Under the pieces are notes generated by a model. It saw only the letters and a program-made list of their open reading frames with translations. It had not been told where the DNA came from and did not search any database. Below are positions 1 through 43,917 of a stretch of DNA of 43,917 nt, in pieces. Position 1 is the first letter of the stretch. Every line of letters starts with the position of its first letter. A program made the translations under genes and the position numbers. The stretch comes from Flavobacteriales bacterium (GTDB lineage Bacteria > Bacteroidota > Bacteroidia > CAIKAF01), in assembly GCA_025451295.1 (NCBI GenBank), contig JANWKQ010000044.1:1-43917 (forward strand), written 5' to 3'.

Positions 1-1057
1 GTATAAATGCCGGAACAAAACCCGGAAAATCAAACGCATTTTTTACTCCACGTTTATCCTTGGCCTGTCCTCTTAAATTATTTCCATAGTCAAAAGTAAT
101 ACTTCCCTTTTTCTGTAATTCCAACATAAGGTTTACATGTTTTGCAATTGTATCCAATGAACGATTCACATAATCTTCAGGATTTGATTCTCTAATAACT
201 TTGGCTTGTTCAACAGATAATCCTTCCGGAAAATATCCAATTAATGGATCGTGTGCTGAGGTTTGATCCGTTAATGTATCAGGAATAATATTTCGCTCGA
301 TCAACCGCTGCAACAGGTCAACTGCATTGCATAAAACACCAATAGAAATATTTTGATTTTTTGATTTTGCTTCCAATGCCCGGTCGATTGATTGATCAAT
401 ATCCAGAAATTTTTCGTCGAGATATTTTGTTTCCAATCTTTTATCGATCCTCCATTCTTCCATTTCAGCAGCGAGACATACACCTTCATTCATCGTGATG
501 GCCAGTGGTTGTGCTCCCCCCATTCCACCAAGACCCGCTGTAACATTCAGTGTTCCTTTGAGCGTTCCATTGAAATGCTGGCGAGCACATTCTGAATAAG
601 TTTCGTATGTACCCTGAACGATCCCCTGTGACCCTATGTAAATCCATGAACCGGCAGTCATCTGTCCATACATCATTAATCCTTTTTTTTCCAATTCAGT
701 AAAATGTTCCCAGTTGGCCCAGTTGGGGACCAACATTGAATTGGAAATTAAAACCCTGGGAGCATCTTTATGCGTCGGTAAAACTGCTACTGGTTTTCCT
801 GATTGAATTAATAAGGTTTGATCATCATTCAGGTTCCTTAATGCCTCCAGGATTTTATGAAATGATTCTACATTCCTGGCTGCTTTGCCACGACCTCCAT
901 ATACAATCAAATCTTCGGGGCGTTCCGCCACATCCGGGTCCAGATTATTGTGAAGCATTCTATAAGCTGCTTCCTGGATCCAGCCTTTGCAATTAAGTTT
1001 TGTTCCAGTTGGTGTTGGGTGTTTGGAGATATCGAGTTTTTCGGATAGATGATTCAT
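1..1057 (-). CDS. hutU: Urocanate hydratase (urocanase), C-terminally truncated by window edge
   Basis: Manual minus-strand translation from ATG at 1055-1057: [62 protein letters not shown]...[25 protein letters not shown]...[10 protein letters not shown]...[24 protein letters not shown]. These are typical urocanase motifs. The ORF track misses it because it is open at the edge. Confidence 0.95.
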
Positions 1058-1088
1058 TGGAAATATTTGACAAGCAAAGATATTTATT

Positions 1089-1108
1089 CCGTTGGCTAAA
1101 GCCAACGG
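1089..1108. repeat. Perfect 8-bp stem hairpin CCGTTGGC-TAAA-GCCAACGG
   Basis: Inverted repeat read directly in the intergenic region. Confidence 0.7.
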
Positions 1109-1129
1109 GAAGTAACTTTCAATTTTCGC

Positions 1130-1204
1130 AGCAGGGATAGAAGCAAGTAGCTCCCGAGTGCAGCTCGAGGACTACAGCGGATGGCCCGGCCCGAAGGGGC
1201 CGCC
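1130..1204 (+). ncRNA. Candidate structured intergenic RNA element with two hairpins (Bacteroidetes-type, possibly Flavo-1-like)
   Basis: AGCAGGGATAGAAGCAA-GTAGcTCCCGAG-TGCAG-CTCGaGGACTAC-AGCGGATGGCC-CGGCCC-GAAG-GGGCCG-CC. Two consecutive stems; the second has a GAAG loop. Followed by a bidirectional-looking terminator hairpin. Confidence 0.5.
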
Positions 1205-1208
1205 AAAA

Positions 1209-1238
1209 AAAATGCCTCACTAAAAAGTGAGGCATTTT
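1209..1238 (-). terminator. Intrinsic terminator downstream of OmpA-family gene, possibly bidirectional
   Basis: AAAATGCCTCAC-TAAAAA-GTGAGGCATTTT, 12-bp stem with flanking A/T tracts, just after the stop of 1258..3768(-). Confidence 0.85.
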
Positions 1239-1257
1239 CATTCAACTATTTAAAAGG

Positions 1258-3768
1258 TTACTGACCTAAAGTCATCTCAACACGACGGTTGCGCTGACGA
1301 CCTTCCTCAGTACTATTATCTGCGATCGGTTTATCAGGTCCGAACCATTGTACCTGGAATCGGGTAGCATCTACTCCTTTTTTCACCAGATAGTTCTTCA
1401 CAGCATTCGCACGGTTTTTAGAAAGTGTAACGTTGCTTGAACGTTTACCTACATTATCCGTGTGACCTTCGATCAACAGTTTATATTTTGGTTTTTCAAC
1501 CAAGAGTTTCGCTAAATCATCCAATGATGAGAATGAAGTAGAACGAATGGTCGATTTTCCTGTGTTAAACTCAAGATTATCAAATGCACGCTTAATAACA
1601 TCCTGCTCAGCCTGATCAACCGGAGGACAACCAAAGTTCTCACGAACTCCAGGTGTTTTTGGACACTTATCTTCCAAATCTATAATTCCATCACCATCTG
1701 AGTCGTTGTATGGGCAACCTTTATTTTCAACTGGACCTGGTGTTGTAGGACAAGCATCATCAAGATCACGGATACCATCTTTATCAGTATCAGCATATGG
1801 ACAACCTTTCAACTCAGCCAATCCAGGTTCGGTAGGACAAGCATCTTCATTGTCATAGATTCCGTCATTATCTGTATCAGGACAACCGAATTTTTCCTTT
1901 GGTCCAGGTAAGGTAGGACACTGGTCAAGTTTGTCAATCAAGCCGTCACCATCCGTATCCGGACAACCATTGAATTGAGCAAGACCTCTTTCATCCGGAC
2001 AATCATCTTCGCGGTCGATTACACCGTCAAAGTCCCTGTCTGGACAACCTTGTAATTCTTTTGATCCGGGGTCATCCGGACATTTATCGTTTTTATCGAT
2101 GATCTTATCACCATCTCTATCGGGACATCCGTTGAACTCGGCAATACCAGGATCGGTAGGACAATCATCCTGAGAATCCTGAATTCCATCACGGTCTGTA
2201 TCAGGACAACCCAGGAATTCCCAAACACCTGGTACATGTTTACATTTATCTTTCTTATCAGAAACTTTATCACCATCCGAATCAAGCGGTAAAAGGTGAA
2301 TAACCGGTACTTTAATCCCAGCATAAAGATCGATGGAGTTCCAATTAGCTTTGATCAAATTTGTGAAAAGGCTTCCTGATCCAATGATGAGTGGGCCTAA
2401 GCGCAATCCCAATCCCCAGTTGAAACCGGCTGCTATGTTATATCCAACAGGCATATAAGCTCCAAAAAACGGATTCTCATATCGTACTGTAAATTGAAAA
2501 CTCGTAGCATCATGAATTTTTGCACTTTTTTCGCTACCAGTTAAAAAAGCTATACGAGGGGTAAAGTTTAAATATAATCCACGAACCGGCTGATAGTCAA
2601 GCGTACCTATGATTGAGGTAGGCAAAGACATGGCAAAGGTTGCCTGATTATTTCCTGAAATTGGTGTAACTCCATTTATACCATGTAAGGTATCAGAAAA
2701 TGAATTTGGCCCCAGGATGCCAGCAAGTGAATTACTAGGGGTTTGTGTAATGGCGAAGTTAACATCGGTAGCGCCTACATATCTGTTATAACTAATTCCT
2801 CCCAGATCCATGATGGATAATCCTGCTCTAAGCGTATACGCATCACGGTCAGCCATCCAAAGCCCCGTTTCACCATCCATGTCATATTTGTACTTATCAC
2901 CTTTGGGCCTCCATTCATAGACTACTCCGAGGTCGGCTCCAAATCCAACACCCTCAAATTTAAAGGGATTGAACTGCTGGGTACCACCACCACCAACGTA
3001 TTGAGGGGCCCTTGGATCAATATCCGGTGAATGCCCATAATCAAATTCTCCAGTTAAAGCGAAAATAGTATCCTGACTAATTGTATAGGATAAATTTCTT
3101 CCAGTTGCATATACTCCTCCAAGACCCTGTAATAATTTAAGGGTTCCACCCACTTTAAAAAAGTGAGGTCCTTTGTCATAAATTACCCGACCGTATGAAA
3201 CTCCGTATTCTACCCATGCATTAACACCTACCTGAAAAAAGGCTTCGTTAAATGGGGTAAGGTAATCGACTGTATCAATTCCGTTGAGGGCCCAATCTAG
3301 ATACTTATTATCCATGTCATCTACATTCACAAAGGTCCTTGCATTTGTTGTAAAAGCAAAACCATTTGGACGTATCCCATTTTTCTTCTTCCCAAAACCA
3401 AACATAAATGAGGGTCCCTGAACTCTGACACTGGACATCATACTATGGTTGGGTTTGGTATAGCTAGGATCAAAAAATGAATCAATCACATTAATATGAT
3501 TTGTAATAGATGTATCGAAAAGAGCTCCACTGAAAAGAGCATCTCTATCCATGTATAGAAAGTCATTGGCAAGGAAAACATTGCCCATTCCCAGGTTAAT
3601 ATCCACCATATATCTGGAATCCACCACGTTGGCAGGGTTTACATGGAGGGAATTAATCCCGGCCCAGCTTCCTGTACTATATCCTAAAAAGTCCTGTGCA
3701 AATAATGAAGAGCTCCCTAGTCCCAACATAATAACAAGAGACCGCAACGAATTGTAAGCTTTTTTCAT
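1258..3768 (-). CDS. OmpA family outer membrane protein: DUF5723-like N-terminal region, thrombospondin type-3 repeats, OmpA C-terminal peptidoglycan-binding domain
   Basis: Signal peptide; YSTGSWAGINSLHVNPANVVDSRYMVDINLG N-terminus; about 10 D-x-D-x-D-G TSP3 repeats (GCPDTDGDGLIDKLDQCP...); C-terminal LLIEGHTDNVGKRSSNVTLSKNRANAVKNYLV...GRQRNRRVEM. Confidence 0.92.
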   Translation of the reverse strand: MKKAYNSLRSLVIMLGLGSSSLFAQDFLGYSTGSWAGINSLHVNPANVVDSRYMVDINLGMGNVFLANDFLYMDRDALFSGALFDTSITNHINVIDSFFDPSYTKPNHSMMSSVRVQGPSFMFGFGKKKNGIRPNGFAFTTNARTFVNVDDMDNKYLDWALNGIDTVDYLTPFNEAFFQVGVNAWVEYGVSYGRVIYDKGPHFFKVGGTLKLLQGLGGVYATGRNLSYTISQDTIFALTGEFDYGHSPDIDPRAPQYVGGGGTQQFNPFKFEGVGFGADLGVVYEWRPKGDKYKYDMDGETGLWMADRDAYTLRAGLSIMDLGGISYNRYVGATDVNFAITQTPSNSLAGILGPNSFSDTLHGINGVTPISGNNQATFAMSLPTSIIGTLDYQPVRGLYLNFTPRIAFLTGSEKSAKIHDATSFQFTVRYENPFFGAYMPVGYNIAAGFNWGLGLRLGPLIIGSGSLFTNLIKANWNSIDLYAGIKVPVIHLLPLDSDGDKVSDKKDKCKHVPGVWEFLGCPDTDRDGIQDSQDDCPTDPGIAEFNGCPDRDGDKIIDKNDKCPDDPGSKELQGCPDRDFDGVIDREDDCPDERGLAQFNGCPDTDGDGLIDKLDQCPTLPGPKEKFGCPDTDNDGIYDNEDACPTEPGLAELKGCPYADTDKDGIRDLDDACPTTPGPVENKGCPYNDSDGDGIIDLEDKCPKTPGVRENFGCPPVDQAEQDVIKRAFDNLEFNTGKSTIRSTSFSSLDDLAKLLVEKPKYKLLIEGHTDNVGKRSSNVTLSKNRANAVKNYLVKKGVDATRFQVQWFGPDKPIADNSTEEGRQRNRRVEMTLGQ

Positions 3769-3855
3769 AGCATATGTGTTAAAAATGATCGGGTAAATAT
3801 AATATAGAACTAATAATAAACAGCAATTTTTTTTTATTTTCTTTAACTACCCGTG

Positions 3856-5229
3856 TCAGTTAGGTTGTTTTGGGGTGATTTGTGAAGTAAAAGAAATCCT
3901 GCTACCCTTCTCCCATTGGTAATTATAGTCAAGCACTTGATTTTTTTGCAGCCAAGAATGGTTGCATGAAAGAAAGATCCTCTTTTCTAATGTTTTTTTA
4001 ATAAAAAGTGCTGATGGATAGGAAGATGCATGATTTAACAACACCTCTGTGGAGGTTGCGATAAAAAGGTAGTTATTATAGCTGGTAATAAATAATTTTC
4101 CGGTATCCTGTTCAAAAGGGATCAATGGTATAATTTTATTTACAAGATCACGGCCCATTGCGGCTATTTGTGTGATTAAATCATCGGCCATTGGTATAAG
4201 CTGAACCGAAGTATCGAGACTGGCTCTTTGGAACAAGTAAACTGCTATCCGATTGTTTGAAACAACCAATTCAACAGGTTGATCTAAGGTGTCTTTAAAA
4301 TAGTAGTACATAAAAGGAGCTGCGCTTAACTTCCCCAGCGAATCCTGAATTAAAAACTGATAGGATTCATTTTTATAACCAGTGGAATTAGATTGAAAAA
4401 ATAAACATTTATTATCCTCAGTTGATCTGGCAAATCTTCGAATCTCCGGATTTAATGAATCAAACTCAAGTTCACCATGAAAATTAATTTTTTTGTTATC
4501 CATTGAAATGTCAAACCAAAATGTATTCGACAATTTATCAAGCCATCCTCCAAAGATTGGATTTTCCCCGGTGAAACGGTTGAGAATTTTCTTTTCGAAG
4601 CCGGATTTACCCCAGACCGCTAAATTTGCTTTCATCCGGGTGTCCCAAACACCTAATTCATTATTGACCTTCTCGGAAATACTGTACGACAACGATTGAG
4701 TAAGAAACACAGCGCTTTTGGACACTGCAAAAATATTTTGTTTTACAAAATAATAGACCGGTTCATTTTTTTTCGTGTAAAAAGCCTTGTATCCTTCTTT
4801 GAATTTCTCGATTTTTCGACCGTCAGTGGCGGTCGCCAGAAACTGATCGATAAAATGTTCGTTGGTCCGTTTATCGAGATCAACCAGGATAAGGAAGTTG
4901 AGTGAAGAGTCAATACAGAGATAAGACGTATTGCTTCGAAGAATCTCTGCCGTTTTATAATTTCTGGAAGTGATTGAGTCAATCAAAGACCAATACTTTC
5001 TTAGTTCCTCAAAATTCAGAAACTCTTTCACAACAGGGTTATTCAAAAACGAATTGGTAGTTTTGGAAGTTTCTTTTATTCTCAATACAAACTCGGTCTG
5101 AGGTGGTACAAAAATTAAAATTGAGTTTTGTTTATTGACCCGGCTGTTAAGATAAAAATACAGCACGAGTAAACCCATAAGAATGAAGAACAGTGCAACA
5201 ACAAGGCCCGTCAATATTTTTTTGGTCAT
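3856..5229 (-). CDS. Hypothetical membrane-anchored protein (possibly DUF3352-like)
   Basis: 457-aa ORF with one N-terminal TM helix (ILTGLVVALFFILMGLLVLYFYL); no confident family. Confidence 0.7.
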   Translation of the reverse strand: MTKKILTGLVVALFFILMGLLVLYFYLNSRVNKQNSILIFVPPQTEFVLRIKETSKTTNSFLNNPVVKEFLNFEELRKYWSLIDSITSRNYKTAEILRSNTSYLCIDSSLNFLILVDLDKRTNEHFIDQFLATATDGRKIEKFKEGYKAFYTKKNEPVYYFVKQNIFAVSKSAVFLTQSLSYSISEKVNNELGVWDTRMKANLAVWGKSGFEKKILNRFTGENPIFGGWLDKLSNTFWFDISMDNKKINFHGELEFDSLNPEIRRFARSTEDNKCLFFQSNSTGYKNESYQFLIQDSLGKLSAAPFMYYYFKDTLDQPVELVVSNNRIAVYLFQRASLDTSVQLIPMADDLITQIAAMGRDLVNKIIPLIPFEQDTGKLFITSYNNYLFIATSTEVLLNHASSYPSALFIKKTLEKRIFLSCNHSWLQKNQVLDYNYQWEKGSRISFTSQITPKQPN

Positions 5230-5315
5230 CCGTGGTATTCAGAAATTAAATCAAATATCATAAAAGCCAGCAAATAAAACAAGTAATATATCCCCAGATA
5301 TACTGCGAAAATATA

Positions 5316-7166
5316 TTAGCCTTTAATGATCTTGGTAGTTGTACTATTGTTTTTGGAAGTGGCTTTTAAAAAGTAGGTTCCCTTTGCCAACATTTCGCAA
5401 GGGATCACAATGTTATTGAGACCATTGTGCAAAGGGCCAATTGATTTGTTGTATACCACCGCTCCCTGGATATCAATGAGCTGTAGTTCTACGGTTGCCT
5501 CTTCTAAAATAAATAATTGAAAATATAGGTTTTCTGCCACCGGATTGGGATACACGCTTAATAACTGTATTTGAGAATTCCCCTGATATACAGATGCTAT
5601 GCCAAAAGGTCTTGGCCATAATGGTGATTGAAGGTGAACCACATCCGGTCTTGGTACCGCAGGGCTTACTGCCTGGTTCAAGAACCTTTCATTATCATTT
5701 ACATACCAACTTTCGCCTGACATGTAACTACCATCACTATTGTCGATCGTGTTTACAAAAAACCAATCACTTTGGGTTCTGGTTTGGTTGATGTCAAGAA
5801 TCAAAAATCCTTTCTTAGTGATCTCAGTATACTTAATATGATCGTTAAATGCCTGGATAAGAGAAACCGGAACACCTATGGGGGATCCGGGAGATGTAAC
5901 ACTTGTTACCACAAACTCAACAAAGGCGCTTCCCGTTCCATCAGGATTATAACTTGCAGTAGGAACATCATTGGCCCAACTGGTATGAATATCTCCGGTT
6001 AAAGCCACAACATCGGTAATATTACTATCCAATACATAATTCATAAGCTCCAGCCGGTCGGCAGCATATCCATCCCATTGATCTGCGTTTACAGGAACAC
6101 CAAAAACTTCAAGTGGTGCAATCATTACTTGCTGACCAAGGACTTTCCATTGTTTGGTTGAGTTACTTAGGTTTTGTTTTAACCAGGTAAATTGGTCGTC
6201 ACCTAAAATAGTTCTGTCCGTGTCATTCACATCCGGACTGGTTGCGGCCACTTGTTCATCTCTTCCATGTATCCTGGTATCGAGCATAATAAAATCAACC
6301 AGGTCACCATAGGGAATTATACGATAAATAATAGAATCATTACCTACACCTTGTTCGCGTATCGGAATCCATTCAAAATAGGCCTGTCTTCCATATTGCT
6401 CACGATTTACCCAGGTGCCTTCGGCACCTTCCGTATGGTTTTCAGCACCATCCTTATAGGAATCATTTGCATATTCATGATCATCCCAAACATTAAAAAA
6501 AGGAAATTGCTGATGCAGTCGCATCAGATCCTGATCCAAATGGTAAGTAGAATAACGGGTACGATAATCACTTAAAACCGTAATCTCATTTGCTGGTTCC
6601 CAAATCCTATTGGCGGTTGCATTAAACGCATAACCATCATGTTCATATTCATAAATATAATCGCCTAAATGGATGATCGCATCCACATCATTTCTTGAGG
6701 TAATGACCTTATAAGCATTAAAATATCCGGCTTCATAGTTAGCACAAGATACTACTGCAAAACGTAAACTATCGACGGACCCTACAGGCGCAGTTTTGGT
6801 TCTTCCCCGAATGGAATTAAACCCATTGTGGGTAAACTCATAAAAATAAAATGTATTCGGTGTTAACCCGGTCACATCTATTTTAACTGTATAATCAAGA
6901 TTTTGGTCAGTGGTAAATACTCCGTTTTGCACTATATTGGTCATACCGGTATCGGTAGCAACTCTCCACAGAACATTGGCCGAACCTACCCAACCAGTAT
7001 CAGGTGTAACCCTTGTCCATATTATAACCCGGTCTGACATCGGATCTCCGGAAGCTACACCATGATAGAACGGTTTCAGCATGGGATTCAGGGTAAGTAT
7101 TTTTTGAACTTGTGAAAATCCGGAAACTGTAAACATCAAAAAGAAAGAGAATAAAATGGGCCTCAT
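5316..7166 (-). CDS. phoD: PhoD-like alkaline phosphatase D family protein with T9SS type A sorting domain
   Basis: Signal peptide; FYHGVASGDPMSDRVIIWTRVTP; VVSCANYEAGYFNAYKVI..DVDAIIHLGDYIYEYEHDGY; FFNVWDDHEYANDSYKDGAENH; LTGDIHTSWANDV; C-term YPNPVAENLYFQ...KGTYFLKATSKN. Confidence 0.93.
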   Translation of the reverse strand: MRPILFSFFLMFTVSGFSQVQKILTLNPMLKPFYHGVASGDPMSDRVIIWTRVTPDTGWVGSANVLWRVATDTGMTNIVQNGVFTTDQNLDYTVKIDVTGLTPNTFYFYEFTHNGFNSIRGRTKTAPVGSVDSLRFAVVSCANYEAGYFNAYKVITSRNDVDAIIHLGDYIYEYEHDGYAFNATANRIWEPANEITVLSDYRTRYSTYHLDQDLMRLHQQFPFFNVWDDHEYANDSYKDGAENHTEGAEGTWVNREQYGRQAYFEWIPIREQGVGNDSIIYRIIPYGDLVDFIMLDTRIHGRDEQVAATSPDVNDTDRTILGDDQFTWLKQNLSNSTKQWKVLGQQVMIAPLEVFGVPVNADQWDGYAADRLELMNYVLDSNITDVVALTGDIHTSWANDVPTASYNPDGTGSAFVEFVVTSVTSPGSPIGVPVSLIQAFNDHIKYTEITKKGFLILDINQTRTQSDWFFVNTIDNSDGSYMSGESWYVNDNERFLNQAVSPAVPRPDVVHLQSPLWPRPFGIASVYQGNSQIQLLSVYPNPVAENLYFQLFILEEATVELQLIDIQGAVVYNKSIGPLHNGLNNIVIPCEMLAKGTYFLKATSKNNSTTTKIIKG

Positions 7167-7285
7167 AAAAACATGGTTTGGTATGGAATAAAATTATGTC
7201 GGTAAAAATAAGCAAACAATTAGAATTATAGGATCAAAATTACGGGCATCGACTTACAATTGGGTTAAGCCAATATTAATTTCCT

Positions 7286-7939
7286 TCACGAAATAACGCT
7301 GCCATCCTTCATTTGAATGCTACGGTGAGCCATGGCAGCAAGTTCAGTGTTATGTGTAACGATCACAAAAGTCTGATTAAATTCCTTGTTAAGCTGATAA
7401 AAAAGATCATGCAACTCCTTGGAGGTTTGGGTATCCAGATTTCCCGAAGGCTCATCGGCAAAAATCACCAGGGGTTTATTCATGAGTGCTCTGGCCACTG
7501 CCACACGCTGCTGTTCTCCACCAGAAAGCTGTGAAGGTTTATGCGACAACCTGGCACCAAGGCCAAGGTAATCAAGTAGTTCTTTAGCCCGGATTTCCGA
7601 TTCCTTTTTCGTAATTTTTTTAATGAGCGAAGGCATCATTACATTTTCAAGTGCCGTAAATTCAGGAAGTAAATGATGGAACTGAAAAACAAATCCAATA
7701 TGGTTATTTCTAAAGCTGCTAAGCTGCGCATCTCCAAATCCACTCACCAATTTCCCATCAAGATAGACTTCTCCGTTTGTAGGTCGGTCGAGCGTACCAA
7801 GAATATGTAACAGGGTGGATTTTCCGGCACCGGATTTTCCTACAATCACAACTATCTCTCCTTTGTTGATTTCAATGTTCACATTTTTGAGCACTTCGAG
7901 CTGATCGTAATGTTTGGAAAGATTGACCCCTTTTATCAT
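7286..7939 (-). CDS. lolD: ABC transporter ATP-binding protein, LolD family
   Basis: Walker [10 protein letters not shown], signature [15 protein letters not shown], Walker [14 protein letters not shown]; typical LolD length. Confidence 0.9.
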
Positions 7940-7952
7940 GGTTCAAATATGC

Positions 7953-8852
7953 TCAATTATGTTGATTCAACCAATTTAAAACGATTGGAAAATGATCAAG
8001 TGGTGCATCCGGATGAGTTAGAATGTCAACATGGCCATAATCGTTTTTGTTCCCATTAAGTTTTCCTAAAACATGGTTGGTTGCATGTTCAGGACCTATT
8101 TCATCCAGCATTTTTTTTACACAATACTTATTCCCCAGAGAATGATCGGCACTTCCGGTTAAAGAAAGAACCGGTGGAAATCCGGACGATTGAAATGCTT
8201 TTTTATAGTTGAACTGATCTCTGCCATCGATCCAGTGATTGCTATAGACCCATTTGTTGCATTCAAAGAAAAAACCGGCAGGTTCATCATCGGCACCCAT
8301 CCGTATTTTTTTGGCTGGTAAATATCCGCTTAGTTTTGTAGCAATTGTGCCAACCACCGTCCACATCAGGTCTACCATTAACCATCTGCGAAAATGGTGA
8401 ACATAGATTTTTCTTTTACAAGCGAAGAAAATAATGGACTTAATATTTCTGTTTATATCGGCAAATCTAGTGTACCAGCTGGCAATCAAGACACCACCCC
8501 AGGAATGTGCTATTAGGTGTATAGGTGTATCCGTTCCTTTTAATTCTTTTATCTTATTAATAATGGCCGGAATATCGTTTACGATCATTTCATACTGTCC
8601 TCCTTTTACTTTTCCGGTGTTCGCCGCTGGTGTACTTTTTCCCTTTCCCCGCATATCAGAAATAAAAACGTCATAGCCGTTTTCTGCCAGAAAAGGTGCC
8701 AATCCTTTTCCATTTTCTGAGTAAAAAATACGCCCGTTCTCGATAGCACCGTGAACAAGCAGGACCGCCTTTCCATTCGGATCACCCATTCTTCCCACCC
8801 ACAGCTTAATATCTTCCTCAGGGACTATAAAATGATCCGTGATTTCTATCAT
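7953..8852 (-). CDS. Alpha/beta hydrolase fold protein
   Basis: VLLVHGAIENGRIF, DMRGKGKS, LIAHSWGGVLIASW nucleophile elbow, C-terminal GHVDIL. Confidence 0.85.
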   Translation of the reverse strand: MIEITDHFIVPEEDIKLWVGRMGDPNGKAVLLVHGAIENGRIFYSENGKGLAPFLAENGYDVFISDMRGKGKSTPAANTGKVKGGQYEMIVNDIPAIINKIKELKGTDTPIHLIAHSWGGVLIASWYTRFADINRNIKSIIFFACKRKIYVHHFRRWLMVDLMWTVVGTIATKLSGYLPAKKIRMGADDEPAGFFFECNKWVYSNHWIDGRDQFNYKKAFQSSGFPPVLSLTGSADHSLGNKYCVKKMLDEIGPEHATNHVLGKLNGNKNDYGHVDILTHPDAPLDHFPIVLNWLNQHN

Positions 8853-8913
8853 GCTGCAAATATAATTTTCTTATTTTTTTATTTGGTCGGCTCCCCGGCC
8901 AGCGGGTGGTTTT

Positions 8914-10374
8914 TTAATTTTTTATACCGAATTTTTCGTTTACCCAAATTTCGTAGTTGAACACTTTATTTACATTCACGCTATTCAATTTCAGATAATC
9001 ATTCACCAGTTTCAACATTTCTTTATCTGTCCGGTAGTTGGCCTGACCACTCATTTTAAGAATAATATCAAAAAGAACCTTTTCGGCACCTTCATATTCC
9101 TTCCATTCGGTATTCAAACTCGATTTGATCTGCGAAAGTCTATACTCAAATGTGTTTACATCGGTTAGTTCGTGTCGGGCCATCAATTCAAGTAAAGCCA
9201 GTTCTACCTTTAAATTCATATCGATCTTTGGATAATAATCATTGAGGTAAACTTTTTGGAGTGTTTTTACGACCTGCTTGTAGTTTTTCTGGACGAAATA
9301 CAAGAAGGCAAGATTGGCATAATTAAAGACGATAAAATAAGGATCATTGATAATGGTTCCCTTGGTTAATACTTCCAGTTGAAGTTCAACGGCCTTGTCA
9401 GTATCCAATACTGCATATGAATTGATCTGTGCCTGATAATAAAAATAAATATACCGGTCAAAAAGCATTTTATCATGTTCCAACAACGCATCATAAAGCA
9501 CTTTACCAGTTTCGATCACCTCCTGGTACTTACGCTGTACCAACAGAGAGTTGGTAAGGTATACAAGTTGTTCGATCTTAATATCATGTGTTTGCTTTGT
9601 AAAAATACTTGTTTTTAAAAAATCTTCACGTGTTTCAGCAATATATTTTTCCAGTTCAACAAACTTTTGCTGTTGAACAAGGATCTGACTGATCGCTTTA
9701 TAGAATTTTATTTTAAACTGGTTGGATTTGAAGATCTCTTTGTCGCTGGCAAATGTTTTCAGTGTTTTATCAATTTCCTTTGAAACGCTCAACTGCCCTG
9801 CCAGATTTTGGGTCGATTTTAACCTGAAAGTCATTACAGCAACGATCTCATCAATGTTTCTTAAAGTGTTGAACATTTTAAAATTGGTCCTTCTCTTTTT
9901 TATGTAAAAATCAGGATCCTTGGTTAATGAGTCTTTACAAAAGAGGATCATTTCACCATAAAGAAAATCGAGGAGGGTATATTGTTCACTCCCTTCGGCA
10001 TACTTGATGGATTTCAGCAAATAATATTCAGCCAGGGGCTCTATACCTTTTGAGTGAAAGATCCGGTATAAAATCAGGTTTTGTTCACTTAAAAAAGTGG
10101 TTTTGCCTTCGGAGGTATTGAGTTCAATTAAAGCCTGATTAATGTTATTTACCAATCGGTTCTTAAGGCGGTAAAGCGTGCCCATCTCATTTGACTTTGG
10201 CCCATATAATTTTTTCATGATCACCTCATCATCGGGTGACTGTTCTTTATTCTTGAATGACTTATATAATTGAAAGAGCTGAAACGCCTTGGACTTATCT
10301 GCCTCGAGTTTTTGCTGGATATGCCCAAGGGTATATCCATCCAGGTTTCCGATCAGTTCTAATAGTACATTCAT
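8914..10374 (-). CDS. Conserved hypothetical alpha-helical repeat (TPR-like solenoid) protein, paralogue of 15524..16987
   Basis: 486 aa, no signal peptide, helix-rich; shares QFKIKxYKxISQIxVQQxxFVELExY and THDxKIE blocks with the second copy. Confidence 0.75.
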   Translation of the reverse strand: MNVLLELIGNLDGYTLGHIQQKLEADKSKAFQLFQLYKSFKNKEQSPDDEVIMKKLYGPKSNEMGTLYRLKNRLVNNINQALIELNTSEGKTTFLSEQNLILYRIFHSKGIEPLAEYYLLKSIKYAEGSEQYTLLDFLYGEMILFCKDSLTKDPDFYIKKRRTNFKMFNTLRNIDEIVAVMTFRLKSTQNLAGQLSVSKEIDKTLKTFASDKEIFKSNQFKIKFYKAISQILVQQQKFVELEKYIAETREDFLKTSIFTKQTHDIKIEQLVYLTNSLLVQRKYQEVIETGKVLYDALLEHDKMLFDRYIYFYYQAQINSYAVLDTDKAVELQLEVLTKGTIINDPYFIVFNYANLAFLYFVQKNYKQVVKTLQKVYLNDYYPKIDMNLKVELALLELMARHELTDVNTFEYRLSQIKSSLNTEWKEYEGAEKVLFDIILKMSGQANYRTDKEMLKLVNDYLKLNSVNVNKVFNYEIWVNEKFGIKN

Positions 10375-10485
10375 TTAGTAATCAAATAAAATATACAGTG
10401 TTAATTTTCAATACCTTATGCAATAATACAAAAAACCATAACGTAATGCAAATAAAAAAAACTCCGGTTTGAGGCAGGAAATCCC

Positions 10486-10493
10486 TAAATTTG
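10486..10493 (+). promoter_or_regulatory. Candidate Bacteroidetes -7 element TAAATTTG
   Basis: Matches TAnnTTTG. Located about 50 bp before the CDS at 10544. The nearest TTG is only 14 nt upstream, so the -33 element is not well supported. Confidence 0.35.
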
Positions 10494-10543
10494 TTTAACC
10501 GACCTAAACAACTTACGTTAGAGAGGAATATAAGGGTATACTT

Positions 10544-11260
10544 ATGAAAACCAGGTTCGCAGTAATAACGGGCATTCTATTATTTACTTTTTTCGGAAAA
10601 GTGCAGACGAGCCATGCGCAACTGGTCTTTCTCAAGACCGATTCTATCATTCCCCTGGATCCAATTATAATGAACGATTTCGTTGACTTTGAAATACATG
10701 TTGGCGTAAAAAATATTATTTCATTATTACCGGATGTTGCCTTGGGTAATATTTTTTACTGGTACCGAACGGATTCAATGATTAGCTCTGGCCAGCCCGC
10801 CAGAATCGTCGATTTTGATTTATCTATACTATTAATTAGTGATGGATATATTGATACAGTTCCCATTGAGATGTTGCCCAATGAACTCCGCACAGGACCT
10901 GTTAATCTTATTATATTATGGCCGGCAATGATCAACCCCCTTGTTCTTGATACAGTTCAGGACACCCTTGGTGTTCTGGTGGAGGGTTTTCTTAGTACAC
11001 CTAACGAATATCCATTACAATGCGGAAATATTATTTTCCCTTGTCCTGCTATTCAGTTTGTAAATATCCAGTCTGAAGAAATCAAATTCATCGACCATGT
11101 CCAGCTTATTTCGATGAGTGGACAGGTTATGCAAACATACAGGCACGAAGAATTCCAAAACGGAAGTATTGATATTTCGAACTATCCTTCGGGTGAATAT
11201 GTTGTACAACTTCATTATTACGACAATCGGGTCGTCAGGACGAAGATTCTCAAGCATTAG
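10544..11260 (+). CDS. Small secreted protein of a local three-member family with degenerate T9SS-like C-terminal domain
   Basis: Signal peptide MKTRFAVITGILLFTFFGKVQTSHAQ; YWYRTDSM and LRTGPVNLIILWPAM motifs shared with 17306..18058 and 18109..18849; C-term VQLISMSGQVM...SGEYVVQLHYYDNRVVRTKILKH. Confidence 0.75.
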   Translation: MKTRFAVITGILLFTFFGKVQTSHAQLVFLKTDSIIPLDPIIMNDFVDFEIHVGVKNIISLLPDVALGNIFYWYRTDSMISSGQPARIVDFDLSILLISDGYIDTVPIEMLPNELRTGPVNLIILWPAMINPLVLDTVQDTLGVLVEGFLSTPNEYPLQCGNIIFPCPAIQFVNIQSEEIKFIDHVQLISMSGQVMQTYRHEEFQNGSIDISNYPSGEYVVQLHYYDNRVVRTKILKH

Positions 11261-11315
11261 TTTGTTGTAGACTAATAGCATCCATTTATGGAGAAGCCAA
11301 CCACGCAAATAGGTT

Positions 11316-11352
11316 AGCGTTTTGTTTAATTCTGAACGCTTTCGTTTTTTTT
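11316..11352 (+). terminator. Candidate intrinsic terminator after 10544..11260
   Basis: AGCGTT...AACGCT stem followed by ttcgtttttttt. Confidence 0.55.
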
Positions 11353-11583
11353 CAAAAAAATCCATTCAAATTCCGGTCGCACAATTGCAATCAGCAGAAT
11401 TCTATGAGTTTATTTTAAGTTAATATTCATCGCGTAATAAACTATTTATTATATATCTAATTATCATTACGTTAAACTAAAATAAATCCAATTTAGCAGT
11501 AATATTTTGGCAATTGCCAGATACTGGTCCGGATGGATGTGATCTACCTTTGATATAACTTAAACATGAAATAATTCTTTAAC

Positions 11584-13002
11584 ATGAGAACAAAAACTAA
11601 TTATTATTATAAACCGGGCTTGTTTATTATAATGTTGTTTTTGGCGCTTGGCTCAAAAGTTTTTGGGCAAGTATGCACACCCGATCCCGGTTATACAAGT
11701 ACTGGGATTTGGCCCGATACCATTACAAATATGGATCCGGCTTGTGTAGGAGCTTCATATCAAATGGATTTTACGGTGGTGGTACCTTCGGATACAGTTG
11801 TTGCAGGGTTCCTTTTTATCGTCGACTCTACTATTATTACATCTGTGTCTGGATTACCTGCAGGATTTAGTTATACCTGCAATCCATCATCCTGCAGATT
11901 TTTAGGTGGAACATCTGGTTGTTTTATTGTTAGCGGAAATCCTACGGTTCCGCTTATCGGAAGCTATAATGTATCAGTTAACATCACCACCTATGCGCAT
12001 AATGCGGTGCTTGGAAACCAGTTCTTTCCGCAATCATTTTCAGGTTATGATCTCAACATTGGCAATCCCCCAAATGTTGGAACTAATAGTTCACCCGCTT
12101 CATGCGGTATGAGTGATGGAATGGCTTGGGCGATCGTAGCCGGAGCAGCTCCATTTACCTATTTATGGAATACGCTGGATGTAAATGATACCCTATTCAA
12201 TGTTCCGGCCGGGTTATATGATGTAACCGTAACGGATAACATTGGATGCACTGCCACAGGCCTTGCAACAATTATTAACCCTGGCGCTCCAAGTATTGAT
12301 AGCGCTACCACAACGAATCCTTTATGTTTTGGTGATACCGATGGTGACGCCACCGTATTTGCTTCAGGTGGATCACCCGGTTATTCATACAGCTGGACCA
12401 GCGGAGGTTCGGCAGCTACTGAAACGAATTTAGGAATGGGAACATATACTGTTACAGTAACTGATATATCCAATTGTCAAACATCAACTATTGTAAGCAT
12501 CACCACCCCATCTGCAATCGGCACTAGCACAAATGTAACTCCTGAAACCTGTATAGGTTGTTTGGATGGATCGGCAACAGTGAACGCATCCGGAGGAACT
12601 CCCGGTTATACTTATAGCTGGGCTCCATCAGGTGGAACGGCAGCTACAGCGAATGGTCTTGCTGCCGGTAATTATACCATTACTGTAACCGATAGTCTTG
12701 GTTGTGTGGCAACCAATACTGCCAATGTATATAGTACAGCAAGCATCGATGATCAACTTACAGAAAGTTGGAAAATTTATCCGAATCCTGTTCAGGATTT
12801 CATAATGATAGATGTAGTGACACCATCTGAAATAAATACAATCAAACTATATGATCTGAGCGGAAGATTGTTAATCGCTAAAAACTACAGCGGCGCCATT
12901 TTCCAGTTCGACATGTCAGTACTAAAACAGGGAACCTATTTATTAGAAATCAATAACGGTAAACTATCACGGGTATTTAAGGTGATTAGGGACACTAAAT
13001 AA
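11584..13002 (+). CDS. Secreted SprB-repeat protein with T9SS type A sorting domain
   Basis: Three repeats of the form CxGxxDGxAxxxAxGGxPxYxYxW...LxAGxYxVTVTDxxGC; C-term IYPNPVQDFIMIDV...QGTYLLEINNGKLSRVFKVIRD. Confidence 0.88.
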   Translation: MRTKTNYYYKPGLFIIMLFLALGSKVFGQVCTPDPGYTSTGIWPDTITNMDPACVGASYQMDFTVVVPSDTVVAGFLFIVDSTIITSVSGLPAGFSYTCNPSSCRFLGGTSGCFIVSGNPTVPLIGSYNVSVNITTYAHNAVLGNQFFPQSFSGYDLNIGNPPNVGTNSSPASCGMSDGMAWAIVAGAAPFTYLWNTLDVNDTLFNVPAGLYDVTVTDNIGCTATGLATIINPGAPSIDSATTTNPLCFGDTDGDATVFASGGSPGYSYSWTSGGSAATETNLGMGTYTVTVTDISNCQTSTIVSITTPSAIGTSTNVTPETCIGCLDGSATVNASGGTPGYTYSWAPSGGTAATANGLAAGNYTITVTDSLGCVATNTANVYSTASIDDQLTESWKIYPNPVQDFIMIDVVTPSEINTIKLYDLSGRLLIAKNYSGAIFQFDMSVLKQGTYLLEINNGKLSRVFKVIRDTK

Positions 13003-13018
13003 TCCAAAAAATATCCAA

Positions 13019-15229
13019 ATGAAAACAAAAAAATATATTTTCTATAAACTGTCTATCGTAATATTATTCGGGACCTGTGCAAACCAAATGTTTGCACAGC
13101 CGAATAATAATTGTGCAAGTGCAACTGTTTTAACTGTTGGGGCAGCATGCACCAACGGTACCAATGTAGGATCCAATGTAGAAGTTGGAGAACCGCCGGC
13201 AGGTTGCTGGCTAACACCTCCCAACAATACCGTATGGTATAGATTCACCACCGGCGCAGCTGGCAACTATACTGTTTCAACCGATAATGGTGGAACAACA
13301 GACACCCAGCTAAAAATCCTTTCAGGGGCTTGCGGAGCTTTTGCAACGGTTGCCTGCAGCGAAGATGATGGAACCACCAATACTTTAGCAGCTGTTGCAA
13401 CCGCAGCTTTGGCTGCTGCAACAACCTATTATGTGCAAGTGGATGTTTATAATAATGGAACAGGTCCGTTTTGTATTAATGTAGCATACAATCCACCACT
13501 TGCAAATGACTGTATCTTTAACGCCATTGATATTACAGCATTAATAGATGGTGTAAGTTTGCCATTAACTCCTTTTAATTGCAGGGCTCCCGATGTTTTT
13601 TCGTCAGCCCTTAGCCCAGCAACCAGACAGGATCTTTCCGGAGACCCAAACGGTTGTGAAATCTGTGACCTTACCTGTACCACTAAAAATCCAGATCATA
13701 GAGACGTCTGGTATAAGTTTACAGTTAGTGCAGCGACTCCTCCAACCTGGTTAACGGTATACAATGAATTACCAGAACCGGGAACGCCTCCCACTTTTGC
13801 AACAGGATTGTATAGTGGCACCCCAACAGGAACATGCGGGGTAGGACTGATAGGCGGAATGACACAAATTGATTGTTCCGCCGGTGATATTTTACCTATT
13901 TGTAACTCTCCAGCTGCTTGTATTGATGGAGGTGGTTATGGTGCAAGAAACAAAGCAATCTGCACTACCCCTGTAAGACCAAGATTAGACATCAGCGGAC
14001 TCGCTTTTGGCACCTATTATTTCAGGGTTTGGGATTGGGGTGGTGGAGCACCAGATGCAGGTAGCCTGGTTATTTGTGCTGAATCAGTGAACACAAATCC
14101 GCCAACGGAAGATAAGTGTCCAACAACAAATACGATTGGCTGTGCTGACGGTCCACCAGCCAATGCAGAATTTGATTCCACCTATATAAATTTAAGTAAT
14201 GCCGGAATGACTGGAAATTCATGCAACACAGCGCCAAATGAACCGCAGGTCGCTGCAGGTCCAACAACTGATATACAGGATCCTTGTTTTGGGGGTTGGT
14301 CAACCGGTATTGGTTATGTAAATAATGTAATGAATAATTCTGCCATCTATCGTTTTGAAGTGAACGCATTGGCACCTTGTGTTTGCAGACCTGATATTAC
14401 TTTAAGCAATATTAGTTATGGAGGAAGAGCCGGATTTGCTGCCCAGGTGCAGGTGATGAACAGTCCATGCGCAGGTGGAACAAATGCGGTGATGGCATGG
14501 AGTACAACCCAATCTTGTCTTGAAATGCGAATGGCGGGAAATGGAACAATTCCGAATGGAATATATTATATAGTAGTTGACGGGCAGGATGGCGAACTGG
14601 TTAAATACGATCTTACCTTAAAATTAAATTATTCGGGAGTTGGTTGCACACCTTTAGTGACAAATATTTGCGACGTACCTCTTCCGGTTGAATGGGTGGC
14701 ATTCACAGTAGAACCAAACATTGATAATGATGCGATGATCTGGTGGTCTACTGCATCTGAAACCAACAACCGGTTATTTACAATTGAGCGATCACAGGAT
14801 GCCATTGAATTTGAACCTATACAAACGGTAAAAGGGGCGGGGAACAGCAATACGACGCTTTCCTATCAAACCATCGACAAAGATCCTTTGGAGGAGACCT
14901 CTTATTACCGGCTTAAGCAAACTGATTATGATGGAAAATCGAGTTATTCAAAGATAGTTTCTTATGTAAACAATAAAGCTACGAAACTTATGTCAATCTA
15001 TCCAAACCCAGCACACAGCCTAATCACTATTCAGCTGGATGGTTATTTACCTTCCACCCAAATAACCATCACTAACCTGATCGGAACCTCTTATTATTCC
15101 GAAATGGTAAACAGTCCGGACAAAAAATCGGTACAGGTGGATGTAAGCACATTCCCTATGGGACTTTATACCGCAAAAATAATGTTGAGTAATGGTAATA
15201 TAATCATATCGAAATTTTTAAAAGAATAA
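13019..15229 (+). CDS. Large secreted T9SS type A cargo protein
   Basis: Signal peptide MKTKKYIFYKLSIVILFGTCANQMFAQ; VWYRFTTGAAGNYTVSTDNGGTTDTQLKILSG (PPC-like); SYYRLKQTDYDGKSSYSKIV; YPNPAHSLITIQL...MGLYTAKIMLSNGNIIISKFLKE. Confidence 0.85.
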   Translation: MKTKKYIFYKLSIVILFGTCANQMFAQPNNNCASATVLTVGAACTNGTNVGSNVEVGEPPAGCWLTPPNNTVWYRFTTGAAGNYTVSTDNGGTTDTQLKILSGACGAFATVACSEDDGTTNTLAAVATAALAAATTYYVQVDVYNNGTGPFCINVAYNPPLANDCIFNAIDITALIDGVSLPLTPFNCRAPDVFSSALSPATRQDLSGDPNGCEICDLTCTTKNPDHRDVWYKFTVSAATPPTWLTVYNELPEPGTPPTFATGLYSGTPTGTCGVGLIGGMTQIDCSAGDILPICNSPAACIDGGGYGARNKAICTTPVRPRLDISGLAFGTYYFRVWDWGGGAPDAGSLVICAESVNTNPPTEDKCPTTNTIGCADGPPANAEFDSTYINLSNAGMTGNSCNTAPNEPQVAAGPTTDIQDPCFGGWSTGIGYVNNVMNNSAIYRFEVNALAPCVCRPDITLSNISYGGRAGFAAQVQVMNSPCAGGTNAVMAWSTTQSCLEMRMAGNGTIPNGIYYIVVDGQDGELVKYDLTLKLNYSGVGCTPLVTNICDVPLPVEWVAFTVEPNIDNDAMIWWSTASETNNRLFTIERSQDAIEFEPIQTVKGAGNSNTTLSYQTIDKDPLEETSYYRLKQTDYDGKSSYSKIVSYVNNKATKLMSIYPNPAHSLITIQLDGYLPSTQITITNLIGTSYYSEMVNSPDKKSVQVDVSTFPMGLYTAKIMLSNGNIIISKFLKE

Positions 15230-15288
15230 TATAAATAGATAAACGTCTTTTTTTGTTTTGCAAACCTGTTCTCTAAATGTTGTATTAG

Positions 15289-15342
15289 AAGGTAGTCGAT
15301 CGGCGATCAATAAAATGAGAGTTGTATTGGCTACCTTTTTTT
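15289..15342 (+). terminator. Candidate terminator / structured 3' region after 13019..15229
   Basis: AAGGTAG...CTACCTT stem with T7 tract; loop contains a GATC-GGC-GATC mini-hairpin. Confidence 0.5.
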
Positions 15343-15523
15343 CCACCTCACGAGCAGATTAGAAGTAACCACGAAATGGGAAAGAAAATGATAAAAAAAA
15401 TAAATACGAGTTTTTTGTTTTGCTTAATGGCCCTCTGGGATTTGTTCATTTTAGGAAGCAAGAAAAAATAGGATCTTGAGAAAGTAAAAGTTCGCAGGTT
15501 TCCCTGACCTTTATTAACCTTTC

Positions 15524-16987
15524 CTAATAATCAAGCTTTAACTTTGATGTGAGCCAGCCATTGTAGTTGAACAGTTCGGTATCTCCAATCCCGGAAGAAA
15601 TAAAGTCACGGGCTTTTTCCTTAAGTTTTTTATTTTTCATAAAATCCGGGTCGGTTCCGATGGATTCAATCAATGGTAAAAGGATTTTTTCAGGTCCTTC
15701 AAAATTTTTCCACTCATTTTTAAGAGAGGTCTTTACCTGTGGTAGCTTATATTCGAAGCTATCAAAATCACTCATATCGATCCGGGTAATGAGCTCTAGA
15801 ACAGACAAAGGAACCTTCAATGAAATATCCGCTTTCTCATAAAATTCGTGGATATAGATCTTTTGAAGATTCCGGATCACCAGGTTGAAACTTCCTTTGG
15901 TATAATAGAGGTAAGCAAGGTTTGAATAATTCAGAAGTGAATAATATGGATTGGTAATAATGCTCTTGTTATTAATGATCTCGTTGATGGTTTCAATCGC
16001 CTTATCTGGATTGATCACCGAATAGGCGGCAATCCTTACCTGGTAATAGAAATAAATATATTTTTTGTAGAGGGCTTTATCAAACTGGAGCAAGGCTGTG
16101 TGTAAGGTTTCACTGAAGGCAAGGGCCTGTGAATGTTTTCTGAGCAGCAGAAGGGTGTTGATGATATAAATAAGGATCTCGATCTTGGTATCATGGGTAT
16201 TTTTATTAAACACCTTGGTTTTTTCAAACTCCTCAAATGTATCTGTTAGATATTGTTCCAACTCCACAAATTCTTTTTGCTGAACAAAGATCTGTGAGAT
16301 CGTCTTGTACATTTTAATTTTAAACTGCACCGAATTCAAAAGTTCCGGATCCGTAGAGAATTTGCTGATCGTTTTATTTACCTCCTTGGATATGTTCAGT
16401 TTTTCTCCGAGATTCTGGGTAACCTTTAGTCGATAACTGATCACCGCAAGGATATCATCAATCTGCCGGATCTTGGCGAGCATAGAGGAATTCGTCTTTC
16501 TCTTATCTATATAAACTGCCGGGTCATTATATAAAGTTTCCTTTCCAAGTTGAATATAGAGTCCATAAATAATATCCAGGTATTCAAACTGCTCTGAACT
16601 CAACGCTTGCTTTTCGGCTTTCTCCAGATAATATTTGGCCAGTTTATAAATCCCTTTTTGGTAGAAGATCTTATATAAGTTGAGATAATTACTGATGTCG
16701 GCCGTATTATAATTAGAGAATTCAATGTCTGACAGGTAAATATTAATGAGATCGACGAGTCGATTCTTCATTCTATAATAAGAACTTTGACCAGCTGATT
16801 TACCGGCATATATTTTTTTGCGTACAACCAGGTCGTCTACCTTGGTATCACCCACATAGGATTTATATTCAGCAAAAATCTGATAGAGGATGGTATCTCT
16901 TTGGGCAAATTCGGCCTTTAGTTTTTTGTCCAAATGGGCTAAAGCACGCTTATCTATATGACTTATTACCTCAAAAAGTATATTCAT
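15524..16987 (-). CDS. Conserved hypothetical alpha-helical repeat (TPR-like solenoid) protein, paralogue of 8914..10374
   Basis: 487 aa; near-colinear match to the first copy (MNILFEVISHIDKRALAHLDKKL...; VQFKIKMYKTISQIFVQQKEFVELEQYL; NTHDTKIE; SLKVPLSVLELITRIDMSDFDSFEYKL). Confidence 0.75.
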   Translation of the reverse strand: MNILFEVISHIDKRALAHLDKKLKAEFAQRDTILYQIFAEYKSYVGDTKVDDLVVRKKIYAGKSAGQSSYYRMKNRLVDLINIYLSDIEFSNYNTADISNYLNLYKIFYQKGIYKLAKYYLEKAEKQALSSEQFEYLDIIYGLYIQLGKETLYNDPAVYIDKRKTNSSMLAKIRQIDDILAVISYRLKVTQNLGEKLNISKEVNKTISKFSTDPELLNSVQFKIKMYKTISQIFVQQKEFVELEQYLTDTFEEFEKTKVFNKNTHDTKIEILIYIINTLLLLRKHSQALAFSETLHTALLQFDKALYKKYIYFYYQVRIAAYSVINPDKAIETINEIINNKSIITNPYYSLLNYSNLAYLYYTKGSFNLVIRNLQKIYIHEFYEKADISLKVPLSVLELITRIDMSDFDSFEYKLPQVKTSLKNEWKNFEGPEKILLPLIESIGTDPDFMKNKKLKEKARDFISSGIGDTELFNYNGWLTSKLKLDY

Positions 16988-17102
16988 TTTATGTAATGCT
17001 TATATAGTTATACTTCTATTAATCAATAATTTAAATATTCATTTTTAGTTTCTAACATGTAATATTACAACTAATTTCCTATTCAACCAAGCTCCAGGGC
17101 CG

Positions 17103-17110
17103 TAAATTTG
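17103..17110 (+). promoter_or_regulatory. Candidate Bacteroidetes -7 element TAAATTTG upstream of a leader region
   Basis: Matches TAnnTTTG; a similar box occurs in the paralogous divergent intergenic region at 10486. No clear -33 TTG. Confidence 0.35.
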
Positions 17111-17244
17111 TATTGTTGATTGATGATAGATTAAAAATTGACGGATATGTTGAGATTAACTATAAAATCAGAATCATCATTTTCAACTTTAACATTAGAC
17201 GAAAACAAAGAAATTAAAGATAGTAAACATAGCCCGGTTTATAG

Positions 17245-17279
17245 AAAAAGAGGTGCAGAGGGATTCTCACCTCTTTTTT
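17245..17279 (+). terminator. Strong intrinsic terminator-like hairpin inside the 5' region of the downstream secreted gene
   Basis: AAAAAGAGGTG-CAGAGGGATTCT-CACCTCTTTTTT; stem of about 11 bp with T6, 26 bp before the ATG at 17306. Confidence 0.7.
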
Positions 17280-17291
17280 CTTTTTTATTCG

Positions 17292-17299
17292 TATATTTG
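17292..17299 (+). promoter_or_regulatory. Candidate second -7 element TATATTTG immediately upstream of ATG 17306
   Basis: Matches TAnnTTTG, 6 bp before the start codon; would give a near-leaderless transcript; -33 not evident. Confidence 0.35.
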
Positions 17300-17305
17300 A
17301 ATAAT

Positions 17306-18058
17306 ATGAAGAGTAGAGCCAACTTATCGTTACAAACATTACTGCTTCTGATAGGGCTGGTGGCTATCCCCACATTTTCCAACGCCCAGGTAAAGGGAAT
17401 TATTGATTTTGCCGCTATTGATGAAGACAATACGGTATTAGGTTATTCTGCCACCTGCACCACACATGTTAAATTTATAAGCAGCATTACTAATAACGAT
17501 ACAATGGTCAATGGAAACTTGATCTATTGGTATCAAACTGATTCAATGGCTGCTGTTGACAATAACTGGTATGAATATATTGATGATAATCCTTTCCCTG
17601 AATTTATTCCAATTGGGGGCCAGTTTGATCTCTTTCCTTTTTTCTGTGATTCATCTCAACTTAGAACTGGACCGGTTAACGTAATTATTATATGGCCATC
17701 ACTTATTAGTGCAACCACACCAATGGTTGATTCTGGAATGTATGTTATACCAAATGTTTATGTAGGTACCACGATTGGAATAGAAGAAGAAGGCCTATAC
17801 AATTATGGTTCAACAGTCTTTCCAAACCCTGCTCAATCCATGCAGCTTGTTTTTATCAATTCAAAATATAGTAAAGAAATTGGGAGGGTAACAGTGGTGA
17901 ATGCGATGGGGCAGGTGATGAATTCCAGAGAATTTAATGAGTATGAATCTAGTCAAGGATATATTGTTCCGACTGATGACCTGCGAGCAGGTATTTACAA
18001 TATTCAGATTTTTTACAAAGACAACAAAACAGAAGTCGTCAAGTTCATCAAGAATTGA
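17306..18058 (+). CDS. Small secreted T9SS-type protein, member 2 of the GPVNxIIxWP family
   Basis: Internal ATG at 17306 gives signal peptide MKSRANLSLQTLLLLIGLVAIPTFSNAQ. The ORF-track start at 17138 (TTG) would bury it. YWYQTDSM, LRTGPVNVIIIWPSL; C-term STVFPNPAQSMQLVF...RAGIYNIQIFYKDNKTEVVKFIKN. Confidence 0.78.
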   Translation: MKSRANLSLQTLLLLIGLVAIPTFSNAQVKGIIDFAAIDEDNTVLGYSATCTTHVKFISSITNNDTMVNGNLIYWYQTDSMAAVDNNWYEYIDDNPFPEFIPIGGQFDLFPFFCDSSQLRTGPVNVIIIWPSLISATTPMVDSGMYVIPNVYVGTTIGIEEEGLYNYGSTVFPNPAQSMQLVFINSKYSKEIGRVTVVNAMGQVMNSREFNEYESSQGYIVPTDDLRAGIYNIQIFYKDNKTEVVKFIKN

Positions 18059-18108
18059 TTTTTATTCCCACGCCATCTATTGCGAACAGGTTTTTTTAAA
18101 GATGCAAA

Positions 18109-18849
18109 ATGAATAAAAAGATAATTTTAATATTTATAAGCTGTCTACTTTTGACCGCTTCCTCCTTTGCTCAGATGCAGCGGAAAATTGTGATCGATTC
18201 AGTCGTCTATGATCCGGATCAACCGGTATTAGTAGGCACCACGATATATATATTTCCAAGAATACATCTTACTGACTCGGCTAATAACTGGGTAAGTGGT
18301 AATGGTAATGTCCGTTATTGGGTTAGGTCTGATTCGATGAATCTAAATGGACATCCGCCGGTTTTAATCGATAACCTTCCCATATTTGAGTCTATTCCTG
18401 CAGGAGGAAGGTTTGATACTTTAGCTTTGCCGCTTGATTCACTCGATCTCAGAGTTAGTAGTACTGGCCCCGTTAACGTCATCATCATCTGGCCGTCTTT
18501 AGTGAAACCAGGAATTGATCTGGCAGATTCAGGATTTGTTTTGATCAACCAATATGTATACACGGATATCGGTATTGACGAAGAAAATATTCCACCAAGC
18601 ACCATTTATCCGAATCCATCTGGTAGTTTTGAATTGGTATATATCCGAAAACAATATACCCAACTCATCGATCATATTACGATTGTCGACAACCTTGGTC
18701 AACCCGTATTTATAAAGCAGTTTACTCCGGAGGATGAAAGTTCAGGTTATCTTCTACCTACCCATGAATTACGATCGGGTATGTACTATCTGCAGATCTA
18801 CTATAAGGATAAGAAGATGGAAACCGTGAGGTACATCAAGAGTCAATAG
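18109..18849 (+). CDS. Small secreted T9SS-type protein, member 3 of the GPVNxIIxWP family
   Basis: Signal peptide MNKKIILIFISCLLLTASSFAQ; YWVRSDSM, TGPVNVIIIWPSL; C-term STIYPNPSGSFELVYI...RSGMYYLQIYYKDKKMETVRYIKSQ. Confidence 0.8.
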   Translation: MNKKIILIFISCLLLTASSFAQMQRKIVIDSVVYDPDQPVLVGTTIYIFPRIHLTDSANNWVSGNGNVRYWVRSDSMNLNGHPPVLIDNLPIFESIPAGGRFDTLALPLDSLDLRVSSTGPVNVIIIWPSLVKPGIDLADSGFVLINQYVYTDIGIDEENIPPSTIYPNPSGSFELVYIRKQYTQLIDHITIVDNLGQPVFIKQFTPEDESSGYLLPTHELRSGMYYLQIYYKDKKMETVRYIKSQ

Positions 18850-18877
18850 AATTTTTCCTACATTTATATATAGTACC

Positions 18878-18912
18878 CAACAACTCCGGTGAATGCCGGA
18901 GTTGTTGTTTTT
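18878..18912 (+). terminator. Intrinsic terminator after 18109..18849
   Basis: CAACAACTCCGG-TGAATG-CCGGAGTTGTTG-TTTTT, perfect 12-bp stem. Confidence 0.9.
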
Positions 18913-19038
18913 GCCAGGCGGTCGCAGAAGGCAGGGAGAAGCCCCCTGAAACGGGTGATCTGGCCATAGGAAATCCGATATCTACAAGCAATAATTGCTA
19001 TTTTTGTCGTTTAACAACATACTGGTTCCCAATAAGGC

Positions 19039-21507
19039 GTGACACGATTTTATATTTTCATATTTCTCCTGTTGTTAGGTTCGCTCCAGCTGAATGCCCA
19101 GGTAAACGTAAAAGGCAAGCTCTATAGTGAAGGCGATACGCTGGTGCCCAGGGCAAATATTATGCTTAACAATCAGGTGATTGCTGTTAGCAATGACAGC
19201 GGTTACTTCGAATTAACAGCACCCATCGGAGAAGACATCACCCTTCGGTTCAGCCATCCATCCTATGCGGATGCAGAAAGGTTCTTCAAATTAAAAAGTG
19301 GTGAGGTAAAGACCCTTCGTGTCGAAATGAATACCAAACAACTCGATGTTTACCAGGTGGTGGACAACGGAAACCGTCCCTCTTTTATGATATCAATGGA
19401 TCCTGCTTTGATTGCTGTGATGGCAACTCCGGGTGATCCTGTCATGAATATGATAAAATCCGCAGGCCTTGGTGTGGCAACAAATAATGAATTAAGTTCC
19501 GGGTACAGCGTTCGTGGTGGAAATTTTGATGAGAATCTCATTTATTTAAATGATGTGGAGATCTATCGCCCATTTTTAGCGAGATCAGGTCAGCAGGAAG
19601 GATTGAGTTTTATTAATTCAGACATGGTACAATCCATCGCCTTTAGTTCAGGTGGATTTGAAGCGAGGTATGGCGATAAGATGAGCAGTGTACTCGACAT
19701 CCGTTATCGCAAACCCAATAAATTTGGTGCCACCATCATGGGAAGTTTTTTAGGGGTGAGTTTGCATATTGAGGATGCCATTTTTAAAAACAGATTGAAA
19801 TATAATTTTGGCGTTCGATATAAATCGAACAATTATATTCTGAGTGGCCTGGACACCAAAGGTGAATATCAACCCAATTTTTTCGATTTCCAGGGGGTGA
19901 TCACTTATGATATCAACGAAAAATTTGAGATCTCGGTTTTAGGCGGCTATTCAGATAATAATTATCAAATGATCCCTAGCACCCGTACAACCATCTTCGG
20001 ACATGTACAGGAAGCCAAGCAGCTCACGGTATATTTTGATGGAAAGGAATCCACGCGTTTTAGGGTAGGTAATGTAGCATTTACTTTTGCATTTAAACCG
20101 GATGAAAACAGTTCACATAAACTCATTGCGTCTTATTATAGTACAAAAGAAACTGAGAATTTTGACGTAACAGGTCAATATTATCTGGGAGAGATTGAAT
20201 CTGATCTTGCGAATCCTGATTTTGGACAAGTGGTGAACACCGTTGGTGTGGGTAGTTTTATGAATCATGCCCGTAACAGACTCGAGGCATCCGTATACAA
20301 TGTAGAAACCAAATCAAAGATCTTTATTCGGGGAAGAAACTTTGGTGGAAAAAATTCAATGACGATTTCTTTCGGTATCCGTTATCAGCATGAAGAGATC
20401 GAGGACAAACTGGATGAATGGAATGTATTGGATTCCTCTGGTTATCTTCTGCCCTATTATGGTCCTGCTGATACGGGAGCCATTGTATTTGACGATGTGC
20501 TTAAATCGAAAATAAGTTTAAGCTCTAATCGTTTTATGGCTTACTACCAGCATGGATTTAGCTGGTTCACTGCCAAAAAACATCGCATTGTTGTTACTGC
20601 GGGGGTCAGGGCCCAATACTGGGACCTGAATCAGGAATTGATTGTAAGCCCAAGAATACAATTTGCCTGGAAACCCAATTGGAAACCGGATATTTTATTT
20701 CGTATTGCCGGTGGTGTTTATTATCAGGCGCCTTTTTATCGTGAACTTCGACGACTTGATGGAACCATCAACACCAATGTAAAAGCACAACAAAGTATTC
20801 ATGCGATTGTTGGAGTGGATTATAACTTCAAGATCATGAATCGGCCGTTTAAATTTATTACGGAAGTTTATTTTAAATGGATCAATTATTTAAATCCATA
20901 CGAAATTGATAATATCCGTATTCGTTATTATGCGATGAACCAGGCACATGGTTTTTCAACCGGGGTTGATATGAAGCTCGGTGGAGAATTCATTGAAGGT
21001 TTACAAAGCTGGGTAACAGCGAGTGTAATGACCTCACAGGAAGATGTGGAAAATGATTCATACACACCAAGTGCAGGTGGACCTACTACATACCCTGGTT
21101 ACATTCCAAGACCAACCGATCAGCGTTTGCAATTTGGTTTATTTTTCCAGGATCATATTCCGAAAATAAAAAGTCTGCGTGTGCATGTAAATTTATTGTT
21201 TGGAAGTATGCTTCCTTTTGGTCCACCCAACGATAATCGGTTTTCGGATACTTTGCGTGCACCTTTTTACCGAAGGGTCGACATTGGGTTTTCCTATGTG
21301 ATCCTCCAACCAAACAGGGATTTGAAACCAAAAGGTGCTTTCCGTCATTTCAAGACGATGTGGGTTTCGTTCGAGATCTTTAATTTGCTCGACATTAACA
21401 ATACGATCTCCTATTTATGGATCAGGGACATCAACGATCGTCAATATGCCGTACCGAATTATCTTACACCACGGCTTTTCAATTTAAAACTTCAAATCAA
21501 GATCTGA
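19039..21507 (+). CDS. TonB-dependent receptor with carboxypeptidase-regulatory-like N-terminal domain
   Basis: NVKGKLYSEGDTLVPRANIMLNNQVIAVSNDSGYFELTAPIGEDITLRFSH; plug SSGYSVRGGNFDENLIYLNDVEIYRPF; beta-barrel C-terminus LTPRLFNLKLQIKI; GTG start. Confidence 0.88.
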   Translation: MTRFYIFIFLLLLGSLQLNAQVNVKGKLYSEGDTLVPRANIMLNNQVIAVSNDSGYFELTAPIGEDITLRFSHPSYADAERFFKLKSGEVKTLRVEMNTKQLDVYQVVDNGNRPSFMISMDPALIAVMATPGDPVMNMIKSAGLGVATNNELSSGYSVRGGNFDENLIYLNDVEIYRPFLARSGQQEGLSFINSDMVQSIAFSSGGFEARYGDKMSSVLDIRYRKPNKFGATIMGSFLGVSLHIEDAIFKNRLKYNFGVRYKSNNYILSGLDTKGEYQPNFFDFQGVITYDINEKFEISVLGGYSDNNYQMIPSTRTTIFGHVQEAKQLTVYFDGKESTRFRVGNVAFTFAFKPDENSSHKLIASYYSTKETENFDVTGQYYLGEIESDLANPDFGQVVNTVGVGSFMNHARNRLEASVYNVETKSKIFIRGRNFGGKNSMTISFGIRYQHEEIEDKLDEWNVLDSSGYLLPYYGPADTGAIVFDDVLKSKISLSSNRFMAYYQHGFSWFTAKKHRIVVTAGVRAQYWDLNQELIVSPRIQFAWKPNWKPDILFRIAGGVYYQAPFYRELRRLDGTINTNVKAQQSIHAIVGVDYNFKIMNRPFKFITEVYFKWINYLNPYEIDNIRIRYYAMNQAHGFSTGVDMKLGGEFIEGLQSWVTASVMTSQEDVENDSYTPSAGGPTTYPGYIPRPTDQRLQFGLFFQDHIPKIKSLRVHVNLLFGSMLPFGPPNDNRFSDTLRAPFYRRVDIGFSYVILQPNRDLKPKGAFRHFKTMWVSFEIFNLLDINNTISYLWIRDINDRQYAVPNYLTPRLFNLKLQIKI

Positions 21508-21875
21508 TGTCATTCTTCAAAAAAAGAATACTCAGCTTTAAGTATGCATTTACCGGAATAAAATGGGCCTTTGCCTCTCAGCATAATTTATGGATCCATT
21601 TATTTACGGCAATATGCGCTATTATATTAGCCTTGTATTTCGATATAAGCCGTTTAGACTGGATCATTATTATTGCCTGTATTACTACCATTTTTTCGGT
21701 AGAATTTATCAATACTGCCATTGAGTGGCTGGTTGACAGCATCTATAAGGAACAGAATCCGGTGGCTGGTAAGATCAAGGATGTATCTGCAGCGGCCGTT
21801 TTAGTGGTTGCTATGGGTGTAGCTGCGATCGGAGTGATGGTTTTTTATCCGTATGTGGAGGTAATTTGTAAATGA
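21507..21875 (+). CDS. dgkA: Diacylglycerol kinase family protein (DgkA / undecaprenol kinase type)
   Basis: MSFFKKRILSFKYAFTGIKWAFASQHNLWIHLFTAICAII...VEFINTAIEWLVDSIYKEQNPVAGKIKDVSAAAVLVVA; ATG overlaps the upstream TGA by one base. Confidence 0.9.
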   Translation: MSFFKKRILSFKYAFTGIKWAFASQHNLWIHLFTAICAIILALYFDISRLDWIIIIACITTIFSVEFINTAIEWLVDSIYKEQNPVAGKIKDVSAAAVLVVAMGVAAIGVMVFYPYVEVICK

Positions 21876-21895
21876 TAATTTGGAAATCCGGCAGA

Positions 21896-23050
21896 TCAAT
21901 AAAAATTCTTTCCGTCTCTTACCATTTTTCTCAGTTGTACACTGGCGCGGTAGCGATCTTCATGATATTCGTTGTATAAACGATCCATAGTCTCCAGGCA
22001 ATATGGGATTCCCATTTCATCCGCCCATTTCAATAAACCTTTTGGATAATTCACACCTTTCGTCATTGCATTATCAATATCTTCTCTTGAAGCAATGTTC
22101 AGATACAATGCTTCTGCTGCTTCGTTGATAAGCATCACTAAAACTCTCCAGAAAATATTTTTACCCAGCTCTTCATCTTTATTGGGTTCAGGTATAACTG
22201 CGCCTTCCGCATAATCATAATACCCTCTGCCGGATTTTCTGCCCAGCCGTTTCGCTTCAACCATTCTTTTCTGGGTAAACGATGGTTTATATTTCGGATC
22301 ATTCCAGAATTCTTTGTAAACCGTTTCCGTAACCGTATAATTAATATCATTGCCGATGAAATCCATCAATTCAAACGGCCCCATCTTAAATCCTCCATAG
22401 GTTTTCATGGCCCAGTCGATTGTTGCAAAATCCGCAAAACCCTCTTCATAAATTCTGATTGCTTCCCCGTAAAATGGCCGGGCGATCCGGTTGACAATAA
22501 ATCCGGGTGTATCTTTAGCAATAACGGTTACTTTCCCCCAGCTATCAATGATCTTTTTTGAATCATCCAGTATTTTTTTATCGGTCGCAACCCCTGGTAT
22601 GATCTCAACCAATGGCATCAACGTCGCTGGATTAAAAAAATGGATGCCTATAAATCTTTCGGGCTTAACACAGGTTCCCGCGATAGCTGTAATTGATAAA
22701 GAAGAAGTATTGGAGGCCAGAATGCAATTTTCACCCACGATCGACTCTACCTGATCGAATATCGATCTTTTTATTTCGATATCCTCTACTACTGCTTCGA
22801 TTACCAACTCACAATCTTTAAATCCATCCATATGTGAAACAAAATGGATGTTCTTTTTTATTTCCGCAGCTTTTTCCTTGGTGATCTTTTCTTTTTCTAC
22901 GAGTCTTGAAAGATTTTTATCCAGACCTTTATCGAAACGATCACGTGCCGCTATATAACTATCATATAACAAAACTTCGTTTCCGGCAGTAGCAGCAACC
23001 TCTGCTATACCAGATCCCATGGCGCCTGCTCCGATGATTCCAACTTTCAT
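21896..23050 (-). CDS. paaH: 3-hydroxyacyl-CoA dehydrogenase, PaaH-like
   Basis: VGIIGAGAMGSGIAEVAATAGNEVLLYD Rossmann motif; ASNTSSLSITAIAG; GIHFFNPATLMPLVEII; C-terminal 3HCDH domain. Confidence 0.88.
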   Translation of the reverse strand: MKVGIIGAGAMGSGIAEVAATAGNEVLLYDSYIAARDRFDKGLDKNLSRLVEKEKITKEKAAEIKKNIHFVSHMDGFKDCELVIEAVVEDIEIKRSIFDQVESIVGENCILASNTSSLSITAIAGTCVKPERFIGIHFFNPATLMPLVEIIPGVATDKKILDDSKKIIDSWGKVTVIAKDTPGFIVNRIARPFYGEAIRIYEEGFADFATIDWAMKTYGGFKMGPFELMDFIGNDINYTVTETVYKEFWNDPKYKPSFTQKRMVEAKRLGRKSGRGYYDYAEGAVIPEPNKDEELGKNIFWRVLVMLINEAAEALYLNIASREDIDNAMTKGVNYPKGLLKWADEMGIPYCLETMDRLYNEYHEDRYRASVQLRKMVRDGKNFY

Positions 23051-23836
23051 TTATTCACCTTTAAAGATTGGTTTTCGTTTTTCTAAAAAAGCATTCACAC
23101 CTTCTTTATGATCGACAGATTCGGCCGCTTTTTCCTGTAATACGGCTTCCAGTTTTAATTGCTCCTCCAACGTATTATTCATGGCAGCATTGATCGCTTT
23201 TTTAGTGAGTCCAAAGCCAACCGTTGGCATGTCAGCCAAAGTTTGGGCAACTTTTAAAGCTTCATTGTACAGATCAGCATCAGCCACCACTTTATAGATC
23301 AATCCTAATTTTTCAGCTTCACTGGCCGGAAGTTTTTCTGCCAACATCATTAAAGCCGTTGCTTTTTGATTACCAATTAATCTCGGTAAAAAATAGGTTC
23401 CGGCACTATCCGGTATAAGTCCGATCTTGCTAAAGGATTGGATAAAGGAAGCTGATTCTGCAGCTAAAGTGATGTCGCAGGCAAAGGCAATATTTGCTCC
23501 CGCTCCGGCAGCAACACCATTTACCCCACAAACCACCGGCTTTCCAATTTCCCTAATCTTGGTTATAATGGGATTATAAGTCTTACTAACGATCTCCGAT
23601 ATTTTGGGTCCGCCCTCCTGGATAGCTTCCGCCAGGTCCTGACCAGCGCAAAACCCCCGGCCCTCCCCGGTAAGCAGAATGGCCCTTACCCCTTTATCAG
23701 CCGCTCCGGCATCTAAAGCCGCCTGGACTTCCCTGGCCATGGGCATTACAAAGCTATTGAGTACATCCGGTCTATTGAGTCGTATTTCCAGCACAGCACC
23801 TAGATGGGTGACCTTAATATATTGAAAGTCCATCAA
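23051..23836 (-). CDS. paaG: Enoyl-CoA hydratase/isomerase family, PaaG-like
   Basis: LTGEGRGFCAGQDL, GKPVVCGVNGVAAGAGANIAFACDITLAAESASFIQSFSKIGLIPDSAGTYFLPRLIG. Confidence 0.88.
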   Translation of the reverse strand: MMDFQYIKVTHLGAVLEIRLNRPDVLNSFVMPMAREVQAALDAGAADKGVRAILLTGEGRGFCAGQDLAEAIQEGGPKISEIVSKTYNPIITKIREIGKPVVCGVNGVAAGAGANIAFACDITLAAESASFIQSFSKIGLIPDSAGTYFLPRLIGNQKATALMMLAEKLPASEAEKLGLIYKVVADADLYNEALKVAQTLADMPTVGFGLTKKAINAAMNNTLEEQLKLEAVLQEKAAESVDHKEGVNAFLEKRKPIFKGE

Positions 23837-24054
23837 TTAAATTTTTATCAAAGATAGACCTTAGGAGGCAAAAATGAGGGGGTAAATAAAATTATTCGCG
23901 CTGATAATCAGCAATTTAAAAAAACAATGGGATTTTTTAGATACCCCAAGCAACCATAGGACCCGTTTAGGTCGTCTATGTAATAGAATCAAATAGTGGA
24001 GGATTCATAATACCAAATGTTTTTCTAGAACAATCTTCGCATAGATTAGGTTAA

Positions 24055-24100
24055 GGGTCGAAAAGCCGGTTGTAAGAACAGCCGGTTTTTCGTTTTTATA
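24055..24100 (-). terminator. Possible terminator in the PaaG / PNGase-like intergenic region
   Basis: AAAAgCCGGTT-gtaag-AAcagCCGGTTTTT with T-rich tail; imperfect stem, orientation uncertain. Confidence 0.3.
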
Positions 24101-24203
24101 CCATTTCGATTCCGGCGTTGAAGTTCTTCGTTGATGAGGACATCCCACCATAAGTTAGATCTCAGCTTTTTTCAATTTTGCCCGCTGAGAGTAATATCCT
24201 AAA

Positions 24204-26450
24204 TTATTGTCTACTCTTGATCACCTGTTGTGAATGATACTTGCCATTGGCTCCCATTTTCACAATATACATTCCATCCGCAAAATTGGAAAGATCTACC
24301 TGAATAATTTCCTGACCATTTTCTGAATAGAAAAGTTTATTCACCACTAACTGGCCCATCATATTATAGACCTGGATATTCATTTCGCCCTGACCAAACC
24401 CAAGCAGATCCACGTTGAAAATACCAGGACCTGGATTCGGATAGATCAACATTTCGGAAGCCAACTCCTCCTCTTCCACATCAAATAAATAACCCACTTT
24501 AAAATAGTCGGTATACTTTGCACCAAAATTTGCTTTATAGGTTTTGAAAATAATTCCTGTTCCCGCATTTTTTAAGCGGCAGTATCCTGTTCCCTGTGTA
24601 CTATAATAAAAATACAATCCATCATCACCGGAATCGGTCATCTCGAACATATAACAACCCCACGGCAGACTTACGGTATCAGCATATACTGTGTTGTTGC
24701 TCATTCCACTTCGCTGGAAAACAACATTACCGGTTCCATCCAATAAACGGAAAGCACTTTCTGCACCCATTAAATTTGTTTTAAAATTGATAATGATATC
24801 ACCTACATAGGTGGGCACATCCGTATAATTGGAAGTAAGGTCATTGTTGGCAGTGTATTGATCTGTTACTCCATTCGGATTACTCACCGTTGCATAAAAA
24901 ATATGCTGACCTGTGGTGGTATACCAGAAAGCACCAATATTGCTAATTGGTAAACTAACAGATATTGTATCCATAAATGGAAGACTTCCGGTCCAATGGT
25001 AACTTTCGGTTGGACCTCCGTCTATATGAAAATCAATATCACAACTGGTTAATGTTGCACTTCCATAATTGCGAATAGTAACTCTTGGAAATGAACAGAT
25101 CGGATTTAATCTGGCATATTCATCTTTATCGGTGGGTGCAATAATTTCAACCAACTCCACATCATTCGTAAAATGAGCTGTTCCATATTCCACCAGTTGA
25201 CAATCGATCGTATAAGATGGGCCTTGTGGACCACTCCATGTATAATTTTGCCAATCTACATCAACCGTCACTGTATCATTCGCGGTAATATAAGGCGTTA
25301 CATTGAACTGATGGATCCTTGCTCTTTCACCCGGACACCAGTTGGCACGGTCATATAACCAGGTATGCACATAGGCAGTTCCGGTTTCATAATCAGGATA
25401 GATCGGATTTTCTCCGCAATCGTCATACCAGTTTAACATTGAATGTGTTTGAAGTCCGTCCATTTTTACATAATAAGTAGCAGGAAAAAATTCGGCCGCG
25501 TAAATATTATTATCAAAACCGTGGCCGGTTGCTGTCATTCTCACTTTCGCTGAAGCAACTCCCGGTTCGATGAACATATTTCTTGGGAATAAAACATTTG
25601 TTTCGAAATTGGCCGAAGTAGAATAACCAAAATCCCCCCTGTAAATCGTAGAGACATCCACTACATCCGCAGGTGGAGTTCCCGGAAAAAATTCAAAATC
25701 AAGAGTGGCACTGAATCCATTCGACCAGCCTGAATAAAATGCACGGATCTCAACTGAGTCCTGTAACATTTCTGCAAAATCGGTTACATCAAAATCATGC
25801 GTAAAAGCAAATGTACCCGGGAGATTGCCACCATAAGGTGTGATCACTCTTGCAAGCTCATATGTTTCGATCACTTCGAAAACATTGTACCAGGGCAGAT
25901 AACCAATATACCAAGAAGAATCTGCAGATACATAATTAGAATCAATGATCGTACCCGTTACATCAAATTCATAATTCCAATAATTGGTTGGATAACCCAG
26001 GATCGTATCAGTAGGAACAGTTGGGTTCATCGCATCTCCATATACAATGATCGTCATTGTCCCATTCGCTACAGAATCTGTTGTAGTATTCAGTGTATCG
26101 TAAAAAGTGGTATAAGTAATTCCATTGTTATAGTGAACCGAATCCCAAACGGAACCGTTGACCGTAAAAGTTGGCTGTTGTTGCAAGGTAGAATCCATGT
26201 TGCCTGTTCTGTGGCGAAGTTGTATCTGGGTGGTATAATCCCATGGACTACAACCACCGGTTGCACAACCCATCGTATAATGCAAAATTATTTTCCTGTA
26301 AGTCTGGCTTCCATCAGGAAACTGGGCCCATTGGTCATAGTTTCCATACCAACCCATGTCTACATCATTATGCGAAGTAACAGTGGTGCTTTGTGCAAAA
26401 ACGGGAAAATTCAGCACTAAAAAGCCAAGTGCAACCAGGATTTTTTTCAT
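24204..26450 (-). CDS. Secreted peptide-N-glycosidase F-related protein with T9SS type A sorting domain
   Basis: Signal peptide MKKILVALGFLVLNFPVFAQ; GCATGGCSPWDYTTQIQLRHRTG; VSTIYRGDFGYSTSANFETNVLFPRNMFI; C-term IYPNPGPGIFNVDL...ADGMYIVKMGANGKYHSQQVIKSRQ. The ORF track starts 7 codons upstream (26471). Confidence 0.75.
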   Translation of the reverse strand: MKKILVALGFLVLNFPVFAQSTTVTSHNDVDMGWYGNYDQWAQFPDGSQTYRKIILHYTMGCATGGCSPWDYTTQIQLRHRTGNMDSTLQQQPTFTVNGSVWDSVHYNNGITYTTFYDTLNTTTDSVANGTMTIIVYGDAMNPTVPTDTILGYPTNYWNYEFDVTGTIIDSNYVSADSSWYIGYLPWYNVFEVIETYELARVITPYGGNLPGTFAFTHDFDVTDFAEMLQDSVEIRAFYSGWSNGFSATLDFEFFPGTPPADVVDVSTIYRGDFGYSTSANFETNVLFPRNMFIEPGVASAKVRMTATGHGFDNNIYAAEFFPATYYVKMDGLQTHSMLNWYDDCGENPIYPDYETGTAYVHTWLYDRANWCPGERARIHQFNVTPYITANDTVTVDVDWQNYTWSGPQGPSYTIDCQLVEYGTAHFTNDVELVEIIAPTDKDEYARLNPICSFPRVTIRNYGSATLTSCDIDFHIDGGPTESYHWTGSLPFMDTISVSLPISNIGAFWYTTTGQHIFYATVSNPNGVTDQYTANNDLTSNYTDVPTYVGDIIINFKTNLMGAESAFRLLDGTGNVVFQRSGMSNNTVYADTVSLPWGCYMFEMTDSGDDGLYFYYSTQGTGYCRLKNAGTGIIFKTYKANFGAKYTDYFKVGYLFDVEEEELASEMLIYPNPGPGIFNVDLLGFGQGEMNIQVYNMMGQLVVNKLFYSENGQEIIQVDLSNFADGMYIVKMGANGKYHSQQVIKSRQ

Positions 26451-26555
26451 AATAAAATGATATGAGAACAAATATAAAGCTTTGAGTCCTAAATCGGTAA
26501 AGTACCAGTAAAATAAATAGTTTTATTACATTTGAATTGAACAAAAATACAAGCC

Positions 26556-26981
26556 ATGAGCAATAAATCACTGGCCACAAGGGTGGTAGACAAAATGTAC
26601 AACAACGATCCATTTAGTCTATGGCTTGGCATCGAAAGGATACAAGAATCGGAAGGGACAAGCACTTTAAAAATGAAAGTAAGAAATGATATGCTTAACG
26701 GTTTTGGAATAATTCATGGAGGGGTTACATTTTCTCTTGCCGATAGTGCCCTGGCCTTTGCTTCCAATTCTCATGGCATCCAAAGTGTATCCATCGATAA
26801 TTCCATTAATTATTTTGAACCCGCTAAAGAAGGAGACGTATTAACGGCTTCCACCGAAGAAGTAAGGATCACCAATAAGATCGGGCTTTATCACATTATG
26901 ATCACCAACCAGGATGGAAATAAAATAGCCTTGTTCAAAGGAATGGTGTATAGAACCGGCAAGCCATGGTTCAATGAATAG
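26556..26981 (+). CDS. paaI: Hotdog-fold thioesterase, PaaI family
   Basis: VRNDMLNGFGIIHGGVTFSLADSALAFASNSHG hotdog/PaaI motif, 141 aa. Confidence 0.9.
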   Translation: MSNKSLATRVVDKMYNNDPFSLWLGIERIQESEGTSTLKMKVRNDMLNGFGIIHGGVTFSLADSALAFASNSHGIQSVSIDNSINYFEPAKEGDVLTASTEEVRITNKIGLYHIMITNQDGNKIALFKGMVYRTGKPWFNE

Positions 26982-27054
26982 TGCAGCGATCATCAAGTGA
27001 TAAATCACCTATTTTGTCTGTTGAATTTAATCAGTATGTTCTTAGCTTAGAACT

Positions 27055-29055
27055 GTGAAAAAGCTCCCTATCATTTTATTCCTGTTACTTATTCATTTCC
27101 CGGCTCTGTGTCAGAAAAAACTTTTCACGGAATATTATCAAGAGCCTCTGAAAAAAACCGAAGGAAATTACGTCAATGATAAAAAAGAGGGCACCTGGAA
27201 ATATTGGGGTAGTGATGGCAGACTTGAAAGACTTGAAAATTATTCCGACGGCCTACTCAATGGAACCTATATAGAATTTTATACCTATCAATACTATGAC
27301 GATTCACTTTATCATTTACAGGAATACCTGGATCTGAACATGAAATACCTCATGGGTGAACAAAAAAAGAATGCTGTTAACCTGATAAAAGCATCCGGAA
27401 CCTACAAAATGGGAAAAAAGGATGGGGAATGGGTGAACAATGATGAAGATGGAAGCATCAATAACCGGTATACCTATTCGGATGATGTTTTGAACGGCAC
27501 TTATAATCTTTACTTCATGGGATCATTAATCGAAGGAGGGAGTTATCTGAATGGCTATAAAAACGGTGAGGTAATGCTTTATTATTTTAGTCCGAGAGTA
27601 AAAGGAATACGTCATTATAAAAATGATACCCTGGATGGCAAATGGATCGATTACAACATGGATCTTCAAAACAAGCGGAACGATACTACGGTTATTGAAT
27701 TGGAACAGAACTATAAAATGGGAAACCTGGACGGAGAATATAAAAAATACGATAGCAAAGGAAATCTTGATATCCATACCTATTATAAAAAAAATGAACT
27801 CGACGGGCAATATAAATCCTATCATTCAGATGGCAGTCTTTATGAAATTGCTTTTTACAAAAACGGTCAACTCGAAGGGGATAGAGATATTTCCACAGAG
27901 AACAGTATCAGCCATTACTTCTATAAAAACAACATGGTGACCGGCCGATTTACAGAAACTCATAAAAACATGGAAGGAAATGACTTTTTCTGGTTCTTTT
28001 ACGGAATTGGAAATTTCATTAGCGATTCAACCTACTATCTATCATTAACCAATTTAAATACGACTGGCTATTGTAATGATAGTTCCTGTACCATCAAAGT
28101 TTTTACCAACGAAAAGACGCCTGTATTATACTATACGTGCACTCCGGACTATATTGCATTTAATGATTACATGTCAGGGCCTTTTACTCTATTCAAAAAT
28201 GGTAAAAGAATCCTCAGGGATAATCTCTACTTCGATATTCATGTAGATACATTTTGCAGATGGAACGATAAAGGTGAAATAACAGAACGTGCAATCTACG
28301 ATTTTTTTGATGGGGTTAATTTTTCAGTTTGTAAATATGCAATAGAGTATACTGACGGTGGGTCGAAATTATACGAATTTAGTGATAAGCCTTCCTATAA
28401 AAAGTTCTATTATCCGAATGGAAAACTCAAAATCCACTATTATAATGAAATTGATTCGGATGATTTCATTTTTTACGAAAAACAGTATTATCAGAACGGC
28501 GGATTGATGATCTTAAAAAAATACGATTGGCCCACCGGGTCACTGCAATCTTCTGTTTGTTATGATCAAAAAGGAAATAAGATCTTATGCGATGGGCTGA
28601 GGAGCGTAGACTACGACAGTCTTGGTTTAGTGGCGGATGAACATTTTAAATTTGTCATTTACGCAGTAGCTGCCGAGGAATTAATACTCGAAGAACCCAT
28701 AGTCGAGTTCGTTGATCAAGCCGCCAGTTGTGAGATTTATGACATCTTTGGATCAGATCCGATCGATCGTGATTTTGTTTATCCATCGATTGCAAAACAG
28801 AATCATACACTGGGAGAAATGTTATTCAGAGCAAATATGTATTCATGGGGAGACTATCATCCAAGGGAAGTGTTTATCGTAAAAGATATTGGCAATGGAT
28901 GTGGGATTGAGATGGCCAGAGTGCTAAGGGAAAATTTGACTTGTCGGTGCGGTACTGTAAACGGGCGGCATACTGCTTCATCTGTATACATCAAAATAAA
29001 TCTGATCCATGAGGAAAGCAATATCGTGATCGACCGGCAGATGATCAATCATTAA
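27055..29055 (+). CDS. Secreted MORN/YwqK-like repeat protein with TonB-like C-terminal region
   Basis: Signal peptide; repeats GTWKYWGSDGRLERLENYSDGLLNGTY, GEYKKYDSKGNLDIHTYYKKNELDGQYKSYHSDGSLYEIAFYKNGQLEGD; C-term GDYHPREVFIVKDIGNGCG. GTG start. Confidence 0.7.
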   Translation: MKKLPIILFLLLIHFPALCQKKLFTEYYQEPLKKTEGNYVNDKKEGTWKYWGSDGRLERLENYSDGLLNGTYIEFYTYQYYDDSLYHLQEYLDLNMKYLMGEQKKNAVNLIKASGTYKMGKKDGEWVNNDEDGSINNRYTYSDDVLNGTYNLYFMGSLIEGGSYLNGYKNGEVMLYYFSPRVKGIRHYKNDTLDGKWIDYNMDLQNKRNDTTVIELEQNYKMGNLDGEYKKYDSKGNLDIHTYYKKNELDGQYKSYHSDGSLYEIAFYKNGQLEGDRDISTENSISHYFYKNNMVTGRFTETHKNMEGNDFFWFFYGIGNFISDSTYYLSLTNLNTTGYCNDSSCTIKVFTNEKTPVLYYTCTPDYIAFNDYMSGPFTLFKNGKRILRDNLYFDIHVDTFCRWNDKGEITERAIYDFFDGVNFSVCKYAIEYTDGGSKLYEFSDKPSYKKFYYPNGKLKIHYYNEIDSDDFIFYEKQYYQNGGLMILKKYDWPTGSLQSSVCYDQKGNKILCDGLRSVDYDSLGLVADEHFKFVIYAVAAEELILEEPIVEFVDQAASCEIYDIFGSDPIDRDFVYPSIAKQNHTLGEMLFRANMYSWGDYHPREVFIVKDIGNGCGIEMARVLRENLTCRCGTVNGRHTASSVYIKINLIHEESNIVIDRQMINH

Positions 29056-29190
29056 CCCAGGCTAACGCCCAAAACTCAATAGAAATATCCCCCACCGGAC
29101 TCATACACGTGTATCTTCCAAAAAAACCTATTAATTTGGGTTAAATTTCATCAAGAAACAGGACACTCTATTAACTTTACTAAAATTCTC

Positions 29191-30480
29191 ATGGATACTT
29201 TTGCCAACATACCCGAAACCACCAAAAAAAGGGTAGTGATCATCGGAGTGGGATTTGCAGGGCTCTCCCTTGCAAAAAAGATCGATAAAAACATCTATCA
29301 GGTAGTCCTGATCGATAAAAATAATTATCATCAGTTCCAGCCATTGTTTTACCAGGTGGCTACTGCAGGACTTGAACCATCTGCCATTTCATTTCCATTA
29401 AGAAAAGTATTTCAAAAAAACAAAGACATTCATATCCGCGTTTGCGAAGTAACCGAGATCATTGAAAAAGAAAACTATCTTCTTACCAATATCGGTCGGA
29501 TAAACTATGATTACCTTGTAGTTGCTACCGGCGCGGATACCAACTATTACGGCAACAAGGAAATTCAGAAGAATGCATTGTCGATGAAATCAGTTTCCGA
29601 AGCATTGTACATACGAAACCGGGTATTGTGTAATTTCGAGGAAGCATTGACCACCAAAGATCTGGAACTTCAAAAGGAATTGCTGAATATTGTGGTGGTC
29701 GGTGGTGGTCCAACAGGTGTGGAGGTTTCAGGAACTTTAGCTGAAATGAAAAAGACAGTGTTGCCTAAGGATTATCCGGAACTTGATTTTAACATGATGA
29801 CCATAACGCTGGTAGAAGCCGGCTCTCATGTGTTGGGATCGATGAGTGAAACCTCCTCTGTACATGCCAAAAAATTTCTGAAACAATTAGGCGTAAAAGT
29901 ATTAGTAAATACCAGAGTTTCTGGTTATGATGGAGATATCCTCACATTTGTAGATGGTAACACCATTCGCACCAAGACCCTCATTTGGGCAGCGGGTATA
30001 AAGGCCGCTGTGATCACAGGGATTCCAGAATCAAGTATCCATAAGTCAGGGAGGATTCTGGTAGACGCATTTAATAAGATAGAAGGGACCAAAAATATTT
30101 TTGCATTGGGTGATGTTTGTCTGATGTTGTCGGATGAAAAATTCACGAATGGGCATCCACAAGTGGCTCAACCTGCCATGCAACAAGGGGTTTTATTAGC
30201 CGATAACCTGAAAAGGAGTGCTATGAATATCCACTGGAAAGAATTTGCCTATAAAGATCTGGGCTCCATGGCTACCGTTGGAAGAAACCTGGCTGTGGTC
30301 GAATTACCCAATTTTAAATTCCATGGATTTTTTGCCTGGTTAGTATGGATGTTGGTTCACCTGATGTCAATAGTGGGTGTAAAGAACCGGTTGTTCGTAT
30401 TCATCAACTGGGTCTGGAACTATATTTCATACGATCAATCGTTAAGGCTGATCATTAAACCTAAGCGGAGGGACGAATAA
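29191..30480 (+). CDS. ndh: Type II NADH dehydrogenase (NAD(P)/FAD-dependent oxidoreductase)
   Basis: KRVVIIGVGFAGLSLAKKI; NYHQFQPLFYQVATAGLEPSAISFPLRKVF; IVVVGGGPTGVEVSGTLAEM; NIFALGDVC; C-terminal membrane-associated segment. Confidence 0.92.
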   Translation: MDTFANIPETTKKRVVIIGVGFAGLSLAKKIDKNIYQVVLIDKNNYHQFQPLFYQVATAGLEPSAISFPLRKVFQKNKDIHIRVCEVTEIIEKENYLLTNIGRINYDYLVVATGADTNYYGNKEIQKNALSMKSVSEALYIRNRVLCNFEEALTTKDLELQKELLNIVVVGGGPTGVEVSGTLAEMKKTVLPKDYPELDFNMMTITLVEAGSHVLGSMSETSSVHAKKFLKQLGVKVLVNTRVSGYDGDILTFVDGNTIRTKTLIWAAGIKAAVITGIPESSIHKSGRILVDAFNKIEGTKNIFALGDVCLMLSDEKFTNGHPQVAQPAMQQGVLLADNLKRSAMNIHWKEFAYKDLGSMATVGRNLAVVELPNFKFHGFFAWLVWMLVHLMSIVGVKNRLFVFINWVWNYISYDQSLRLIIKPKRRDE

Positions 30481-30564
30481 CAGCCGGTAAGGTTACAGCT
30501 ACCCGCCAACCATCAATATATTTTCACAAAAACCGTGAAAAAGATTTAAATGTCCGGTTTATCA

Positions 30565-30596
30565 TTGCTAAGTTTTAAATGATACCTATAGTTTTG
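30565..30596 (+). promoter_or_regulatory. Candidate Bacteroidetes sigma-ABfr-type promoter TTG-N21-TAGTTTTG
   Basis: TTG at 30565-30567 and TAGTTTTG at 30589-30596, 21-nt spacing, 17 bp before ATG 30614. Confidence 0.5.
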
Positions 30597-30613
30597 TACT
30601 GCAAGATGATCAT

Positions 30614-33016
30614 ATGAGAAGACCACTACTTTTTCTATTGCTGTTTCCTTTATTAGGAAATTTATACGCCCAGCACACCTGCCAGGGTATTGTTACAGAT
30701 ACAGATGGAAAGCCACTTGAGTTTGTTGCTATCATGCTTACCAATGCAAATGATTCCAACCAGTTTGTTGGAACTGCTACAGATGCATCCGGAAGATTCG
30801 AGTTCAATCACATCGTTTATTCTTCCTTTTTTGTAAGGACATCGATGGTGGGCTATAACAACGGATCAAGTGAAATTGTACAGGCTGACAACAATGATAC
30901 GATCCGTATTACGATGACAACAGCCACCGGATCATTGAATGAATTTACGGTGCAGACCAAGGTCAATAAAATTGAATTCGAACCGGGTAAGATCATCATG
31001 AACCTCGAAAATTCAACCCTCACTGCAGGCAACAATGCACTTGATATGTTGCGAAGAATGCCAGGCGTATTTGTAGACAACGACGGAAATATTTCCATTA
31101 AAGGAAAAAGCGGCGTGAATGTATATATTGATGGCCGGCCCACTTATTTAAGTGGTTCACAACTCAAGAATTTTTTAAAGACCCTAATGGCCAATAATAT
31201 CTCAAAAATTGAAGTGATCACACAACCCGGAGCTAACTATGATGCCGAAGGAAATGCGGGTATCATTAATATCACCCTCATCAAAAAAATGGCCTTAGGC
31301 TTCAACGGGAATTTGGAGGGATGGTACATCCAGGGAATTTATCCCAAAGGTGGTGGAAGTTTTAGTTTCAATTATGGAAAAGGTAAATGGAATATTTTCG
31401 GGAGCTATAGCTATACTCATTGGCATGGGATCATTCAGTCTGAATCAGATCGTACCATCGATAGCACTCATTACCGCCAGATCTATAAAGGGCAGCCCAT
31501 CGAAAACACCCACAACGTAAAACTTACCATGGATTATGATATCAGTAAGAAGGTGATATTTGGAGCAGGTATCAATTTCAGTGCAGGACATTCACGTTGG
31601 AAAGGAGGAAACCATTCAACCTTTACCAATTTAAATTCTGGCGTTGTTGATTCAACCCAGGCGGTTGCTGATAGCACGGCATGGACCAGCTATAATGCTA
31701 CACTCAACCTGAATACCCAATGGAAGATCGATTCCCTGGGACAAAAATTATCAGTGAATGCGGATGGAGGAACCTATCTTGAATATGTTGGCGGTGGCTA
31801 CAAATACTATTTTTATGATCAATATGGAACACAATTCCGTATGGCACCCGACAGGATCTATAGCCAGGCACCGGCCTTGTATTTAGTGTCGGGAAAAGTG
31901 GATTACGAAAATCCCCACTTGTTTAAAAAGCTCAAATTTGAAGCTGGTATTAAATCAAGTTATGTTACCAACGAAGCGAATGTACAATACCGAACTTTTG
32001 ATCCTGGGAACAATGAGATAGCGATTCCATCAATGAGTAATCATTTTATTTACGAGGAAAACATCAACGCATTGTACATCCAACTTAAATACAATGTTAA
32101 AAAATGGTCATTCAGTGCAGGGCTGAGAGGAGAGCATACCAATACAACCGGCAGGCAATTGACCACAGGTCAGGTGAATCGTCAGAATTATTTTAGTTTG
32201 TTCCCTTCAGCGGGTCTTGCCTGGAACCCGAGCGACAATCATTCGATCAACTTTATGTACAGCCGTAGAATTGATCGCCCGGAATACAATGAGTTGAATC
32301 CTTTTATTTATACAATGGACAATTATAGCAGCTACCAGGGAAATCCAAACCTGCTTCCTCAATTCTCCAACAACCTTGAATTAACATATACCATGTTCCA
32401 GGTATTTACTACCTCTGTATCATATTCACAGATCAACAACAACATTACAGATATTTTCAGAGTGGATTCACTCAATTCACAACGATTGATCTATACAAAT
32501 ACGAATTTGGGTGAAACTCATAATTTCACAACCGGTGGGACTTTTATGATGCCGATCGGTAGCTGGTGTTATTTGATGTTCAGTGGAAATGCCATCTACA
32601 ATTCTGTGGTTGATACCAATCTGAATATTGATCGCCAGGGATGGTATGGTATGTTTAGCGGATACGTTGAGTTTACCCTGCCTGCCAAGTTCTCGATTGA
32701 ACTGAATGGATATGCGATGACGGCCATGCCCGTTGGGCAGTCCATCACTCAACCTATGGGAGAAGTTGGTATAGGTGTTTCAAAAAAATTATTCAAAGAT
32801 CAGCTCACCTTGAAGTTGAGCGCTACCGATCTTTTCCTTACCACTCCGTTCAGGAGTGTGATCACAACTGAAGATGGACAATCAGTTAACAGTACTTTCC
32901 GTTGGGACAGCCGGAGGTTGAGCTTCTCCGCCAGCTTTAAATTCGGAAGAGCCATTAAACAGGCGCGTCAGAAAGAGAATGAAGAGTTGTTGAATCGTAT
33001 GGGAGGAGGAAGATAA
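30614..33016 (+). CDS. Outer membrane beta-barrel / TonB-dependent receptor family protein
   Basis: Signal peptide; CQGIVTDTDGKPLEFVAIMLTNA; MLRRMPGVFVDNDGNISIKGKSGVNVYIDGRPTYLSGSQL; ISKIEVITQPGANYDAEGNAGIINI; beta-barrel with SRRIDRPEYNELNPF. Confidence 0.9.
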   Translation: MRRPLLFLLLFPLLGNLYAQHTCQGIVTDTDGKPLEFVAIMLTNANDSNQFVGTATDASGRFEFNHIVYSSFFVRTSMVGYNNGSSEIVQADNNDTIRITMTTATGSLNEFTVQTKVNKIEFEPGKIIMNLENSTLTAGNNALDMLRRMPGVFVDNDGNISIKGKSGVNVYIDGRPTYLSGSQLKNFLKTLMANNISKIEVITQPGANYDAEGNAGIINITLIKKMALGFNGNLEGWYIQGIYPKGGGSFSFNYGKGKWNIFGSYSYTHWHGIIQSESDRTIDSTHYRQIYKGQPIENTHNVKLTMDYDISKKVIFGAGINFSAGHSRWKGGNHSTFTNLNSGVVDSTQAVADSTAWTSYNATLNLNTQWKIDSLGQKLSVNADGGTYLEYVGGGYKYYFYDQYGTQFRMAPDRIYSQAPALYLVSGKVDYENPHLFKKLKFEAGIKSSYVTNEANVQYRTFDPGNNEIAIPSMSNHFIYEENINALYIQLKYNVKKWSFSAGLRGEHTNTTGRQLTTGQVNRQNYFSLFPSAGLAWNPSDNHSINFMYSRRIDRPEYNELNPFIYTMDNYSSYQGNPNLLPQFSNNLELTYTMFQVFTTSVSYSQINNNITDIFRVDSLNSQRLIYTNTNLGETHNFTTGGTFMMPIGSWCYLMFSGNAIYNSVVDTNLNIDRQGWYGMFSGYVEFTLPAKFSIELNGYAMTAMPVGQSITQPMGEVGIGVSKKLFKDQLTLKLSATDLFLTTPFRSVITTEDGQSVNSTFRWDSRRLSFSASFKFGRAIKQARQKENEELLNRMGGGR

Positions 33017-33017
33017 T

Positions 33018-33108
33018 TGATTTGGGATTTACGATTTGGGATTTACGATTAACACATTCTCCGCTTAACGAGTGTATTAATCGTAAATCAAAAATCCAAA
33101 ATCGTCAA
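33018..33108. repeat. Intergenic inverted repeat containing tandem GGGATTTACGATT units
   Basis: Left arm TTGATTTGGGATTTACGATTTGGGATTTACGATTAACAC vs right arm GTGTATTAATCGTAAATCAAAAATCCAAAATCGT; 13-bp perfect core GATTTACGATTAA/TTAATCGTAAATC between convergent genes. Confidence 0.7.
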
Positions 33109-33112
33109 TAGC

Positions 33113-34834
33113 CTAAAAGGTATAAGTCCCATCCACCACAGATTCCTTTATATTTTCTAGATAATTCAACATCCTACCATCATCATTAGGATCGTTTTGC
33201 ATTTTAAGTTTCTGATTCGTAATGATCTGGTTCATGATCTTGGAGGCATTGGCCTGGTCGCCAAGTTTCCCAAAATTAGCAGCAATATACATCCAGTAAA
33301 AATCCCGCTTGATCACCGAAGGAGAATAAGCATCATTCAATTTTGTCAATATTTTTTTGGCTTCACTCTTTTTTCCATCGGCAATCAGGAATTTTACTTT
33401 CACCCCGATATCCATTACCATGGCATTTGTAAGACGCTGATGGCTTTCAGAAAAATGATCCTTGAACTGCGAATAGTCCGATATGATATAATCTTTATCC
33501 CAGATCTCATTGAGTCGTAAAGCTATGTCCTGACCACTCTTTCCAACCTGCTTGATCCATGTTCCCTGAATCTCTTTTTCGAATAAATTATCAAAATAAT
33601 AAGAAGTTGTCGTAAAGCAGATGGGTCTTTTACCGGCATTTGAATACATAATATCCAACAGGATGATATCCCCCCGTAACAAGTAATTGCTAAAGTCGGC
33701 GGTATACTCTTTACTATCCATCTCAAAACTTACGATTCCACCGGAAATAGTGTTGGACCCTTTTACAGAAAAATCCTTCTTCAAAAAATCGTTGAACTCG
33801 CGAGACCTCAATTTGATTTCTTTATTTTCAATCACCACAGATGCAAAGTTTTCCTCGAATAACGTTTTCTCACTGATAGAAAAATCGACAACTCCATATT
33901 TTCTGTTCATACTGGCATAATCGGGTATATTAAGTAAACTTATATTCAATATCGCTACATCCTTTCTTACACCCAGCCAATGTTGTACATACCAGAGTGG
34001 GTAGGTATCATTATCTCCATAGGTAAAAAGAATGGCATTAGGTGGACAGTTTTGCAGGGTGTATTTAGCAAAATCGAGAATATATGGATCATAGAGATCA
34101 GGTTCAAGGTATTTTAATGCTTCTTCTTTGCTATGATATAAATACATCCTCATATAAATGTCCATCACATCATTGGCATATTGCATTGACAGAGATCCGA
34201 TAAAAGTTTCGAAAGAGGGATTTTGAGCTTTCATACGTTTGTTGATCACGGATACCTTGTCATGTCTTCTTTTAATTTCAATAAGATCATCTCCACTAAA
34301 AACTTTAGGATATTGTGTGCCACCCAATAGATCGGCCGGCAGATAATCCCCATATTGATTTCCAAATGCGGCTGATAATTGATTAAAATAGGCCTTGTTT
34401 AATGCGTAAAGCAAAGTATCGCTCAGAATGTTTTTGTCTCCCAGGCTATCTATGACGTCCTGGTACCAACCATCATATCCATACATGGGTGAAACGCGAT
34501 ACATATAGGGAACACGATCATCCTCGATCTCAAAAACATGAGGATTGAGTCTGGCAAATTCAGTAATTGGATCAAACCTAAGCACCTGCCATTTATTGGT
34601 CTTCTTCTCCCAGAAAAGAAATGATCTTTTATTCTCATCGTTATCCGTTTCCACAAATTGAACATACCAGCCATCCGTTTTTTTAGCAAAACTTATGAAT
34701 CCTTCCTTCGCGTTTAGTGATTCAGAATATAGTTTGAAAAATTTATCATGTACCTTGGCGTAATCCGGATGAGCATACTGCGAAAAACAAACTGAAGTAG
34801 TGAAAATTAGAAAAATAAATAGAAATTTTTTCAT
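33113..34834 (-). CDS. Secreted hypothetical protein with a segment resembling the C-terminal part of DUF2723-family proteins
   Basis: Signal peptide MKKFLFIFLIFTTSVCFSQ; NCPPNAILFTYGDNDTYPLWYVQHWLGVRKDVAILNISLLNIPDY; KRPICFTTTSYYFDNLF. Confidence 0.65.
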   Translation of the reverse strand: MKKFLFIFLIFTTSVCFSQYAHPDYAKVHDKFFKLYSESLNAKEGFISFAKKTDGWYVQFVETDNDENKRSFLFWEKKTNKWQVLRFDPITEFARLNPHVFEIEDDRVPYMYRVSPMYGYDGWYQDVIDSLGDKNILSDTLLYALNKAYFNQLSAAFGNQYGDYLPADLLGGTQYPKVFSGDDLIEIKRRHDKVSVINKRMKAQNPSFETFIGSLSMQYANDVMDIYMRMYLYHSKEEALKYLEPDLYDPYILDFAKYTLQNCPPNAILFTYGDNDTYPLWYVQHWLGVRKDVAILNISLLNIPDYASMNRKYGVVDFSISEKTLFEENFASVVIENKEIKLRSREFNDFLKKDFSVKGSNTISGGIVSFEMDSKEYTADFSNYLLRGDIILLDIMYSNAGKRPICFTTTSYYFDNLFEKEIQGTWIKQVGKSGQDIALRLNEIWDKDYIISDYSQFKDHFSESHQRLTNAMVMDIGVKVKFLIADGKKSEAKKILTKLNDAYSPSVIKRDFYWMYIAANFGKLGDQANASKIMNQIITNQKLKMQNDPNDDGRMLNYLENIKESVVDGTYTF

Positions 34835-34880
34835 AATCTCTCGCAGAAAAGGTGATAACCAAATATACTACTTTTTCCCT

Positions 34881-34941
34881 AAACGTAGCCGGCTTCTACG
34901 TTTGAATTGGCGGGGAGCTCCGCTCCCCGATTACTGGCGAC
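34881..34941. repeat. Cluster of three compact hairpins in an intergenic region
   Basis: AAACGTAG-CCGGCTT-CTACGTTT; CGGGGAGC-TCC-GCTCCCCG; GCGA-CT-TCGC. Confidence 0.65.
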
Positions 34942-34951
34942 TTCGCTAAGA

Positions 34952-35491
34952 TTAAATGAACGTTTTAATAATACTGATTGAAAATTTGAGTCTTTCTTCC
35001 AATCCTCCCTGCACAATGGTATAGGATTTTTTTAAATCATTCAAATGTTGAATGTATAGATCAAATAACCGATCCCTGTCACCCGGATTTTCTCGCTGGG
35101 GATCTGGTTGCCAGGCAATATCAGGTTTCATCAATAAATAATGATCATAGTCGGACTGCAGGATCCCTTCTAGAATGAGTTGATCACATTCCCGGTATTT
35201 TTCGTCGGCCCAGATCTTTGTATTGATAAGTTCCGTATCAAAAAAAATAATATCAACTTCGTTTTTGATGGCGTCCACGGTTATTTTTTTTTCGATGTCC
35301 ATTTGTCCGCGGGCTATACTAAGAATATCCTGGTAAGTATAAGGTCTATCGAGATGGTTGAGGTATTCTCTTCCGAATTCCGGTACTACCCAACCATCGA
35401 AAAACCTGGCCAGGTATTCGGAGGTAAAGCTTTTTCCAGATGATTCAGGTCCGGTTACGGCAATTTTGACAATTTTATTTTCTTTCGCCAT
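34952..35491 (-). CDS. nadR: NadR-type ribosylnicotinamide kinase / AAA-family ATPase
   Basis: Start MAKENKIVKIAVTGPESSGKSFTSEYLARFF; PEFGREYL; IARGQMDIEKKI; IIFFDTELINTKIWADEKY; DIAWQPDPQRENPGDRDRLFDLY. The ORF-track start at 35575 lies deep inside pnuC; ATG at 35491 preferred. Confidence 0.82.
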   Translation of the reverse strand: MAKENKIVKIAVTGPESSGKSFTSEYLARFFDGWVVPEFGREYLNHLDRPYTYQDILSIARGQMDIEKKITVDAIKNEVDIIFFDTELINTKIWADEKYRECDQLILEGILQSDYDHYLLMKPDIAWQPDPQRENPGDRDRLFDLYIQHLNDLKKSYTIVQGGLEERLKFSISIIKTFI

Positions 35492-36057
35492 TGAATAATT
35501 CCGTAAACACAAATGAAACAATAAATAACATACAAAACCGCAGTAAGTATATATCCTTTCCGCCAGAACAGCCAAATCCCCACTCCATCGGCAAAAAGAA
35601 ATAAATACCAGTTATCAATTTTCTTTTTGGCTTCGAGCCAGGTAGCTACCAGAGAAAAACCGGTGACAAAAGAATCCACATATGGATAATCGGCATTGGT
35701 AAATTTATCGAAACAGAAACCACCAATAAAAAAATATTGCAGACACAGGGTAATATAAATAAAAACGGTAAACGGACTCGCTTTCGAAATGCGCAACACT
35801 TCCTTTTTGGGTTTAATAACCCCTGTCCACATCAAATATCCATAGACCGACATTCCCACATAGAACACACTTAAAATGGCATCCTGGTAGAGCCGTCCGT
35901 CAAACATGACCCAGGTATAGGCAACGGAGCTGATACCCCCAAACAACCAGCAGATCTTTTTTTCGAAGGATGCAAAAATGGGAAACAATAATCCGGATAC
36001 CATGGCAACCACCTCTATCCAGGTAGTTTTTAATAGTTGTTGCCAAATCTCTTGCAT
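35455..36057 (-). CDS. pnuC: Nicotinamide riboside/mononucleotide transporter PnuC
   Basis: WIEVVAMVSGLLFPIFASFEKKICWLFGGISSVAYTWVMFDGRLYQDAILSVFYVGMSVYGYLMW; DSFVTGFSLVATWLEAKKKIDNWYLFLFADGVGIWLFWRKGYILTAVLYVIY. Confidence 0.92.
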   Translation of the reverse strand: MQEIWQQLLKTTWIEVVAMVSGLLFPIFASFEKKICWLFGGISSVAYTWVMFDGRLYQDAILSVFYVGMSVYGYLMWTGVIKPKKEVLRISKASPFTVFIYITLCLQYFFIGGFCFDKFTNADYPYVDSFVTGFSLVATWLEAKKKIDNWYLFLFADGVGIWLFWRKGYILTAVLYVIYCFICVYGIIQWRKKIKLSKLP

Positions 36058-36102
36058 TGAGGTTAAAGATAAGGAAAAAGTGGGAGGGTAGAATTTCTAA
36101 AT

Positions 36103-36546
36103 TTAATCATTAACTACATACCAATTGGATTCAAGTTTAAAATCATTACCTCCCTGTTCGACTTTATTATCAAGCCACTCAATGGATATTGAATCATTGG
36201 TATACACAATTGCGGAATAGTGATCCAGTAGGCCCCTGTCCATGTAATAGGTGATCATGAGGTTTTCAACATTGAGGGTGTCGAGTTGTCGGTTCTTGTA
36301 AAATCTACCACTGATATAGAATCCTTGATCAAATGGATATTTAAATCCAGATGGGAAACTGTTGTTGCCAATGTTGTATTTCTTATTGCCGTGTAGCAAT
36401 ATATCCTCAGTAAGATTCTTTAACTTATCTTGATTTTTGCTCCACTGTTTTTTCCAATCAATTTTTCGAAATTCAAAAGGGTGGCATGAAGTGAGCAGAA
36501 CTATAAAAATAAAAAGTGTCAAACATGTATATTGATTCCTTTTCAT
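36103..36546 (-). CDS. Hypothetical lipoprotein
   Basis: 147 aa with lipobox-like LTLFIFIVLLTSCHP. Confidence 0.65.
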   Translation of the reverse strand: MKRNQYTCLTLFIFIVLLTSCHPFEFRKIDWKKQWSKNQDKLKNLTEDILLHGNKKYNIGNNSFPSGFKYPFDQGFYISGRFYKNRQLDTLNVENLMITYYMDRGLLDHYSAIVYTNDSISIEWLDNKVEQGGNDFKLESNWYVVND

Positions 36547-36567
36547 TTACCAGTAATAATTTATAAT

Positions 36568-37770
36568 CTAACCCGGGTATTCCAGACAGTAGAGATGCTT
36601 AAAGATCGACTGTTCCTCGTCATCAAAAACCATGTTCCGTCTTTCGTACACGAGTTTCGCGGTTGTAATCGCATCATTCAATTTATAAGGTGCAAAACCA
36701 GCCGCACCACCCCAGCTAAAGGAAGGAATATAGTTGCGGGGAAATCCATCACCAAAAATGTTAGCACTTACACCTATCACAGTACCCGTATTGAACATGG
36801 TGTTGATACCGCATTTAGAATGATCACCCATGATGAGTCCGCAAAACTGCAGACCCGTTTTTACAAAAGACTTTTTACCATAATGCCAGAGTTTTACTTC
36901 CGCATAGGTATTTTTTAAATTGGAGTTATTGGTGTCGGCCCCCAGGTTGCACCATTCACCAATGACTGAGTTGCCAAGGAACCCATCGTGTGCCTTACTG
37001 CTATATCCAAAGAAAACAGAATTATTTACCTCTCCTCCTACTTTACAATGTGGACCAATACTGGTTGGTCCGTAGATCTTAGCGCCCATTTTTAATTGGG
37101 AATGACCACCCAGGAAAAAAGGTCCGCGTACCATAGAACCTTCCATGATCTCAGAATCTGCAGCCAGGTAAATAGGGCCGGCTGTGGTATTTAATGTACA
37201 ACCATCCTGCACCAGGGCTCCATCTTCCATAAAAACCAATGTGGAATCGCCGATCACCGTTACTCCCGAATGATTACTATCCATCCAGTCATTTGAATCC
37301 CTCTCTGGCACCAGCAAATCAAAATCTTTTGCTAACTCTTTACCGCATAAGGAGAATATATCCCAGATATTGCGAAGACATTCAACATTGCCTTTGTATT
37401 CGACTATTTCAAAGGGCTCCATATTGCATTCATCAAACTCAGCCTTCAACTGCTCCGTAAAGATCCCTGCCAGCCATTCGCCATCTTTAAACAACATCTG
37501 GTCCACCTTCAGATCTTTTACCGCGGCAACAATTTCTACATCCGGCAAAACACAGGAATTAATGCAGAGGTTTTCTCCTTTTATGTGCAATGGGAATTTC
37601 CCTTCGAGATAGTGTTCTGTATAATTGGATGACTTTTTTTCGCCCAGGTATTTATGCCATTTCCCCCGAATGGTAAGTATGCCCATACGAATATCGGATA
37701 TCGGTCGGGTAAAGGTGAAGGGGCGAAGATTGGTGACTATTTCGGCGTCATCGAAGAAGACCAGGTTCAT
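36568..37770 (-). CDS. GlmU family protein / putative sugar nucleotidyltransferase with left-handed beta-helix
   Basis: MNLVFFDDAEIVTNLRPFTFTRPISDIRMGILTIRGKW; hexapeptide repeats in GPIYLAADSEIMEGSMVRGPFFLGGHSQLKMGAKIYGPTSIGPHCKVGGEVNNSVFFGYSSKAHDGFLGNSVIGEWCNLGADTNNSNLKN. Confidence 0.85.
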   Translation of the reverse strand: MNLVFFDDAEIVTNLRPFTFTRPISDIRMGILTIRGKWHKYLGEKKSSNYTEHYLEGKFPLHIKGENLCINSCVLPDVEIVAAVKDLKVDQMLFKDGEWLAGIFTEQLKAEFDECNMEPFEIVEYKGNVECLRNIWDIFSLCGKELAKDFDLLVPERDSNDWMDSNHSGVTVIGDSTLVFMEDGALVQDGCTLNTTAGPIYLAADSEIMEGSMVRGPFFLGGHSQLKMGAKIYGPTSIGPHCKVGGEVNNSVFFGYSSKAHDGFLGNSVIGEWCNLGADTNNSNLKNTYAEVKLWHYGKKSFVKTGLQFCGLIMGDHSKCGINTMFNTGTVIGVSANIFGDGFPRNYIPSFSWGGAAGFAPYKLNDAITTAKLVYERRNMVFDDEEQSIFKHLYCLEYPG

Positions 37771-37893
37771 GAGATGGTATTTGTATCAAAAATACGAATT
37801 AATTGTAGAGGTTTCTCATGGTCGCCTTCGGCGCCGCTTATTTTTCCCGAAGAATTCGCAGAACGAAGCGGAGTGACAAAAACTGTAGGAAAC

Positions 37894-37927
37894 AAAAAAG
37901 CCCTCCCGGTTGAACGGAAGGGGCTTT
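37894..37927 (-). terminator. Intrinsic terminator downstream of rpmE2
   Basis: Minus strand AAAGCCCCTTCCGTTCAACCGGGAGGGCTTTTTT, 20 bp after the L31 stop. Confidence 0.85.
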
Positions 37928-37948
37928 CGAATAAATATCTGAGATCGA

Positions 37949-38218
37949 TTATTTTGTCGTTTTTTTATCGATATGCTTTTTATAACGGGTGGTGAATTTA
38001 TCCACACGACCGGCAGTGTCAATCAACTTCATCTTACCAGTAAAATATGGATGAGAAGTATTCGATATCTCCACCTTGAACAATGGATATTCAGTTCCAT
38101 CTTCCCAAACAATGGTATCTTTTGTATTTACACAAGACTTGGTAACAAAAGAATAGTCATTCGACACATCTTTAAAAACTACCAGTCTGTATTCCTTTGG
38201 GTGAATTCCGTCTTTCAT
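37949..38218 (-). CDS. rpmE2: 50S ribosomal protein L31, type B (no CxxC zinc motif)
   Basis: [81 protein letters not shown]. Confidence 0.96.
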
Positions 38219-38327
38219 TTACTCGTAATTATTTTATTTAACATTAATGAACTCGTGCTTTCACTTCGTTCAGGTCTTTCGTTTTTTCGAGCCGCAAATA
38301 TACTCAATATTTCCGAACCTGCAAGGC

Positions 38328-38831
38328 TTATTGGACATTTTCAGGCTCCAATAATTTCTTTAACCAGGTATCCTTTAATGGTTTTAACCATTTGGTTTTC
38401 AGTTCGTTTAAATTCTGTGCCGTATTGTCGAACACCTCACTGATAGACGATATTTCCCCGTTTTCTAAGGCCGTTTTCGCTTCCTGATAACTGTATAATT
38501 GGACCCCATTATCCGTCCAAACCGCCGAAATAAGCCGATTAGTAAAGTTAGTCCCTAAGTCTTTCTGAAGATCCAATACAAATTTCATCGACTTATCGAT
38601 TGAACAACCTGATGCCGCTTCCACCTGCTCATCCAACACGAGGATGATAAAATGATCCAGTTCTATATGGATATCCGCCATTAACTCATGACCATGCGCC
38701 GCCCAGGAGGATGTAAATTCCTTTCCTTTCGATAAGATCATACCTTTCTCCTCAGCAGAAAGTTTCCTATCCGCTTGGTAGATCCAAACCCTTGAATGAT
38801 CCGGAAATTTTATGTGATCCAACTTTATCAT
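38328..38831 (-). CDS. Bacteroidetes conserved orphan protein, often annotated 'ABC transporter ATPase' but without a Walker motif
   Basis: HSRVWIYQADRKLSAEEKGMILSKGKEFTSSWAAHGHELMADIHIELDHFIILVLDEQVEAASGCSIDKSMKFV. Confidence 0.8.
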   Translation of the reverse strand: MIKLDHIKFPDHSRVWIYQADRKLSAEEKGMILSKGKEFTSSWAAHGHELMADIHIELDHFIILVLDEQVEAASGCSIDKSMKFVLDLQKDLGTNFTNRLISAVWTDNGVQLYSYQEAKTALENGEISSISEVFDNTAQNLNELKTKWLKPLKDTWLKKLLEPENVQ

Positions 38832-39622
38832 AATTCATTAGCCTGCGCAATAAGCTCAGCCATATCGTAAACCTTCACAGTTGCTTCTTTTTCAAAATGT
38901 TTAACACCATCTGTAAGCATCGTATTGCAAAAGGGACAACCCACCGCAATAATATCCGGATTGGTGCCCATGGCTTCCTCAGCCCTTTCTACATTTACTT
39001 CCTTATTGCCTTTTTCCGCTTCCTTGAACATTTGTGCACCACCGGCTCCACAACAAAGACCTTTTGCCTTCGATCTTTTCATTTCAGTCAGTTCGGCATC
39101 CAGTTTCGAGATCACATCACGCGGTGCTTCATATACCCCATTTGCTCTTCCCAAATAACATGGATCATGATAAGTGATCTTCTTCCCCTTGAAAGATCCA
39201 CCCGCCACTTTTAATTTCCCTTCATCCATAAGTTGCTGTAACAATTGTGAATGATGCACTACTTCATACGTTCCTCCCAATTCAGGATATTCGTTTTTTA
39301 AAGTATTAAAGCAATGTGGACATGCGGCTACAATTTTTTTTACGCCATACATATTCAGCACCTGGATATTTTGTAAGGCCTGCATCTGGAAATAAAATTC
39401 ATTGCCCGCCCGTTTTGCAGGATCACCGGTGCAGCTTTCTTCCGTTCCAAGAATTGCATATTTTAATCCTACATGATGCAGGATCTTTACTACCGCTTTG
39501 GTAACCTTTTTAGCACGGTCATCAAAACTTCCGGCACAACCCACCCAAAACAGAATATCCGCCGTTTCGCCGGCGGCTGCTAATGCTGCCATGGTAGGAA
39601 CTTTTATGGGAGTGGTGCTCAT
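38828..39622 (-). CDS. (Fe-S)-binding protein with two CCG (HdrB/HdrD-type) domains
   Basis: WVGCAGSFDDRAKKVTKAVVKIL; CPHCFNTLKNEYP; YHDPCYLGRANGVYEAPRDVI; LCCGAGGAQMF; GCPFCNTML. Confidence 0.92.
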   Translation of the reverse strand: MSTTPIKVPTMAALAAAGETADILFWVGCAGSFDDRAKKVTKAVVKILHHVGLKYAILGTEESCTGDPAKRAGNEFYFQMQALQNIQVLNMYGVKKIVAACPHCFNTLKNEYPELGGTYEVVHHSQLLQQLMDEGKLKVAGGSFKGKKITYHDPCYLGRANGVYEAPRDVISKLDAELTEMKRSKAKGLCCGAGGAQMFKEAEKGNKEVNVERAEEAMGTNPDIIAVGCPFCNTMLTDGVKHFEKEATVKVYDMAELIAQANEL

Positions 39623-39633
39623 GTATTATTTGC

Positions 39634-40059
39634 TTAGTCTTCAAAAACTTCGATGGATACTTCTTTTTTTATCAGGTTCGTAAACTTACCATCATATCTG
39701 GTAGCTCGTACCATGTGATTATCGATCCAATGATAATTTCCACCTCTGGGTTTTCCCATCAGCAATCCATGATACCTGAATCCTTTATCCTGTAAATATT
39801 GTTCGGTGATCAAACGATGTTCTTCGGTTCTGGAAGTAAAAAAAGTGATGATATGTCCTTCATCATACCATTTGTTGATGATATCGATCGCTTCGGGATA
39901 TGCTTCAGCATCCACCATTCTTTCAGGCTCTTCATTTGGAATATCTTCGCAAACGGTTCCATCAATATCAATCAAAAAATTCTTGATCTCTGATGGTAAA
40001 ACCGGACTGATCTTTTTACCATTCTCTGTTAACGCTACCAATTGTTCTTCGTGACTCAT
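39634..40059 (-). CDS. HAD-superfamily small phosphatase-like protein
   Basis: FLIDIDGTVCEDIPNEEPERM (DxDGT motif I), IITFFTSRTEEHR (motif II), LLMGKPRGGNYHWIDNHMV. Confidence 0.78.
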   Translation of the reverse strand: MSHEEQLVALTENGKKISPVLPSEIKNFLIDIDGTVCEDIPNEEPERMVDAEAYPEAIDIINKWYDEGHIITFFTSRTEEHRLITEQYLQDKGFRYHGLLMGKPRGGNYHWIDNHMVRATRYDGKFTNLIKKEVSIEVFED

Positions 40060-40089
40060 ACATTTTTGTTTTCGGTTATTACTTTTTCA

Positions 40090-41427
40090 TTAGGTGTTCA
40101 TTTCCTGGGCCCAGTTAGCTCTGTCCATTGGAGAGAACTGCCAGGGTGCCCCATTATTTTGAATATTGTTCAACATCGTATTAATAGATGAAGGTGCTTT
40201 GGATTGTTCCATGATGAGATCCCTTCTCAACTCTATGATGACCTCCAGCGGATTAATGTTAACGGGACAAGCCTGCACACATGCATTGCACGAAGTACAA
40301 GCCCAAAGTTCTTCTTCGGTGATATAATCTCCCAATAAAGATTTTCCATCCTTATGATCTTTTCCGTGCTTGTCAATATTTTTCCCCACCACCTCTAAAC
40401 GGTCTCGGGTATCCATCATAATTTTCCGCGGAGATAATTTTTTCCCAGTGATGTTGGCAGGACATTCCGATGTACATCTTCCACATTCTGTACACGAATA
40501 AGCATCCATTAAATTTTTCCATGTAAGGTCATGCACATCTTTGGCTCCGAATTTTACGGGTGCTGCATTCGGATCAGGAGCCGGTACCGCATAAGGATCG
40601 GCATTCGGATCCAGCATTAATTTTACTTCAGCGGTTACCGCAGATAAATTTGTAAGCTGTCCTTTGGGTTTTAAGTTGGAGAAATAAGTATTCGGGAATG
40701 CAAGAAATATGTGAAAGTGTTTGGAGAAGGGTAAGTACACCATAAAACCAAGAATGCCTAACATATGTCCCCACCATCCGATACGTTCCATTAACATGAG
40801 ATTATCCATAGAAACGCCTTCCCATAGTTTAGCGAGCTGGCTTGATACCAGTAAAGTATCAGTTCTTTGAAATACACCCATTGTTTGTAAAGCTACATCG
40901 GAGCTGTTCATGAGCATGATGCAGGTAACCAGCGTTATTTCTCCAAATAAAATAAGATTCGCATCTCTCGATGGCCATCCTTTCATTTCGGGTTTTTGAA
41001 AACGGGCGAGGCGAATAATATTTCTGCGTGAAAGAAAAAGAATAGTGGCTACAAAAGCAAGCACCGATAGTATTTCAATAAAGTTGATTGTAAAAGTATA
41101 GATGCTTCCTAAAAAACTACCCTCCACTATATGCCAGATGGAACGATGATGGTCCGTGGCCCCATCAATCACAATTTCGATGAGTTCTATCTGAGTAATA
41201 ATAAAAGCAGCGTAGATAAAAAAGTGCAGAATGAATGGGACAGGACGAGCCGTCATTTTGGATTGGCCAAAAGCCACCATCAACATGGTCTTTAATCTTT
41301 CTCCCTTATTGCCTGAAAGGTTGACATTTTGTCCAAGCAGAATATTCCGCCTGATCTTTAGGATCTTAAAAGTAAAAAAGGCAAAAGAAGATATAAAGAC
41401 AACAACAAAAATAATGGCGCCTATCAT
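40090..41427 (-). CDS. Membrane-bound (Fe-S) oxidoreductase subunit: N-terminal TM helices plus two 4Fe-4S motifs (HdrE/HdrC-like fusion)
   Basis: Multiple TM segments; AYSCTECGRCTSECPANITGKKLSPRKIMMD; ELWACTSCNACVQACPVNINPLEVIIELRRDLIMEQ. Confidence 0.9.
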   Translation of the reverse strand: MIGAIIFVVVFISSFAFFTFKILKIRRNILLGQNVNLSGNKGERLKTMLMVAFGQSKMTARPVPFILHFFIYAAFIITQIELIEIVIDGATDHHRSIWHIVEGSFLGSIYTFTINFIEILSVLAFVATILFLSRRNIIRLARFQKPEMKGWPSRDANLILFGEITLVTCIMLMNSSDVALQTMGVFQRTDTLLVSSQLAKLWEGVSMDNLMLMERIGWWGHMLGILGFMVYLPFSKHFHIFLAFPNTYFSNLKPKGQLTNLSAVTAEVKLMLDPNADPYAVPAPDPNAAPVKFGAKDVHDLTWKNLMDAYSCTECGRCTSECPANITGKKLSPRKIMMDTRDRLEVVGKNIDKHGKDHKDGKSLLGDYITEEELWACTSCNACVQACPVNINPLEVIIELRRDLIMEQSKAPSSINTMLNNIQNNGAPWQFSPMDRANWAQEMNT

Positions 41428-41461
41428 AGTGACCTATTATGGGGCAAAGTTAATGATAATT

Positions 41462-41502
41462 AGCGCCACCAAAGCGTTAAGGCACCAAAACACACCAAAA
41501 AA
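41462..41502. repeat. CACCAAA-rich short intergenic repeat
   Basis: agcgCCACCAAAgcgttaaggCACCAAAacaCACCAAAaaaa: three CACCAAA units in about 40 bp between CDSs. Confidence 0.4.
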
Positions 41503-41527
41503 ATGGAGAAAATGCAGGAGAAATCAG

Positions 41528-42517
41528 CTATTTCTTAGGCTTTCGATTGATATGGATCAGGGAGAAATGTAAATATCTCTCTGGATTCTGGCCAATATCA
41601 TCCACCAGGAAGTTGAGATTTTTTGCTGCGGAATCGATCTGCAAGTAGAGTTTATCGTCGTTGATCAACGCACCTAAGGTACCTTCACCATTGTCGATCT
41701 TGGTAACAATGTTATCCACTTTTTGGAGAATACTTGTCGCATTGGCGATTGCCTTCTTGAAATTGGATTTCGCCAGGGAATCTGTGATCTCTTCCACATT
41801 ATCGAGGATCGAGCTGATCTTATCGTTATTATTTTTAAGATTCGCAGAAATCGATTCGACATTGCTGAAGATACGTGAAAATTTATTTTTCTCAGATGAG
41901 ATCAGGGTATCCACTTTATAGGTAATTCTCTGGAGATTCCCGATAATGGTAGGGATCCGTCCGATACCATCGGCCAACTTACGGGCCGTTTCATCATTTA
42001 AGATCGTTTGTATAGGTACAAGAATGGAATCGATAGAACTTAAAATACTTTCTACTTTGAGCTTTAATGGGGCCACAATGGCACCCACCTGTTGCTGAAG
42101 ATCCATTTCATACCTCGTAAATAAAGTATCGCCAGGTTGGGCATAAACAAGAGATTTACCATCCGTTGAATCTCCGATCACAATTTCGATCACCTTTCCT
42201 CCCAGCAGACTGGGTGAAGCCAGTTTGGCTTCGGAATCCCTTGGAAATTTGAAATTTTTATTGGTGATCTTAAAAGTAACCAATACGAGATCAGGTCTGT
42301 CCTTCATCAGCTCAATACTGGTAACGGAACCTACCTGGAAACCATTCACAAGGACTGGTGAGCTGGTGCTCAATCCGCCAACATTGGTATAGACCGCATA
42401 ATAATTGGTGCTTTTTACCAGAATATTGTTTCCCTTCAACCAATTGTAACCCCAAACTGCAATAGCCAGGATCAGGATCACTACAAACCCAATTTTTACT
42501 TCACGTGAGATCTTCAA
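41528..42517 (-). CDS. MlaD/MCE family protein
   Basis: N-terminal TM; YYAVYTNVGGLSTSSPVLVNGFQVGSVTSIEL...LVTFKI; SPSLLGGKVIEIVIG MCE domain. Confidence 0.9.
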   Translation of the reverse strand: MKISREVKIGFVVILILAIAVWGYNWLKGNNILVKSTNYYAVYTNVGGLSTSSPVLVNGFQVGSVTSIELMKDRPDLVLVTFKITNKNFKFPRDSEAKLASPSLLGGKVIEIVIGDSTDGKSLVYAQPGDTLFTRYEMDLQQQVGAIVAPLKLKVESILSSIDSILVPIQTILNDETARKLADGIGRIPTIIGNLQRITYKVDTLISSEKNKFSRIFSNVESISANLKNNNDKISSILDNVEEITDSLAKSNFKKAIANATSILQKVDNIVTKIDNGEGTLGALINDDKLYLQIDSAAKNLNFLVDDIGQNPERYLHFSLIHINRKPKK

Positions 42518-42595
42518 GATTATCCAGCTTTAATTCTAGGTCAAATAAATGAAAAACCTTTCAAATATAGGCATTTATGTTAAACTTTTGTGAAA

Positions 42596-43813
42596 CTATC
42601 TAACCACCAACTTCTCTGTTCCTTTAAACGAAACAATAAAGGCGTCAGTATAGCCTTTATCTACGAGGTAAGATTTAATGGATTTGGCCGATACAAGGCT
42701 GTTAGTCTCACCAGACATGTATTTATACCATCCATTTTCATATACAAAGGAAACTGAATTGATCGACTTAAAAGTGGAGGAACTCAGTTCGATCTTCGAT
42801 TTACTGGAAAGGAACTGAACTTTATAGACCAGTTCGTCAGCATTGATCACTTCATTTGTATTGGTTTCCGTGGTCTGATTGATTTCTATATTGTTAGTGT
42901 TGGTCTCGTCTTCCTTAAAGACATCCCCATTACTGGGCGTATAAACCTTCGACATGCCTGCGTATTTATCTCCTTCGGTTTCTTTTTTATAGTTGGCAAA
43001 AGCCTGGAAAATACTTTCTGACATTTTTGTCTGCCCTGCTTCGCTGGCTAAATATTTCTCTTCTGCCTGGTTCGTAGCAAAACCAGTTTCTATGAGCACT
43101 GCGGGCATAGCAGTGTATACCAAAACCAGAAAACCCGCCTGCCTCACTCCGCGATCATGGCGTTCTGCATGTGTTTTTACTTCATCCTGTACCTTGGATG
43201 CAAATGAAATACTTTGGGTCATATAAGCACTTTGATATAAAGAGAAGAGAATACTCCCTTCAGGTGAGTTGGCATCGAAGCCTTCATATTCTCTTTCATA
43301 ATTATCCTCGTATTCGATCACCGCATTTTCTCTTTTGGCAACCGCCAGGTTGGTTTCTGTTTTATGGAGACCCATTACCCATGTTTCGGTGCCATAGGCC
43401 TTGCCATCACCTCCTGCATTTACATGAATGCAGATAAAAAGATCAGCATTGTTATCATTGGCGATCTTGGCACGATTGTGCAATTCCACAAAAACATCCG
43501 TTTTACGGGTATAAACAACCTTTACGTCACTATAGTGTTTTTCTATAAGTGCCCCCAGCTGAAGGCTAATAGCAAGACAAATGTCCTTTTCATGCGCAAA
43601 GTCGCCATGACAACCAGGATCCTTTCCTCCATGTCCCGGATCGATCACCACCGTCTTAACCTGTGTTCCGGGCGATCTGGGCATCCATACTTTTTGACCA
43701 TAAACCACGTTATCAATCCCTGCATAAGAACTATAGAATCCAACAAATATGAAGCCAAGAGCCAGTAGGCAAGCCCCAAAGCTGATCCAGCCGTTATCTC
43801 TTCTAAAATGCAT
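42596..43813 (-). CDS. amiC: N-acetylmuramoyl-L-alanine amidase (Amidase_3)
   Basis: KTVVIDPGHGGKDPGCHG; VYTRKTDVFVELHNRAKIANDNNADLFICIHVNAGG; RQAGFLVLVYTAMPAVLIETGFATNQAEEKYL. Confidence 0.93.
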   Translation of the reverse strand: MHFRRDNGWISFGACLLALGFIFVGFYSSYAGIDNVVYGQKVWMPRSPGTQVKTVVIDPGHGGKDPGCHGDFAHEKDICLAISLQLGALIEKHYSDVKVVYTRKTDVFVELHNRAKIANDNNADLFICIHVNAGGDGKAYGTETWVMGLHKTETNLAVAKRENAVIEYEDNYEREYEGFDANSPEGSILFSLYQSAYMTQSISFASKVQDEVKTHAERHDRGVRQAGFLVLVYTAMPAVLIETGFATNQAEEKYLASEAGQTKMSESIFQAFANYKKETEGDKYAGMSKVYTPSNGDVFKEDETNTNNIEINQTTETNTNEVINADELVYKVQFLSSKSKIELSSSTFKSINSVSFVYENGWYKYMSGETNSLVSAKSIKSYLVDKGYTDAFIVSFKGTEKLVVR

Positions 43814-43884
43814 AATTGTAAATTTTATCTAGTTTTGTGTTAGCGGGCATTATAATCATATAAATGCAAATTTAAATACGCAAG

Positions 43885-43917
43885 GTGCAACTCAGGTATT
43901 GGTTTATACTATTTTTA
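43885..43917 (+). CDS. Possible start of a divergent secreted/outer-membrane protein (LptD-like by synteny only)
   Basis: GTG CAA CTC AGG TAT TGG TTT ATA CTA TTT TTA = (M)QLRYWFILFL, a signal-peptide-like N-terminus running off the window. Confidence 0.25.
   Translation, partial: MQLRYWFILFL

Follow-up and report, generated by a model that had tools for sequence, protein, structure and literature searches.

The locus considered here raises the question of what two long, paralogous minus-strand genes do, and why each of them stands back to back with a gene for a small exported protein. Both pairs lie in the window, that is, the whole stretch of 43,917 nucleotides that was analysed. A sequence-only reading of this DNA had described two paralogues of about 487 aa without signal peptides, three small plus-strand proteins with common motifs and, in the first module, an SprB-repeat protein and a T9SS cargo protein. 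All of these are present (Table 1); the long proteins are called HEL and the small ones WP in what follows.

Table 1. Genes and putative regulatory sites of the HEL-WP modules, with two operators from related loci
Feature	Coordinates	Strand	Description
HEL1	8914..10374	-	486 aa; putative transcription regulator; all-helical, N-domain of ~95 aa before a TPR-like superhelix
Putative HEL operator for WP1	10437..10449	+	CATAACGTAATGC; ~38 bp 5′ of -7 box; diverged from family consensus
Predicted WP1 -7 box	10486..10493	+	TAAATTTG
WP1	10544..11260	+	238 aa; divergent partner of HEL1; signal peptide, Ig-like domain (contains TGPVNLIILWP) and T9SS type-A CTD
Weak operator-like site	11496..11509	+	GCAGTAATATTTTG; 5′ of SprB-repeat gene, about 38 bp before TACCTTTG
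TACCTTTG	11545..11552	+	3′ of operator-like GCAGTAATATTTTG
SprB-repeat protein with T9SS CTD	11584..13002	+	Probable regulon member
T9SS cargo	13019..15229	+	736 aa; galactose-binding-like, PPC and CTD; directly 3′ of SprB gene
HEL2	15524..16987	-	487 aa; paralogue of HEL1
Second operator-like copy	16988..17003	+	TTTATGTAATGCTTAT; putative autoregulation site; adjoins HEL2 start; kept in sister species
Putative HEL operator for WP2	17049..17068	+	TTTCTAACATGTAATATTAC; kept in sister species
Predicted WP2 -7 box	17103..17110	+	TAAATTTG
WP2	17306..18058	+	250 aa; WP family; long leader; divergent partner of HEL2
WP3	18109..18849	+	246 aa; tandem paralogue of WP2, 42% identical
Putative operator, consensus-motif species			TTTGAACGCGTAAGA
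Related putative operator, leuA-facing subfamily			TTGGGTGTCGTAATTA

HEL and WP proteins and their pairing

HEL is a cytoplasmic, TPR-like protein. HEL1 and HEL2 are 44% identical over their full length (E 4e-123), and both lack an N-terminal hydrophobic segment. HEL has no family match in Pfam or NCBIfam; HEL1 reaches 12.7 bits against a TPR model of Pfam with a cut-off of 27.8, and 14 of 26 family members match TPR_1 weakly. The structure model is all-helical (mean pLDDT 85) and its closest PDB matches are TPR superhelices of a generic kind, with a phage Rap protein among the weak ones. In this predicted structure, residues 29-89 form three helices with HTH-like spacing. Profiles of the N-domain gave no convincing match and no known DNA-binding domain in Pfam and PDB, and no HTH, BTAD or ATPase domain was recognised in HEL.

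Nearly all WP members begin with a hydrophobic segment ending near AQ, which was read from hydrophobicity as a signal peptide, and carry an Ig-like domain in which G..WP is invariant. The three WP proteins of the window have the motifs YW-x-x-(T/S)DSM and TGPVN-x-II-x-WP in common. All three end in a T9SS type-A CTD that scores above the curated cut-offs of both TIGR04183 (31-36 bits, cut-off 23; E 2e-7 to 5e-9) and PF18962 (28-36 bits, cut-off 27). With an Ig-like domain and a T9SS CTD, WP is plausibly displayed on the cell surface. The start of WP2 is an in-frame ATG within a longer ORF.

In many uncultured Bacteroidota, a HEL gene lies back to back with a gene for a small exported protein. 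Among HEL genes of public genomes whose upstream neighbour was readable, 69 of 76 have a divergent, T9SS-tailed WP gene beside them, and thus the arrangement is not due to chance. The pair is kept in all 53 distinct paired loci, the next commonest neighbour family being found in 21 of them, and it persists while the flanks are mostly shuffled around it. In addition, co-occurrence in 59 relatives is 21/2/1/35: 21 have both genes, 35 neither and three one only (Fisher p 1e-12). In the window's genus HEL and WP have been duplicated module-wise, and contig C232 holds a third HEL copy (48% identical) with another WP gene. The duplication, co-inheritance and T9SS link claimed from the sequence are therefore supported; the T9SS type-A CTDs of WP, the third HEL copy and the promoter motif described below go beyond that reading. 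Elsewhere in the phylum 296 genomes were sampled, and the WP domain (E<=1e-4) was found in one of them, as a weak match in a frame of 1848 aa.

A motif at fixed distance from predicted promoters

The divergent HEL-WP promoter carries a 15-bp motif, TTTGAAC(G/A)CGTAAGA, with the core CGTAAG. Matches at 11 or more of the 15 positions occur in 68 of 83 intergenic regions, as against 11 of 83 in a reversed control. The -7 boxes and start sites by which its position is described are predictions, the -7 consensus being taken from PMC6847099. Where a strict TAnnTTTG could be recognised as the WP -7 box, it mostly follows the end of the motif by 38-40 bp. The HEL -7 box, where such a box was found, is mostly 5-6 bp from the motif, which overlies the predicted HEL start site. 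The longer intergenic regions of the window's genus contain two conserved copies. A putative operator is conserved in HEL's own promoter and in those of its presumed targets, and is linked to the presence of HEL.

The exact 15-mer was not found in the window's own promoters, where the best matches reach 8-10 of 15 positions; in the window's genus the core reads CGTAAT. For this reason the window's putative operators, which are diverged versions of the family motif, rest on position and on conservation in two species. At the SprB-repeat gene, for instance, GCAGTAATATTTTG corresponds to TAGCGTAATATTT in the sister species, with nearly equal spacing.

In HEL genomes the motif is also placed 65-90 bp 5′ of 14 further genes for secreted proteins, most of them T9SS-tailed, and no site of this kind was found in relatives that lack HEL. 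In tallies of a 13-mer made by hand, 8 of 25 non-module sites of HEL-positive relatives lie 67-90 bp 5′ of secreted genes in the correct orientation, whereas none of 13 examined sites in HEL-negative relatives is so placed. Taken by itself, the 13-mer gives a modest contrast (p about 0.02); the chance per site was estimated with 400 secreted genes assumed for each genome. In 25 further HEL-positive genomes, 6 of 7 non-module sites of the 15-mer are likewise before secreted genes, and 4 of these 6 have a -7 box at 38-40 bp. The full pattern of motif, spacing and -7 box is found in 7 of 23 HEL-positive and 0 of 36 HEL-negative relatives. Regulons defined by the exact motif are small, with 0-4 extra sites per genome. 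An RNA element in the HEL 5′ UTR is unlikely, as the motif also stands 5′ of the promoters of unlinked genes; Rfam gave no match in the window.

There are two departures from the usual arrangement. In one clade WP has moved away from HEL, and WP is still present in 7/7 genomes. The core GTAAGA is in place at all six unlinked WP genes with readable upstream DNA, four of which score at least 10/15 with a spacing of exactly 39 bp. The promoter of HEL itself has lost the motif in this clade. Among distant relatives of HEL, the facing gene is leuA or one for a two-helix, YiaA-like membrane protein, and not WP. The leuA-facing subfamily has TTGG(G/A)T(G/A)T(C/T)GTAAT, which contains the same CGTAAT core, with the spacing of WP-facing loci. 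HEL homologues mostly without WP are thus a feature of the wider superfamily only; in the clade that holds the window's copies, pairing with WP is the rule.

HEL as a candidate regulator, and other explanations

These observations probably mean that HEL belongs to an undescribed family of transcription regulators, that it switches on WP and T9SS cargo genes, and that it regulates itself. HEL would be a cytoplasmic regulator whose family is missing from the libraries searched, with a small, all-helical N-domain that binds DNA and a TPR-like superhelix that senses a ligand or protein. HEL itself would recognise the motif. Bound at about -66 to -52, it would activate the divergent WP gene and, likewise, other secreted, mostly T9SS-exported genes. 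In the HEL promoter this same site is at about +2 to +17, where binding would repress HEL; where the intergenic region is longer, the second site would do so instead. The main target would be WP, as a small T9SS substrate that carries an Ig-like domain and is probably shown at the surface. A wider proposal, tentative and rather doubtful, is that HEL founds a Bacteroidota-wide family of transcription factors, with a new type of helical DNA-binding N-domain and a TPR sensor, in which each subfamily drives a divergent target. Here, export might be coupled to expression, perhaps by the sensing of non-exported WP or cargo in the cytoplasm; WP would then be a target of a T9SS surface regulon and at the same time its signal.

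TPR proteins often bind proteins. It is conceivable, if unlikely, that some other regulator binds the motif and jointly controls HEL, WP and T9SS cargo. HEL would then be a member of the regulon, acting for example in the cytoplasm as an adaptor, chaperone or quality-control factor on WP or cargo that awaits export. The lack of a detectable DNA-binding domain and the generic TPR matches fit this explanation, as does a computed covariation between motif and HEL residues that gave no clear signal either way. Nevertheless, the motif is tied to HEL presence, a related motif is found at equal spacing in a remote subfamily whose target, leuA, is unrelated, and the unlinked clade keeps HEL despite the loss of the motif from its promoter.

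A dedicated chaperone-substrate or immunity pair, in which the WP preprotein stays export-competent or inactive through being bound by HEL, is very improbable. It would agree with a co-inheritance that is strictly one-to-one, but HEL and WP are nearly always divergent and not co-operonic, the shared operator reaches many unrelated cargo genes, and other subfamilies pair with leuA or the YiaA-like gene, which are not exported substrates. PADLOC and PHROG gave no match, and an anti-phage or toxin-antitoxin module was rejected. Of the "regulator/chaperone-effector" suggested earlier, the regulator is supported by shared operator, regulon and divergent orientation, and nothing supports the chaperone-effector. 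Finally, a short stretch between divergent genes can remain conserved by passive means, but a neutrally kept bidirectional promoter between functionally unlinked genes is barely credible when the pair stays while most flanks shuffle, both genes are co-retained even when unlinked, and motif and spacing survive where protein identity is low and where genes are unlinked.

The reading of HEL as a transcription regulator provides a widespread, unnamed candidate with a predicted operator, promoter geometry and targets, which is directly testable. It also gives a first clue to function in a large superfamily of unannotated, TPR-like Bacteroidota proteins of ~500 aa. Many Bacteroidota surface proteins are exported by T9SS, and our results suggest that the HEL family controls the surface display of these bacteria.

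Comparison with known systems

In Porphyromonas gingivalis, PorA (PGN_0123) is believed to pass a signal from the surface on to the regulators of T9SS expression. Like WP, it is small (246 aa), with a signal peptide, an Ig-like N-domain and a T9SS CTD (PMC7712824); unlike WP, it is given no HEL partner in the available part of that paper. Membership of WP in the PorA family was rejected on sequence: the PorA N-domain (PDB 6KJK) is not among the PDB matches of WP profiles at E<=10, nor among the top 50 structure matches of WP.

PorX/PorY/SigP also ties regulation to type IX secretion, through a two-component system and an ECF sigma factor acting on T9SS component genes (PMC4800418, PMC8050853). 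Thus, the T9SS regulation in the literature considered concerns the secretion machinery and not its cargo. An SigP/ECF promoter was considered for the TGAAC of the HEL motif and rejected, because the motif differs from the proposed SigP target and ends 38-40 bp 5′ of a housekeeping-type -7 box, here before cargo genes.

HTH-plus-TPR regulators of the Rap/RRNPP, MalT and SARP types resemble HEL as proposed, in that a small N-terminal DNA-binding domain is joined to a TPR-like sensor, but they have no sequence relationship to it. Similarly, HEL is not homologous to LysR-type or other activators of divergent, autoregulating activator-target pairs; what it would have in common with them is a divergent promoter between the regulator and its main target, where one operator serves both directions.

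HEL-WP pairs in the window's genome and its relatives

HEL proteins (helical and TPR-like, about 487 aa) and the small secreted WP proteins are encoded back-to-back. The two minus-strand HEL ORFs and three plus-strand small-protein ORFs described in the sequence-only reading are all present in the window, and the paralogy that it claimed for HEL1 and HEL2 extends over their full length (44% identity). A third copy, HEL3 (48% identity), lies on another contig of the same assembly, C232, divergent to a gene with a type IX secretion (T9SS) tail; past that gene comes another WP gene, which the end of the contig truncates. Contig C255 starts inside a further, different WP gene; these two incomplete genes, WP4 and WP5, are probably a tandem pair at which the assembly broke. 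In the sister species (G001), the arrangement is identical to that in the window. The window's neighbourhood also includes a PhoD-like alkaline phosphatase with a T9SS C-terminal sorting domain (CTD).

Among 59 relatives spanning the class, 21 hold both families, two HEL alone, one WP alone and 35 neither (Fisher p 1e-12). The HEL-alone relatives hold distant HELs, and in the WP-alone case the match sits at a contig edge. A second, separate sample covered 296 other genomes from the phylum: distant HEL homologues are frequent in it, and WP-domain matches are essentially lacking, apart from a weak one in a giant frame. Of the HELs in 80 named public loci, 76 have an upstream neighbour that could be read, and 69 of these sit opposite a WP gene with a T9SS tail. 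The next commonest neighbour, and the only other one that is frequent, is probably ispG by its sequence; it occurs in 21 of 53 distinct paired loci (40%; for instance, L104). The conserved unit is thus the HEL-WP pair and not its neighbourhood. In the HEL tree, WP-paired sequences form one 60-row group (support 97) with few exceptions, namely contig ends, module 3, long-branch rows and one 7-row clade where HEL and WP are unlinked. In that clade, one WP gene lies elsewhere in the genome (7/7 genomes).

A motif between HEL and WP

With HEL placed left and WP right, the divergent intergenic regions contain TTTGAAC(G/A)CGTAAGA, matched at 11 or more of 15 positions in 68/83 regions, versus 11/83 when the sequence is reversed; the TTTG and GTAAGA parts of the motif hardly vary. 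Where predicted boxes were found, the strict -7 box of WP (TAnnTTTG) mostly begins 38-40 bp past the motif, and 5-6 bp separate the motif from the HEL-directed box. Taking the T of the -7 element at -12 (PMC6847099), the motif is predicted at about -66 to -52 of WP and about +2 to +17 of HEL which, for these predicted starts, are a class-I activator position and an autorepression position, respectively. Motif, spacing and -7 box occur together in 7/23 HEL+ versus 0/36 HEL- relatives (with or without HEL).

In the window's genus, the putative operators appear as diverged versions of this motif. A second GTAAT/GTAAG block abuts the start codon of HEL2 and HEL3, and weakly that of HEL1, and is kept in the sister species. 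For the WP1 promoter of G001, the same approach gave no operator/-7 placement. The long WP2 leader contains a hairpin with a T-run, kept in the sister species and a possible attenuator, and, 6 bp ahead of the ATG, an additional predicted -7 box (TATATTTG).

Locations of the features
Feature	Location	Strand	Sequence	Remark
HEL1	8914..10374	-
HEL2	15524..16987	-
WP1	10544..11260	+
WP2	17306..18058	+
WP3	18109..18849	+
PhoD-like phosphatase	window:5316-7166	-
Putative operator, WP1	10437		CATAACGTAATGC	predicted -7 box at 10486
Putative operator, WP2	17049		TTTCTAACATGTAATATTAC	predicted -7 box at 17103
Weak operator-like site before sprB (SprB-repeat gene)	11496		GCAGTAATATTTTG	predicted -7 box at 11545
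WP2 leader hairpin + T-run	about 17244-17279	+	AAAAAGAGGTG..CACCTCTTTTTT
Putative operator, module 3			GATATAGTAAGAAA	before T9SS gene
Third HEL module	L016:7790-11747 (G000:C232)			595-aa T9SS-tailed protein adjoining HEL3; WP gene at contig end
WP gene in which C255 begins	L017:3-485 (G000:C255)
13-mer within WP coding sequence	G028:C146:3184-3196
13-mer within WP coding sequence	G016:C32:12501-12513
Helical protein near HEL	L063:14227-15690			about 490-510 aa
Helical protein near HEL	L064:10432-11970			about 490-510 aa

Sites at other genes and the candidate reader

A search for the 13-mer TGAAYRSGTAAGA covered all 59 relatives. In HEL+ relatives, 8/25 non-module sites precede a co-oriented secreted gene by 67-90 bp, five of the eight genes being T9SS-tailed in their readable parts; in HEL- relatives, none of the 13 sites examined has that placement (p about 0.02, by hand tally). 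For one of the eight, a 350-aa gene, the distance is 31 bp to the first in-frame start and about 76 bp to the start preceding the signal peptide. The 15-mer was found 18 times in another 25 HEL+ genomes (control, 1). Of these sites, 11 are at the module; six of the remaining seven precede secreted genes by 65-85 bp, and for four of the six a predicted -7 box follows at 38-40 bp. Judged by position alone, and taking 400 secreted genes, this placement is far beyond chance. The putative regulon per genome is small when the exact motif is required. Operator-like 13-mers within two WP coding sequences are either chance or internal sites.

In the unlinked clade, the motif is lost from the HEL promoter. 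Of the six readable WP promoters, four match it at 10-12 of 15 positions and have their -7 box exactly 39 bp away; the remaining two retain GTAAGA, apparently at the same place. A remote HEL subfamily faces a leuA-type gene, by its sequence a 2-isopropylmalate synthase, in several genera of one family, with TTGG(G/A)T(G/A)T(C/T)GTAAT(A/T) preceding the -7 box of that target by about 39-40 bp. This subfamily is the best evidence that HEL, and not an unrelated factor, would read the site, since the same protein family meets another target with a related motif in the same geometry. At L083-L099 (family f61) and L073-L078 (family f45), other HEL subfamilies lie opposite a leuA-type gene and a two-helix (YiaA-like) membrane-protein gene, each with a conserved intergenic block of its own.

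Predicted proteins and their likenesses

WP proteins are T9SS substrates, built from a signal peptide, an N-domain in which G, W and P never vary (G-x-N-hhh-WP) and a type-A CTD. Their predicted structure (24 sequences, mean pLDDT 78, pTM 0.51) has two beta-sandwich domains of unsure relative placement, and its structure matches are generic Ig-like proteins.

HEL has no significant match in Pfam, NCBIfam, PHROG or PADLOC, no convincing relative in a PDB sequence search and, for its N-domain, no match among known families; no description of the family was found in an open library with limited coverage of subscription papers. KEE..R and RKD, N-domain residues conserved in other HELs, are missing from those of the window's genus, a loss that would agree with a changed motif. 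Two further helical proteins near HEL, in L063 and L064, look like members of its unannotated superfamily, and the latter groups with distant HELs in the tree. The predicted HEL structure (26 sequences, mean pLDDT 85) is all-helical, with an N-terminal bundle followed by a TPR-like superhelix, and its PDB structure matches are generic TPR proteins, a phage Rap among them.
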